Under the pieces are notes generated by a model. That model searched no databases. It was not told the DNA's origin and saw nothing but the letters and a program-made list of their open reading frames with translations. Source: a virus. From it: DNA of 53,451 nucleotides. Location of the stretch: positions 1 to 53,451 of the IMG/VR virus record IMGVR_UViG_3300030333_004406. One strand, given 5' to 3'. Positions 1 to 53,451 of this stretch are shown here, piece by piece; position 1 is the stretch's first letter, and the number at the start of each line of letters is the position of its first letter. The position numbers were made by a program, and so were the translations under genes.

Positions 1-416
1 CTGCTGTTATTTCCATACCACAAAAAGCACCTGAAGGTTCAATACTTAGAACTGAATCTCCATTTGATACTCTTGAGAGAGTTAAGCGTGTTGCACAAGA
101 GTGGATACGACCTGGTCACAGACGAGGTAGTAACACACACAACGTGTCAGCAACTATATCTTTAAAAGAGAATGAATGGAAAAAAGCAGGTGAATGGATG
201 TGGGAGAATAGAGAATATTACAATGGGTTATCTGTATTACCATATGATGGTGGTACATATACACAAGCTCCGTTTGAGGACATTGACGAAGCTAAATATA
301 ATAAAATGTCTAAAGTATTATCTAATGTAGATTTAACAAAGGTTATTGAAGCAGAAGATAACACAGATCTATCAGGTGAGTTAGCTTGCGCTGGTGGATC
401 GTGTGAAGTTGTTTAA
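1..416 (+). CDS. nrdJ: Adenosylcobalamin-dependent (class II) ribonucleotide reductase, C-terminal part (partial)
   Basis: The enzyme reduces ribonucleotides to deoxyribonucleotides using a B12 radical, supplying dNTPs for phage replication in the cytoplasm. The frame is open from the first complete codon at position 3, so the gene starts outside the window; the GTG at 144 is internal. The readable part contains NTHNVSATIS, the typical NrdJ segment, then LPYDGGTYTQAPFEDI, and it ends in a CAGGSC pair just before the stop. A C-terminal CxxxxC pair is the redox shuttle that re-reduces the active site in monomeric class II enzymes, so this terminus appears complete and functional. It is followed after 18 bases by a small histone-like gene and then a terminator, so these two are the end of an early/replication-type operon running opposite to the virion genes. 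The family call is firm; the monomeric class is inferred from the C-terminal pair. Confidence 0.9.
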   Translation, partial: AVISIPQKAPEGSILRTESPFDTLERVKRVAQEWIRPGHRRGSNTHNVSATISLKENEWKKAGEWMWENREYYNGLSVLPYDGGTYTQAPFEDIDEAKYNKMSKVLSNVDLTKVIEAEDNTDLSGELACAGGSCEVV

Positions 417-434
417 TTTAATAAAATATAAAAT

Positions 435-614
435 ATGAATTTATCAGAATTATTAGACGTTATGCAAGATGAAATGCATAGCGCACACGAGGAAATAGAC
501 AAGTTTATGGGTGGAAATAAATCAGCCGGAACTAGGGCTAGAAAGAGTATGCAAACAATTAAGGAGGCTGCTCAAAATGTGAGAAAACAAATTCAAACTA
601 TTAAAAATAGTTAA
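435..614 (+). CDS. Histone H1-like protein, Hc1-type, 59 aa
   Basis: This 59-residue protein starts MNLSELLDVMQDEM and has the core GGNKSAGTRARKSMQTIK, followed by a second basic helix with NVRKQIQTIKN. The GNK-x-AGTRxRK core is the hallmark of the small Bacteroidota proteins related to chlamydial histone H1-like Hc1, which are about the same length. Such proteins are thought to bind and compact DNA. It is predicted to be entirely helical, with an acidic first third and a strongly basic rest. It lies 18 bases after nrdJ and immediately before a strong terminator, so it is probably co-transcribed with the nucleotide-metabolism genes. What it does for the phage is not shown: it could compact phage DNA, displace host nucleoid proteins or regulate transcription. 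The family assignment rests on the motif, not on a database search. Confidence 0.75.
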   Translation: MNLSELLDVMQDEMHSAHEEIDKFMGGNKSAGTRARKSMQTIKEAAQNVRKQIQTIKNS

Positions 615-623
615 AATAATAAA

Positions 624-647
624 GGGAGCTTCGGCTCCCTTTTTTTA
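624..647 (+). terminator. Rho-independent terminator after nrdJ and the Hc1-like gene
   Basis: A perfect 6-bp GC-rich stem, GGGAGC then TTCG loop then GCTCCC (624-639), is followed by eight T residues. UUCG is a very stable tetraloop. It sits 10 bases after the plus-strand stop and also lies where the opposing minus-strand operon would end. The minus-strand copy has only an interrupted T tract, so it may terminate that strand less well. Confidence 0.9.
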
Positions 648-712
648 TCTTGATATTTTAAAGATTACATAACTAACTATAACAGCGGTTATACATATAG
701 GACACAAACACA

Positions 713-1108
713 TTATTGAAATTTATTTAATATTATTGTATCAACAGAGTTTTGTATAGTTTTTCTATCAGCTTCTAATTGAAACATTATATTAGGATTG
801 AATCTTACTTTTTCTACTCCGTTGTCAAAAATAATAACAGTTGGAATACCTGTTATATTATACTTAGTTTGTATATCGGAGTTAGCCATTATATCTAATC
901 TATACGATTCACACTCTTTTAATTTGTTTAACTCAGCGAATTGATTGGTTTTATTCCAATCAGCCCAAAATTCCACAGCAACAACATCTTTTGCTATTCG
1001 CTCTTTAAAATCACCATTAATAAAAGTTTGACCTTGAGCAACACCACATCCAAAAGCAAGTATCATTAATAAAATATAAATGTAATTTGATATATCTATT
1101 TTAATCAT
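713..1108 (-). CDS. Exported thioredoxin-fold protein lacking the CxxC active site
   Basis: The first 27 residues form a hydrophobic export signal (YIYILLMILAFGCGVAQGQ), possibly cleaved after AQG or retained as an anchor, so the protein is expected in the periplasm or on the membrane. The rest follows the thioredoxin plan: a beta strand VVAVEFWADW, a later strand YRLDIMANSD, and the cis-proline region TGIPTVIIFDNGVEKVRF. Where thioredoxins have WCxxC this protein has WADWNKTNQF, so both redox cysteines are missing and disulfide exchange is unlikely. It may instead act as a binding or scaffold domain. It is the last gene of the minus-strand operon. Its start overlaps the upstream stop as ATGA, implying coupled translation. 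The fold is confident; the role is unknown. Confidence 0.7.
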   Translation of the reverse strand: MIKIDISNYIYILLMILAFGCGVAQGQTFINGDFKERIAKDVVAVEFWADWNKTNQFAELNKLKECESYRLDIMANSDIQTKYNITGIPTVIIFDNGVEKVRFNPNIMFQLEADRKTIQNSVDTIILNKFQ

Positions 1109-1449
1109 TGTCTTAATAATTTTATTTCTTCTTTCAACTCATCTACTTCCTTTACTAACGCGTCAATTTGGTTACGAGCCATTTGATCTTTCATATTAAA
1201 TTCCATTCTAGTTGGAGGCCAAGTGTTAGTCGCAGCTGGATCACCCATATCTATAGTGTATATACCTGTCCCAGGTTTAGGTAATTCTAATGCTTCATTA
1301 ACTTTGAGTTCTAGTTCTCCAAATTTAGAGTTGATAGTACTCATTAAACCAAAATAAGCAGATACAACTGTAACAACGGCTACAACTATACTGATTAGGG
1401 TTTTTATACTTATTTGAAATTTACTTTCTTCTGATAATTCTTTAGCCAT
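1105..1449 (-). CDS. Single-pass membrane protein with C-terminal coiled coil
   Basis: A short cytoplasmic N-terminus (MAKELSEESKFQISIKTL) precedes one clear transmembrane helix around residues 18-38. A linker follows with a Pro/Gly-rich segment (LPKPGTGIYTIDMGDP) and then a charged heptad-like helix to the end (DALVKEVDELKEEIKLL). Topology would be one TM segment with the coiled coil outside or inside depending on orientation. I recall similar small membrane proteins in marine phages near lysis genes, and a spanin-like or lysis-accessory role is possible, but no diagnostic motif is present. It is translationally coupled to the following thioredoxin-fold gene by an ATGA overlap. Confidence 0.55.
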   Translation of the reverse strand: MAKELSEESKFQISIKTLISIVVAVVTVVSAYFGLMSTINSKFGELELKVNEALELPKPGTGIYTIDMGDPAATNTWPPTRMEFNMKDQMARNQIDALVKEVDELKEEIKLLRQ

Positions 1450-1461
1450 TATTTATTAATT

Positions 1462-1863
1462 TTAATCTCCAAATGGAACATCTTCATTTTGATCTTGTTT
1501 GTCTATTTCTTTTTTCTTTTTCTTACCACCCCAATACTCAACAGCATAACCTTCTTCAACTAATTTGTCATTAATGTTTATAGACTCTTCTGCGACAGTA
1601 TATATTGTGCCAAGTACTCTTCCAAATTTACCTACCTCTCTACTTTCTAATATAAAATTTCCTTCGCCAAGTAATTCTATTAATCTAGCCTTAGAAGCTA
1701 AACCTCTAGCTTTTTCCTCTAAATCTCTGGTTCTAGATTCAGGCGTGTCAATACCGGTCAATCTAATTCTTTTATGTATAGTAATGTCAAATCCAAGATC
1801 TATATTAGCATCAATAGTATCACCATCAATAACTCTATCTAGTTTAGCTTTATATGTATACAT
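1462..1863 (-). CDS. Staphylococcal nuclease (thermonuclease) homologue
   Basis: The protein matches the SNase fold, a calcium-dependent nuclease cutting DNA and RNA. Catalytic landmarks are in order: RVIDGDT (metal ligand Asp), RLTGIDTPES (catalytic Arg, Asp and Glu) and GKFGRVLG (second catalytic Arg), followed by NDKLVEEGYAVEYW at the C-terminal end of the core. The tail is a lysine run plus an acidic stretch. A longer frame begins at 1890, but that start overlaps the upstream gene by 26 bases. The ATG at 1863 lies one base past the upstream stop and begins exactly where the domain begins (MYTYKAKL), so I prefer it, giving 133 residues. There is no signal peptide, so it should act in the cytoplasm unless released by lysis. 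Possible jobs are host DNA degradation or nucleotide recycling. Confidence 0.85.
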   Translation of the reverse strand: MYTYKAKLDRVIDGDTIDANIDLGFDITIHKRIRLTGIDTPESRTRDLEEKARGLASKARLIELLGEGNFILESREVGKFGRVLGTIYTVAEESININDKLVEEGYAVEYWGGKKKKKEIDKQDQNEDVPFGD

Positions 1864-1864
1864 A

Positions 1865-2518
1865 TTACTTTGAATAATAGATTTTCCCATTCTCTATATA
1901 CAAACCCTTTCTTACCAAAACCGCTTGTCCTTTGATATTATATATTACACTATTTTGAAGTGATTTATCTATTACTTCCATAATACTTGAATTACAAGGT
2001 AAACCTGAATCACAATCAATATATTCTACTATTTCTTCATATTGTATTTCTATAATAGTATCATACTCAATAACTGGTATTTCAATAAATAACGTATCCA
2101 ATATGTCATCGTATACAATAATCGTATCAGTTTGATATATATAATCAATTTCAACGATCGTATCGTATTCAATTATTGTTTCATATATCGTATTATATAT
2201 TGTATCAAATAATGTTTGATATTCAATTATTTCAACAAAAACCGTATCACATTCTGGTAACGGTGGAGCACAATCTTCTGGTGAAGTAGGTTCAGCTTCA
2301 TTTTCATCAGAAGCGTCAACACAGTCTTCCCACCCATCATTCAACCAAGATGTTTGTACGCACCCCATAGGAGAGTATTGAGTCCAATTTGCTGGATCAT
2401 CTCCACAATAAAAACCATTAGCCTCAGCGCAGTCTAAACATAATTGCTGAAAGTCGTATCCTTGCGCATTGACGAACGAGCCAATAAACGCAAATAGTAT
2501 TATAATATATTTCTTCAT
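1865..2518 (-). CDS. Secreted LDLa-like protein with T9SS-type C-terminal tail
   Basis: An N-terminal Sec signal peptide MKKYIIILFAFIGSFVNAQ is of the flavobacterial type. It is followed by a Cys-rich segment (about residues 26-80) ending in WLNDGWEDCVDASDEN. The pattern C-x-D-x-S-D-E is the calcium-binding signature of LDL-receptor class A modules. A long middle region (about 90-165) repeats EYDTI/VEI-type units rich in Asp, Thr, Ile and Tyr, probably extended beta or linker. The last about 30 residues, IYNIKGQAVLVRKGLYIENG and onward, resemble the T9SS sorting domain of Bacteroidota secreted proteins, where KGLYI-x-NGK is characteristic. The protein is therefore predicted to pass the inner membrane by Sec and the outer membrane by the host T9SS. 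It sits beside an outer-membrane barrel gene. The function is not known; adhesion or receptor masking is a guess. Confidence 0.65.
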   Translation of the reverse strand: MKKYIIILFAFIGSFVNAQGYDFQQLCLDCAEANGFYCGDDPANWTQYSPMGCVQTSWLNDGWEDCVDASDENEAEPTSPEDCAPPLPECDTVFVEIIEYQTLFDTIYNTIYETIIEYDTIVEIDYIYQTDTIIVYDDILDTLFIEIPVIEYDTIIEIQYEEIVEYIDCDSGLPCNSSIMEVIDKSLQNSVIYNIKGQAVLVRKGLYIENGKIYYSK

Positions 2519-2535
2519 AATTTCATTTTTTAAAT

Positions 2536-2823
2536 TTATTTTTCATCTTTTTGTTTAGGGGTTATTGGTTTTACGGTACCATCTTCGTTTAGTTCAATTT
2601 CACTTTCCCAATTAGGATTATTCTTACGATACTCTGTAACTTGTTTTTTCTTTTCTTCCCATGATAACTTGTTACCATCAGGATCTGTAGCACCATGCAA
2701 ATCCCAAGCTTTTTTAGCATCTGCATCCTTTTTGTCAGTTATTCTCTGTTGTTCTTCTTCAGGAAGATTTGTCTCTTTTTTAAAAGGAAAACTCCCTTCG
2801 TTATATTTCATTTTAAAAGCCAT
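2536..2823 (-). CDS. Small charged protein with FKMK/KKETN N-terminal motif
   Basis: A 95-residue highly charged protein with no recognised domain. The N-terminus MAFKMKYNEGSFPFKKETN shares the FKMK...KKETN pattern with the protein at 51525-51911, and MAFKM/MAFKL with the proteins at 51125 and 51522, nearly 50 kb away. The remainder is predicted helical and Lys/Glu-rich, with WDLHGATDPDGNKLSW in the middle and a proline/lysine-rich tail. It starts 2 bases after the preceding stop. I do not recognise a function; the shared N-terminus suggests a common localisation or packaging signal. Confidence 0.6.
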   Translation of the reverse strand: MAFKMKYNEGSFPFKKETNLPEEEQQRITDKKDADAKKAWDLHGATDPDGNKLSWEEKKKQVTEYRKNNPNWESEIELNEDGTVKPITPKQKDEK

Positions 2824-2825
2824 AA

Positions 2826-3878
2826 TTAAAATATTAAATAGTTAAAACCAAACTTCACTTCGTACACTGGTTTCTCCCAGTATTTCATATGAGTCCCTTC
2901 AATAAACATCCCAAGTGATTTTGTAATCCTTGAGCCAAATACAATACCAGCATCCCATTCCATTGTATCCCATCTTTCATCTCCATATTCAAACGAGTAT
3001 TCGTCTAATCCGTAATGTAACGGTAAACAATTAGCCCAAATATGTAGCCATAATTTAGGTGTGTACTTATAATAAGCTAATCCTATAACAGCACTAACTT
3101 CTTTTTGTAAACCTAATTTCTCCAATTCACGTTCGTTAAACCGTGCAACTGCGTCTCCGAAATAGTGGTGGAAAAACTCGTCGTTTGAGGTAGCGATAAG
3201 TACGGAATCTCCACCACTGACATCGTACCAATTCTGGTCGATATAAAATCCTTGCATCCAAGGTTCTGAAGCATAACCAAAGTCTTCTGCTAAATCTTGA
3301 AATGTATTTTCTCCTGGAACCCAGAAATCATCTATTGGAGTTACACCATAAACAGGGTGAACCCTCATAACAGCTCCTAATGTTAAATCCCAGTTGCCTT
3401 TTGTTACTCTGTATCTAGTATCAAATGACATATATTTTAAATTTACTCTTTGATTATCTGTGTATTGTAATTTAGTAACACAACTATTACCTAAATATCT
3501 TAACCAAAAATTTTGATTATTAAATTTTTCTCCACGTTCACGGATAAAAGAATAGTTAAGTAAATATTCCCAACCAATAGCGTTTCCTATTGTCACATTA
3601 TCACTTACTCCATCTTCAGTTCCATAATACCATGTTTTAACCTTATATTCATAATCCATTCGAGCAATTTTTCTCAACCCTATTGTTAAGTTGTAATCAT
3701 ATGGATTAATTTCTGTTACATCCTCGTAACCCTTATCGACCGCTATATAATCTTCTGTTTCTACAAAAGATGTACCCATGGTCATCGATGTGTAGAACGT
3801 TGAATATTTAAAGAAGTCATTTAACTGAGCAGTGCAAATAGCGCTGACCAATAGAAATAGTAGTAGTATTTTTTTCAT
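2826..3878 (-). CDS. Predicted outer-membrane beta-barrel protein
   Basis: A clear Sec signal peptide (MKKILLLFLLVSAICTAQ) is followed by about 330 residues rich in aromatic residues with alternating hydrophobic pattern, for example YNLTIGLRKIARMDYEYKVK, WDLTLGAVMRVHP and SAVIGLAYYKYTPKLWLHIW. The chain ends in GFNYLIF: a terminal phenylalanine preceded by alternating hydrophobic residues is the usual beta-barrel assembly signal. The protein is therefore predicted to sit in the outer membrane of the infected cell. Its start is coupled to the tiny basic gene upstream by ATGA. A phage-encoded barrel could change the cell surface, for example by blocking further adsorption or altering permeability. 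An alternative is a virion tail protein with fortuitous signal-like N-terminus, which I consider less likely. Confidence 0.65.
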   Translation of the reverse strand: MKKILLLFLLVSAICTAQLNDFFKYSTFYTSMTMGTSFVETEDYIAVDKGYEDVTEINPYDYNLTIGLRKIARMDYEYKVKTWYYGTEDGVSDNVTIGNAIGWEYLLNYSFIRERGEKFNNQNFWLRYLGNSCVTKLQYTDNQRVNLKYMSFDTRYRVTKGNWDLTLGAVMRVHPVYGVTPIDDFWVPGENTFQDLAEDFGYASEPWMQGFYIDQNWYDVSGGDSVLIATSNDEFFHHYFGDAVARFNERELEKLGLQKEVSAVIGLAYYKYTPKLWLHIWANCLPLHYGLDEYSFEYGDERWDTMEWDAGIVFGSRITKSLGMFIEGTHMKYWEKPVYEVKFGFNYLIF

Positions 3879-4006
3879 TTTCCTTGTCCTTTATATAATT
3901 TTTTATAGTTCTTACTTTTTTTAAGAGTTGACGTTTTAGACTTAGCGTGAACTCCTTTTCTTTTTGTTCGTTTCTTTTTTTCAAAAACGTATACTAATCT
4001 AGCCAT
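3875..4006 (-). CDS. Tiny basic protein, 43 aa
   Basis: Between the barrel gene and the DUF5675 gene is a 43-codon frame beginning MARLVYVFEKKKRTKRKG and ending YKKLYKGQGK. It begins at an ATG that overlaps the upstream TAA (TAATG) and its TGA overlaps the downstream ATG (ATGA), so both ends are translationally coupled, which strongly supports it as a real gene. About 40 percent of residues are Lys or Arg, with GVHAKSKTSTLKKSKNYKK in the middle. I recall similar HAKSKTS...SKNYKK...GQG peptides in other marine Bacteroidota phages. It probably binds nucleic acid or an acidic partner, or is packaged, but its role is unknown. Confidence 0.75.
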   Translation of the reverse strand: MARLVYVFEKKKRTKRKGVHAKSKTSTLKKSKNYKKLYKGQGK

Positions 4007-4503
4007 TATATAGTCTTATATTTTATTGTAACTTCCTCTCCACAATCAATAGCCTTTGCTATCTTGGGATATATTCTCTTATACGCTTGAGTTGATTTAC
4101 CTATAAAACCGTCCTTCGTGATTTGGTTGTTTTCTTGGGAGTCGCCAACGAGGAGACAGCCAGCTGTATGCTCATCGGTATTACCACAATGTATAAGAAT
4201 ATACTCAAAACCAGGCACATCAATAACGTGAAGCATGCCAATATGAATGTCTGGAAACCTCTTACTATACCTTTGATGATATCCACCTTCTTTTCTAAGA
4301 TCCAGCTTATAAGTTCCATTAGGAATTCTTGTCTCGCCATATATTTTTTTATCTCGTTGTTCATCTTCTAATGTGTATGCTAAAAATTTTCTTTTACATC
4401 TAAAACCCTCACCATGAGGATTGTTTGCTGTTCTATCTAGTTCCAATAACATACCATTGGTACTGTCAGTGCCACTAGAGAATCTAATTACTTCTAATTC
4501 CAT
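4006..4503 (-). CDS. DUF5675-family protein, putative lysis-related enzyme
   Basis: This 165-residue protein carries the DUF5675 pattern: RKFLAYTLEDEQRD, then GETRIPNGTYKLDLRKEGG, a SKRFPDIHIGMLHVIDVPGF strand pair, and the conserved ILIHCGNTDEHTAGCLLVGD block, where His, Gly-Asn, Thr and Gly-Cys are family signatures. The HxGN...TxGC arrangement recalls the His/Cys active site of YkuD-like L,D-transpeptidases, and family members are common near phage lysis genes. No other peptidoglycan hydrolase is obvious in the window, so it is the best endolysin candidate. No signal peptide is seen. A hydrophobic 87-codon frame (4101-4364) overlaps it in another reading frame. Confidence 0.7.
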   Translation of the reverse strand: MELEVIRFSSGTDSTNGMLLELDRTANNPHGEGFRCKRKFLAYTLEDEQRDKKIYGETRIPNGTYKLDLRKEGGYHQRYSKRFPDIHIGMLHVIDVPGFEYILIHCGNTDEHTAGCLLVGDSQENNQITKDGFIGKSTQAYKRIYPKIAKAIDCGEEVTIKYKTI

Positions 4504-4516
4504 TTATTTAATTTTT

Positions 4517-4807
4517 TTATTGAATTATAACTGTTATTGCAGGGGCTGTACCGGTGCTATAACAAAACAAACTCCATTCAGGTGGCACATAATAACCTTT
4601 ATCAAAAACTAAAGTAGCACCCTTAGGTATCATGCAGTTCTTAATTATATAAGCATCAGTTGCGCCTTGTTTGTAATATAGGTCAAACCTAGCATCAGCG
4701 GTATTATCACTAAAATTTGATACTGTTATAGTTTTTATATCTCTTAGTGTACCACCTGTTATCAAAGCCGTTGTTGCTGGTGATGTTGTTATTGTTTTTA
4801 TTACCAT
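4517..4807 (-). CDS. Small beta-rich virion-type protein, 96 aa
   Basis: A 96-residue protein dominated by short beta strands: VIKTITTSPATTALITGGTL, then DIKTITVSNFSDNTADARFD, LYYKQGATDAYIIKNCMIPKG and a C-terminal EWSLFCYSTGTAPAITVII. The layout (conserved VSN-x-x-D, KGATLVFDKGYYV) resembles small phage tail/decoration proteins that form a single jelly-roll-like sandwich. It sits between the MAM-like tail protein and the DUF5675 gene at the end of the adsorption block. No catalytic residues are evident. A structural role is inferred from composition and position. Confidence 0.5.
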   Translation of the reverse strand: MVIKTITTSPATTALITGGTLRDIKTITVSNFSDNTADARFDLYYKQGATDAYIIKNCMIPKGATLVFDKGYYVPPEWSLFCYSTGTAPAITVIIQ

Positions 4808-4817
4808 TTTATTATTA

Positions 4818-6143
4818 TTAACTTTCTATTATTTGCACCCCATCTATTGCTAAATCACTTCTAAAACCTGTTGCGTTTTGACTAACAAAATATATATAAT
4901 AATCAGTGTCATTTCTATAGCTATTTAGACTAATTGTTTTTTGTTGCCACACACTACTTGAATTTGTAAAACCACTAAATGATTCATAAGCTGCTAATTC
5001 TGTAGCATTACTATGATTAGAAGTTGTAGCATCATCTATGTATACATACAAATCTCCCATTTGAGATCCATAAGCGTGAACCCAAAATTTTAAATCTAAA
5101 TCATTTCCAGAGTCTATCATCTGATCACTATTGAACACTGGCATTCTAGCCACAAAACAATACAAATGTCTAAGTTGAGTTGTTTCAGTATACAAATATT
5201 TAGTTGATGAAGCATGCGAACCATCTGAAACATCAACGCCATTAGCGGGTCCAGTACTACCAGATGGTGTTGTGCCTGTGTCACAGTTCCAACCTTTAAC
5301 TGTTTTATTAGATGTTCTTCCCCAGTAAGTTCCATCTGTAGCACTTGATCCATTCACCCAATTATTACTTGGAGACCAACTACTTAGATGACTAGTCTGT
5401 GTTGTTTCACCTTCGAACTGATAAAATAGTTGATAAGGTGTGGGTTCCACTGTGTTACCGGGTTGAGCAATATTCGCTAAACTAGAAGTGCCAATTCCAT
5501 TTACTTTTAATATATCAGCTGGGGGTTCACCAATAACTTTATCAGGAAATTGCTCAGAATATGTTACTCTTAATCCTATCTCCCCAGGTCCACCTATTAC
5601 ACTAATGGGTGTACCAGCTGAGCCAACAATGTAGAGGGCAAAACCAAAATTAGCTTGATCACTAGGATCCCAAGATAATCCTGATAACGAATCACTAGCG
5701 CCCGCCATAACATCTGTACCAGAAACATTGTTTACATAGTATTTATTAGAACCTTGTAATGTTAATTCAGTTGAATCACCATTTAAGGTGCCACCACTTG
5801 GTGTAGATAAAAATGTTAAAGGAGCTGAATACGATGAGCCATTATAAAACCTCATCATCCAAACGTGATTTTCACTAGCACCCATTCCTCCAGCTGCACC
5901 AAACTTTCCATTACCCACGGTAGCTAGTTCAACCCCAGTTATAGTAGCTGTAGCTGGTATAGTACTTGAAAAACAACCTGACCACATATTACCCACTGGA
6001 GACGTACTAGTGGTATAAACAACATTAAAACCTGATGCATATAATCTCGTTGGTGCACCAAAACTAGCGTATGTGTTACCATCTCCTAGCGCTGTGCCTA
6101 AGGTAACGTTTGCTGTTGGTGGTGATATACTAGTAACAGCCAT
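4818..6143 (-). CDS. Tail/adhesion protein with C-terminal MAM-like domain
   Basis: A 441-residue beta-rich protein. The N-terminal half (1-200) has Ala/Thr/Gly/Ser-rich strands typical of phage tail proteins and ends in EIGLRVTYSEQFPDKVIG. The C-terminal half (about 225-441) begins TPYQLFYQFEG and has the layout of an adhesive MAM (lectin-like jelly-roll) domain: LDLKFWVHAYGSQMGDLYVY, then SSVWQQKTISLNSY, YYIYFVSQNATGF and a final DLAIDGVQI. The L-x-F-x2-H...G-x-L-x-V...W-x3-x-I-x-L...AIDGV progression is what I recognise. Such domains bind glycans or proteins, which fits a receptor-binding role. It follows the large fibre and one small gene, in the part of the operon devoted to host recognition. 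The general structural call is firm; the MAM label is moderate. Confidence 0.6.
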   Translation of the reverse strand: MAVTSISPPTANVTLGTALGDGNTYASFGAPTRLYASGFNVVYTTSTSPVGNMWSGCFSSTIPATATITGVELATVGNGKFGAAGGMGASENHVWMMRFYNGSSYSAPLTFLSTPSGGTLNGDSTELTLQGSNKYYVNNVSGTDVMAGASDSLSGLSWDPSDQANFGFALYIVGSAGTPISVIGGPGEIGLRVTYSEQFPDKVIGEPPADILKVNGIGTSSLANIAQPGNTVEPTPYQLFYQFEGETTQTSHLSSWSPSNNWVNGSSATDGTYWGRTSNKTVKGWNCDTGTTPSGSTGPANGVDVSDGSHASSTKYLYTETTQLRHLYCFVARMPVFNSDQMIDSGNDLDLKFWVHAYGSQMGDLYVYIDDATTSNHSNATELAAYESFSGFTNSSSVWQQKTISLNSYRNDTDYYIYFVSQNATGFRSDLAIDGVQIIES

Positions 6144-6144
6144 A

Positions 6145-6348
6145 TTAATCTACTTTTATATAACCAGTGGTTTGATCATAAAGACCATCAGGTATAAAAT
6201 TATTATTATCATTATCCCAAAATCCTTCAGAATCTAAAACACCCTCTTGAGTTTTCCAATACTTACCGAAATCAAATGTTTTACCATTAACAGTAACAGT
6301 TTCCGTGTTGACATCATATGTCGCTCTAGTGAAGTTAAAATTAGACAT
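6145..6348 (-). CDS. Small protein following the tail fibre, 67 aa
   Basis: A 67-residue acidic, aromatic protein: MSNFNFTRATYDVNTETVTV then GKTFDFGKYWKTQEGVLDSE, and FIPDGLYDQTTGYIKVD at the end. Its start lies inside the last codons of the fibre gene (8-base overlap), so translation is probably coupled. It has no recognised domain. Small proteins directly after a fibre gene often act as fibre assembly chaperones or tip proteins; that is only positional inference here. Confidence 0.5.
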   Translation of the reverse strand: MSNFNFTRATYDVNTETVTVNGKTFDFGKYWKTQEGVLDSEGFWDNDNNNFIPDGLYDQTTGYIKVD

Positions 6349-9300
6349 GTTCTACCCAAGTATTATCAGGATTAAACCATATTTTATTTGTATCACCTGT
6401 TGTTAAAGCATAACCAATAACTCTAACTATATCTCCAGTAGCTGTGGGTGCAGCTGTTGTTGCATCTCCAGCAGTAGCTTTATCTAAATAAAGTATACTA
6501 CCTAAAGCTTCAGTTCCAACTATATTACCCGCTAAATCCACTGTACCTCTAAGTAACATTCCATCAGCGTCAGGATCAGTGCCTAATGCTACAGCTAATA
6601 AACCTGTAGCTGTACTTGGGTCATCTGAGTTAGTTAAAACCCACAATCCAGTGGATGCGTAATAGTATATCTTACCAGCTACGGTTGCTGTTCCCCCTGT
6701 GTTGTTTCCTATATATACAACATCTCCATCAGCTCCTCCATCACTAGGTGTTACAAATTGTCTTCTTGGAATATTTGTTTTTCCAACTATTTCATTTGAA
6801 GTACCAGTTATACTAACGTTTGTTGCGTCTACATCTAGTGTACCAGCATTTATATCAACTGTACCAGATGTTGTTAAATCTATTTCGCTTGATCCACCGG
6901 CAACAGAAAAAGCACCAGATGGAGTTATAGTTATTGCGCTTTCTCCTGTAACGTTGTCACCTTTCAAAGCTAGATCACCAGCTATAGTAGTTGTTGAAGC
7001 TGTTCCAGCTCCGATAGTAACATCTATTTCTCCGTCAGCATTGGTATCGCCGTTCAACACTAAACCGGCTGTTGTACTTGTACCATCATATTCTGTAACA
7101 TAAAATGACAACTTACCAGCCTCTTGTCCAGATACAGCATCCGCGATTGTAGCCTGAATACCAGCGTATATTTGTTCAGATGGAGTACCGTCGTCATAAC
7201 CTTTAAATTGAATACTTCCTATAACGTCATTGTTTGAAGCATCAAAGATTGAACCTGGATCACCTCCCGCAACATTGGTTCTTTCTTTGTTAAATATTAA
7301 CATAGGTCCATTAGCATCATTAACTACGTCATATATTGTTATTTGTGCATTTGTAGCCCCATATCCACCAACTTCTAATTCACCAGTGTCGCTCAATGAC
7401 ATTACTTGTTTTGAACCATGGTATCCATTTGCAAACCAATGAAACGAGGAGGTGCTATCATTATCCACGTCTATAGCAAAAAACATATCAGTGTCAGCGC
7501 GAAGAGACAGACTACTATCTGTTGGCCCGTATATATCACCTCCAGAAACAGTTAAATCTCCGGTTATTGTAGCGTCCCCAGCTATTGTAGTTAAAGACGT
7601 TGCTCCATTACCGATTGTAACGTCGACCTCGTCTTCCGCGTCACCACTAACTATGCTTAAGCCAGGTTGTAATTCCCCGTCATGACTAGCAACACTTAGT
7701 GTTAATAAACCTTCTTCAGCGCCATCAGTCATGTCGTTAATTCTTGCTACTATTTCAGCATAACTAATTACCTCAGGGGTTCCAGCGTCGTTATCTCCAT
7801 GAAAAGAAATTTTACCCAATACTTCACCACCTTCAACATTGTCTGCATCTTTTAAAAACTTTAATTCAGACGAAGTTGTTCTAGTTGTGTTTGTAGTTTT
7901 TATTTCAACCACAGGTTTTCCAGCACTTGCTGACGCTATATCAAAATTATCAGTATCAACCGTGATATCATTGCCAGTTGCATTTAATGCGATATCTCCA
8001 GTAGCATCCAGTGATATATTTCCACTACTATCGATATCAAAATTACCTGTAACATCCATTGTTGGAGTTGAGTCAAGATGCCATCGTATTCTTTCTGTAC
8101 CATTCTCCTTGAAGAACATATCTTCACCAGTATGGGCATCTAATACTATTTCCCCTTGAGCATCTAAAGTTAAATCAGCAGAGGTTCCACCATTATCTAC
8201 TGTTGCTATGGTTGCTGCTCCACCTGCTCCAACAGCTATAGTGCAGTAATCATTAACACTAGTTGAACTCCTCATTACTATATCCCACCCAGCACCATCT
8301 TCACATGTTAATTCTATACCGTTGTTTGTATCTCCATCCGTCACCTCCATTTGTATACCACGATTAACAGCGGTACCATTAGTACCGGCAGAATCTACAG
8401 TTAACGCTATACCAGTCATGTTCATCACGCCAGAGTTGCTAGTTGCCGCGTCGTGCATTGTTAGGTTGATACCATTCTGCGAAACAGTATTTAATGATGC
8501 TACATTACCGCTTTTATTGTAGTCCAATTTAATTAAACCATTCTCACTTCTATTTATGTCGGTAGTTAAACCATCGTTATGGACTACATGTATAGGGTTT
8601 CCATTTGTTAAAGCATCACCTCTAATATTAAGTATATCACCTGTTGTAGCGTTTGCCGCATCTATATCTACTACATTAGCGGTTGTATTAGTAGCATCTA
8701 TATGTAGTGCTACTTGATCATCATCATTATTATCAATTAACAAAGCCGCCGCACCCGATGATGAACCATTTTCTATTTCAACACCGTCAGACGTAATTTT
8801 AGTAAGACCAAATCCATCGTTATCTAGAAGAATATCTCCATCAATCGCTAGCGAAAGATCTGCAGCATGTGCTGCGTTGTCTTTTGTGGTGATTGTTGTT
8901 TCACCGTGTTCTGCAACCTGTATTTCAAAGTAATCATCTGTAGAAGCACCACCCATTTCATACATTCTTAACTGTGAAAAGTTGTCGTTTTCCCCTAAGA
9001 TTCTAAGAAACTCATTATTAGCACCATCAACATGAACCTCAAAATCTCTACCAGGATCATTGTCAGCGATAATAACTTTAAAATCTCCATCAGCTTGAAT
9101 TGTTATGTCTGCCGCTTCAGCATTATCGTCCACTGTTGTTAGAGTTGTAGCTCCATTTGTTGTTGTAGAAATACTAAAATAGTCTCCTGAGTCAGCTGAA
9201 CTCACAGCCTTGAAATCAATACCACCATCTTCTACCTTAGAATAGTAACCAATTGAGGTGCTTACATCACCGTCTGTTAGTACAGCTCTATAACCCGTTT

Positions 9301-10468
9301 GATATACGGTACCCTGGTTTGATGCTGCGTCTAATTCAACATCAACACCTCTAAATTCCACTATACCACTAGCATCGTTAGTAGCAGCATCTGTTAAGTC
9401 TATATTTAAACCAACAGTTAGATTTGCTTGACTAGCAGCTATTACACCAGACTTATCGTAATCAAGATGAATTAAACTTTTAACAACATTCGTAGTGTTT
9501 GAATCGTTTACATCAATAAAAATAGCAGAACCCGACGTTAAAGTACTTGAAGAAACATCTATTATATTAGCTGTAGTATTATCAGCGTCAATATCTAACG
9601 CGGTTTGATCAGCGTCGTCGTTATCTATTACCAATGCTGATCTTCCAGTAGCCGAAGCATTTTCTATTTCAAAACCTAGTGATGTAAATTTAGTCCACCC
9701 ATCAATACTAAAATTCAAATCAGCAGCCGTGCCACCACCATCAACTGTTGTTATATCTGTTGCGCCACTAGCTTTAGTTGCTATAGAGAAATAATCTACA
9801 GTAGTAACATCAGAACTTTGGAAATATAAATCAGTTCCACCATCTTCAATCCGTTGCCATAAACCATACATACCAGCGGTGGCACCATCTGATATAATGG
9901 TCTGAATCCCATAGATTTTCTGTGTTCCATTGGTGTTTAAAAAATCAATATTAGTTTGTAAACCTACATATTCTATTGTTCCAGTGTGAGCAGCATCATC
10001 ATCTACCATCACACTTACTCCATACCATGAATTACTTTCTCCTCCAGCGACATTAATGTTGTTATCAAATTTGGTTAAAAAGGAAATTCCAAGGTTTGAA
10101 CCACTTGCCCAGTCAGAAGTAGGTGTTTCCACTATGCTAGTACCTATATAGGTGGTAGTTGGAGTTATAGATTTAGACAGCATCGTGCCGTCATAAGTAA
10201 GAGTACTTTCAACATCTATTTGTGCTGCACCACCGTAAGTTAAAATACCATTAGCCGTGCTACCATTAAACTCTAAATCAGTTGATTCAGATGAAGCGCC
10301 GATATCGGATAATACTTCATCTCCAGTTCTATAGTAAATTTTACCATCATTACCATCTCTAACTAAAAATTGATCTTTATCAGTACCAGCATTGGAGATA
10401 TCCTCTAAATAAACATCAGAGCGAAACCTAGATATAAAATCCCATATATGCTGACCTATCCATTTCAT
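6341..10468 (-). CDS. Large repeat-containing tail fibre protein
   Basis: This 1375-residue protein begins MKWIGQHIWDFISRFRSDVY, an N-terminus I know from marine phage fibres, probably the virion-attachment segment. The body is low in charge contrast and rich in Asp, Gly, Thr, Ala and Ile, as in beta-helical fibres. A block of about 34 residues of the type DYFxI...GxTTxTTxD...AADL...DG occurs four times (nucleotides 8153-9799), and a longer unit with IDNxDxDQxALxIDAxNTTAN occurs twice. The C-terminal part (about 1230-1375) contains FVTPSDGGADGDVVYIGNNT and NPDNTWVEHV, similar to tail-fibre heads in other phages. The role is host recognition. Neighbours are a MAM-like adhesin downstream and a small virion-type protein upstream. 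No chaperone-type self-cleaving domain was recognised. Confidence 0.75.
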   Translation of the reverse strand: MKWIGQHIWDFISRFRSDVYLEDISNAGTDKDQFLVRDGNDGKIYYRTGDEVLSDIGASSESTDLEFNGSTANGILTYGGAAQIDVESTLTYDGTMLSKSITPTTTYIGTSIVETPTSDWASGSNLGISFLTKFDNNINVAGGESNSWYGVSVMVDDDAAHTGTIEYVGLQTNIDFLNTNGTQKIYGIQTIISDGATAGMYGLWQRIEDGGTDLYFQSSDVTTVDYFSIATKASGATDITTVDGGGTAADLNFSIDGWTKFTSLGFEIENASATGRSALVIDNDDADQTALDIDADNTTANIIDVSSSTLTSGSAIFIDVNDSNTTNVVKSLIHLDYDKSGVIAASQANLTVGLNIDLTDAATNDASGIVEFRGVDVELDAASNQGTVYQTGYRAVLTDGDVSTSIGYYSKVEDGGIDFKAVSSADSGDYFSISTTTNGATTLTTVDDNAEAADITIQADGDFKVIIADNDPGRDFEVHVDGANNEFLRILGENDNFSQLRMYEMGGASTDDYFEIQVAEHGETTITTKDNAAHAADLSLAIDGDILLDNDGFGLTKITSDGVEIENGSSSGAAALLIDNNDDDQVALHIDATNTTANVVDIDAANATTGDILNIRGDALTNGNPIHVVHNDGLTTDINRSENGLIKLDYNKSGNVASLNTVSQNGINLTMHDAATSNSGVMNMTGIALTVDSAGTNGTAVNRGIQMEVTDGDTNNGIELTCEDGAGWDIVMRSSTSVNDYCTIAVGAGGAATIATVDNGGTSADLTLDAQGEIVLDAHTGEDMFFKENGTERIRWHLDSTPTMDVTGNFDIDSSGNISLDATGDIALNATGNDITVDTDNFDIASASAGKPVVEIKTTNTTRTTSSELKFLKDADNVEGGEVLGKISFHGDNDAGTPEVISYAEIVARINDMTDGAEEGLLTLSVASHDGELQPGLSIVSGDAEDEVDVTIGNGATSLTTIAGDATITGDLTVSGGDIYGPTDSSLSLRADTDMFFAIDVDNDSTSSFHWFANGYHGSKQVMSLSDTGELEVGGYGATNAQITIYDVVNDANGPMLIFNKERTNVAGGDPGSIFDASNNDVIGSIQFKGYDDGTPSEQIYAGIQATIADAVSGQEAGKLSFYVTEYDGTSTTAGLVLNGDTNADGEIDVTIGAGTASTTTIAGDLALKGDNVTGESAITITPSGAFSVAGGSSEIDLTTSGTVDINAGTLDVDATNVSITGTSNEIVGKTNIPRRQFVTPSDGGADGDVVYIGNNTGGTATVAGKIYYYASTGLWVLTNSDDPSTATGLLAVALGTDPDADGMLLRGTVDLAGNIVGTEALGSILYLDKATAGDATTAAPTATGDIVRVIGYALTTGDTNKIWFNPDNTWVEHV
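8153..9799 (-). repeat. Four degenerate copies of a ~34-residue fibre repeat
   Basis: Translated copies start near 9799 (VDYFSIATKASGATDITTVD), 9190 (GDYFSISTTTNGATTLTTVD), 8941 (DDYFEIQVAEHGETTITTKD) and 8254 (NDYCTIAVGAGGAATIATVD), each ending in a G/A-rich turn, AADL or ADL, and DG or QG. Spacing alternates roughly 610, 250 and 690 bases, so the repeats sit in a larger duplicated unit. The fibre probably grew by internal duplication. Confidence 0.7.
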
Positions 10469-10469
10469 T

Positions 10470-10781
10470 TTAATCGTCTTTTCCTTTACTAAAATCTATT
10501 GGCCTATTTCTACCTTTATTATCCGTAACAACACTTTTTGTTTTTAAAGCATCATATGCTTGTTCTGATATATTTTTATTAACACCAGTGTTCATAGTAA
10601 AAGATATTTGATAAATGTCTATAGGGTCACTACCAGCTGCTGCTTGCACTTTATTTAAATAAACTTTAACCTCAGCCATACTACTATGATTTTCGTAGTT
10701 ATATCTTATATGATCTATCCTATGATAACCTTCTTTTGCGTCCACTCCAGCGGAGTTTGTGTACGGTAATATTATAGCCAT
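10470..10781 (-). CDS. Small virion-type protein upstream of the fibre, 103 aa
   Basis: A 103-residue protein: MAIILPYTNSAGVDAKEGYH at the N-terminus, then RIDHIRYNYENHSSMAEVKV, YLNKVQAAAGSDPIDIYQIS and a C-terminal basic tail. The strand-turn pattern with HIRYNYENHSSMAEVKVYLN suggests a small beta sandwich, as in fibre-adapter or tail-decoration proteins. It is separated by one base from the fibre gene and begins at an ATG overlapping the stop of the 59-residue Cys-rich gene (TAATG). No known family motif was recognised; the structural role is inferred from neighbours. Confidence 0.55.
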   Translation of the reverse strand: MAIILPYTNSAGVDAKEGYHRIDHIRYNYENHSSMAEVKVYLNKVQAAAGSDPIDIYQISFTMNTGVNKNISEQAYDALKTKSVVTDNKGRNRPIDFSKGKDD

Positions 10782-10960
10782 TATATTTCAAATCCAAAGT
10801 TGAAAATCATAAATCTAAATCTAGCACACTTGCCTTTATTCTTACACTCCCAACATGGGCAAAACATTAATTCAAATACTGTTAAAGTACTTATTCTCAA
10901 TGCTAATTCGTATCTATCTTTTTTGTTACCTGCTTTCCAGGAGTTTATCCAATTTATCAT
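10781..10960 (-). CDS. Cys-rich microprotein, 59 aa
   Basis: The interval between the giant gene and the small virion gene holds a 59-codon frame: MINWINSWKAGNKKDRYELA then LRISTLTVFELMFCPCWECK, and NKGKCARFRFMIFNFGFEI. Four cysteines in CPCWECKNKGKC could hold a metal ion, and the flanks are basic or aromatic. Its TAA overlaps the next ATG as TAATG, the arrangement used by several neighbouring genes, which supports it as real. It starts 38 bases after the giant gene ends. I recognise no family. It could be a zinc-ribbon microprotein. A plus-strand frame covering the same bases is a shadow. Confidence 0.6.
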   Translation of the reverse strand: MINWINSWKAGNKKDRYELALRISTLTVFELMFCPCWECKNKGKCARFRFMIFNFGFEI

Positions 10961-10998
10961 ATTTTTATATTTATTGTTATACTATTATTATTACACGT

Positions 10999-13900
10999 TT
11001 ATCTATGAGCGTAACATTTTTTACTTTTATGTTCTGTTCTATTTTTACATCTATTACCAGATGATGTGGTTGCTTTGCATTGGTATTCTTTTATACCATC
11101 ATTATCTCTATCGCTACCTTCATTTGGTTTATACGAGGTGTGATAACCACATCTAGCGGCTTTTCCTTTTTTAACCCAAACCATAATACTACATCTTTTA
11201 CCTTTAGAATTTGTAGCTCCACATCTTTTATGTAATAAGCCTTGAGATTTTTTCTCTTCTATCTCTTGCTTTTTTTGCTCTTCTTTTTCTTTCTCTCTTT
11301 TTATTTGATTTTCTATTTTTCTTTTTTCGTAAGCCTTTTCTTTAGCTATATCTAATTCTTCGTCTCTAGCCCCAACGTTCCATCTATTCCAACCTAAAGT
11401 CATAGCTGCTCGTTGCCACCAATAATGATCTCCACTAATAGCTTCCTCTAAGTTATTAGCCTTGTTAACCAACCTAGCTAAAGGAACATTAAATAAAGCT
11501 TCTATAACATTAGCGGTAGCATGTATATTTGGATTTTCAATTCTAAACCCTAGTTCACCACTAACTCCCTCGTTGTAATGCCATGTTTTATGAGCACCAT
11601 ATAATTTTCTTGCTTTAGCTCCAATGGGTGGAGATAGGTTTATAGCTTCAATAACAACATTACCAAAGTCATCTTTACCCCAGTCCTTAGCCATTTCTTT
11701 TCTATATTGAAGTATCACGTTTTTAAGCGTAGATACTGAAGCACCGTATATACCTGTACCTCTAAGCAATGTATCGAAAGCCCCGTTAACTACTTGTAGT
11801 TCTTTCTTTTCAATCATCTCTTCTTGATCACTACCAAATAACAACCAACCTAAACCAGATTGTAAAGTATAGAACCATAAATTCTGCATAGCTCCATAAT
11901 ATAATATTCTAGATATATTAGCTCTATCACTTTGCCACTGAGTCTTGTGTCCCTCTGTTCTCCTTCTATTAACAAGATCAGATAAAGCTTTCTTCATTAA
12001 CCTAGTCATCTGCATAGGTGTGTTATGCCAAGGTAATATTATACGCCCCAATGGACCAGCTTGTTGCTGTGATATCAAGTCTGGTCGAGAAGACTGTTGT
12101 GTTTCTTCTGCTATTTCTTGAAAATCTAACCAAGCTTTTTCTTTGGCTTTAGCTTCTGATAAACCCTGCTTTAAATACATGTTTATTCTATTCCTATAAT
12201 ATGGTGCGCCACCAAAAGCTATAGCAAAACTATCTGCGATCCTAGTTGGTGTAAACCCTTTTTGTAACAACCACTGTAGTATTGCTTTAGGATTTTTACC
12301 GCTTTTTTCAAAAACATTAGTTAACTCGTTGGCTGATACATCTATTTGTAATCCAGCTCTTCTTTGTTTTAGCATTGGAGAATTCATTATAAAAGCGAAA
12401 TCTTTCCAGAATTGTTTTTGATTAGCGAAAGCTTTAGCTTGAGCAAATATATTATTCTCCATGTGGTTAGTAAAGTTAACCGTCGATATGGTTTGTAGCA
12501 TGGCAGATCTAACGTTCCAGAACATAGTTGCACCAACAGAACCGTTTATCCAATCATACCAGTTATTTGTAATTGAATCACCAGTATTGGTCATTCTATT
12601 ACGACCAGTTTCCATTCTCCACAATATATTTTCTAAAGCTTCTCTATAATACTTACCATGTATAGCTTCTATTTTATTTAAATTATCTTTTGAGAATATT
12701 ATATTTTTATTTTCAATCCATTCTGCGAAAAAATTCTTTCTGCCACCTTGTCCAACCATAAAGTTTAAATCACTAGCTATACTCTCAACCATCCAGTATT
12801 CACTTGGAGCACTATATCCTTCTTTTAATCTAGTTATAGCACTAAGCGATTCAGCAAATGCCATCAGGTTTGGATTGTTCTTAACATGTGATGTTAACAT
12901 CTCTAGTTCTACTTTACTGATACCAGGAACCTCAAACCCCGCTTTCTCCCATAAATACGCTCTAACAGCAGCGTCTTTAGTGTGGATGGTTCCTTCAACA
13001 TTTTCATTTAAATCAAAATCTTTTTTGTATTGCTTTTTAAGAGTCTTGTATTCTTCAGACATTTTTTGTTTAACAATTGTTAGGTCTCTGGTTGACTTAG
13101 CAAACGGATCCATTAATGCTTTTTTAAAGAATTTCATATCAGCATCTCCTTGACGACCTTTACCTAACATTTTATATATCAAACCCTTAAAGTCTTCGGC
13201 TGATGGAGGAACAAAATAATCAAATCTACCTTTACCTCTACCCATCAATTTAGCTTCTTGTAAAGATACAATTTTATCAGCTGGTAGTTTAGATTGTCTT
13301 TCTAGTATTTCATTAAAGTTTCTATTCATGCTATTACTAAATCTAGCTTTAGCTTGAACAACTTTAGATTTAACATCTAATTGATCTAAAACTTTCTTGA
13401 CGGCCTCAACATTAGGTAGAGCATCATCGACAAAATACATATCATTATATCCTTCAGCAAACTTTTCTAACATCCACTTAGCTTTAGCGTTAGCAGAACT
13501 ATTAGCCAATCCAGTTATATTCTCTATAGATATATCTAGTCCTTGTGATTTTAAAAACTCTTGTATAGCTTTAGCAGATTCAACTGGTCTAGCTGTTAAA
13601 ACAAACAGATCTTTCGTTCCAAACTTCTTAGCTCTTTCTATAGCTTTTTGTAGATACGGTCCCTCTGTTCCCTCTACTACTTGTTCGAATTCTGAAAAAT
13701 CGAATTTACCTCCTTTCTTTAATATAGCATCTCCTTGTGCAGCAAACTCAGCCGCGTCTAATCTTAACTTCTCGTAACTTCTAACAAAGTCATTCATCTT
13801 AGAAACAAGTTCCATAGGCATAGGACTCTCCATTGTTAGATTGTCAGTTTTGATTTCCATAAATCTCTCTCCAAATAAGTTTTTAAAATCAAGTTTATTA

Positions 13901-16900
13901 CCTTGTACAGACTCATGGTTTTTTCTAACTATAATATCTAATAGAGATCTTTCCTTTCTAGCAGCATTTCTAGCTAAAGCGGTTTTTAACGTAGTCTCTA
14001 CAAATAACATACTAACATCGTAACCCTTGTCTTTAAATTCGTTTACAAGTTTTTCCATGTTCTTTTTTGAAGCACCGGTTCCGTCAACCACTATACCATC
14101 AGCGTTACCTTGAAACTTCATCATCTTTCTTTTAGCAATACCTCTAGCTTGATGACCAAGCTTACCAAGTATACTTCTTTGTTCTTTAGTTAACTCTCTC
14201 ATGTTTTCTGGTAAACCGTGATTCTTTTTTAACCACTCTAAAGAAATATCTTGATTAACTATTTTAAAACCTTGTTCTTCTAAACCTAGTTTTTTAACAA
14301 CATTAGATTTTCCACTACCAGCACCACCAGCTAAGAATATAACTTTCCTACTTGGCTTAGGTAGACCATCTGTATTAGGCACGGTTGTTCTAACGCCAGA
14401 CTTTGTATATGCCATTGTATCATCAAAATCAAACGTAGACATACCTCTTCTTTTTCCACTAATACTATTTCTAGTTGTTTGAGCAAGGCTTTCGTTTTGC
14501 TTATGTCTACCTTTAAACTCGATAGCCTTTCTTAAGTTATCTAGTTTCCACTTATTAGTTTCCTTGGTGATCATTATCTCTTGATAACTTTTACCACCTG
14601 GAGAATATATGCTATTTATATACTTGCCAAAACCATATTTATCTAATAGTTTAATTCTATGGAAATTAGTATTATTTGTTTTGCCACCAAGATCTATGAT
14701 ATCGGCTACAAACTTAGATGTATAAAACTGTGAATGACCTTCTAATACTCTATCTAGTTCCATGTCGATAGATTCTATAGAAACTTTACCTGTGTAAACA
14801 TCAGACATTAATTTAACTATAGCTAAGTTGGTATTGCTGCTAGGTCCTAAATGCTCTCCTTTTGTGAGTAGGTTTTCTACAGCTATTTCAAAAGCCTCTT
14901 GTTTGGTTAATTTTCTCCAATTTTGATTTGGTTTTCCAGAGGGTAAGTATTGTCCACCACCTGTTTCTTTACCAGCCTTTGTAACACTAACACCTTGGTT
15001 TTGATAAAATCTTATAGCATCTTTTAGTAGTGGGTTTTCCATGTTAACCTCTCCATTTCTACCTTGTTTAATTTCACCTTTAGCATTAGTATATTCACCT
15101 TTAACAAAAAATCCAGGTCCGGTGTCATTCGTATAAACCCACTTTCCATCTTTCTTATATCGATACACAGCTTGTGAACCATCTTTAAGGTCAATCATAT
15201 CTAATCTACTTAAAGCTCTAAATCCAGCTATTAAGTTGGTTTGACCCTGCATCATGTGCATAACAGCGGTGCCACTAATTTTATTATTTTTAACTGCTAG
15301 TATTAAATTCTTAACTAGTATTTTGTGAAGTTCTATATTAGCCGCATTTGCTTTTTCTATTCTAGGTTCCAGTTCTTTTAACAACTCTAACTTTCCATCT
15401 TTACCTTCAACCTTTATATTCATTCTTTGAATTTCATCTATTCTTTTAAATAGACCAAAACTCTTATTCATTAACTCAACGTTCTCAACAATCTTCTTTA
15501 ACTTTGGATCACTTTTTAATTTATTTATTTCACTTTTACACTTTCTAAATAACTTTTCATATGGTCCAGGTTTACCAGTTGAATTCTTTATTTTAGCAGC
15601 ATCAAGCAATCTATTGTGAAAACCAACAACATTCCAAAATGCGCTAAGTTGTTTTGCTGTTAATACGTCTTTACCGATTTCTAATGTGATATCTAAAACC
15701 TCCTTAGCATACTTCTCCATTAAATCAACGTTACTCTTATGAAACTTACCGTCAGCCAAATACTGATCTTTCCATTCTTTAAAGAACTCTCCTTCTTTAG
15801 AGTTTCTTATTGCTGATTTATAGTATTCACCTTTCTCAGTTTGTATACCTTTATTAACCCAAGAATCTATAGCTCTTCGTATAGTAAATTGACTAGGTTG
15901 TTTACCAGTTCCACCTATAACATGCCATTCGCCGTTAATAAACTCAACAACCTCTTCCATTCCTTTCTTATAGAACTTTCTTAATAGTTCTCCAGCCTCT
16001 GTAATATCAGTGTATTCAAGTTCTTCAAATCCCCGCTTACTACTAGATAGTCTTTGACCCATGCTTCTACCAATCTCTAAACTCATTAGTTCGAGTTCAT
16101 TCTTAATCATGTCATTAGCATCGGCTTCTTTTATTTCTTTTCTTTTTTCTTCAACCGCCTCACGTTGTCTTATTTCCATGAAAGCATCTTTAGTTAAAGT
16201 CTTAGTTATGTTATCAGCCAACTTGGTTGCTCTAGTGTATTTAGTACTGGATGTTAAAGAAAAGTATTGTATTAAATATGGTAGTGCTTTTTCTATGGAT
16301 TGTTTTTCATATATAGCAACACCAGCTTCTGATTTAAATCTAGCACTAGGTGGTAATTTATGTGGGTGACTTTCTGGTAAGTTAATATGTCTATTTATAT
16401 CTTCAATTGTGGTTAATCTTTTAACAACTCTAACAAACGGTTTTTCGACACCCTTTAATAACTCTCCTTTCATTTGAGATTGCATGTCTAATAGCATCTT
16501 AACATCAAATGATTTAAATATAAGAGCTCCATTTTGTTCTATGAATCTAGGAACATCTGCTGCTGATCCAGTTATTTCTTTACTATAGGTTCTCATTACC
16601 TTTTCAACAGCTTTATATATCTTATCATAATACTGCTGTTTAGTAATATCACCTTTAGTTGTTGATATAGCATCTGCCACCGCGCTCTCAAGGTTTTTCT
16701 TAAACTCTATTGACATTTTACCACTAGCTGGAATTACTTTTCTTAATAATTCGCTAGTTATTATTTCATTTACTTTTTTAGCTGTAGCGTCTCGTACATC
16801 AATAGTACCTTCTATACCAGGACCTTGATCTATGACATCAATTGTTTTACCAGTTGCATCAGTTATAGAACCTAAAGCACCTTCGATAGGTTGAGCACCT

Positions 16901-19900
16901 TTAGCCTGTTCTAGTATTTGACCATATCTTTTAGGAAGTATCTTATTCATGTAAGCTCCAAATGGAATATGCTTCTTATTAACTTCAACCTCCCAAGTTC
17001 TAATTAACTCTCCTAGTTCAGCCATATATCCAGATTGGAAATCTTCATACGAAACTTTCTTTCCTGCTTCTAACTCTATTGTCTCTCCTCTCACCGCAGC
17101 TTTTTTAGATAAAGCAGAAACCAATCTCATGTTATTTAGCATTAACGCTTCTGATATAGGTGTAGTTCTAGGCTTAGAATACATTAATTCACCAGCAGAG
17201 TTCTTTTGATGCACCAGTTGACCAGCTTCGTTAAACTCCATTATAGGATGTTCCCACATTACAGTTGCTTGATCTTTAGCTTGCTTTAACGTAATCTTAT
17301 TATTGGGATTAGCCTTATTGTAACCATCTCTAAACTCATAAATAGCATCAGTTATCTTATTGTTTCCTTCAACAATATCTAATGTTGTTCTTTTTATATT
17401 AGGATTTGTACCTTCTAATTCGTTTATAAGATCTCTTCTAAACGCTGAACTAGATGATCTACCATCTCTACTTTCTACATTTACCCATTTAGCTTGCTTA
17501 GCGGCTGAACTCTTGAGAGCACTTTTAACAGCCACTGTCATACCACCACCATACCCAGGAGTGTTGATATCTTCAATTACTCTTAATATATCTTCAGCAG
17601 CCTTTCTACTATCTTTACCATTTATTTCTAAACCATAAGCATCTTTAAACATAGGTAGCTTAGTAATCATTCCTTGAAACATGTTTGTAAATTCACGTTT
17701 CATAGTATATTCTCTACCTTTTATTATACCATCTTTTAGTAAAGAACCAAACACAGTTATATACTCATCATAATAATCCTCTTTCTTTTTCTCTATAGGT
17801 TTTTTAGTTTTAGGATCAATTTTATTTACCCACTCTAGTTTATTTGTTTTAGGATTAACAATTAACTCTTGTTCATATTTATAGTTAAGCTCTATTGCTG
17901 ATTCTAATTCTTTAAAATCTTTTTTACTAATACGCTCAACTAATCTTTTAAACGCATCAACTATCTCTATTCCCTCTTTACTCACCCTGATACCAGGAGT
18001 ACCGTCTTTCTTAACATACTCCTCCATTATATGTCCCCATATAGCTTCGTGACCTATCTCGTGACCACCAGCTCCAAGTGTTTTATATTTTACGGCAAGT
18101 GTAGGACTTATAATTATTGTTTTCTTTCCATTTTCACCTGTGATAATAAAAGCTTCACCCTCTCCCTCTATATTGTGTTTCTTTTTTAATGCTTCGTATT
18201 CTTTTAAATCTTCAACTACTTTAAAGTTTTCAATATTTTTAATATCTTTTGTGTGGGCTTTATCTATAATAAGTTGATCTTTTACTCTTCTATTATATTC
18301 TTTTACTAACTTTTCTTTTATTTCCTTTTCTTTTCCTTCTAGTTCTTTTAGTTTTAATTTTAGATTTTTTAAGTGAGACTCTCTAGCACTAAAACCATCT
18401 ACTGAATAGCCTTTCTTTTTATTACTATTTTTTATGTTTTTTATTTGTTTCTCCGCGTCTCTTATTTTTTGTTCTATTTGAGCTATTTCAAATTGATTCT
18501 GTAAAAAATCTTCTCTTAGTTTGTGTTTTTCTCTACCAAATATTTTTCTTAATTTAAACTCATTTACCTTATTAACTCTCCACAAGTTCATTATGCTTAT
18601 TTTCTGGTCGGTAGTCAACCTTCTTTCTTGCATATAATTTTCTAGTGTTTCAAGATCCATTTCAGCTAATAACCGTAGTTTAGCCGGAGTTAAAGGACCG
18701 TGTATCATATCGATAACATCGTATTGTCTTCGTAGCTCTTTTTGATATTCTTTAGATGAGATTCTCTTAGCATTATCTTGAGCCCAAATAAGTTTATTTC
18801 TTATTAATAATTCTCTTCTAGCTTCTTCTATCTTTGCAATCTCCTTGTTTAAATCTTTTCTTTTATTTTTATCTTTTGTTTTATTTAATTTGTTTTTTAA
18901 TTTATTAATCTTTTTATCAGCAGCTTGATTAATGTCCCTTTCTCTGTATGTATCGTTTTTTCTTTTATTTTTTTGTATACCTAAACTCTCAGCATACTTT
19001 TTTGTTAAAGGAGTATCACGGTTAGCTCTTAGTATATCTTTAGCGTAAGACTTCCATAATCCACTCTTCATTCCCATCATTGTCATACCTAAGAATACGG
19101 ATATAAAGTTATCCCAACCTTTACTACCCAATAAAGATATCTCCTCCCATTCCGCAGCCCACTCCTTGTATCTATCTGAATTAGGATCTAAGTTTTTTAT
19201 AGAATCCGGCATCCAATCGTGATTAACCCATTCTCCAGAAGCAAAATCTTTTCTCATTTGGTCTGCTGTGGAAGCGAACTGTAGCAATCCAGCAGCTGTA
19301 GCACCATGTCCTACCTTGTCTCCAACCCATTTCATAACTTCTTTACCCGGAACGTATTTGTGTGTTGTCTTTTGAGCGTATAATTTTTGACTCCATTTGC
19401 CACCTCCAGTAGCTTTTATATACAACCATCCTAATGGATTAGGTCTTTCTCTACCACCGATTTTCCAAGTTTTACTTGCTATACTTTTATTTATCGCATT
19501 ACTTAACCCTGGTCTTAAAATGCTTCCCCACACTCCACCACCAATACCCATAAACATTGGAAACGCATAATTAAAATGAGTTTCACCAGTTTCTCTATCT
19601 GTATGTAAAGTATGAGATTCCATTCCACCAAACTCTAATTGCTCAGCGGCAGCCCATTCTATTGGCGTTACTATAGCAGGTGCAACAATTGTATTAATAA
19701 CTTTATTAAGTCCTTTTGATTGTTGGATTTTTTTAGCTTTTTTTGCTACGTTTTTACCAAGTTTACCAGACCTAAATGGTTTTAAACCAATTCTTTTTAT
19801 AGCGTGTAGCATGCTTTGAGTTCTCTTAGTCATCGATACGACGGTTTTTGTACCAGTCATAGCAACACCAGCTAAGTTAAAGCAATATATTTCAGCAACA

Positions 19901-22900
19901 AGAGGGGCTAATCCACTAACAACATCATTGGTTAAATCTGTCATGTGTCTGTAAGCGTTGTCAGTCCAAAAAGCTTCTCCCCAATTACTATCACCTTGTC
20001 GACGGTCTTGTGTTCTAACAAATTGTTTTTGCTTTATTAGTTCTTGCCAAACATCTCTTTCATCACTTAAGCTATACTCACCCCCATCAGTTGTTACCCA
20101 ATCATCTCTAAAAAAAGCTTGAGTAAGACTATTGACACCATTTGTGAGTATGCTTTCTCTGTACATGTCGTATGGGTCGACATTTAAATTAATAGCTTTA
20201 TTCAAAAGCCTGAATCTAATCATAGCATCATTCAATGCTTTACCCTCATATGAATTACCACCAACTTTAGTAAACACATCAGATCCATCACCTGCTATAT
20301 CATATGGTGAACCCGTTTCAATTATCGTTTCTATTTGTTTTACTACACTCTCCCAGCTTTCAGATGGTATATCAGCGATATCACCTCTTTCAAACGCATC
20401 TTCCCACCAAGGGTATTCGCTAGAAACTTGATCAAGATTATTGTAAACTAATTTAGATAGATATCTAACATCACCCGCTGCCTCTAGTAAAGCTAGATAT
20501 AATTCATCTTGGTCATTTTCGGTGGCCACTTGTAGTATAGCATCTTCGTCGTAACTTATATCATATGCCATTGTTTTACCCGTTGGTTCTCCATCTTTTC
20601 CAACTTCCATTAACATAGGATTTTCTTCAGACGAATTAGGATCAAGAACCCATTGTCTACTATAAGCTATGAAATTACCATTTTTATCTAAAAGATCTTT
20701 AATGTTATTTTTAGAAACAAAGTTATCTCTATCTTTTTTTAAGATTGCTAATCTTTTTTCTTTCTCTTCTTTGCTAAGAGTTATTAACTCGTTTTTTGTG
20801 ATTACGTTATCATCATTTAAATCAACCCAATCTTTTCCAGTTTCATTTATGAACTCTATTCTCTTACGATACTCCCATAGTTTTCTAGGTTCTCGTTTCA
20901 TTACCCTAGCGGTATACTCAACGTTTTGATCTTTAAACTTATTAAAACCATCTTGGTGTCGTTCTTGTTTATTTGCTATGTTACTATCAGCAAGTTCTTC
21001 TAGTATCATAACTTGCTCATCTAACTTGTTTTCAGCGTGCACCATTCCAAAGGCAGGATCAGTAAGTGCCATCCTATTTTTATACGAGTATGTGTATGGA
21101 ACCATGTGTTTTTCTGCCACTCCATCTCCATTTAAATCATATTCAAAAACTCTAAAACCGTAGTTCTCTATAACATGTTCATCATCGTGTATTATATTTG
21201 TAAACCATGCACGGCTAAAAGCCCAATCGTGTCCACCTACTTCTTTTTCCTCAGTCCACTCAGGTGTAGGTTCTGCTTCTGGATCTAACTCCGTGTCAGC
21301 AGCAATACTCCTCCTATATATTCTAGCTCCAGAACCTGTTAAATCTGAACCTAAATCTAAACCCTGTAATGAGTTAAGTTGGTTATAAAATGTACCTTCA
21401 TTTATAGCACTTCTACCAGCAGAAGCGGCAGCTAGTAAATCTGGATTATCTTTATATTGTTGTCTCTCAAACTCTTGCCAAGCTCTTTTAAATTTTGGAT
21501 TTAATTCTAATTGAATATGAAACTTAATAGCTTCTAAGGTCATAGGATCTAATGTAGCTTTTGATCTAACGTTTGTAGTTAAATCAAATCTAGTACCCAC
21601 TCTTTGATTACCTATTTTCACTCTTATTCCATCATATTGTTTAAATAAACCAGTATTAGCTTTCTCGAATGTTATAAAAGACTCCATACCGTTTACCGCG
21701 AATTGAGTGTCAAAGTATTGCTGATATTGATCAACGACAGTTTCAGATAAACTACTTAATTGACCATCACTATAATTCCCATCTTCTATTAAATGAGAAC
21801 TTAAATCAATATCTGGAAATGCTTCTTGAAAAATTTGAATTTGTTCACCACGAGATTTGTTTAATCTATCTGAAGAATCTCCCATTCTACCAACGTCATC
21901 TCCTGCACTTATGTAGCTACCTGGCGTATTAAACGCACCTCTTCCTTCACCATGACTAAGTTCTAGTCCATTCATGTCTAAGAACTGGAAGTTTTCAGGC
22001 AACTTATACTTATCTTCAATAGCATCATCCTCCATTGTACTAATCATAGATTCTACTCCTAACACGTGTCTCATAGTCCAAGCTACACCATCGTTAAATA
22101 CTTTTTTCGCACCATCTGGATCAGCCATGTAAGCGATCATTGGGTGTGTTCGCGCTATTGGAGCAATGTTATCATAAACTTTTTTAGCAATCCATCTTTG
22201 AGGAATAAAAAATTCATGACCAAAAAAACTACCCCATGAAGGATCATTAAGTTTGAAATCCATAGTTGAAGGCATAAACTCTTCTACTGCTGCAACATGA
22301 TTTTTAAAGTAATCGGGATCTTCCATTATACCTGGTAGTTGCTCCGCGCTCCACCTTAGCCATTCATCCGTGTTAACCACAAGTCTACCATCTGGTAGTC
22401 TTTCATTACTAAATACAGAAGTGGGCCATAAGTGACCCTTGTTATTTAAGTAATCGTATGTTTCTAATTGTGTTTGAGTGTAATTAACTAGGGATTCATC
22501 GCTCGGATCAATATTATAAGTCGCTTCTCCGTCAAGGACTTCTTTAAGAAAGTTTTTGGATTTTTCCGATTTATTATCAAACAGTGAATATACATCTAAA
22601 GTGTCTAGATCTTTGGTTTGAGAACCATCTGTTTTAGATATCGAATGTGATTTTGGTAATGGAGTTATGCTCATAGCATACTCAGTATTTTTATCTGTCG
22701 CTACTGACGCCTCAGGCATTGACAGGGTGGGCTCTGTATCTATTTCTGTTTCTTGAATATGTCTATTCTCTACTTTACCAGTGCTCACGTCAACCTTAAA
22801 CTCATCATTACCAATATGAGTTAAAGTGGGATTATTATCCTTATATTTTTTTAAAAATTCTTCTTTTTTTTCTTGAGTGACTTCAATAGTCCTCGTTCTA

Positions 22901-22935
22901 CCATCTTTTTGAATGGTATAAAATTCGTTTGCCAT
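10999..22935 (-). CDS. Giant polyvalent virion protein: zincin motif, kinase nested in HAD phosphatase, tandem Cys3His tail
   Basis: This 3978-residue protein is the last of a run of internal-virion-type genes and is probably packaged and ejected with DNA. Seen in order: a long N-terminal region; hydrophobic helices near 1005-1030; Lys/Glu coiled coils at about 1330-1560; HEIGHEAIWGH with H1625, E1626, H1629 (zincin metallopeptidase signature); a HAD motif FDFDDT (D2836, D2838); a P-loop AGGAGSGKS (K2876) with VVDGTGAS (D2951), as in zeta-toxin and polynucleotide-kinase-like enzymes; HAD motif II FVLTARP (T3114) and motif IV YFVDD (D3170, D3171). The kinase thus lies inside the HAD domain. 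A region with EETQQSSRPDLISQQQAG and ILPWHNTPMQ matches large polyvalent-protein domains I recognise. The end has two Cys3His units (from C3905). Polyvalent phage proteins are known to carry such effector domains. Substrates are unknown. No RNA polymerase DxDxD motif was seen. Confidence 0.7.
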   Translation of the reverse strand: MANEFYTIQKDGRTRTIEVTQEKKEEFLKKYKDNNPTLTHIGNDEFKVDVSTGKVENRHIQETEIDTEPTLSMPEASVATDKNTEYAMSITPLPKSHSISKTDGSQTKDLDTLDVYSLFDNKSEKSKNFLKEVLDGEATYNIDPSDESLVNYTQTQLETYDYLNNKGHLWPTSVFSNERLPDGRLVVNTDEWLRWSAEQLPGIMEDPDYFKNHVAAVEEFMPSTMDFKLNDPSWGSFFGHEFFIPQRWIAKKVYDNIAPIARTHPMIAYMADPDGAKKVFNDGVAWTMRHVLGVESMISTMEDDAIEDKYKLPENFQFLDMNGLELSHGEGRGAFNTPGSYISAGDDVGRMGDSSDRLNKSRGEQIQIFQEAFPDIDLSSHLIEDGNYSDGQLSSLSETVVDQYQQYFDTQFAVNGMESFITFEKANTGLFKQYDGIRVKIGNQRVGTRFDLTTNVRSKATLDPMTLEAIKFHIQLELNPKFKRAWQEFERQQYKDNPDLLAAASAGRSAINEGTFYNQLNSLQGLDLGSDLTGSGARIYRRSIAADTELDPEAEPTPEWTEEKEVGGHDWAFSRAWFTNIIHDDEHVIENYGFRVFEYDLNGDGVAEKHMVPYTYSYKNRMALTDPAFGMVHAENKLDEQVMILEELADSNIANKQERHQDGFNKFKDQNVEYTARVMKREPRKLWEYRKRIEFINETGKDWVDLNDDNVITKNELITLSKEEKEKRLAILKKDRDNFVSKNNIKDLLDKNGNFIAYSRQWVLDPNSSEENPMLMEVGKDGEPTGKTMAYDISYDEDAILQVATENDQDELYLALLEAAGDVRYLSKLVYNNLDQVSSEYPWWEDAFERGDIADIPSESWESVVKQIETIIETGSPYDIAGDGSDVFTKVGGNSYEGKALNDAMIRFRLLNKAINLNVDPYDMYRESILTNGVNSLTQAFFRDDWVTTDGGEYSLSDERDVWQELIKQKQFVRTQDRRQGDSNWGEAFWTDNAYRHMTDLTNDVVSGLAPLVAEIYCFNLAGVAMTGTKTVVSMTKRTQSMLHAIKRIGLKPFRSGKLGKNVAKKAKKIQQSKGLNKVINTIVAPAIVTPIEWAAAEQLEFGGMESHTLHTDRETGETHFNYAFPMFMGIGGGVWGSILRPGLSNAINKSIASKTWKIGGRERPNPLGWLYIKATGGGKWSQKLYAQKTTHKYVPGKEVMKWVGDKVGHGATAAGLLQFASTADQMRKDFASGEWVNHDWMPDSIKNLDPNSDRYKEWAAEWEEISLLGSKGWDNFISVFLGMTMMGMKSGLWKSYAKDILRANRDTPLTKKYAESLGIQKNKRKNDTYRERDINQAADKKINKLKNKLNKTKDKNKRKDLNKEIAKIEEARRELLIRNKLIWAQDNAKRISSKEYQKELRRQYDVIDMIHGPLTPAKLRLLAEMDLETLENYMQERRLTTDQKISIMNLWRVNKVNEFKLRKIFGREKHKLREDFLQNQFEIAQIEQKIRDAEKQIKNIKNSNKKKGYSVDGFSARESHLKNLKLKLKELEGKEKEIKEKLVKEYNRRVKDQLIIDKAHTKDIKNIENFKVVEDLKEYEALKKKHNIEGEGEAFIITGENGKKTIIISPTLAVKYKTLGAGGHEIGHEAIWGHIMEEYVKKDGTPGIRVSKEGIEIVDAFKRLVERISKKDFKELESAIELNYKYEQELIVNPKTNKLEWVNKIDPKTKKPIEKKKEDYYDEYITVFGSLLKDGIIKGREYTMKREFTNMFQGMITKLPMFKDAYGLEINGKDSRKAAEDILRVIEDINTPGYGGGMTVAVKSALKSSAAKQAKWVNVESRDGRSSSSAFRRDLINELEGTNPNIKRTTLDIVEGNNKITDAIYEFRDGYNKANPNNKITLKQAKDQATVMWEHPIMEFNEAGQLVHQKNSAGELMYSKPRTTPISEALMLNNMRLVSALSKKAAVRGETIELEAGKKVSYEDFQSGYMAELGELIRTWEVEVNKKHIPFGAYMNKILPKRYGQILEQAKGAQPIEGALGSITDATGKTIDVIDQGPGIEGTIDVRDATAKKVNEIITSELLRKVIPASGKMSIEFKKNLESAVADAISTTKGDITKQQYYDKIYKAVEKVMRTYSKEITGSAADVPRFIEQNGALIFKSFDVKMLLDMQSQMKGELLKGVEKPFVRVVKRLTTIEDINRHINLPESHPHKLPPSARFKSEAGVAIYEKQSIEKALPYLIQYFSLTSSTKYTRATKLADNITKTLTKDAFMEIRQREAVEEKRKEIKEADANDMIKNELELMSLEIGRSMGQRLSSSKRGFEELEYTDITEAGELLRKFYKKGMEEVVEFINGEWHVIGGTGKQPSQFTIRRAIDSWVNKGIQTEKGEYYKSAIRNSKEGEFFKEWKDQYLADGKFHKSNVDLMEKYAKEVLDITLEIGKDVLTAKQLSAFWNVVGFHNRLLDAAKIKNSTGKPGPYEKLFRKCKSEINKLKSDPKLKKIVENVELMNKSFGLFKRIDEIQRMNIKVEGKDGKLELLKELEPRIEKANAANIELHKILVKNLILAVKNNKISGTAVMHMMQGQTNLIAGFRALSRLDMIDLKDGSQAVYRYKKDGKWVYTNDTGPGFFVKGEYTNAKGEIKQGRNGEVNMENPLLKDAIRFYQNQGVSVTKAGKETGGGQYLPSGKPNQNWRKLTKQEAFEIAVENLLTKGEHLGPSSNTNLAIVKLMSDVYTGKVSIESIDMELDRVLEGHSQFYTSKFVADIIDLGGKTNNTNFHRIKLLDKYGFGKYINSIYSPGGKSYQEIMITKETNKWKLDNLRKAIEFKGRHKQNESLAQTTRNSISGKRRGMSTFDFDDTMAYTKSGVRTTVPNTDGLPKPSRKVIFLAGGAGSGKSNVVKKLGLEEQGFKIVNQDISLEWLKKNHGLPENMRELTKEQRSILGKLGHQARGIAKRKMMKFQGNADGIVVDGTGASKKNMEKLVNEFKDKGYDVSMLFVETTLKTALARNAARKERSLLDIIVRKNHESVQGNKLDFKNLFGERFMEIKTDNLTMESPMPMELVSKMNDFVRSYEKLRLDAAEFAAQGDAILKKGGKFDFSEFEQVVEGTEGPYLQKAIERAKKFGTKDLFVLTARPVESAKAIQEFLKSQGLDISIENITGLANSSANAKAKWMLEKFAEGYNDMYFVDDALPNVEAVKKVLDQLDVKSKVVQAKARFSNSMNRNFNEILERQSKLPADKIVSLQEAKLMGRGKGRFDYFVPPSAEDFKGLIYKMLGKGRQGDADMKFFKKALMDPFAKSTRDLTIVKQKMSEEYKTLKKQYKKDFDLNENVEGTIHTKDAAVRAYLWEKAGFEVPGISKVELEMLTSHVKNNPNLMAFAESLSAITRLKEGYSAPSEYWMVESIASDLNFMVGQGGRKNFFAEWIENKNIIFSKDNLNKIEAIHGKYYREALENILWRMETGRNRMTNTGDSITNNWYDWINGSVGATMFWNVRSAMLQTISTVNFTNHMENNIFAQAKAFANQKQFWKDFAFIMNSPMLKQRRAGLQIDVSANELTNVFEKSGKNPKAILQWLLQKGFTPTRIADSFAIAFGGAPYYRNRINMYLKQGLSEAKAKEKAWLDFQEIAEETQQSSRPDLISQQQAGPLGRIILPWHNTPMQMTRLMKKALSDLVNRRRTEGHKTQWQSDRANISRILYYGAMQNLWFYTLQSGLGWLLFGSDQEEMIEKKELQVVNGAFDTLLRGTGIYGASVSTLKNVILQYRKEMAKDWGKDDFGNVVIEAINLSPPIGAKARKLYGAHKTWHYNEGVSGELGFRIENPNIHATANVIEALFNVPLARLVNKANNLEEAISGDHYWWQRAAMTLGWNRWNVGARDEELDIAKEKAYEKRKIENQIKREKEKEEQKKQEIEEKKSQGLLHKRCGATNSKGKRCSIMVWVKKGKAARCGYHTSYKPNEGSDRDNDGIKEYQCKATTSSGNRCKNRTEHKSKKCYAHR

Positions 22936-22958
22936 ACTGTATCGTTAGTTACCCGTTA

Positions 22959-24350
22959 TTATTTATTTTTATTTTTTTTAGCTCCCTCAATTAGTTCTTC
23001 AACTGTTATACCCATTTGTTCAGCTATTTCAGCTAAGCCGGCCATTTGGCTTGCGCTGAGGTTATCTAAATCAACGTCTGAGTTCTCATCAGTCCAAATA
23101 GAATTGGCACTTGAAGTAGTCTCTTGATTAGCAGCATCTGGAAAATATCCATCTAATTTTTCTATTGCTGATTTGTATTTTTCATCTTTAGTTAGATCAA
23201 TCCAGTTACCATCAGTGTTCTTTTTTCTAGTATGCCACTTACCCTCAATCATTTTATAATCCCAAGTTTTATCTCCTGGTATTTCATATACACCTTCGTT
23301 ATTAGGTTCTCCAGTTGTAGTTGGTCGATGTTGTGAATTTTGATTTATAGAGTTAGTAACATTTTCATTATTACCAGCATTATAATTATCATCGATCCAA
23401 TTTCTCTCAAGATGATTAGTAACATAAGTTGTTAAATACTTCTTGCCTAATCTTTCATTTTTCAACAATTCATCTGCTATGATAGCTGCATCTTCTATAG
23501 TAATTGGAGTATCTGGCGTTGGATCTTTTATATTCCTTTCATTGATACCAAGTTCTTCATACGTGTTATTTGATATCATTTCTATTAAATCAGTTTTAAA
23601 TGTTCTACCAGGTATTAATATATCCGCATCATTAACCATTGATTTGTAATTACCTTTTCCAACAACCTGGCTTTCTATATTTCTATAGTTTTGATCATAT
23701 TGAAATATACCATTATCATTTGGTAAAGATGCATCCGCACCATTAGCAGATCCATTTGCTAGTGTGCTAACTAAATTTTGTGTAGCTCCGTCTCTTTGGT
23801 TTTCTTTTAGCTTGGCAGCCATATCTACCGTGGATATCATAACCTTATTGCCATCATCATCTAAAACCTCATATTCATATTCTTCTGTCTCCTCATTCCA
23901 AGTTGGGCCACCCTCTAGTGCATTTAAGTAAGACTCACCTTGATCACTACCCATCCAATTCTCACTTAGACCAGTCTCACTGTTCTTAGCAAGATTTGCA
24001 AGTTGTTTTTTTAATTCATTATACTTATCGCTTTCAACCTTTTCAGTTTGCAACTCCCTCATTAACATTTCTCGATCTTTCTTTCCAGCCCATATAAATT
24101 GATTTCTCCTCCTGTTCAATCTTTTTCTTAATTTCTCATATTCGTGATGAGGTATATTGCCCTCTTTTCTACCCAACTCCCAATCAGCAAACTTTTGAAA
24201 TCTTGCGTTTCTCTCTTGTACTACCGCGCTAATAGCTTTTGCTGTCGAGTCACTTATACTCATCAAGCCAGCTGCTGCACCTAAACCATAACCAGCTATA
24301 TTACCACCGGCTGCCGCATAAGCTCCTGATATTAAATTTCCATTTGCCAT
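22959..24350 (-). CDS. Internal virion-type protein, 463 aa
   Basis: The N-terminus is a small, Ala/Gly-rich hydrophobic stretch (LISGAYAAAGGNIAGYGLGA) that could insert into a membrane, followed by a strongly charged helical region (about 40-120, with HHEYEKLRKRLNRRRNQF) and a loose Asn/Asp/Thr-rich second half. The last 30 residues are predicted helical (SASQMAGLAEIAEQMGITVE). It lies between a similar Ala-rich internal protein and the giant protein. This order (two medium internal proteins, then a huge one) matches the ejected core proteins of T7-like podoviruses. No lysozyme motif was seen. The role as an ejected or core protein is inferred from composition and position. Confidence 0.55.
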   Translation of the reverse strand: MANGNLISGAYAAAGGNIAGYGLGAAAGLMSISDSTAKAISAVVQERNARFQKFADWELGRKEGNIPHHEYEKLRKRLNRRRNQFIWAGKKDREMLMRELQTEKVESDKYNELKKQLANLAKNSETGLSENWMGSDQGESYLNALEGGPTWNEETEEYEYEVLDDDGNKVMISTVDMAAKLKENQRDGATQNLVSTLANGSANGADASLPNDNGIFQYDQNYRNIESQVVGKGNYKSMVNDADILIPGRTFKTDLIEMISNNTYEELGINERNIKDPTPDTPITIEDAAIIADELLKNERLGKKYLTTYVTNHLERNWIDDNYNAGNNENVTNSINQNSQHRPTTTGEPNNEGVYEIPGDKTWDYKMIEGKWHTRKKNTDGNWIDLTKDEKYKSAIEKLDGYFPDAANQETTSSANSIWTDENSDVDLDNLSASQMAGLAEIAEQMGITVEELIEGAKKNKNK

Positions 24351-24368
24351 ATTATTTATTTTATATTA

Positions 24369-25034
24369 TTAACCTGTTGGTGCTTTTGCCAACCCAGGTA
24401 TCATGCTTGTTATGTTACTAACTGTTCCAGATATTGCTTGCCACTTAGCTTGATTAGCAGCTTGAGCTTGTTGCATGTATGCTGCTGTTTCTTGTTGAGA
24501 CATGCCAAGTAATGTAGATTGTTTGTTTAACTCCATTTGTCTAGATTGCATTTCGCCTTGTCTTTCTAACTGCTGTATTCTACCGGCCTCTTGTCTTTCT
24601 AGTTGTTGATTTCTAGCTTCTTGAGCACCAATATCAGCTGCTGCTTTTTGAGATGCTAATTGACCTTGTTGAGCAAGTGTTTGTGCCAGCGCAGCTATAC
24701 CACTACTACCAGCTGCTCCTCTTAATCCACCTAGTATATTTGCTTGACTTTGAGAGAAAGTTTGTTTTTGAAAATCAGCAGCTTTTTGATTTATAGTTAA
24801 ATCTTCCATTGTGTTCTCCATATTGAGAAAAGGATTACTAGTATCTAAATTAGCATAGATACCCTTTAATCTATTCATTTCTGCTCTAGCCTTTCTTTCC
24901 TTTCTTTCAGCTTCACGTTTAGCTTTACCAGCGCTAATAGCACCAGCAATTCCACCAATAGCGGATATTCCAGCGCCTATAGCTAAAGCCGCGGCGGGTA
25001 GTAATTTAAAAGGACTGTTTTTCTTATTTGCCAT
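24369..25034 (-). CDS. Internal virion protein, gp14-like type
   Basis: A 221-residue protein starting MANKKNSPFKLLPAAALAIG with a Gly/Ala/Ile transmembrane-like stretch (AGISAIGGIAGAISAGKAK), then a long helical region rich in Gln and Ala (QKQTFSQSQANILGGLRGAA; SQKAAADIGAQEARNQQLER; RQGEMQSRQMELNKQSTLLG). Size, N-terminal hydrophobic segment and Q/A-rich helices match T7 gp14-type ejected proteins that form the membrane channel during DNA entry. A SPFK segment near its start recalls the SFPFKKETN motif at 2823. A palindromic regulatory element (25044-25066) lies 9 bases before its start, so it may begin a separate transcript including the giant gene. Confidence 0.6.
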   Translation of the reverse strand: MANKKNSPFKLLPAAALAIGAGISAIGGIAGAISAGKAKREAERKERKARAEMNRLKGIYANLDTSNPFLNMENTMEDLTINQKAADFQKQTFSQSQANILGGLRGAAGSSGIAALAQTLAQQGQLASQKAAADIGAQEARNQQLERQEAGRIQQLERQGEMQSRQMELNKQSTLLGMSQQETAAYMQQAQAANQAKWQAISGTVSNITSMIPGLAKAPTG

Positions 25035-25043
25035 ATCTGTTTA

Positions 25044-25066
25044 ATTTTACTATAATATAGTTACAT
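25044..25066 (-). promoter_or_regulatory. 23-bp palindromic element, copy 1
   Basis: On the minus strand the core reads TAACTATAWTATAGTAAAA (W is T here), with a near-perfect dyad ACTATA-TATAGT. It lies 9 bases before the start codon of the gp14-like gene. A copy differing at one of 23 positions lies before the ring-protein gene at 35929. It may be a phage promoter or an operator. Confidence 0.5.
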
Positions 25067-25076
25067 TTTTTATTGC

Positions 25077-25544
25077 TTATTTACTACTTTCTGTTACATC
25101 GCAACTAGCGGTAAACATCTCTGCTTTTTCTATTGAATCATTTCTAAACTCAACACTAGCATAATACCCTTTTACAGAACTAGCATTAACACGGTTGTCT
25201 TTTGCAAAAAATATAAAAGAATTTGTAGTTGGAGGTTCATCATCTATAAGAAACGTATCCTCATCATCAACGGTTATTCTAACATGATTAAAAGGTGCGG
25301 TAGCCACAGTTATCGTGTTTGTTACAAGATCAGTTGATTGAGTCCCCTCGATCAACCCATTACTATCCACGTTTCGCGTTATATTACTTATAAAACCCAT
25401 GCATACTAGTCCTGTTAACCCAAATTGTCCAGCAGCGGTGCTAGTAAACCCTTCTTGAGTAACAGTTGTGTCTATATAGTAAACCGTATCACCAACTTGA
25501 GCAGACATGTTTAAATCTTGAAATGTATATTGTGTTAAAGCCAT
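25077..25544 (-). CDS. Small tail/virion protein, 155 aa
   Basis: A 155-residue beta-rich protein beginning MALTQYTFQDLNMSAQVGDT. It has VYYIDTTVTQEGFTS, LVCMGFISNITRNVD, HVRITVDDEDTF and FIFFAKDNRVNASSVKGYYA blocks. The last, FAKDNRVN-x2-x2-GYYA, is typical of small virion proteins of marine phages that I have seen encoded near nozzle proteins. No enzymatic motif was recognised. It directly follows the 641-residue tail protein (11-base gap) and precedes a regulatory palindrome. Likely a tail or neck decoration subunit. Confidence 0.55.
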   Translation of the reverse strand: MALTQYTFQDLNMSAQVGDTVYYIDTTVTQEGFTSTAAGQFGLTGLVCMGFISNITRNVDSNGLIEGTQSTDLVTNTITVATAPFNHVRITVDDEDTFLIDDEPPTTNSFIFFAKDNRVNASSVKGYYASVEFRNDSIEKAEMFTASCDVTESSK

Positions 25545-25555
25545 AGTTTTATATT

Positions 25556-27481
25556 TTATCCAGAATAAGTAGTTACTATATCATCTAAGTTCACATTCAT
25601 TGTTACATCTTGTGTTCCCCATTTAATAACTTCTACGTCAAATTTTATAAGATATGTATCAGCTCCAGCGGTACTAGTATCGGTTTGAAATATATTAGTT
25701 ATTCTTAATTCTGTTCCCCCGTTGTCAGCTGTAACAGAATTAGTCCAATCAGAAGCTGTTGAGTCTGTGTTAGAAAAACTCATAACACCATCATCATCAA
25801 CAGAACCCGCGGTATCTGTACGCACTTTATTGTGAGAGTTGTGAGCAACTAAACTCCAACTAACACTAAATTTATTTGGATATTTTACATATTTTTTTAT
25901 CTCATCTCCCATTGTGTGAGCTATACCAACTCTTGTTACAGTTGCTGCCCCACTTGAATTTAAATTAGCGTTAGATTCTGTAGCTGTAATTTTTAATATA
26001 GGATTTACACTTTGAGTGAGTAAATAATTATAAGCTCTTCTAGTGTGAGTAAATGGAGTTTTACTTTGTATATTGCTACCAAAATCTGTTTGTGCACCAC
26101 CTTGCCGTTTGACATAACTTTTATCTATATTTATGTAGTATTCGTCGCTTTGAATAAACGAGGCAACATCTCCTTTTGTAGCGCTTATAGCTTGACTTAA
26201 GGTTACTTGAGTTGCGCTATTAATCGAGTCAATTGTAACATCAGCTGTATAATCTACAGCGTGTGCTGAATTACTAGGACTTGTAAAAACTAATTTATCT
26301 TTTGCTGTCAACCCTGTTGTATCTGCTAAATTCATGGTAGCTGTACTACTCATATCTGAAGTTACAGTGGTAGTAAGTCTAGTTGCACTAGGAAATTCAA
26401 CCGGAATAACAACTTGTCTTTTTTGATTAATTTTTTTCTTTCCTTTTCTATTAATACCTTGTTCTGGTAAAGTAAATTCATAAGCATCAATCTCACCAAC
26501 AACACTATCGCTTGTTGACGAGTTTATATAATCGGAACTTAAAATACAAGAATTAGTACTCTTTTTTATTATAGATATTTTTGCTGTAGAACCGCTAGTA
26601 CCTTGTATTACTATTTTTCTTTTTTCTCCTTTAGGATCTATGATTGAACTACCAAAATCAATATCAATTATCTCGTATTTTCTACTCTCTTTTTCTACCG
26701 CGTTATATATTAATACCGATCTCACATTATCTTCAATAGACGCTATTCTACTGTTCTTATAAAAAACATCATAATAATAATCAGTTATAAATCCATCGGT
26801 ATCTTTTGTTGTTTTTGTTAACTTCATTGTAACAACCCCATTGCTTGCACTGTTTGTTTTTAAATAAGGTCTTTCATTAAAATAATGATTTGTATCTGCA
26901 CTTATATGTATGCTAGCAACTTTTTTGTTTGCGGAGCTATGAGTAGTTTTAATACTATAAATTTCTTTTTCTAATACATAGTTAATATCTTTACTAACAA
27001 CATTTCTTTTTAAACCCAATTGCACTCCATCAAAGTTGTTAGATTTAGTTACCGTTGAACCACCAGTTGATGTTACTGTTATATCTGCAAATGTATTTGC
27101 TTTATTATTTTTAACAAAATAATCTTCTATAAAAAAAGTTGACTCAGGTAATATTGATTTATATAATGTAGTTTTTCCGTCAAAATCTATAGTCCACTTA
27201 ACATTATTATTTGGCATCACAAAATTTGGATCAATCCACACGGTTGCTAAAACAGTATTTCTAAGAGTATCAGGTTTTCCGCTATCAGCAAAAGTAACTT
27301 TAATAATACCGTAAGGTAACTCTGTTTGATCTGTGTTATTTCTAAAATCACTCGCTTTAATTACGTATCCTTTTTTAGGCTTTATGGTTAATACGGCATT
27401 TTCAGGCATAGTATTGTTATTAAGACTATCTCCAAATACTTCCGTTGTTTTAAAAGTTGATATTGTATAATTCTTTGCCAT
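25556..27481 (-). CDS. Tail structural protein, 641 aa
   Basis: Beta-rich throughout, starting MAKNYTISTFKTTEVFGDSL. It contains ENAVLTIKPKKGYVIKASDF in the first 60 residues and many short strands, and a segment with MNLADTTGLTAKDKLVFTSP around residue 400, a turn-rich pattern seen in phage tail and baseplate proteins. It sits between the nozzle-like 2250-residue protein and small tail genes. It is probably a tail needle, hub or appendage protein. No sugar-hydrolase motif was recognised. I cannot assign it to a named family. Confidence 0.5.
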   Translation of the reverse strand: MAKNYTISTFKTTEVFGDSLNNNTMPENAVLTIKPKKGYVIKASDFRNNTDQTELPYGIIKVTFADSGKPDTLRNTVLATVWIDPNFVMPNNNVKWTIDFDGKTTLYKSILPESTFFIEDYFVKNNKANTFADITVTSTGGSTVTKSNNFDGVQLGLKRNVVSKDINYVLEKEIYSIKTTHSSANKKVASIHISADTNHYFNERPYLKTNSASNGVVTMKLTKTTKDTDGFITDYYYDVFYKNSRIASIEDNVRSVLIYNAVEKESRKYEIIDIDFGSSIIDPKGEKRKIVIQGTSGSTAKISIIKKSTNSCILSSDYINSSTSDSVVGEIDAYEFTLPEQGINRKGKKKINQKRQVVIPVEFPSATRLTTTVTSDMSSTATMNLADTTGLTAKDKLVFTSPSNSAHAVDYTADVTIDSINSATQVTLSQAISATKGDVASFIQSDEYYINIDKSYVKRQGGAQTDFGSNIQSKTPFTHTRRAYNYLLTQSVNPILKITATESNANLNSSGAATVTRVGIAHTMGDEIKKYVKYPNKFSVSWSLVAHNSHNKVRTDTAGSVDDDGVMSFSNTDSTASDWTNSVTADNGGTELRITNIFQTDTSTAGADTYLIKFDVEVIKWGTQDVTMNVNLDDIVTTYSG

Positions 27482-27490
27482 AACAATTTA

Positions 27491-30400
27491 TTAATAATTT
27501 GGAAAGTTTGACGTAGTTATATACGCTACATTCCCATTAACACTATTTTCTCTCCAACCATCTATGTGAGGAAACTGATTTGTTCCCACGTTATTAACCA
27601 TCCATATGTTTTCACCAAGACCTAAAGGATTTTGATCTGCACCAATAATATTGGTAAGATCAACTGTTTTATTTAATTTAACCGACCCGTCTGATCCAAC
27701 AACACCAACGTGAGCATTGTAAAAAATTATCGCAGCATTAGCTTGTGCTACTTCACCATTATTGGTAGCAAAATTTATTTTAATTTTATTGTCATAAACG
27801 CCCCCCGGATCTGTTATATTCACCTGCCATGTTGTGGTGTAATGCGTGTCTCTGCTTAAAGATATTGTTGTATTATTACCGCCAAAGTAGTTCATTAAAT
27901 TAGCTTCTACACCACCTATTTCCACTGTAAGTGGTGATGAAGACGGCCAATACTCAGAAGTCAATCCTAACGTTGATCGCAAGTATATACCAAAAGTAAA
28001 GGTTATGGTGTCACCTGTTTCATGTACGTATGAATCAAGTATACTTTGATGCTTTATTCCCCATGGAGAGTTTCCAATTGATTGAGAATTCATAAATGTA
28101 AACATAGACCAAGGCCCGTCCCAATCATCACTATCTTGTATCACTAGGGATTGGTTAATGTTAACAACATCGGGATCTGTTATATTGGTCGCTAGTCCAA
28201 TACCTTGTACTGTAGATTCTTCTTCATTTATAAATGCGTCTAATGTACTGTCAGTGTCTTGAAACAAATTACCACTTATATAACTAAACCATTTACCCTC
28301 TTTTTTAATAAAATCTGAAACCCTACCAGCGTTTAAATCTGTTTTTATTTCAGACGGTGTGTCAACGTACCAACCTCTATTATTATTTAAATTATAGTAT
28401 TCTCCATCTGATAAATTATTTAACCAATTTCCAGCCTTATCTTGTATACTAAAGTCTAGAAATTGTGAGACTCTACTTTGTGAACCTTCATAGTTTATAG
28501 AATTAAAGGATTTTACAGTATCTGGTCTATCGTTAAATATTATATCAACCGTGCTTTCTGCAAATTGTCCATTGAAAGTATTTCTATTTACATCTGATCT
28601 ATTGTGTTCAAAAATTCTATTACCAAGACCAGTTAAATACCTTCCAGCAACTGAAAGTCCAGTAGAGTGACTATAAGACTTGAAACTTACCCACCCTTTT
28701 GCCACTTCGTTAAAAGAAATGGTATTAAATAAAATAGGTTCATCTACATCAAAATCAATTTCTTCATCTTTGTATGCTAAAGTGATATTATACTCACCAT
28801 TAAAAGCGTCAAATGATCCAATTATAGATTTTGTTGTTCTTAACTTATCATTAAACCAAGTTTTCATACCAACATTAGATATTGGCGTTAATCCATCTCT
28901 AGATAACCTTAAAACAGCTCCACGTTGTTTATCCGTAAAATACATTCTAAAATTATCCCAAGCTAGTGATTCAGGATTTTTTGATATACCATAGTCACCA
29001 ACAAAAGGTATTGTTTGTCCAAGAACTCTATCTGTTGCAGTTAAATTGGGATTACCTTCAGCGTTAAATACAGCATCTTTGTTGGCTAAAACTTTTAATA
29101 TTTTATCTTCGCAGAAAGTAATAACATCTGTATCTCTAGTTTTTAACCTTTGTATAGAACCATATGCTGGATTTAAGTCTTTAGTTATTTTTTCTCCCAT
29201 GTTAAATTGATTCAGATCATTAACACTTGAGTTTGAATTATATAGACCTGAGTATATCATACCACTACCTCTAACTTCCTCTTTATATTCTAAGAAAGTT
29301 GTCGACGCTTTAATACCGTTATCTATAGTTGGAGCGTTAAAATCATCTCTTATTCTATTTGACTCAACTCCATTTCCAAATGAATAACAATTAAACCAGT
29401 TTAGTTGTATAGGATAGTTGTACACGTCTTGATCTATTCTATACCAACCGTCCGTGGGACCATTTGAAAAAGTAATTGGCACTGCAACTGGATTTAACCA
29501 ACTACTAAATGTATTTACAGAGAATGGTGTAATTGCTACAATGGTCAACGCACCACCGGGATTATAATAAACCACTAAAACCTGGCATGGACCCGATATA
29601 ATATCACCAGTTACCTGCATACCCTCTTCTATACCTAACACTTCGACGTCCTGGCCAGATATGATAAGATAATTGACTCCGGTATTTGAGCTTCCCCATC
29701 CAAATCCATTCACTGTTACACCACCGCCATTGTCATCAACAACAGCAACACCATTATCATCTATGGTAGCTATAGCCTCTACATTAGATCTAGTAATTGT
29801 TCCATCATTGTGTTTAAACTCTAATGTATCTCCAATTAATAAATCTGTAACACCAGTAGGCGTACCATCATTATTTTGATCACATAGAAGTTCAATACAA
29901 CGAGGTCCATTAGTATCGTTTACATATACTGGATTTGGATATATTGGACTAGCTACAGGTTGTTGTGTTGACAAATCAATAACGTTTCTTATCACGTTGA
30001 CTCTAGCTGGAACAGCAACTTTAGTTTTTGGCTGAGTATATTGTACTATACTCTCTGTTGTTAATCTTACTGGTATAGCATTTGAGGCTTCGTAATATAT
30101 ATCTAAATCGGCACTTTTTTTAGGTTCTGTTTCCCAACAAGCGCCCTCTGTCAATGAATTTTCATTAGAAAGATTATCTTCGTCATTAGATCTTAATATT
30201 TGAATTTGAATAGATCCATAATTTCCATCATCATCAGCAACACCATTGTGATATAATAAACCTCTAGGATCCCAAAGATTTGAATTAATACCTTGACCTG
30301 GTTCAAAGGTTTCTGATCCAGTAACTCTACCAAATCTAACTATAATTGTACTTCTTATATCACCTATTAAACCTTCGTTAAGACCGTGGTTTTTTAATGG

Positions 30401-33400
30401 ACCTGGAACATTAAAAGGCACACCTACCGTTTCATACATGGTTACGTTCCCCATACCACCAGTTGCATAAGCATAGTCGTCACTCATTTCAAGTATAAAA
30501 CTCGTATTGTCTACTTCGTAGACATTATCGGTTGGATCATTTGCAAATCTAAATCTAGTACCAGGTGTCATCATGTGACCTCTGAACAATGAGTTATTAG
30601 CGCCACCTATTCCGGGTGTATTCCAACCTCCTAAAACAGAGAAAGTTAATTCATTAAACATACCACTAGGACTCATCAAGGCGCCCTGATTTGCGTTTGG
30701 CTCAGCATATGTCATAACTGAATTAAAACCTTTTAGCTCTCCACTATTAGGTACACCACCAGGAATATACCAACCACCACTATAACTTATATCAGTATTT
30801 ATTTCGAACCCATCTGGTGAATTTGCACCTCCACTAGTTGTTGCTATAGCAACCGCATCATTCCAATTGTCAACAAATAACGTGGTGCCACCTTGAACGT
30901 TAAAAAGGCCCTGTCCAAACCCATTATCAACAGTCCAACCAAAAGCATCTATAACATTGTATGCTGGTGTTGCATCTATAAATATATCAGCCTTTCTATT
31001 AGGATGAGCGTGCCAGGCATTCCAATAATCCGACACTCTTTGTTGATTAGAACTCCATGCAGTTTGCGGGGCAAGTGATGTTCCACCGTAATCAAAATAC
31101 CCGTTAACATTCCACGCTGATCCCGCTGTTGCTGTTCCTCCATTAACAGCATTTGAATTTGCTGGATTAAAACCACTATTACTAATATATGTTACTTCAA
31201 ATTGATCTTCAATTATATAATCACCACTATACTCATGTAAAACATTTTGAGATAGTGTAGCATCTTTTTCTATTTTAACAAAAAATCTACCGTCAAATCG
31301 CGGAGCACTCTCTATGTGTTCGTCCTTAAACTCTAAGAAATACGTTATATCAACACACTCAGTGTCAGCCGTGTCTATAGTTACACCTAATGTTTGTGTA
31401 AAGTGAAGATAAGCATTAGCTTCGTTACCAAATGTTTCAGACATCACAACACCTCTAGATGTTGTACCCTGAGCACCATCTATTAATCTACCTATTTTCT
31501 TCCAACCAGTTTTATATGTAGCTTCAACAGGCGCTTGTAACCAACCACCCTGCACCTGATCATCACCAGCAAAATCATTTTGAATAGCGGCAGTATTACC
31601 AGGTCTGTACTCTGCTACTATTCTACCGTAATTAGTATCACCTTTAAATGCTCCTTTATCTAAACCAGCATCATTAAATTCATTACTACCTAATAGAATT
31701 TTTCTTCTACCTATTAGTCCATCAGGAACACCAGAAGGATCACCACCGTTACCAATGTTTTGTTGTATATTGTCCACCCCGTAAGCTGCGTTATTATAAA
31801 CTATAGAGTTTGGTATACGAATCATATCCATTCTTCTACCATCTCGTTTTATGTAATCTGGTGCTTCATTTTCTATGGCTATAATTTTATATCTAGCGTT
31901 TTCTAAAACAGGGTTTTGATCACCATGTCCATTTTTAAGAATTAAATAAGTTTCTAAATCAACTTTATTTCTATCTGCAGATGGAAAAGCTAACCACACG
32001 TTACCGTCTTCAGCATCATACCATCTATCCATTACTAAATTGTGGTATTCACTGGATGTTTCCTTGACATAGTATTTAACATAATCTATCCAACTTGGTG
32101 GAGATTGATTTTGCCAAACTTGTGTTAATATAAATTTATTAGATTTTCCACAATATTCCTTACCAATAGCGACATCTCCAGTTATAGTTAAAGCATCTCC
32201 AGCTTCCCCAGATGTTATAGAACTAGCTATAACCGGAGTTTCTCTTCCGTACTCATCTCCAAACACCATACCAAATTTATAACTTCTTAGAGATTTAACG
32301 GATTTAACTGGCATTAAGGCGGGTACTTCTTCGCTGAACAGTATTTGCTCTAAACCAACTGATTGATTTATATCATAACCCTGGGTGTAATTACCATAAA
32401 TCAATCTACTACCACTTATTTCTTGAGATAAAGCTTTTCTTGGAACATTATCCCAAGCTCTAATCAACTGGTTTGATGGCAAAGACTTATGTATCATTTC
32501 TGATGTTAATACTATGGATCCAGTATTATCTCCTTGTTCAGAGGTAAATAATTCCCATTCATTATCTATCTCTCTAGTTATAGTTCTAACAACATAGACG
32601 TTTTGATCATTTGTTGTTTTAAATAATATATCAATCGTTTTAACATCACTGGGCCTGAGAATATCTGGTGGTATAAAATCAGATATGGTTAACATTCTAA
32701 CGTTATTAGTCATACCCACGTTATAACCATTTTTAGCATTATATAAGAACTTACCAGGAAGAAACGCTAATTCTGACCATGGAGAAAAAGTAGAATATTC
32801 ATTATCATCATATCTATATCTATAAGCAAATCTACCTAATTGTAACTCAAATAAAGGTTTTGAAGTTTGAAGATTAGCCTCCCAATTAGTGATAACACTG
32901 GTTACATTGGAATTAACATTAGTTAATTTAACTGAGATTTCGGTTCCTCCAATCTCACTAGTCAAGTTTAAAACAGCCGCGGTTATAGTTATTGCTTCGT
33001 TTTGATCGAAATTAGTAAAAGTAAGTAGATCACCAGCTAAAATATCCACTTCTTCTTCCACCATTATAGTTTGCTCATCTCCCACTAATGGTAACATTGA
33101 TATACCTGTTTCAGGATTTATCGTGTTAAAGCTATGCGAAATATTAAACGTCGTTGTACCACTCCTTGTTGTTCCTCGCATTACAATATTCGGTGCTTGT
33201 TTTGGAGCTTTACGTATAACAGTTATGTTTTCTTTTTTTAGATATGCATTATCTAAACCGGGTTCTAAGTCTGTTACTGGTACTATATCGCCGGTTAGTG
33301 GATTTGTGACGTACAGTAAAGAATGTCTAGTTCCGTCATTAACTAAGGCTTGACCAGAGGAAAGATCTATTGGATTTGTGCCCAATATACTTTTATCAAT

Positions 33401-34243
33401 ATTTATCTTTTTAGGCTCGTTGTGATTATCTGTCCAAAATAGTAGATTGTTGATAACATTTATTCCAGTTATATACCTATTTGGACTAAGATTTAATAAT
33501 CTTTTTTCTTCAGGCATTTTAAATATTACACCTACAGCACCACCAAGTCCTAATGTTTGAGACGTATTTAAAACAATTGTATCATTTTCATTGGCGTTGT
33601 TATTTGAAATAACATCTTGGACTAATACCCAATCTGGTTCCCCATTTTCATTTATTAGCAAATGAAAACCGTCTTCGTCAAAAACTCCAATCTCCATACC
33701 TGGTATGTAATTGCTAGCTGTTTGGGGTAAAATATTTAACGACGTCCAACCCTGAGCAGTATTTGACGGGTTAAACATCGCTTCAGCAAAAACAGCACCT
33801 ATATTACCAGCGGTAATAAATCTATCGACTATAACATATGTCATGGTGCCGTCCACATGTTGTTGAACTATGTAATCGGCCCACGTTTCAATTTCATCTA
33901 ACCCTGATAACTCCTCACCACTATATCCAGTGTAGGTAGGTGCTGATACAAAAAAATACGCAGTATCATTCTTGTCATCAGCGACACTTCCAACAATAGT
34001 TGTACTTTCTTCTGTAAGAGTAAATAAATTATCTTTAGTAAGTAGCGCTGTTTCTCCCACCACCACGTTACCAGGAATATTTTGAATAACACCAGCGTCA
34101 CCAACACCATTGCTAGCACCACCGCTATCGGTTGTTCTAATTTGAATATTCATGGCATCACGATACTCACCGTTAGGTAGAACTCTCTCGTCAAGATCTT
34201 TATTCATTCTACCTGTTGTAAAACTATGTTTAATTTCTGGCAT
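27491..34243 (-). CDS. Nozzle (muzzle)-like tail tube protein, 2250 aa
   Basis: The N-terminus MPEIKHSFTTGRMNKDLDER followed by VLPNGEYRDAMNIQI is the recognisable start of the large tail protein of crAss-like and many Bacteroidota short-tailed phages, equivalent to the T7 gp12-type nozzle that closes the tail. The next 800 residues keep the propeller/strand layout (NNLLFWTDNHNEPKKINIDK; FAYRYRYDDNEYSTFSPWSE). At 2250 residues it is long for the family; the middle (about 1000-1700) looks like inserted beta-rich domains and the C-terminal part resumes with AWDNFRMYFTDKQRGAVLRL. It follows two ring proteins with 4 bases between, the expected order. Identity as a tail-tube/nozzle protein is strong; the function of the insertions is unknown. 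Confidence 0.75.
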   Translation of the reverse strand: MPEIKHSFTTGRMNKDLDERVLPNGEYRDAMNIQIRTTDSGGASNGVGDAGVIQNIPGNVVVGETALLTKDNLFTLTEESTTIVGSVADDKNDTAYFFVSAPTYTGYSGEELSGLDEIETWADYIVQQHVDGTMTYVIVDRFITAGNIGAVFAEAMFNPSNTAQGWTSLNILPQTASNYIPGMEIGVFDEDGFHLLINENGEPDWVLVQDVISNNNANENDTIVLNTSQTLGLGGAVGVIFKMPEEKRLLNLSPNRYITGINVINNLLFWTDNHNEPKKINIDKSILGTNPIDLSSGQALVNDGTRHSLLYVTNPLTGDIVPVTDLEPGLDNAYLKKENITVIRKAPKQAPNIVMRGTTRSGTTTFNISHSFNTINPETGISMLPLVGDEQTIMVEEEVDILAGDLLTFTNFDQNEAITITAAVLNLTSEIGGTEISVKLTNVNSNVTSVITNWEANLQTSKPLFELQLGRFAYRYRYDDNEYSTFSPWSELAFLPGKFLYNAKNGYNVGMTNNVRMLTISDFIPPDILRPSDVKTIDILFKTTNDQNVYVVRTITREIDNEWELFTSEQGDNTGSIVLTSEMIHKSLPSNQLIRAWDNVPRKALSQEISGSRLIYGNYTQGYDINQSVGLEQILFSEEVPALMPVKSVKSLRSYKFGMVFGDEYGRETPVIASSITSGEAGDALTITGDVAIGKEYCGKSNKFILTQVWQNQSPPSWIDYVKYYVKETSSEYHNLVMDRWYDAEDGNVWLAFPSADRNKVDLETYLILKNGHGDQNPVLENARYKIIAIENEAPDYIKRDGRRMDMIRIPNSIVYNNAAYGVDNIQQNIGNGGDPSGVPDGLIGRRKILLGSNEFNDAGLDKGAFKGDTNYGRIVAEYRPGNTAAIQNDFAGDDQVQGGWLQAPVEATYKTGWKKIGRLIDGAQGTTSRGVVMSETFGNEANAYLHFTQTLGVTIDTADTECVDITYFLEFKDEHIESAPRFDGRFFVKIEKDATLSQNVLHEYSGDYIIEDQFEVTYISNSGFNPANSNAVNGGTATAGSAWNVNGYFDYGGTSLAPQTAWSSNQQRVSDYWNAWHAHPNRKADIFIDATPAYNVIDAFGWTVDNGFGQGLFNVQGGTTLFVDNWNDAVAIATTSGGANSPDGFEINTDISYSGGWYIPGGVPNSGELKGFNSVMTYAEPNANQGALMSPSGMFNELTFSVLGGWNTPGIGGANNSLFRGHMMTPGTRFRFANDPTDNVYEVDNTSFILEMSDDYAYATGGMGNVTMYETVGVPFNVPGPLKNHGLNEGLIGDIRSTIIVRFGRVTGSETFEPGQGINSNLWDPRGLLYHNGVADDDGNYGSIQIQILRSNDEDNLSNENSLTEGACWETEPKKSADLDIYYEASNAIPVRLTTESIVQYTQPKTKVAVPARVNVIRNVIDLSTQQPVASPIYPNPVYVNDTNGPRCIELLCDQNNDGTPTGVTDLLIGDTLEFKHNDGTITRSNVEAIATIDDNGVAVVDDNGGGVTVNGFGWGSSNTGVNYLIISGQDVEVLGIEEGMQVTGDIISGPCQVLVVYYNPGGALTIVAITPFSVNTFSSWLNPVAVPITFSNGPTDGWYRIDQDVYNYPIQLNWFNCYSFGNGVESNRIRDDFNAPTIDNGIKASTTFLEYKEEVRGSGMIYSGLYNSNSSVNDLNQFNMGEKITKDLNPAYGSIQRLKTRDTDVITFCEDKILKVLANKDAVFNAEGNPNLTATDRVLGQTIPFVGDYGISKNPESLAWDNFRMYFTDKQRGAVLRLSRDGLTPISNVGMKTWFNDKLRTTKSIIGSFDAFNGEYNITLAYKDEEIDFDVDEPILFNTISFNEVAKGWVSFKSYSHSTGLSVAGRYLTGLGNRIFEHNRSDVNRNTFNGQFAESTVDIIFNDRPDTVKSFNSINYEGSQSRVSQFLDFSIQDKAGNWLNNLSDGEYYNLNNNRGWYVDTPSEIKTDLNAGRVSDFIKKEGKWFSYISGNLFQDTDSTLDAFINEEESTVQGIGLATNITDPDVVNINQSLVIQDSDDWDGPWSMFTFMNSQSIGNSPWGIKHQSILDSYVHETGDTITFTFGIYLRSTLGLTSEYWPSSSPLTVEIGGVEANLMNYFGGNNTTISLSRDTHYTTTWQVNITDPGGVYDNKIKINFATNNGEVAQANAAIIFYNAHVGVVGSDGSVKLNKTVDLTNIIGADQNPLGLGENIWMVNNVGTNQFPHIDGWRENSVNGNVAYITTSNFPNY

Positions 34244-34247
34244 AATG

Positions 34248-35120
34248 CTATTTTATTGGTTTACTTAATCCTTTTAAAATTTGAGTAAATTCCTCAATCT
34301 TAATGTTTGATAATCTTATTTTTGCTTTTCTAGTTTCAGCAAATTTTTCTTTTTTAAATCTTTGTACTATATATTCTGGCATATTAGATCTTGTAGATAG
34401 TATACCGTACATTATCCATTTATATACAGCTTCTTCGCAGAATTTATGTACAACCATCTCGTCATCAGTACCTAAACCATCACTTATATATCTTAATACT
34501 ACTGTTTTTCCACCTAAAGAAGAACCAAAGTGTATCCAGTTCTCTGGATAATCTATAAAAAATGTTCCATTTTGTTGTGCATATTGTGGATCCAATCCAT
34601 ACCTTCTACCTCTATGATCTAATATTGAATCAGAACTTGCACTATCAATAGACCCTGTATCATCGTCACCTATACTACTCCAGTTTGTTGAAGTTGTAGA
34701 AGCACCAGCTCCAATTAAACTACCAGTGTTATCATATTGATAATTACCATTTTCATCTTGTGATATATGAAACGGAGAAGATGTTTTACCTGTTGGATAC
34801 AATACTCTTTCTATTCCATCACTACCAACTCTAGATAGTTTAACGTAGTTTATGTAGTCGTGCGGGAGTGGTGTTACTAACGTGTTCGGGACTTCAAATT
34901 CTATTAATTTAACAGATCTAAAAACATCGTAAGAAAGTTCTTGAATAGCGCGCATAGCATGAAACTGAACATCTGTTCTATTTACTTTGTTTATTATTTT
35001 ATCTTCTCCAACATAAGTGTACATAAAAGCACTTATTATATTATGTAGCGATACAAACTGATAATGACTATTAGCTAGTCCAGTTGCACTTTGAGGTGTT
35101 ACATTATCAAAAAATCCCAT
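34248..35120 (-). CDS. Neck/ring connector protein
   Basis: A 290-residue protein starting MGFFDNVTPQSATGLANSHY, with NRTDVQFHAMRAIQELSYDV, KLIEFEVPNTLVTPLPHDYI (a conserved turn where crAss-like ring proteins have PLPxDYxxYVKL) and GSDGIERVLYPT. The middle is Ser/Asp/Gly-rich and probably a loop. The C-terminal half (EAVYKWIMYGILSTRSNMPE and a basic helix) is helical. The order ring protein, ring protein, nozzle is the one seen in crAss-like and T7-like tails, where these proteins stack below the portal. It starts 2 bases after the preceding ring gene. The call is based on these motifs and position. Confidence 0.65.
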   Translation of the reverse strand: MGFFDNVTPQSATGLANSHYQFVSLHNIISAFMYTYVGEDKIINKVNRTDVQFHAMRAIQELSYDVFRSVKLIEFEVPNTLVTPLPHDYINYVKLSRVGSDGIERVLYPTGKTSSPFHISQDENGNYQYDNTGSLIGAGASTTSTNWSSIGDDDTGSIDSASSDSILDHRGRRYGLDPQYAQQNGTFFIDYPENWIHFGSSLGGKTVVLRYISDGLGTDDEMVVHKFCEEAVYKWIMYGILSTRSNMPEYIVQRFKKEKFAETRKAKIRLSNIKIEEFTQILKGLSKPIK

Positions 35121-35122
35121 AG

Positions 35123-35929
35123 TTAATTATTTTGTGATTGGTGAGTACTTTGTATATCTATCATAGCAGCTTGTTGCACACTAGGATCTTCTATGATAAC
35201 ACCTGCTAGTTGAAGTATTCTATTTACTAAACGCTCTTCTTCAGAAACGTGTAGTTCAAAATTAATACTAGTGTTTACATTAAATAAAGCTGAGTTATTA
35301 GCAACAACATATCCCCATTGTGGTGCCATTGGCACTCTCCAGTAATAAAGTGAAAATGTTGTTTGCAATGTTGGAGTTGGATATATCCTTAATCTACTAT
35401 TACTGTCTCTAACAAAAACAGGTCTTATTTGCGAGGCAGCTAGTAGTGGATGATGTTGAGAATATACAACTTCTTTATTTGTCATCTCTGTTACCTCTGT
35501 AAAATGAAGATCTTCAATACCAGGAGTTGTAGCATTAGCAATATCGTCTGTAGCAAATGAAAAACCCTCAGGCACAATATGTACTTTTTTTAATGCGTCT
35601 ATCATGTATAAATTTTCATCAACGTTGATACCTAATTCACTTATGATACCAGTTAAATCAATCCAACTATTACCCGCATCTTGAATCCAAGTCGCTATAG
35701 TTTGAAAAGGTTGTAGTTTTTCTTGATTCATTTCTATATCATCAAATCCACTACCCATTTGATTTTTCTTTTTATGATAAGCTGTTTTTGTATCATGAAA
35801 ATAACTATCAAATATCTCCATTTGAACCTTATTAGCTAATAAATTAAACTCTTGAGGTGTTATATAACCTCTTTGTTCTTTATTAGCTAAAGCTAAAACT
35901 TTTTGATATACGTTATCTATTCTAACCAT
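35123..35929 (-). CDS. Portal-proximal ring (gatekeeper-type) protein
   Basis: This 268-residue protein opens MVRIDNVYQKVLALANKEQR followed by GYITPQEFNLLANKVQMEIF, which I recognise as the conserved N-terminus of a crAss-like ring/neck protein, comparable to T7 gp11 (tail tubular A). A strand IRPVFVRDSNSRLRIYPTPT and YYWRVPMAPQWGYVV follow; the C-terminus is helical (EERLVNRILQLAGVIIEDPS). It should bind beneath the portal and keep DNA in the head. A palindromic element (35949-35971) and a terminator (35995-36027) precede it, so a new transcript probably begins here and runs through the tail genes. Confidence 0.75.
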   Translation of the reverse strand: MVRIDNVYQKVLALANKEQRGYITPQEFNLLANKVQMEIFDSYFHDTKTAYHKKKNQMGSGFDDIEMNQEKLQPFQTIATWIQDAGNSWIDLTGIISELGINVDENLYMIDALKKVHIVPEGFSFATDDIANATTPGIEDLHFTEVTEMTNKEVVYSQHHPLLAASQIRPVFVRDSNSRLRIYPTPTLQTTFSLYYWRVPMAPQWGYVVANNSALFNVNTSINFELHVSEEERLVNRILQLAGVIIEDPSVQQAAMIDIQSTHQSQNN

Positions 35930-35948
35930 TTTGTTTACTTTATAATAT

Positions 35949-35971
35949 ATTTTACTATATTATAGTTACAT
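35949..35971 (-). promoter_or_regulatory. 23-bp palindromic element, copy 2
   Basis: Minus-strand core TAACTATAWTATAGTAAAA (W is A here), matching copy 1 at 22 of 23 positions. It lies 19 bases before the ring-protein start codon and 23 bases downstream of a terminator T tract, the place where a promoter would be needed. No Bacteroidota-type TAnnTTTG box was found nearby, so a phage-modified polymerase or operator role is possible. Confidence 0.55.
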
Positions 35972-35994
35972 ACTAAGTAGAAAGGTTAGCACCT

Positions 35995-36027
35995 AAATAA
36001 AAATAGCCACTCCTTTCGGGTGGCTAT
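35995..36027 (-). terminator. Rho-independent terminator after the 272-residue gene
   Basis: On the minus strand a stem ATAGCCACCCG / CGGAGTGGCTAT-type (one G-U or mismatch pair; arms 36003-36012 and 36018-36027) is followed by TTTTTATTT. It sits 20 bases after the stop of the gene at 36048-36866 and before the ring genes. Confidence 0.85.
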
Positions 36028-36047
36028 CTCTACTAGATTAAGAATTA

Positions 36048-36866
36048 TTATTTCATTCTTTTTTCTATGTTTGCGTATATTTCCATTCCTTCATCTGTTT
36101 TGAAGAAAGCAGCTAGCGCTGAATATGGGTGTTCGTCAAATGGAATAGTCATAACTTTTCTATCATTAGAAGACCACATAAAGTATCGTTGATCAGAGGA
36201 TAATTTAAGTATTCCAGCTTCAACAGCTTTAATACCAAAATTTCTAAGTTCAACACTATCATCAGAGACGAGTTCTATGAATAGTTTAGGATTTCTTTTA
36301 GCAAATAATAGTAAATCTCTTTTAAGTTCTTTAGAACTCATATTAGATACTTCAGATCCAATCTCTACTCTCATAATCGCTTCAGCTATATCAATATCTA
36401 AATTTTTAGCTAACATTAATGCTTCAACTTCAAACTCTAACCAATCTAAATGATTTTCAGCTATCTTAACAGGTTCGTGTTCATAAAACACTCTACCATT
36501 ATGCGGGTGATATATAGATAAAAACTTCTGTAATGTCACTTGTTCTTTAGGAACAAAAAGCGCTCCACTTCTAAAAACTATATGTTCTAATCTCTGTTCA
36601 CCCTTCATTTCATCAACAAAACATGTTCTTTGGTTTTGACAATATTTTATTTCTCTTTCAAAACCAGCTTCTTCATCAAACCAATATAAATCACAAGACT
36701 TAATTGATCTTGATAAAGGTTTCTGTCTACCTTTTAAATAGTAAATTCTATCTTTAATCTCCCATTTAGGTTTTTGTGGTTCTTTTTTTACCACCGGTTT
36801 CTCCATAGTAACCGTTTCTTTAACTACAGGTTCTTCAACCTTAGTTGTTTCTTTTTTCTTTGCCAT
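36048..36866 (-). CDS. Conserved protein after the major capsid gene, 272 aa
   Basis: The first 35 residues are a Lys/Glu/Val/Pro-rich extension (KVEEPVVKETVTMEKPVVKK), followed by a compact domain: KPKWEIKDRIYYLKGRQKPL, DLYWFDEEAGFEREIKYCQN, then RLEHIVFRSGALFVPKEQVT and HLDWLEFEVEALMLAKNLDI. The second half is helical (SSKELKRDLLLFAKRNPKLF; ELRNFGIKAVEAGILKLSSD) and ends in DEHPYSALAAFFKTDEGMEI. I recall this arrangement in other marine Bacteroidota phages directly after the capsid gene, but do not know its function. A terminator on each side means its expression is set apart from the capsid and tail genes. A head-neck adaptor or a DNA-end protein are guesses. Confidence 0.6.
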   Translation of the reverse strand: MAKKKETTKVEEPVVKETVTMEKPVVKKEPQKPKWEIKDRIYYLKGRQKPLSRSIKSCDLYWFDEEAGFEREIKYCQNQRTCFVDEMKGEQRLEHIVFRSGALFVPKEQVTLQKFLSIYHPHNGRVFYEHEPVKIAENHLDWLEFEVEALMLAKNLDIDIAEAIMRVEIGSEVSNMSSKELKRDLLLFAKRNPKLFIELVSDDSVELRNFGIKAVEAGILKLSSDQRYFMWSSNDRKVMTIPFDEHPYSALAAFFKTDEGMEIYANIEKRMK

Positions 36867-36890
36867 AATATAATATATAATATAATTAAT

Positions 36891-36925
36891 AAAAAATATA
36901 AGGGCGATACTAGACCGCCCTTATA
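36891..36925 (-). terminator. Strong terminator after the major capsid gene
   Basis: A perfect 10-bp inverted repeat, TATAAGGGCG (36897-36906) and CGCCCTTATA (36916-36925), is followed on the minus strand by TTTTTTATT. It lies just past the stop at 36938. A terminator directly after the capsid gene is a common way to keep capsid transcripts in excess of those further down. Confidence 0.9.
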
Positions 36926-36937
36926 AAATAAAGTGTC

Positions 36938-38446
36938 CTACTTCATTAACATGAAGTTGTTAGCACCTTGTGTAATTAAACATCTTTCTGATAACATGTG
37001 AATTTGCATAGCATCAAGCGATGTAGTAGCAGCTCCAACAGAACCAGTTGTCCAAGTTTTTAACTTTCTGTTATCTGTTTTAGAAGCTCTATATCTAACG
37101 TGTAAGAATGGTCTCTTCATATTCTTACCCATTTGTTGATCATATACAGTTGATGTACCAGCTGGTATCATAACACCTCTAATAGCATCTGCAGCATTAG
37201 CGGCATTAATACCACCTCTTGTAGCTAAATCATTCAAGTATCTAAAGTCAGATTTATAGAAGTCATAAGAACCTCTTCTAAATCCTGAGAAACCTAAATT
37301 AAGCGCCATGTTCTCGTCGTTGTCAAATACTCCATAAGAAGTACCTCCAGCTCCGTAAGAATTCATAGAAGCTAACATATCATCCATTGCTAAACTAGTA
37401 GCTCTATTTACAAACATCATGTATTCTTCAATAGCACCTTGTTTATCAAACTCCGCTAAAATAGCATCAAACTCAGCTAAATCAGTAGCAGCGTTAACAC
37501 CAGTAACACCAGAAGTAATATTACCTCTTGACTCAATAGCAGCGAATAAACCTTCAGTACCAACTAGAGTATCAGTGTCAGAACCATAAACAAACGAGTC
37601 TACAGCATTTTCAGCAGAATCATCTGTATCATCAGCTTTAACAGCTTCTAACATTGACATTTCTAAGTAATCAGTAAATCTAGCTCTTGTGTCAGCTTCA
37701 GCTTTTAAATACCAAAGATAACCTGATTGTCCTTCTTCACCAGATACTTCAACCCAACCAATTCTAGCTGTATCAGATCCTGATACCTCGTAGTAATCTT
37801 TCATTATGATTGGTTTGTTAGAGAATGACTTGAAATCTGGTTCATTAGCACCTCTTGACTCAGCTTCCGTAGAAGCAGCAGCGTTAGTGTAATAACCAGT
37901 TCCTTTATTGTATTCAGAACCATAAACTAAAAGAGTAGTACCAATAGCTGTATTTGTAGCTGTAAGTGCAGCACCATAAGGCGCAAGTGTTATATCATCA
38001 GTTGAAACAGCTGTAACGATACATTTTCTTATTTGATTAACATCTGAAATAATAACAGTATCATTTACTCTAATACCGTGGTGTATACCAGATAAACCGT
38101 TTGAAATACCAGTAGTACCAGTACCAGCACCTTTAGCACCATCAATATCTTGTTGTACTATAAATGAGGTTGTATCTGTTAATCTACCCTTATAAGATAG
38201 ATGTAATCTACCTTGTTCAGACCATACAACTTGATCAGCTTGCATAGCCTCTTCCGCTCCAACTTTTTCTAAGAAACCTCCAATAGTTCGCGGACCGAAT
38301 ACTTCAGCTTCTTTTTCCATTAAGTCAGGCAGGAATTGTTGAGCCCAGTCATTAGCACCGGACGTAAAATCCAAAAAGTTACTAGCTAAAGCTTGCTGTT
38401 GTGCAGCAGGCGTGCTATTTAACAATGGACCAGTAGTAATTGCCAT
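36938..38446 (-). CDS. Major capsid protein
   Basis: A 502-residue protein placed directly after the scaffold-like gene and followed by a strong terminator, as for a highly made capsid subunit. It begins MAITTGPLLNSTPAAQQQAL and includes FLPDLMEKEAEVFGPRTIGG (an N-arm to helix), a strand-rich region (VVWSEQGRLHLSYKGRLTDT), a spine-type helix (ARFTDYLEMSMLEAVKADDT) and FDKQGAIEEYMMFVNRATSL, matching an HK97-type layout. It ends in SERCLITQGANNFMLMK. I recognise it as similar to capsid proteins of crAss-like and marine Bacteroidota phages. The HK97 fold is inferred, not shown. Codon and base use do not differ from neighbours. Confidence 0.75.
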   Translation of the reverse strand: MAITTGPLLNSTPAAQQQALASNFLDFTSGANDWAQQFLPDLMEKEAEVFGPRTIGGFLEKVGAEEAMQADQVVWSEQGRLHLSYKGRLTDTTSFIVQQDIDGAKGAGTGTTGISNGLSGIHHGIRVNDTVIISDVNQIRKCIVTAVSTDDITLAPYGAALTATNTAIGTTLLVYGSEYNKGTGYYTNAAASTEAESRGANEPDFKSFSNKPIIMKDYYEVSGSDTARIGWVEVSGEEGQSGYLWYLKAEADTRARFTDYLEMSMLEAVKADDTDDSAENAVDSFVYGSDTDTLVGTEGLFAAIESRGNITSGVTGVNAATDLAEFDAILAEFDKQGAIEEYMMFVNRATSLAMDDMLASMNSYGAGGTSYGVFDNDENMALNLGFSGFRRGSYDFYKSDFRYLNDLATRGGINAANAADAIRGVMIPAGTSTVYDQQMGKNMKRPFLHVRYRASKTDNRKLKTWTTGSVGAATTSLDAMQIHMLSERCLITQGANNFMLMK

Positions 38447-38467
38447 AATTAATTTATTTTAAAATTG

Positions 38468-39643
38468 TTATTTTTTATTTTTACTCTTAATTTTAAATTT
38501 GAAATCATTAGCAGAATCACCTAATACTCTATACTTAACTCCTCCAACATTTGTTTCACCATGTGTTTGACGAGGTTCAGTATTTATATTTTTATCTTTA
38601 GCGACACGATCTTTTATTGCGTCAGCTTTTCCTTGTTCATAAAAATGACTAGCAATAGCATCTGCATTCATAGCTGTAAATAAAGATTTGTGATAACCAA
38701 GACCATCTTCTATACCAATATTGTCTTTGCCAACAAATTTATTTACAAAATTATTGAGATCACTTTGGGTTTCTTTAACCTTATTAACGTCTTTAACGTT
38801 AAATCTAAATTTTTTATCACCAACGTTGTATTCAAAACCTTTGAATTCTTCGTTAAAAACTTCATTTGTTTTCTTAGTGAATTTTGATTTAGCTTTTTCA
38901 GCTGCTTTTTGACCCGCTGCTTTTTTCTTTTCAAATTCATTGAAGAAATTAATTGCTTTTTGTTGTTCTTCGGTCAACTTTGACCCAGCTTTAATATCTT
39001 CATAATATTTAGACTTTTGCCTGTCTAAGTGGGCTTTAGCCTCGGCAACTTGCTCTTTAAGGGCTATTTTCTTTTTACGTATAGTTCTTTCATCGTCAAC
39101 ATCTTCATCAATACCAAAGTTATCTTCCATTAAAAAGGATCTTTCCTCTGGTGATAAATGAGATTTAGTTGAACGATAATATTCATCTAATATTTCAGAG
39201 TCATCTAACTTATCGATTTCTCTATTCAACTTAACGTAGTCATTGAGATCACCACCTGTTTCTTCCATGAATTTTGCAATTTTTTGCAATTGATCAGGCA
39301 ATGGTAAGTTGTTTTCTTTAAAAGTATCTATTGCTTCTTCTACCTCTTCGGTATCAACTTTAAGATCTTCTATTGTAACCTCCTCTAGCGTTGGTAAATC
39401 TTGTTTCTCCTCGACTACTTCTTCTTTAGGTGATTCTGGAATTTCTTCATTAACTACGACCACCTCTTCTTCAACGGGTTGTTGTTCAACCTCTTCGTTT
39501 TTAGATTCTGGTGGATTACCTAAATCTACCTTAAAAACACTACTATCCCCAGCGCTTTCAAATTTAGATTCATCTACTTGTTTAACCTCTTCTTGAGGTT
39601 GTTCAGTTACTTCTTGAGTAACTTCTTTATTTTCTTCTGCCAT
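38468..39643 (-). CDS. Capsid assembly scaffold-like protein
   Basis: A 391-residue protein with a very acidic, disordered N-terminal third (about 1-100; Glu, Val, Pro and Gln runs), then long charged helices (about 170-260, with RKKKIALKEQVAEAKAHLDR and NEFEKKKAAGQKAAEKAKSK) and a basic C-terminal tail ending KFKIKSKNKK. Acidic/helical body plus basic C-terminus, and position between portal and capsid genes, match internal scaffolding proteins whose tail contacts the inner capsid surface. No separate prohead protease gene is recognisable, so how the scaffold is removed is unclear. The role is inferred from composition and location. Confidence 0.65.
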   Translation of the reverse strand: MAEENKEVTQEVTEQPQEEVKQVDESKFESAGDSSVFKVDLGNPPESKNEEVEQQPVEEEVVVVNEEIPESPKEEVVEEKQDLPTLEEVTIEDLKVDTEEVEEAIDTFKENNLPLPDQLQKIAKFMEETGGDLNDYVKLNREIDKLDDSEILDEYYRSTKSHLSPEERSFLMEDNFGIDEDVDDERTIRKKKIALKEQVAEAKAHLDRQKSKYYEDIKAGSKLTEEQQKAINFFNEFEKKKAAGQKAAEKAKSKFTKKTNEVFNEEFKGFEYNVGDKKFRFNVKDVNKVKETQSDLNNFVNKFVGKDNIGIEDGLGYHKSLFTAMNADAIASHFYEQGKADAIKDRVAKDKNINTEPRQTHGETNVGGVKYRVLGDSANDFKFKIKSKNKK

Positions 39644-39669
39644 AATAAAATTTTATAAAATATTAAATA

Positions 39670-42072
39670 TTAGAGACCAAGACCTTCTATTCCTGCATCC
39701 CCCGTAAGTATATCATTACCTGATGATTCAAAGTTTTTAGTGGAATCACCCTGTTTTCTTTGCTCTATCATTTGTTTTTGATGAGCAGCTTGTCTATCTA
39801 CTCTTTGATCTTTTCTATCTTCTCTCATTTGCTCGTCACCAATCTTTGTTTCTCTTTCCATTGCTTTAAGTTGAGAATTTAATTCAAACTCAAATTGCAT
39901 TAATTCTTTTTTACCTTGAATTTCTTGTTGTAAGTATTGAGTTTTTAACTGTCCTTTGGTTTGCTCTAATTGCATCTCTGCTTGCATCTTTGCATTATTC
40001 TTTTCAACTTCAGATTGAGCGGCTATTTGTTGTTGCTGAGCATTAGCCTGAGCTTGTGCTTGCATGTTCTGCTGTTGCATAGCTTGATCTCTTTCCATTT
40101 TTCTCTTTCTTTTAACCTTAAGTAGTTGGTTAGCGAGTTTAACGTTTCTAATTTCACGTAAATCAATTGCGTCATCAAGATCAATAGTTTGTTGCTGTAA
40201 AGCTATTTGAATGTTGTTTTCTAATATAGCTTTTTCTTCTTCATCTGGTAGTAACTCTATGAATATACCAAAATCATAAAGATGTAAATCCTTTATCTCC
40301 TCAAGAGTCGCTACATTGTGAACACCTACTGCTCTTATAAAGGCTTCTTTCGTTGGAGAGTACTCTACTATATCAGATATTCTTAAAGATAAACATTCAG
40401 CCACTTCAGCTGTTAAGTATAGCATAGAGTTTAATATATGTCTAGTTGCTGTATTAGAATTAGCAGCTGCTAACTTTTGTACACCAACTAAAGCTTTTGG
40501 ATCTGGCATGCTACCGTCTCTAGCTTCATTAAGTCCGGTTACGTCTCTTATCATTTGTAGATAATAATTGTAAGCTGTTATTAAGCTTTGTATTTTATTT
40601 CCACCAGCTCCATTTTGTATTTGTTGAATTGGTACTTTACCTGGGTTCATATCCCCTTCAGATGTAAAACTCCTACCAATAACACTACCAGTTTGAAAAA
40701 ACATGTTAAGGGCTTCTTGTGGATTATAATTTGTTCCGTTACCTAAATCTATTTCCGCTAACCCGTCAACATCAAGATAAACACCGTCTGGTACCATTCT
40801 TGCCATTACTTGTTGTAACTTCAAGTGCGTTAGTTGAATCATATCAGCAAAACCTGTTATTCTGCTAACTAAAGATTCGATCCTACCCTTGTATAATTTT
40901 GGAGCCACAATTTGATAGTTCATTTTAACTGAACTAAAATCAGAATCTGATCGCATCATATTGTCAACCATTTTCCATTTTAATAACTTATCGCAACCTA
41001 CTAAATAAACACCTTCATACAGCACTTCAACAACTCTTTCTAGTTTACTAAATTCTCCATCCATACTTTCTACCGGTGGATTAAATGTATCATCTTTTTC
41101 TATAACTTTCTCTGCACCACTACCTAATGTTTTTAATTTATAAACATTATTCATGTGTGTTTTATAATTAAAGTATAAAACCTCTATTTTGTTTTTGTCA
41201 GTTGTTTTATGATATCTAGCTCTACTATAAGCGTTGGCGCCAGAATTTTCAGTTATCTTTTTTATATCTTGTTCTGTTAATTCTGGAAATTCTTTTACTA
41301 ATTCATTTATTGGTATTTCTTTTATTTCCCCAATGTAATACACATCTTCAAAGTATGGTGACTCTGTGTATGAATAAACTAAATTTGCTGGATCTATGTA
41401 TTTAGCTTTTGCTCCACTAGCCCAGTCAAAAGTTGTTTTTGTTGCAGCTATACCTATAACGCATAAATCTTCTAAACATCTCTTTCTAACTAAGTCATAA
41501 TCACTGTTTTCCATTAAGACGTTTATAGCTTGTTCTTCCGCTAACTCTACAGCTTGTTTGTAATTCAACTGCATGTGGAGAGCTAATTCTTCTTCTGTAT
41601 CTGGTAAGGTTTCAGGATCGTTTTCATAAAGATCAATATCAAAGTCCATTTTAACCGCTTCATTAAACTCCTTAGCTCTCATATCCCTAAGCATGGATTC
41701 CATATACTCTGTTCTTTTACTAACACCATATTGATCTTGAGAAAAAGCGTTGATATCAAATGTTCTTTGAGCCATACCGTTTACAACGATATCTACAAAT
41801 TTTGAAATTATTGGAACTGGTTTCCAGTCTAAATTAAGATAAGATAAATCACCATTTATAGATAATTCATCTTTATATTTCTGTATTGATTGTTCTCCTC
41901 TAGCATATAATCTTAACTCATGAAACTTATTTATTTGAGTACTAAACTTTGATGTAGCCCCATGAAACCACTCGTGTCTTATAGCTTTTGCAACTTGTAA
42001 TCCATACTTTTCACTAAGTTTTTCTAAATCACTAACCGCTTGAGATGGAAAATTTATAACAGACTCTGTCAT
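39670..42072 (-). CDS. Portal protein
   Basis: An 800-residue protein right after the large terminase (ATGA overlap) and before the scaffold and capsid genes. It has the portal layout: N-terminal helices with ARGEQSIQKYKDELSINGDL and NLDWKPVPIISKFVDIVVNG, a wing with LEDLCVIGIAATKTTFDW and YSYTESPYFEDVYYIGEIKE, a crown-side helix run (YLTAEVAECLSLRISDIVEY) and a C-terminal Gln/Met/Ala-rich coiled coil (about 690-770). The dodecameric portal is the channel through which the terminase packages DNA. The length is larger than typical T7 portals (about 540) because of the Q-rich C-terminal extension. I have not seen a specific family accession. Confidence 0.8.
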   Translation of the reverse strand: MTESVINFPSQAVSDLEKLSEKYGLQVAKAIRHEWFHGATSKFSTQINKFHELRLYARGEQSIQKYKDELSINGDLSYLNLDWKPVPIISKFVDIVVNGMAQRTFDINAFSQDQYGVSKRTEYMESMLRDMRAKEFNEAVKMDFDIDLYENDPETLPDTEEELALHMQLNYKQAVELAEEQAINVLMENSDYDLVRKRCLEDLCVIGIAATKTTFDWASGAKAKYIDPANLVYSYTESPYFEDVYYIGEIKEIPINELVKEFPELTEQDIKKITENSGANAYSRARYHKTTDKNKIEVLYFNYKTHMNNVYKLKTLGSGAEKVIEKDDTFNPPVESMDGEFSKLERVVEVLYEGVYLVGCDKLLKWKMVDNMMRSDSDFSSVKMNYQIVAPKLYKGRIESLVSRITGFADMIQLTHLKLQQVMARMVPDGVYLDVDGLAEIDLGNGTNYNPQEALNMFFQTGSVIGRSFTSEGDMNPGKVPIQQIQNGAGGNKIQSLITAYNYYLQMIRDVTGLNEARDGSMPDPKALVGVQKLAAANSNTATRHILNSMLYLTAEVAECLSLRISDIVEYSPTKEAFIRAVGVHNVATLEEIKDLHLYDFGIFIELLPDEEEKAILENNIQIALQQQTIDLDDAIDLREIRNVKLANQLLKVKRKRKMERDQAMQQQNMQAQAQANAQQQQIAAQSEVEKNNAKMQAEMQLEQTKGQLKTQYLQQEIQGKKELMQFEFELNSQLKAMERETKIGDEQMREDRKDQRVDRQAAHQKQMIEQRKQGDSTKNFESSGNDILTGDAGIEGLGL

Positions 42073-44318
42073 ATTTCTTGTTTTATTATTTTAGATGTTA
42101 CTCCTTTGTTATTATATTTCGATATACCAAGGTTTAGTGGTGTCTTATCTCTCTCTTGATTTGGTCTATATAAATGTCTATTGCAAGCCATTATAGCTAA
42201 ACCAGAGCTTATTGATGCATCATGTTTTGTTCGTTTGTTTATATCAAACTTAGACCAATCGTTTAAAGTAGAATTAAAATACATAGTACCATATGTACCA
42301 TCTTCAAGTAAACCAACATGATCATTTATATAGGTTTCTATAGCTGCAGCGTGAGCTTGTTTTATATCTTCACTAGAGTTTGGTATACCACCAACTTCTT
42401 TTTCCGCAACAGATAGTTTATTCCAAACTTTATCTGGTCTATTAATACTAAACTTTCTATATCCTCTTCTTCTAAGATAGTACAAAAGTCTAGGTTTATT
42501 ATTTTCTGCTAACAATGGCATTCCATAAAATACTAGTGCCATCAAAACGTCTTCAAAAAATATATCAGCTGTTTGTGGTCTCGCTATATATTCTAAAAAG
42601 AAAGTGTTAGCCGGAGCGTCTTCCATTGAAAACTTAGTTAATCCATGTAAAGCCCCTTTTGATCCAGTACCATCAACTGTTCCTGATATGTCATATGAGT
42701 CACAACCAAATGCTCCCATATGTTCATTGCCTGGATATTTTACTCCATTTTTAACTATTACACTATTTTGAAGTTTTTGATTAGGCACCCAACTAACTTT
42801 AAATCTTCCTTTTGGATCTGGATTAAAAGTAACTTTAGTATCTTTAATACCATTGACCCATTGAAAGTTGCCAGGTGTTAACACTGATGAATTTCTATTA
42901 CCTTCATTATAATCTATTTGCTCATATATTTTAACGAGATTAAATAAACTATTGCCTGTTTCATCTCTAAATGCGTGTTCTTCTGTTCTAGGAAACTGAC
43001 GATAAAATTCATTTAAAGCGTCTTGATCGTCTTTAAGTCCATCAGCTTCATTGTCCCAGTGGTCTATCACACCGTAATCTATCTCTATTCCATGGGGATC
43101 AAATGTTTGTTCGCTAGGAGTATTGAATACAGGTTGACCGTATTCGTCAATGAAACCCTCATAATTCCACTCCATGGGTATAAACAAAGAATACAATCCT
43201 GATTTTGTTTGCCCGTTTCTATTTCGCTTTGTAACATCTGAATTATAATATAGATCTTTAAAATTATCTCCTCCTTTATCTAGTGCGTTAGAAGTGGATC
43301 CCATCATGCATTTACCTATAATTCTACTACCTAATCGCAAGCAAGTTTTTGTAACTCTCCAGTTGTTTTTTATATTATCAGGTCTTTCCCATTTACCACT
43401 CTCATCGTGAACTAATAAAGAAAGCTTTTCACCGTCATAACTATTGTCACCTGTATTTTTCCAATCTATAGTAGTATCAAGACCCTCCATGTCATCTTGT
43501 TCCTCTCGTTCCCTCATTTTTTTACGAGTAAACTTTTTAGCAGGAACTCTATATGCTAGTTCTGATTTTGGACGATCCATACCGTCTTGTATTGGTTTAA
43601 AGAAGAATGGATAGTTAATACTAATTGGTACCACTTTGTCAGTAAACATTTTTTTAGCATCAGCACCAGTCTTAGACAATATACCAAATCTACTATCACT
43701 AGCTAATGTAGCTTGGTGTACTGTTTCAGCTGAACTCATAAATGAAAAACCAGAACGTCTATTTTTTAAATAACACATTCCATAACTTCTTTTATCTGCT
43801 TTACAGGCTTCCCAAAATATAAAGAACAATCTATTTGCTTCTCTATAATCTGGAGCACCAACATCAATCTTGCTCCACTGTAAATACATATAATGCGTAC
43901 CCGTTATATATGTTGGTTTACCATTGTTCATAAACCAAAAACCCTCTTCTCTTCTTCTAAACTCTTCGTCTATATATCCATAATGTTTTTCTTTAAAATC
44001 ATCTGGATAATCTTGCCAATCAAATACTGTCTTAATTCTTTTAAAATCAGGATTAGGTGGAAACTGTTTCCATTTTTGTTCTGATTTTATTTTACTACAA
44101 GAATATACTTCTTTAGGTTGCTTAGGTAAAGCTATTTGAAAACCTTGTATCTCAAGTATTTCACCTATCATACCAGTTTTAGATATAGAAACTATATCAG
44201 ATTCCTTGTTGTAGCCATACTCCCATTTTTTAGACTTATTAAGTCTTTTAATGGTATTTAATTTTATAGGTTCTACAACTTTATATAATGTTTGTTTATA
44301 GTTATTCATCATACGCAC
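42069..44318 (-). CDS. Large terminase subunit (ATPase/nuclease)
   Basis: TerL drives DNA packaging. Seen: a divergent Walker A CYLKNRRSGFSFM at about residues 182-194, where the usual RxxGKS lysine is replaced (RRSGFS); Walker B LSLLVHDESGKW with the Asp-Glu pair near 302; a coupling motif MMGSTSNA near 340; and a nuclease domain with the first acidic residue in GAFGCDSYDISGT near 541, a further acidic cluster in DIFFEDVLMALVFYG and the last acidic residue in KHDASISSGLAIM near 701. The RRxGFS form is known to me from Bacteroidota phage terminases. Three in-frame ATGs occur at the start (44318, 44312, 44309); all overlap the upstream gene, so the exact start is uncertain. At 749 residues it is normal to long for the family. 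Confidence 0.85.
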   Translation of the reverse strand: MRMMNNYKQTLYKVVEPIKLNTIKRLNKSKKWEYGYNKESDIVSISKTGMIGEILEIQGFQIALPKQPKEVYSCSKIKSEQKWKQFPPNPDFKRIKTVFDWQDYPDDFKEKHYGYIDEEFRRREEGFWFMNNGKPTYITGTHYMYLQWSKIDVGAPDYREANRLFFIFWEACKADKRSYGMCYLKNRRSGFSFMSSAETVHQATLASDSRFGILSKTGADAKKMFTDKVVPISINYPFFFKPIQDGMDRPKSELAYRVPAKKFTRKKMREREEQDDMEGLDTTIDWKNTGDNSYDGEKLSLLVHDESGKWERPDNIKNNWRVTKTCLRLGSRIIGKCMMGSTSNALDKGGDNFKDLYYNSDVTKRNRNGQTKSGLYSLFIPMEWNYEGFIDEYGQPVFNTPSEQTFDPHGIEIDYGVIDHWDNEADGLKDDQDALNEFYRQFPRTEEHAFRDETGNSLFNLVKIYEQIDYNEGNRNSSVLTPGNFQWVNGIKDTKVTFNPDPKGRFKVSWVPNQKLQNSVIVKNGVKYPGNEHMGAFGCDSYDISGTVDGTGSKGALHGLTKFSMEDAPANTFFLEYIARPQTADIFFEDVLMALVFYGMPLLAENNKPRLLYYLRRRGYRKFSINRPDKVWNKLSVAEKEVGGIPNSSEDIKQAHAAAIETYINDHVGLLEDGTYGTMYFNSTLNDWSKFDINKRTKHDASISSGLAIMACNRHLYRPNQERDKTPLNLGISKYNNKGVTSKIIKQEI

Positions 44319-44595
44319 TTATATCTATCTTAAAACTATCACTTAAACCTTCTTTGTCTATCAAATCGTGACAAGCCTTAGTGTTTTGTTTGTAAAATTC
44401 TTTCTTTGATATTTTTGATTTAAAATACTTATCAAACATTTTATCAACTCTGCACTCCTCGGGTCTTGTGTTATATATAGAACACTTGTTAGTTTTTTTG
44501 TTTAAATGAGAACAAACACCATTTATATCATGAGGTAATCCTGATCCACTAACATTCCTACAGCAAGCACCACATTGTGAACATAAAAATTCCAT
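44302..44595 (-). CDS. YkgJ-type Cys-cluster (CxxCxxCC-like) protein
   Basis: A 97-residue protein with CSQCGACCRN near the start (CxxCxxCC), a second cluster GVCSHLNKKTNKCSIYNTRP with EECRVD, and a helical end. This is the pattern of the YkgJ / Fe-S or zinc-chelating family of bacterial proteins, whose biochemical role is poorly known. The protein is between the candidate small and large terminase genes, joined to both by overlaps (TAATG start, and the TerL ATGs inside its end), an unusual position for a cysteine-cluster protein. It might bind metal or iron-sulfur for a modification function or regulate packaging, but neither is shown. Confidence 0.75.
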   Translation of the reverse strand: MEFLCSQCGACCRNVSGSGLPHDINGVCSHLNKKTNKCSIYNTRPEECRVDKMFDKYFKSKISKKEFYKQNTKACHDLIDKEGLSDSFKIDISAYDE

Positions 44596-44870
44596 TATCT
44601 AGATCTTCCTTCGGCAAATCCCTTGAAAGTATTTTTCTTTTCCTCTTCAATAGGCTTACCCTCTAACATAGCTTCTTCTTCATGGATTCTATTTAATATT
44701 TCAAAAGCATCAAATATAGCTAACTTTTTTGTAGCTGCAGCATTCTTTAATCTGTCAGCTGATATATCTTCGTCTGAATCTACTATTTCTTCTCTAGCTA
44801 CTTTAATTAACTCTTCAACCGCCTTGTGTCCAGCTTGGATTATATTCTTTTTCGTTTCCTTGATATTCAT
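44595..44870 (-). CDS. Candidate small terminase subunit
   Basis: A 91-residue helical acidic protein: MNIKETKKNIIQAGHKAVEE, then ELIKVAREEIVDSDEDISAD, RLKNAAATKKLAIFDAFEIL and a short C-terminal tail ending in Arg-Ser-Arg. The helix-turn-helix-like DISADRLKNAAATKKLAIFD block, one gene before the large terminase, matches the expected size and place of TerS. Its start overlaps the preceding gene by 56 bases. DNA recognition is assumed, not shown. It could also be an unrelated small helical packaging accessory. Confidence 0.6.
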   Translation of the reverse strand: MNIKETKKNIIQAGHKAVEELIKVAREEIVDSDEDISADRLKNAAATKKLAIFDAFEILNRIHEEEAMLEGKPIEEEKKNTFKGFAEGRSR

Positions 44871-45393
44871 ATTTAATTGTAATAAATTTATTCATAACCC
44901 TATATAATCTTTCTCCATCAATAATAAATTCATATTCACTATTGGGTGTAAAACCCACTAATTCCTCTTTATTAAATGTTCCATCAGAATATTTAATAAC
45001 ACCAACTAGTGGTCTTTCAACTTCATTTCTAAGTTTATCAATAGAAACTAATGGTTTAACAAAACTATAACCAGGCGTTGCTTTTTTATTATATAAAAAA
45101 ATTTGATCACCCGATATCAAATACTTATTTTCTTTCCAATAAGATCTACTATTTCTTTCCCTACCTTTAACATCTGTCCATCTTCTAAATATATTGTGAT
45201 GCACTATTACCTCATCACCCACGTTAATGGGTGATTGAAATAACAGTGGAGTAGCGATTATTTTTGCTCTTCTATTTACAAAATGGTGATTAAAAATATC
45301 TGTATTAAGTATAAGTTCTTTTTCTCCAACTTTTTTAGAATTATTATATCTTTCACCTATTGGAGAAACTATAAAATCTTTATAAGCTTTCAT
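44815..45393 (-). CDS. Conserved protein with possible GroES-like N-terminal domain, 192 aa
   Basis: The first 85 residues run KDFIVSPIGERYNNSKKVGE, then RRAKIIATPLLFQSPINVGD and EVIVHHNIFRRW. The beta-barrel-type order (D-x-x-IV-x-P-x-G...A-x-I-I-A-x-P...VGDEV-I-V-HH) recalls GroES-fold co-chaperonins, although the mobile-loop GGIVL is absent. The second half (LISGDQIFLYNKKATPGYSF and KPLVSIDKLRNEVERPLVGV) has no match. A related family is common in marine phages next to head genes. It lies two small genes away from the terminase and about 3 kb downstream of the phage groES. A distant second co-chaperonin is a hypothesis; otherwise unknown. Confidence 0.45.
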   Translation of the reverse strand: MKAYKDFIVSPIGERYNNSKKVGEKELILNTDIFNHHFVNRRAKIIATPLLFQSPINVGDEVIVHHNIFRRWTDVKGRERNSRSYWKENKYLISGDQIFLYNKKATPGYSFVKPLVSIDKLRNEVERPLVGVIKYSDGTFNKEELVGFTPNSEYEFIIDGERLYRVMNKFITIKYEYQGNEKEYNPSWTQGG

Positions 45394-45617
45394 TAATATT
45401 CTAGATTATACTCAACTGATATAGCCATATTTTTATTAAAATCTTTCCAAGGTATAACCACTTCTTCTTTTCTAATATATATAGAATATTTATCTTCTTC
45501 TTCTATTATATCACAAATTTTATGACCTCCATACACTTCCTGATTAACAGCATAGTGCATGGAGTCATTTTTATAATCTTTACCTATAGTGATTTTTCGA
45601 ATTATATTATTCTTCAT
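45393..45617 (-). CDS. Conserved small protein, 74 aa
   Basis: MKNNIIRKITIGKDYKNDSM begins the protein, followed by HYAVNQEVYGGHKICDIIEE, EDKYSIYIRKEEVVIPWKDF and NKNMAISVEYNLEY. The strand-rich basic-acid mix with a conserved KI-x-IG-x-DYKND start appears in other marine phage genomes that I recall, but I know no function. It overlaps the upstream coiled-coil gene by 11 bases and its stop shares a base with the next start (TAATG), so translation is coupled. No catalytic motif is seen. Confidence 0.55.
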   Translation of the reverse strand: MKNNIIRKITIGKDYKNDSMHYAVNQEVYGGHKICDIIEEEDKYSIYIRKEEVVIPWKDFNKNMAISVEYNLEY

Positions 45618-45888
45618 TTTTACTACCTTCTACCTTCCAGTTTATTGTGCCATCTACAATATTAACATCGTCATTTCCATACTCTTTTCTTAAAGTATCA
45701 CGCATATCATTTATGCTTTTCTGTGCGCCACCTAACTCGTGTAATAGGTTGTGTTTTTGGGTCTCTAATTTACCCACATTAAACTGAATTCCATTTATTG
45801 TATTTACTACTTTTTGTAGTTGTTCAAGATGTTCTTTTGAAATCTTCTCTGCCTTTGGTTTTAATTCAACCGTTTTTTCTTTTGCCAT
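45607..45888 (-). CDS. Small coiled-coil protein, 93 aa
   Basis: A helical protein: SKEHLEQLQKVVNTINGIQF then NVGKLETQKHNLLHELGGAQ, KSINDMRDTLRKEYGNDDVN and a short IVDGTINWKVEGSKNEE strand end. The IG-x-LE-x-QK repeat form with a terminal YG-x-x-x-VNI-x-DG-x-I is a family I recall from many marine T4-like and podo-type phages, where it is of unknown function, possibly a tail-chaperone or structural helper. It has no signal. It precedes a 74-residue gene which overlaps it by 11 bases. Confidence 0.55.
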   Translation of the reverse strand: MAKEKTVELKPKAEKISKEHLEQLQKVVNTINGIQFNVGKLETQKHNLLHELGGAQKSINDMRDTLRKEYGNDDVNIVDGTINWKVEGSKNEE

Positions 45889-45921
45889 ATTTTATTATAT
45901 TTAATTTAAGTTAATTTATTT

Positions 45922-46725
45922 TTAGTATTCTAATCCAAGCATTAATTCGATTGGATGTTTAAAACATATTTCGTCATCATCCTCTAGTGTTGCCGCTACA
46001 TTTGATGTTAATACTAATGTCGTGTGAGAACCATCATCCTCTATAGTTGAAACTGTACCGATTGCTGCACCATCAGCTGCAACTAGTTCATCTCCAGGAG
46101 CAAACAATATATCACCAGCCGTGCCATCGCAGTTTAAAGTAGCCGTTGCATCAGCGGTATATCCAGATCCATTATCTATTTCCATGCCTGTACCAAAATC
46201 TGCTCCACCTTCAGCTGCTATACCAGCAACCCATATAGTTTGATAACCCTTAGTTGTTCCAGAATAATTTGGATCACCTTCTAATATTATAGGTGAGAAA
46301 CCAGATATCATTCCACCTGTTGCATCATCTTTGTCTTGCATCCCATCAGCAAGTATACTATATCCAACAAGTTCGGCATCAGTACTTCTTGTCTCTGTTG
46401 CCGCTAAAAACTTATAACCTATAATATGTTTTCTAATCAAAACTGCGTTAGCTACTGCTAGCGCCGAATTAGAAACGGGTAAAGCTGGAGGAGCAACTCC
46501 ATCAACTGATTTAGCAAAAATAAGTGACATATTCTTGTCATTAGCGGCTGCACCGTTTGTTCCCTGCACTATAGCTGTTACCGATCTAATAGCACAACCA
46601 CCTCTTGGAATTTCAAGTGCATGCCAATCGAACAGCACATCACCTGCGGTATAAGCGGTAGCGTGTGCCGCTCCATTAAATGCTGGTTTAAATCTTGCTA
46701 AGTGAAATTTACTTTGTATTGCCAT
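45922..46725 (-). CDS. Beta-rich virion-type protein, 267 aa
   Basis: A 267-residue protein starting MAIQSKFHLARFKPAFNGAA, with IPRGGCAIRSVTAIVQGTNG, an Ala/Gly/Thr-rich middle and a C-terminal acidic region (TLVLTSNVAATLEDDDEICF). The TAGDVLFDWHALEIPRGGCA stretch resembles strands of phage decoration or fibre proteins. It has no catalytic or signal motif. It follows the holin gene directly (2-base gap) and precedes small head genes. A head-decoration or virion-surface role is inferred. Confidence 0.5.
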   Translation of the reverse strand: MAIQSKFHLARFKPAFNGAAHATAYTAGDVLFDWHALEIPRGGCAIRSVTAIVQGTNGAAANDKNMSLIFAKSVDGVAPPALPVSNSALAVANAVLIRKHIIGYKFLAATETRSTDAELVGYSILADGMQDKDDATGGMISGFSPIILEGDPNYSGTTKGYQTIWVAGIAAEGGADFGTGMEIDNGSGYTADATATLNCDGTAGDILFAPGDELVAADGAAIGTVSTIEDDGSHTTLVLTSNVAATLEDDDEICFKHPIELMLGLEY

Positions 46726-46727
46726 AA

Positions 46728-47153
46728 TTATTTATTATTATTTTGTTGTTCATTCTTTTTTGACGATCCGCCGAAAAAGAAATCGACTACCGTATTAACT
46801 TTTGCGCTCATTGCGCCAAATATTGTAGAGATAAAACTTATCTCAAATTCTCCTAATTCTAGATCTCCCATTACAAAGTATCTAAACATCATGAAACTTA
46901 ATCCAAAATATGCTAACGTGAATAATGACGCAAGTATCTTTTGAATAAGCGCATCGTCTTTATACATATCGCGAGCGCTCTTTCTGTCTTCGACTTCCTT
47001 TGCGAAGGCTTCTTTCTCAGCTTCAAGTAATAATCTTTTAAGAGCAAGCTTTGCTTCATCTCTTTCTTTGTCTGTTGTAATAACTTTGTCAAGTATTCCT
47101 TCTGCATTATCTACTATCTTACTGAATAAGCCACCTACTAAATTTTTTATCAT
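46728..47153 (-). CDS. Three-TM-type holin
   Basis: A 141-residue protein with an amphipathic N-terminal region (MIKNLVGGLFSKIVDNAEGI), a charged helix (KVITTDKERDEAKLALKRLL; AFAKEVEDRKSARDMYKDDA) and two predicted membrane helices (about 68-91, QKILASLFTLAYFGLSFMMF, and 105-125). It ends in a basic/Asn tail. The TTDKERDEAK...L...E...DRKSARDMY...QK-ILA pattern matches the 3-TM holin family used by many tailed phages and gene-transfer agents to open the inner membrane at lysis. It is coupled to the winged-helix gene by ATGA. An additional membrane segment in the N-terminal region is possible. Confidence 0.75.
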   Translation of the reverse strand: MIKNLVGGLFSKIVDNAEGILDKVITTDKERDEAKLALKRLLLEAEKEAFAKEVEDRKSARDMYKDDALIQKILASLFTLAYFGLSFMMFRYFVMGDLELGEFEISFISTIFGAMSAKVNTVVDFFFGGSSKKNEQQNNNK

Positions 47154-47590
47154 CTTTCATTATCTTTTATCATATCATCGATAGACTTATTCATTACCTT
47201 ATCGGTGTATGACTTGTTATTAAAAAATATACTCTTATCAGAGGTTGGTATATCCTCTTCACCTAAGAGTATTCTATAAATTCTACTTATTAAGTGTGAA
47301 CACTTAAAGGAGGTTTTGAATACAGAGTATTTGATGGTTGTTCTATTTCTATGTCTCCAAGTTTCTATCCAACCATTCCTCCTTAATTTTTCCCAACGGT
47401 TCTTGTCCCAACTCATTGTATAAGTACCGTCAATAAATTCTTGACGCGTGAATCTTCCTTTACAATCTAAGTAAATAAGAAGTTCTAAATCTGCGTCAGT
47501 CAACCCGTAAGTTTTACAGGCCCATTTTCTAACGAGCCTGTAATACTTAAGGATTTGTAAATCACGTAAATCGTGACTTGTTAATCGCAT
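47150..47590 (-). CDS. Winged-helix (MarR-like) DNA-binding protein
   Basis: A 146-residue protein with a basic first helix (RDLQILKYYRLVRKWACKTY), then GLTDADLELLIYLDCKGRFT, QEFIDGTYTMSWDKNRWEKL and RRNGWIETWRHRNRTTIKYS. This is the order of a winged helix: helix, recognition helix (SWDKNRWEKLRRNGW), and a wing (WRHRNRTTIKYSVF), as in MarR-type regulators. A basic C-terminal extension follows. Location within the virion genes, overlapping the holin start by ATGA, suggests a late transcription role or a packaged DNA-binding protein. No ligand pocket can be read from sequence alone. Confidence 0.65.
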   Translation of the reverse strand: MRLTSHDLRDLQILKYYRLVRKWACKTYGLTDADLELLIYLDCKGRFTRQEFIDGTYTMSWDKNRWEKLRRNGWIETWRHRNRTTIKYSVFKTSFKCSHLISRIYRILLGEEDIPTSDKSIFFNNKSYTDKVMNKSIDDMIKDNER

Positions 47591-47595
47591 GCTAA

Positions 47596-48360
47596 TTATA
47601 CAGTAGCAGACTCAACTAAGTGAACAGTAGCAATTGCAGTAGCTAAGTGACCACTTAAGTGCCAATTTACTCCATCACACACAAAATGCATATTCATGCC
47701 TTCTGCTGATTGTGCGACGTCAGCGTCTACAGTGATTTTAGACATACCATTAAAGGCGTCTACAGTAGAGTTTGCTGCTAATGTAATAAGACCACCATAT
47801 ATATCAGTAGCATTACCGTCTGTTTTAATTATAAAATCAGCATCATCATCTGAGTTTACTAAAAAACAAAAGTCATACCAAACTCCAGCTGAAGTTGACG
47901 CTGCAGGTAATGTTAACGTTACATTATTATCCACAGTTGACATATCGACAGTAAATAGTTTACCAGATTCAGTAGCAGTCAAAGTTCTTGTAACAGCAGA
48001 GCCGTTAGTAATAGCCTCTACTTCTCTTCTGCTACCAACAATACCTCTTGTTATACCAGTAACTCCAGTTATGTTACCATTTACATAAGTACCAGCAACA
48101 GCGTCAGCTATAACAGTCATAGTTTTTGAACCAGAACCATCTATAGCAGCACCTATAAATTCCATTACTTCCTGTTCTTTATTTGAGCTAACAGCCAACT
48201 CTATCTTATCATAAGCACCAGAACTAGCAGCTCCTTGTACAGCGTCAAAGTAAAGAATAACTGATGTGTCACCCTGGTGGTCACATCCTCTAAAGTTATC
48301 AGCTAAATTCATATAAGCGTCATTATCAGCCGCTTTTATAAATACAAATTTTTTTCCCAT
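47596..48360 (-). CDS. Virion-surface beta protein, 254 aa
   Basis: It starts MGKKFVFIKAADNDAYMNLA with DNFRGCDHQGDTSVILYFDA. The C-terminal part (about 115-235) has TLTATESGKLFTVDMSTVDN, VTLTLPAASTSAGVWYDFCF and a final MNMHFVCDGVNWHLSGHLAT, a layout I recognise from many phage decoration/fibre heads that bind the capsid or form trimers. No enzyme motif is seen. It lies between groES and the winged-helix gene, after a 117-base interval. Likely a head-decoration or fibre subunit; strength is moderate. Confidence 0.55.
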   Translation of the reverse strand: MGKKFVFIKAADNDAYMNLADNFRGCDHQGDTSVILYFDAVQGAASSGAYDKIELAVSSNKEQEVMEFIGAAIDGSGSKTMTVIADAVAGTYVNGNITGVTGITRGIVGSRREVEAITNGSAVTRTLTATESGKLFTVDMSTVDNNVTLTLPAASTSAGVWYDFCFLVNSDDDADFIIKTDGNATDIYGGLITLAANSTVDAFNGMSKITVDADVAQSAEGMNMHFVCDGVNWHLSGHLATAIATVHLVESATV

Positions 48361-48361
48361 T

Positions 48362-48481
48362 TTAAAATTTTTTTAAGTTATTAATTAATTGTTTTCGATT
48401 TGTTGTTTGAGGATTATGGATTATGGTTTGTGTATAATCTTCTTTAATAGATATTACATACTTTTTAGAAATAGTAACTAT
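48362..48481 (-). other. Possible 39-codon frame in the interval after groES (no ATG)
   Basis: Minus-strand bases read VTISKKYVISIKEDYTQTII, then HNPQTTNRKQLINNLKKF and TAA. The segment looks like a basic, helical peptide with normal amino-acid mix, but there is no ATG, GTG or TTG at its start; the best start would be ATA (48481), overlapping the groES stop. It could be a relic of a gene, a rare-start gene or chance. Apart from this, the interval is AT-rich with no hairpin. Confidence 0.2.
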
Positions 48482-48735
48482 TCTACTAGAACTATGTCTC
48501 TCGCACGTATAACCCTGTACATGTTGTCTTTATATGCTATATCGTGTCCGGCAGCTCCATCATAGTATATAGAATCACCTTTCTTAACTATAGGCACATC
48601 ATTTCCAATAGATATTATATTTGCTTTTCTGTATCTATTTGACTCATCTGTCTCATCTGTTAAGATTAAACCTCCAACCTTCTTTGGTCCTTCTTTAATT
48701 ATATCAACTATAACGTAATCATTAATTGCTTGCAT
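48478..48735 (-). CDS. groES: GroES-like co-chaperonin, roofless short form
   Basis: GroES caps the GroEL ring and encloses the folding chamber. This 85-residue protein has the N-terminal strand YVIVDIIKEG, the mobile loop VGGLILTDE (GGIVL type, here GGLIL) that docks to GroEL, the GNDVPIVKKGDSIYYD turn, and a C-terminal strand YRVIRARDIVLVE. Where bacterial GroES (about 97 residues) has a long hairpin forming the dome roof, this protein has only a short NDVPIVKKGD turn, so the roof appears to be missing. Its start codon lies inside the last codons of groEL (14-base overlap). The order groEL then groES is the reverse of bacterial operons. It is likely matched to the phage GroEL; host GroEL use is also possible. 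Confidence 0.85.
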   Translation of the reverse strand: MQAINDYVIVDIIKEGPKKVGGLILTDETDESNRYRKANIISIGNDVPIVKKGDSIYYDGAAGHDIAYKDNMYRVIRARDIVLVE

Positions 48736-50290
48736 CTGGTATTCTTATATTTGAAATTACACAATCTGCTGACATGATAGTTAAAGCTACACTTACAGCA
48801 TTTTTAAGTGCAGATTTAGTTACTAATACTGGATCAATTATTCCTTCTTTAATCATGTTAGGAAATGTTCCATTTACAACATTACAACCATATCCTTCTT
48901 TCATATTACTAGGATTCATAGATAATCCAGCGTTATCCATTATAGTTTCATATGGTGAAGACAATGCTTTTAACAACACTTTACCGGCTAGTCCGGTCGA
49001 AATTTTTTGAGAAGCATTTAATAAGGCTATTCCACCTCCTGGTACTATACCTTCTTTTAATGCTGCTTTTGTTGCAAATATACCATCTTCAACTCTATCT
49101 TTCTTTTCTTTTAACTCAACTTTAGAATTAGCACCAACTTTAATCATACCAACGCTTCCAGATAACATAGCTAATCTTTGCTCTAGTTTCTTTTTAATAT
49201 ATCCATTTTTCTCTTCAGCTAATTTCTTATTTAACTCATCTATTCTACCCTCAATATTCTCATTCATTCCTTCTAGTGTTAAAACTGTTGTTTTATCGTC
49301 AGTTATACTAGATTCAGCTTCACCCAAGTGTTCTGGTTTCATGAGATCTAAATCATCACCCAACTCCTCGTTAAGTACTGTAGCTCCGGTTAATATAGCT
49401 AAATCCTCAGTTGCGTCTTTTTTAGTAGGACCAAAACCTGGTAAATCTATAATATTAACTTTAATATTACCTTTAACTTTGTTCATCATGAGTGCCGACT
49501 TTACTGATTGCGCAACTGGTGCTATTATAAGTAAAGATCGGTTATTTTTTATAACGTGTTCTAATATGTTTTGTATTTTTCTTATATTAGGTATTTCAGA
49601 TGAACATATAAATACTAGCGGGTTGTCCAATTCACATGTATATTTCTCAGTATTTGTTACAAAATGCGGAGATGTTAATCCACAATCAACCTGAACGCCA
49701 TCCACAATGTCAACGTAAGTGTCCTCAGTTGGAGATTCTTCCATAAGCACAACTCCATCTTTGCCAACCTTCTCGTATGCCTCTGATATTATATTACCTA
49801 ACTCCTTATCATTATTGCATGATATAGAACTAACAGATTGCAACATGTCGCCCTCTACGTCAATTGCTATACTATTTAAATAGCTAATGACACTATCTAG
49901 TGTTTCATTTACTCCATCTTTAATTTCTCTGATTGTAAGACCATCTGCGATCGCAGTGTCTATTTGTTTGATTAGTGCTTCAGCTAAAACTGTAGCAGTT
50001 GTTGTGCCATCACCAGCTTCTTTGACTGTATTTCTAGCAGCTTCTTTTATTAAGGTTGCCCCCATGTTTTCAACCGGATCATATAAGACTACGCTTTCCG
50101 CAACGGTTACACCATCTTTTGTTATGACCGGTTTGCCCCTCCCGTCCTCGTAGACTACGCACCTTCCTGATGCACCTAAAGTGGACTTTACGGCTCGGGC
50201 TAATTTATTCACGCCGGTGATTACCTTAGCTTTAGCATCATCGCCAAAGCTAAGATCTTTCACCAACTCACTTGGTAAGTTGTATTCCAT
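48722..50290 (-). CDS. groEL: GroEL-like chaperonin (phage-encoded)
   Basis: Chaperonins fold proteins in an ATP-driven ring in the cytoplasm. The protein is 522 residues (E. coli 548). Conserved: FGDDAKAKVITGVNKLARAV; ITKDG (D59, equal to D52 of E. coli); GDGTTTATV (D94, equal to D87); apical segment LIIAPVAQSVKSALMMNKVK and PGFGPTKKDATEDLAILTG; and VEDGIFATKAALKEGIVPGG near 405-420, giving the third ATPase Asp. So the ATPase should work. The usual nucleotide-site LGPKG is changed to LGASG. The GGM-rich C-terminal tail is absent: it ends RIPDASN. It is immediately followed by an overlapping short groES. Phage GroELs are known but a full ring pair in the virion gene block is unusual. Start chosen as the first ATG, giving the normal N-terminus. 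Confidence 0.9.
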   Translation of the reverse strand: MEYNLPSELVKDLSFGDDAKAKVITGVNKLARAVKSTLGASGRCVVYEDGRGKPVITKDGVTVAESVVLYDPVENMGATLIKEAARNTVKEAGDGTTTATVLAEALIKQIDTAIADGLTIREIKDGVNETLDSVISYLNSIAIDVEGDMLQSVSSISCNNDKELGNIISEAYEKVGKDGVVLMEESPTEDTYVDIVDGVQVDCGLTSPHFVTNTEKYTCELDNPLVFICSSEIPNIRKIQNILEHVIKNNRSLLIIAPVAQSVKSALMMNKVKGNIKVNIIDLPGFGPTKKDATEDLAILTGATVLNEELGDDLDLMKPEHLGEAESSITDDKTTVLTLEGMNENIEGRIDELNKKLAEEKNGYIKKKLEQRLAMLSGSVGMIKVGANSKVELKEKKDRVEDGIFATKAALKEGIVPGGGIALLNASQKISTGLAGKVLLKALSSPYETIMDNAGLSMNPSNMKEGYGCNVVNGTFPNMIKEGIIDPVLVTKSALKNAVSVALTIMSADCVISNIRIPDASN

Positions 50291-50333
50291 AATGTATTTG
50301 ATTTTATTAAATTAAATTGTGTAGATTAAGGCT

Positions 50334-51125
50334 CTACTTATAGTATCCTTTTGGCTTTTTAACCCATTCCCACACTTGTTTTCCAGACTCTTCTTTTTCA
50401 CCAAAACCACCTGTTTGTTTCCAAATGTAACCCTCTCTATCTCCTGTTCCATGAGTGTCAGCGTCTGTTGCTCCACCCGGTTCAACACCTTGTTGTTCTT
50501 CTCTGGTTTCAGTATGGTACTTTCTACCATCCCACATAAAGTTTTCTTTACCAGCTTTTCTAGCTGCAGCAAAAGCTTCCTTAAAAGTTTGTGTAGGTGT
50601 TTGGTTGTTTTTCTTAACTTTTTCTCCATCTACTTTTTTAACAACTTTTTCTCCACCCTTTTTAACAATAGTCTTGTCTGTTGTCACATTTAAACCTTCA
50701 CCTGATTTCTTTTTCTCGGTTCCTCTTATTACCTCTCCTTTATTGTTTTTTAAAGTTCTTGTAACCGCATCTTTTCTTCCTTGTTCGTTAGTTGTCTTTT
50801 GTGTTTCCAATGTAGCAACACCTAAGTCTCTATTAACATCTTTATTCAAATTAGCTCTCTTAGGTTTACCTTCTTTAATGTTTTTAACCATCTGTTTTTT
50901 TCTAGATAGTTTGTTCTTTACATTAGATATTCTATTTTCTAATCTCCCTTTTTTTCCTTCAGATATACCTTCTTTATTTAGCTTTTCTTCTAACCTTTGT
51001 TGTTTTTTAGTTAATCTTTCAACAGCTCTTTCAGATTGGTTTTTGTTTAAAGGGCCTGTAGCACCTTGTGCGCCTTGAGGAGGTTGATTTTGCCATCCGC
51101 CCCAGCCGTTCATTTTAAACGCCAT
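50334..51125 (-). CDS. Basic protein with MAFKMNGW start and FMWDGRKY motif, 263 aa
   Basis: Starts MAFKMNGWGGWQNQPPQGAQ, then a Lys/Glu/Arg-rich coiled-coil region (about 40-170, with TKKQQRLEEKLNKEGISEGK and SRKKQMVKNIKEGKPKRANL) and a conserved C-terminal block: FKEAFAAARKAGKENFMWDG with RKYHTETREEQ. The F-x3-AF-x2-AR...F-x-W-x-G-x-x-Y pattern recurs in marine phage virion proteins that I recall, and a similar MWEGKIY sits in the neighbour at 51148-51522. Very basic overall and without signal or enzyme motif. Likely a packaged or nucleic-acid-binding virion protein. Confidence 0.5.
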   Translation of the reverse strand: MAFKMNGWGGWQNQPPQGAQGATGPLNKNQSERAVERLTKKQQRLEEKLNKEGISEGKKGRLENRISNVKNKLSRKKQMVKNIKEGKPKRANLNKDVNRDLGVATLETQKTTNEQGRKDAVTRTLKNNKGEVIRGTEKKKSGEGLNVTTDKTIVKKGGEKVVKKVDGEKVKKNNQTPTQTFKEAFAAARKAGKENFMWDGRKYHTETREEQQGVEPGGATDADTHGTGDREGYIWKQTGGFGEKEESGKQVWEWVKKPKGYYK

Positions 51126-51147
51126 AATATTATTTTTTTATTGTTTA

Positions 51148-51522
51148 TTAATTAATTAATTTTTCCGCTTGAATAGCTTCTGCTTCCCAAGGGTGGTTTG
51201 GATGACCCTCTGGCCACCTGCCATTTGGTCCATCTATAACAGGTGTACCATTTTCTGTTTTTCTTAAATATATTTTACCCTCCCACATCACGTAATTATC
51301 ACCATAACCTGCTCTTCCTGATGCTATTTGCTCCATGTGACACATTTCATGCGCGATAACTTTTCTACCGAACTTACTATTTAAATCTATAGAAGGATCT
51401 ATATCTATAGATCCATCCATATTTGCTTGTGCTAAAGCGCCTTCGCCAGCATCACCTCTCTTAACGGTTACATTAAGCGAGCTTTTAATATCTCTTTTTT
51501 CACTTCCTAACTTAAAAGCCAT
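51148..51522 (-). CDS. Small HExxH metallopeptidase-like protein
   Basis: A 124-residue protein: MAFKLGSEKRDIKSSLNVTV, then DIDPSIDLNSKFGRKVIAHE and AHEMCHMEQIASGRAGYGDN. The HEMCH sequence (H58, E59, H62) with a helix before and after matches zinc-metallopeptidase active sites; a glutamate in HPWEAEAIQAEKL near 112-118 could be the third ligand. A shared MWEGKIYLR motif links it to the next gene. Metallopeptidases of this small type occur in phages as virion-maturation or host-entry factors. No separate prohead protease was recognised, so this is a candidate for head-protein processing. The start MAFK links it to three other proteins in this genome. Confidence 0.6.
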   Translation of the reverse strand: MAFKLGSEKRDIKSSLNVTVKRGDAGEGALAQANMDGSIDIDPSIDLNSKFGRKVIAHEMCHMEQIASGRAGYGDNYVMWEGKIYLRKTENGTPVIDGPNGRWPEGHPNHPWEAEAIQAEKLIN

Positions 51523-51524
51523 AA

Positions 51525-51911
51525 TTATTTCTTTTTCTTTCCTCTCATGCTTCTTTTTCTTTCTTTAGCTAGTATTTCTCTTATTCTATCGTCAGATAAA
51601 CCAGCGTATCTATGAGGTGCTCTTTTTTTAGCTTCTTCAACTTCATTTCCACCTTTAGGAGCATCGGTATTAATAGTATCATCATACGCCCAACCTCTAG
51701 CATCATACTCTTTTTTTCTGTATTCACTCCCAATTCTTCCTTTCGGTGGACCCAAAGTGTTAGATTTAGGATTTTCTTTGTCATCTAGGTAGTTTGTTTC
51801 CTTTTTTAAATGAGAACCCGTGCCGTAACCTGCACTCCATCCTTTCATTTTGAATCCTGATTTCTTATACATTGCAGATGATTTTCTGCTACCGTCTTTA
51901 TTCCAAGGCAT
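51525..51911 (-). CDS. Basic protein with FKMK/KKETN motif, 128 aa
   Basis: The protein is MPWNKDGSRKSSAMYKKSGF then KMKGWSAGYGTGSHLKKETN, followed by a charged middle (SNTLGPPKGRIGSEYRKKEY; GWAYDDTINTDAPKG) and a strongly basic C-terminus (DRIREILAKERKRSMRGKKK). FKMK and KKETN recur in the small gene at 2536-2823. The gene is 2 bases before the metallopeptidase-like gene, so it is probably co-expressed. No domain is recognised. A packaged basic peptide or DNA-bound protein is plausible. Confidence 0.5.
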   Translation of the reverse strand: MPWNKDGSRKSSAMYKKSGFKMKGWSAGYGTGSHLKKETNYLDDKENPKSNTLGPPKGRIGSEYRKKEYDARGWAYDDTINTDAPKGGNEVEEAKKRAPHRYAGLSDDRIREILAKERKRSMRGKKKK

Positions 51912-51918
51912 ATTCTGA

Positions 51919-52212
51919 TTATTTAAACGTTTTAACCACTTTTGGTCCTTTTATGTATTCCAATTTCTTACTGAAATGCTCAACACTACCTTCAATTGCA
52001 GCTTCTGCACCTTCTAAAGTTTCTCTACGGGTTATATCAACCCATACGTCATCTTCATTTGGTTTATTTACCTCTGTTTGGTAATAGCCATTTGGTAGTT
52101 GTGTGATTCTCCAGTTCTTTTTAGCTGCTAAGTGCTTCCACTCGCTAATTTGTTTTTCTGAAATTTTTGGTTCTGAGGTACTCGTAGTGCCTCTATAGTA
52201 TATGTATGTCAT
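51919..52212 (-). CDS. Hypothetical protein, 97 aa
   Basis: MTYIYYRGTTSTSEPKISEK then QISEWKHLAAKKNWRITQLP, NGYYQTEVNKPNEDDVWVDI and RRETLEGAEAAIEGSVEHF with a basic end. The alternating strand/helix pattern, with ERRETLEGAEAAIEGSVEHF as an amphipathic helix, suggests a compact alpha-beta fold; no family is known to me. It lies among small basic virion-neighbourhood genes and 7 bases from the next. It is soluble and without signal or cysteine motif. Confidence 0.45.
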   Translation of the reverse strand: MTYIYYRGTTSTSEPKISEKQISEWKHLAAKKNWRITQLPNGYYQTEVNKPNEDDVWVDITRRETLEGAEAAIEGSVEHFSKKLEYIKGPKVVKTFK

Positions 52213-52241
52213 TGTTTTTGGTTTTTATTTATTTATTTGGT

Positions 52242-52258
52242 ATAAGGATTTTCCTTAT
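52242..52258 (-). repeat. Short inverted repeat between genes
   Basis: ATAAGGA (52242-52248) and TCCTTAT (52252-52258) form a 7-bp AT-rich stem with a 3-base loop, just after the stop of the 179-residue gene and before the next start. There is no clear T tract after it, so it is a weak or processing hairpin rather than a firm terminator. Confidence 0.4.
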
Positions 52259-52262
52259 TCTA

Positions 52263-52802
52263 TTATCCTCTGTCGAACAACCACCATTCTAGTACCGGAT
52301 CACCAGCATTATTCTCTACATAGATATCACCTGTGTAATCCCATGGAAAGAAAGCAAATTCACCTGGTTTCAACGTGAATGTTCTCAGTGTTGTATTATC
52401 AGTGTTAGCTAAATGGCCATCTCCTGAGGCCGCTGGTGCTGTTGCGCCGTCCGCTCCTGTTAATGTCCCATCATTTCTATTGCAATTAGATACTATACCA
52501 ACATATATGCTGTCAGTACCTGATGTGTCTGTGTTTTTCATGTATAAAAAGCATCCTACACTACCCGGTGTCCATACATCTGATCCATGCAACGTCATTA
52601 CATCGTGACCATCTAATATTTGAACTGGTGAGCTAGTTGTTTTATATGTATTCTGTATAGTTCTATCAACCGTTAATCTACCACTAGCGTCTGCCGTTGG
52701 GGTTGTTGCTAGATTTAGCGTGAATGAAAATGGTCCTGGACTAGACTTAGCATCATCATTATTTTCAGCTGTTATACTAAATGTTGGTTTTATATAAGCC
52801 AT
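52263..52802 (-). CDS. Virion-type protein, paralogue of the next upstream gene, 179 aa
   Basis: A 179-residue beta-rich protein: MAYIKPTFSITAENNDDAKS, a Thr/Asp-rich middle (VDRTIQNTYKTTSSPVQILD) and a C-terminal block TLKPGEFAFFPWDYTGDIYV, ending LEWWLFDRG. It shares IKPT-x-SITA at the start, LKPGEFA-x-FPWD-x-T-x-D and LE-x-W-x-F at the end with the protein encoded just upstream (52815-53267), so the two are tandem paralogues. A small virion-surface or tail-decoration role is likely; no enzyme motif is present. Confidence 0.55.
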   Translation of the reverse strand: MAYIKPTFSITAENNDDAKSSPGPFSFTLNLATTPTADASGRLTVDRTIQNTYKTTSSPVQILDGHDVMTLHGSDVWTPGSVGCFLYMKNTDTSGTDSIYVGIVSNCNRNDGTLTGADGATAPAASGDGHLANTDNTTLRTFTLKPGEFAFFPWDYTGDIYVENNAGDPVLEWWLFDRG

Positions 52803-52814
52803 ATCTTTTCTTTA

Positions 52815-53267
52815 TTATTGAGTTCTAGTAAATACCCACGATTCAAGACCGTTTGTAGCGGTTCCACCTACTGCATCCATAATTAGATCTGCAGTGAAAT
52901 CCCAAGGAAACCATGCAAATTCTCCTGGTTTTAGTGTCATTAATCTATCAGCCGCTCCATCAGCTTCTAGTGCTGCCGTAGATGCTTTATGACCAATAAG
53001 TATATTATACGATGCATGTAAATTTTTAACATATACAAATCCACCATCTGTACCAGATGTTTCAGCACCATCTGTAAATGCAGCTTCATCCCAAAGAACT
53101 TGATCATCTGCTACTGTTGGTGAAACTATTTTTGATTGAACAGCTGTAACATCTAAAGAATCTGTAGCTGATAGTGATAGTGCTATACTTAATGGTCCAG
53201 CGTCCGCGCTAGGCGTGTATGTTGAAGCATTTGCTGTTATTGATAATGTTGGTTTTATTATTCCCAT
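52815..53267 (-). CDS. Virion-type protein, tandem paralogue, 150 aa
   Basis: The first gene of the minus-strand block. It begins MGIIKPTLSITANASTYTPS and ends LKPGEFAWFPWDFTADLIMD with ESWVFTRTQ. It is a shorter relative of the following gene, with the same N-terminal SITA and C-terminal FPWD patterns and a different central segment (YVKNLHASYNILIGHK versus YMKNTDTSGTDSIYVG). This is a local duplication. The protein is probably a small decoration or tail subunit. The interval upstream of it (53268-53451) may hold its promoter. Confidence 0.55.
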   Translation of the reverse strand: MGIIKPTLSITANASTYTPSADAGPLSIALSLSATDSLDVTAVQSKIVSPTVADDQVLWDEAAFTDGAETSGTDGGFVYVKNLHASYNILIGHKASTAALEADGAADRLMTLKPGEFAWFPWDFTADLIMDAVGGTATNGLESWVFTRTQ

Positions 53268-53451
53268 TTTAGTTTATTTTTTAAGCTTAATATTTTGTAC
53301 GATCTTGTCGTTTTTCTACAATTAAGATAATTACACAGAAGATTTGATATTTACTATGACATAAGCAGTTACTCATATACTTAACCGGGTATATGTCACT
53401 ATATAATCCCCGTATTGTAAATATTTAGGTTCTGCATCGCCCCCTCCCCCC
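53268..53451. promoter_or_regulatory. Right-end noncoding interval with inverted repeat and terminal poly-C
   Basis: This 184-base interval precedes the first gene of the minus-strand block. It has a perfect 7-bp inverted repeat, CATATAC (53374-53380) and GTATATG (53389-53395), separated by TTAACCGG. No TAnnTTTG -7 box is clear. On the minus strand, GTAACT and ATAGTAAAT occur near the repeat, recalling the 23-bp element but with a longer gap. It ends in CCCCC-T-CCCCCC (53440-53451), a low-complexity tract that may be an assembly edge artefact. It may contain the main late promoter; nothing firmer can be read. Confidence 0.4.

What the first reader, a model, noticed from the sequence alone, without database searches (positions are those of the whole stretch)
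1865..2518. A phage protein apparently made for the host type IX secretion system
It has a Sec signal peptide, an LDLa-like calcium site (CVDASDE), a repetitive linker and a C-terminal KGLYIENGK-type tail that looks like a Bacteroidota T9SS sorting domain. If correct, the phage sends its own protein to the outside of its flavobacterial host. Such a protein could mask receptors or help released virions.
Basis: partly seen in the sequence, partly recalled or inferred. Interest (0 to 1): 0.85.

Follow-up and report, generated by a model that had tools for sequence, protein, structure and literature searches.

The report
Phage protein carrying bacterial surface-export tag
A family of marine viruses that infect flavobacteria carries a small secreted protein whose tail looks like a minimal version of the tag bacteria use to send proteins to their own surface (type IX secretion), always next to a virus-encoded outer-membrane barrel protein, which suggests the virus redecorates the outside of its host.

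Summary
The ORF (window 2518..1865, minus strand, 217 aa) is real: 39 relatives at 43-88% identity in IMG/VR, all regions under purifying selection. It has a Sec signal peptide obeying the Bacteroidota Q-rule, a Cys-rich LDLa-like domain with an intact acidic calcium-site pattern, an acidic repeat stalk of variable length, and a C-terminal tail of about 40 aa. Curated T9SS models (TIGR04183, PF18962) match no member. The tail nevertheless has the layout of the experimentally proven "short" T9SS signals of Prevotella intermedia. The phage-tail profile finds the extreme C-termini of secreted Flavobacteriales proteins in T9SS-bearing genomes, and those link to canonical T9SS domains by profile comparison. 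The only cellular relative found of the N-terminal domain sits in a Crocinitomicaceae protein ending in a canonical T9SS domain. New here: an obligate upstream phage gene for an outer-membrane beta-barrel, in 39 of 39 loci. The pair resembles T9SS type B cargo/shuttle pairs, but the barrel is not PorP/SprF by sequence. Phage T9SS cargo was reported before (Cryophage, crAss-like phages). Best guess: a late surface module that blocks or remodels the host surface.

The parts
1865..2518 (-). Secreted T9SS-like cargo gene (217 aa)
   Evidence: ORF; 39 viral homologues 43-88% id; purifying selection pN/pS 0.11-0.23
2465..2518 (-). Sec signal peptide, residues 1-18, Gln at +1 (Bacteroidota Q-rule)
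   Evidence: Q19 invariant in 38 sequences; 119 of 120 follow the pattern; Q-rule papers PMC5837995, PMC10653852
2249..2461 (-). Cys-rich LDLa-like domain, residues 20-90; acidic calcium-site residues D61, D65, D71, E72 invariant
   Evidence: only cellular relative found is a tandem copy in a T9SS cargo (L075)
2018..2248 (-). Acidic repetitive stalk (DT[IV].E.EY units), residues 91-167, variable in length between relatives
   Evidence: low pLDDT; protein length 185-310 aa among full-length relatives
1868..1987 (-). Short T9SS-type C-terminal signal, about 40 aa from the predicted S/SI cleavage site: motif B Y193-G197, motif D G-L-Y-I205-208, motif E basic residue and last strand
   Evidence: motifs as defined in PMC11969387
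2826..3878 (-). Obligate partner: 350-aa outer-membrane beta-barrel with Q-rule signal peptide and C-terminal Phe
   Evidence: present upstream in 39 of 39 loci and vice versa in 30 of 30 loci with 1 kb downstream; AF2 pTM 0.70 with long strands; Foldseek outer-membrane barrels E 7e-6, VIA Z 14.8 to Tsx
713..1108 (-). Signal-peptide thioredoxin-fold protein without CxxC; third exported protein of the same cluster
   Evidence: PF00085 E 3.5e-7; one of only three Q-rule signal ORFs in the window; conserved in most loci
2536..2823 (-). Small ORF between barrel and cargo genes, not conserved in most relatives

Best explanation
The gene encodes a cargo protein for the host's type IX secretion system. 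During infection the host Sec machinery exports it and signal peptidase exposes an N-terminal Gln. The roughly 40-residue C-terminal tail acts as a short type-A-like T9SS signal, so that SprA and its shuttle carry it through the outer membrane. There it is cut near S/SI and attached, or left on the surface. The Cys-rich LDLa-like domain is then displayed, probably folded around calcium, at the end of an acidic stalk of variable length. The neighbouring phage outer-membrane barrel is its functional partner, either as anchor or dedicated shuttle, or as a co-acting surface protein. The module sits beside tail-fibre and lysis genes. Its most likely job is therefore to change the outer surface late in infection: blocking rebinding of progeny to the dying cell and its debris, or blocking further phages, in the manner of T5 Llp (own knowledge). 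Shown: conservation, signal peptide, tail homology chain, gene pairing. Inferred: actual T9SS export, surface display, calcium binding, the role.
For: Q-rule signal peptide in all members. Tail profile built from phage sequences only, searched in 399 Flavobacteriales genomes: 11 hits, 10 of them in the last ~70 residues of an ORF, 9 of those with a visible signal peptide; the same search across the phylum gives 6 hits, none of that kind. Six of the tail-bearing genomes hold 71-105 TIGR04183 matches each. HHalign: phage tails to cellular short tails prob 97.5%, E 8e-12; cellular short tails to 40 canonical T9SS domains score 26.2 against 14.4 for the best of 100 shuffles. Predicted strands 192-194, 205-209, 212-216 match the three-strand short signal. 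The cellular relative of the N-domain ends in a canonical T9SS domain. Flavobacterial phage lineage. Obligate barrel partner. Phage-borne T9SS cargo has precedent (PMC7468147; PMC6949934).
Against: No curated T9SS model matches any member. The direct comparison of phage tails with canonical domains is weak (score 19.07 against 18.97 for the best shuffle); the link runs through intermediates that were themselves found with the phage profile. Short signals are experimentally shown only in Prevotella, not in flavobacteria. Motif D Gly is Ser in some members and the motif E basic residue is not absolute. The host species and its T9SS are not known directly. The surface role rests on gene neighbourhood and analogy.
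Confidence: 0.72

Rival explanations
1. Exported to the periplasm or outer membrane by Sec only; the tail is a small structural element (for example a dimerisation or barrel-binding hairpin) and not a T9SS signal. It would work with the barrel from the periplasmic side, for instance in outer-membrane disruption at lysis.
For: No curated T9SS profile match; genes lie next to DUF5675 and an overlapping transmembrane ORF that look like a lysis module; the barrel is always present.
Against: The tail profile specifically finds C-termini of secreted proteins in genomes rich in T9SS cargo; the N-domain's only cellular relative is a T9SS cargo; lysis genes move relative to the pair in several relatives while barrel and cargo stay together.
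Confidence: 0.17
2. The barrel is a dedicated PorP/SprF-like shuttle and surface anchor encoded by the phage for its own cargo, so the phage carries a complete cognate cargo-shuttle pair (a refinement of the best explanation, not exclusive of it).
For: Strict pairing; cellular type B cargo need a cognate outer-membrane barrel, often encoded next door, for secretion and anchoring (PMC12618676, PMC9143113); barrel of similar size (350 aa against 304-323 aa in the examples printed).
Against: No PF11751 match at E <= 10; HHalign to 29 PorP/SprF proteins prob 30% over 35 columns, little above block shuffles; the model has 12 long strands where PorP-like proteins are 14-stranded; the tail resembles type A, which uses the general shuttle PorV.
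Confidence: 0.25
3. Virion protein: an adhesin or tail accessory protein of the particle.
For: Gene lies next to the tail-fibre genes.
Against: Conserved cleavable Sec signal with Q-rule would take it out of the cytoplasm where virions assemble; no PHROG structural match.
Confidence: 0.05

Closest known systems
Short T9SS C-terminal signals of Prevotella intermedia (Ye et al. 2025, PMC11969387)
   Same: About 40-55 aa; Y..G motif B, GxYI motif D, basic motif E, cleavage near Gly-Ile; one three-stranded sheet predicted
   Different: There proven by cleavage and glycosylation in a cellular Bacteroidales host; here in a phage of flavobacteria, motif D Gly sometimes Ser, no experiment
Type A T9SS sorting domain TIGR04183 / PF18962
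   Same: Same order of C-terminal motifs; weak profile similarity through cellular short tails
   Different: Canonical form is 70-100 aa with the PNP start and seven strands; no library match here
Cryophage T9SS cargo proteins (Bellas et al. 2020, PMC7468147) and crAss-like BACON phages (PMC6949934)
   Same: Phage-encoded proteins with T9SS sorting domains
   Different: Those were annotated with the T9SS sorting domain and are enzymes, PA14 or BACON proteins; here a short tail, an LDLa-like domain and an obligate barrel gene
PorP/SprF shuttles with type B cargo in Flavobacterium johnsoniae (PMC12618676, PMC9143113)
   Same: Outer-membrane barrel gene next to its secreted surface cargo gene
   Different: Phage barrel not in PF11751 and not clearly homologous; barrel upstream rather than downstream; tail not type B
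LDL-receptor class A domain (PF00057)
   Same: W-x-x-D-G-x-x-D-C-x-D-x-S-D-E calcium-site pattern
   Different: Below curated cut-off; fourth Cys replaced by Asn; extra N-terminal C-x-x-C and GFYCGDDPxNWTQY segment

Membership tests
T9SS cargo (type A sorting domain, TIGR04183/PF18962) | Match to the curated profile above cut-off | tested here: not met
   No match for any of 38 members at E <= 10 in NCBIfam and Pfam; none for the window in six frames
T9SS cargo with short C-terminal signal (as in P. intermedia) | N-terminal Sec signal peptide | tested here: met
   Q-rule signal peptide in 119 of 120 sequences, Q19 invariant
T9SS cargo with short C-terminal signal (as in P. intermedia) | C-terminal 40-55 aa with motif B (Y, G), motif D (GxY then I), motif E (basic) ending at the stop codon | tested here: met
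   Adapted motif in 81 of 81 unique tails, shuffles 0.2%; ends within 3 aa of the stop in 80 of 80. Relaxed: motif D Gly may be Ser in some members, motif E position varies
T9SS cargo with short C-terminal signal (as in P. intermedia) | Predicted single three-stranded sheet | tested here: met
   AF2 strands 192-194, 205-209, 212-216, pLDDT 64-71 only
T9SS cargo with short C-terminal signal (as in P. intermedia) | T9SS-dependent export, cleavage by PorU and sugar attachment | not testable with these tools
   Needs a reporter in T9SS-positive and negative strains, and mass spectrometry
LDLa domain PF00057 | Score over the curated cut-off | tested here: not met
   17.9 bits against 24.1
LDLa domain PF00057 | Acidic calcium ligands of the DG..DC.D.SDE motif | tested here: met
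   D61, D65, D68, D71, E72 invariant in 38 sequences
LDLa domain PF00057 | Six Cys in LDLa spacing | tested here: not met
   Fourth Cys is Asn (WLNDG) in all members and the last Cys is shifted
PorP/SprF shuttle (partner barrel) | PF11751 / profile homology | tested here: not met
   No Pfam match; HHalign prob 30%, 35 columns
Outer-membrane beta-barrel (partner) | Sec signal, amphipathic strands forming a barrel, C-terminal aromatic residue | tested here: met

The most novel reading that the evidence does not exclude
A phage surface module in which the phage supplies both a T9SS cargo with a minimal export tag and its own outer-membrane shuttle or anchor barrel, used to repaint the host surface during infection.
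Probability: 0.25. Interest if true: 0.82.

Novelty: new variant of a known kind. Interest (0 to 1): 0.62.

Why it matters
If true, many marine flavobacterial phages command the host's own outer-membrane secretion machine to show a phage protein on the cell surface. This would give a concrete candidate for surface exclusion or virion release in Bacteroidota, where such mechanisms are little known. It would also extend short T9SS signals beyond Prevotella to flavobacteria and viruses, show that standard annotation misses them, and supply a pair of genes that can be tested directly with a GFP reporter.

Tried and rejected
Pfam, NCBIfam and PHROGs scans for a known family of the cargo: only sub-threshold LDLa. 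Weak TIGR04183 matches in three related phage records: not in this protein (a 2,200-aa structural ORF and a 98-aa ORF without a signal peptide), taken as chance. Weak HBL matches fall in the acidic repeat and are taken as composition artefacts. Foldseek with the cargo model: nothing significant, weak LDLa hits at E 2.9-9.5; VIA gave one row, megalin Z 2.2 over 41 residues; the C-terminal part was not tested on its own. Cultured phages: no homologue of cargo or barrel in 50,697 records; no tail and no such pair in the stretches read of the elemo phage and the Manatee Spring phage. Barrel as PorP/SprF: not supported by sequence. A phylum-wide search with the phage tail found only chance hits, so the profile does not reach Bacteroidales short signals directly. 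No paper was found that reports this family (open-licence papers only).

Full report
What was checked. The ORF exists at 2518..1865 on the minus strand, 217 aa. The window is an IMG/VR virus record of 53,451 bases. Its terminase is closest to one spring-water phage (62.5%) and then to Flavobacterium elemo phages at about 45%, with Cellulophaga phages among the further matches, so a flavobacterial host is likely. Elemo phages carry GroEL as this one does.

The family. A scan of 2.9 million viral contigs gives 39 relatives at 43-88% identity; a scan with the tail alone gives 91 loci, of which the 80 kept are all members of this same family. Invariant positions include Q19, the Cys of the N-terminal domain, the acidic calcium-site residues, and Y193, G197 and I208 of the tail. 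Every part is under purifying selection: pN/pS 0.17 signal, 0.23 N-domain, 0.11 linker, 0.16 tail, 27 pairs. The linker varies greatly in length, so full-length members range from 185 to 310 aa.

Signal peptide. Cleavage before Gln is the Bacteroidota Q-rule (PMC5837995, PMC10653852). 119 of 120 sequences show a small residue followed by Gln at the expected place. In this window only three ORFs passed a simple scan for such a signal: this one, the barrel at 3878..2826 and a thioredoxin-fold protein at 1108..713. They form one cluster.

The LDLa-like domain. PF00057 matches 35 of 38 members but below its cut-off in the window protein. The calcium-site acids are invariant; one of the six LDLa Cys is missing. 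Sequence and structure comparison are weakly consistent with LDLa. Calcium binding is therefore an inference. The scan of 84,980 bacterial and archaeal species genomes found one cellular relative, in a Crocinitomicaceae genome among ordinary chromosomal genes: a 1,138-aa secreted protein with two tandem copies of the domain and a canonical T9SS domain at its end. This independently places the domain on a T9SS-type protein.

The tail. No curated T9SS model matches any member. Three lines nevertheless support a T9SS signal. First, a profile built only from phage tails was run on 399 Flavobacteriales genomes: 11 matches, 10 in the C-terminal ~70 residues of an ORF, nine with a visible signal peptide, including short tails such as IEEM...MYDLLGRELKEAPFRQLYIQNGKKLFRIE and canonical domains. 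The same search on 395 genomes of the whole phylum gave six matches, none of that kind, which serves as the background. Six genomes with tail matches each hold 71-105 T9SS domains. Second, profile comparison gives phage tails to cellular short tails E 8e-12 (these were found with the phage profile, so partly circular), and cellular short tails to 40 canonical domains of one genome a score of 26.2 against at most 14.4 for shuffles. The direct comparison of phage tails with canonical domains is borderline. Third, Prevotella intermedia has short T9SS signals of 40-55 aa, with cleavage and glycosylation shown by mass spectrometry, motifs B (Tyr, Gly), D (GxY, Ile) and E (basic), and a single three-stranded sheet predicted (PMC11969387). 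The phage tail has this size, order and predicted fold. In P. [quoted passage not shown]

The partner barrel. The 350-aa gene upstream has a Q-rule signal peptide, is strongly conserved (mean column identity 77%; the cargo has 55%), and is found on the same strand upstream of the cargo gene in 39 of 39 loci. In all 30 barrel loci with at least 1 kb downstream the cargo gene follows. Other neighbours (nuclease, DUF5675, transmembrane ORF) move or are absent. Its AlphaFold model (pTM 0.70) has long strands and the protein ends in Phe, and outer-membrane barrels are the best structural matches. In flavobacteria, type B T9SS cargo depend on a cognate barrel of the PorP/SprF family, often encoded next door, for secretion and anchoring. 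The phage barrel is not in that family by sequence, so this is a likeness in arrangement, not membership.

Mechanism proposed. Sec export and signal cleavage: strongly supported by sequence. Passage through the host T9SS with the short tail as signal: supported by homology, not shown. Display of an LDLa-like head on an acidic stalk with the barrel as partner: inferred. Role late in infection, changing the surface so that progeny are not recaptured or other phages are kept out: the most likely of several, about one in three. The closest working analogy is T5 Llp, made next to the receptor-binding protein gene and acting on the outer-membrane receptor (own knowledge).

Novelty. Phage-borne T9SS cargo is not new: Cryophage (PMC7468147) and crAss-like phages (PMC6949934). 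New here are the minimal signal missed by standard models, the family with its LDLa-like head (absent from 50,697 annotated phage records), and the obligate phage outer-membrane barrel.

Noticed in passing
window 4101-4364 (-), inside 4006-4503 (-): An 87-aa transmembrane ORF lies wholly inside the DUF5675 gene in another frame. It is found in nearly all relatives that have DUF5675, usually at 81-90 aa, and only 19 of 2000 synonymous shuffles keep so long an open run: probably a real overlapping, holin-like gene.
   Followed up: partly
window 713-1108 (-): Thioredoxin-fold protein with a signal peptide but no CxxC active site, conserved in the same cluster across most relatives; role unknown.
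   Followed up: partly
window 48722-50290 (-): Phage-encoded GroEL, also present in elemo phages.
   Followed up: no
L140-L156, L164: Short T9SS-like C-termini (YDLLGRE...QLYIQNGKK) on small secreted proteins of Flavobacteriales; short T9SS signals seem not to be restricted to Prevotella.
   Followed up: partly
L075:4956-8372: Crocinitomicaceae T9SS-type protein with two tandem copies of the phage-type LDLa-like domain plus Kazal-like and PKD-like segments.
   Followed up: partly
window 10999-22935 (-): A 3,978-aa ORF with only a small segment matching PHROG phrog_12810 and a polynucleotide kinase family.
   Followed up: no
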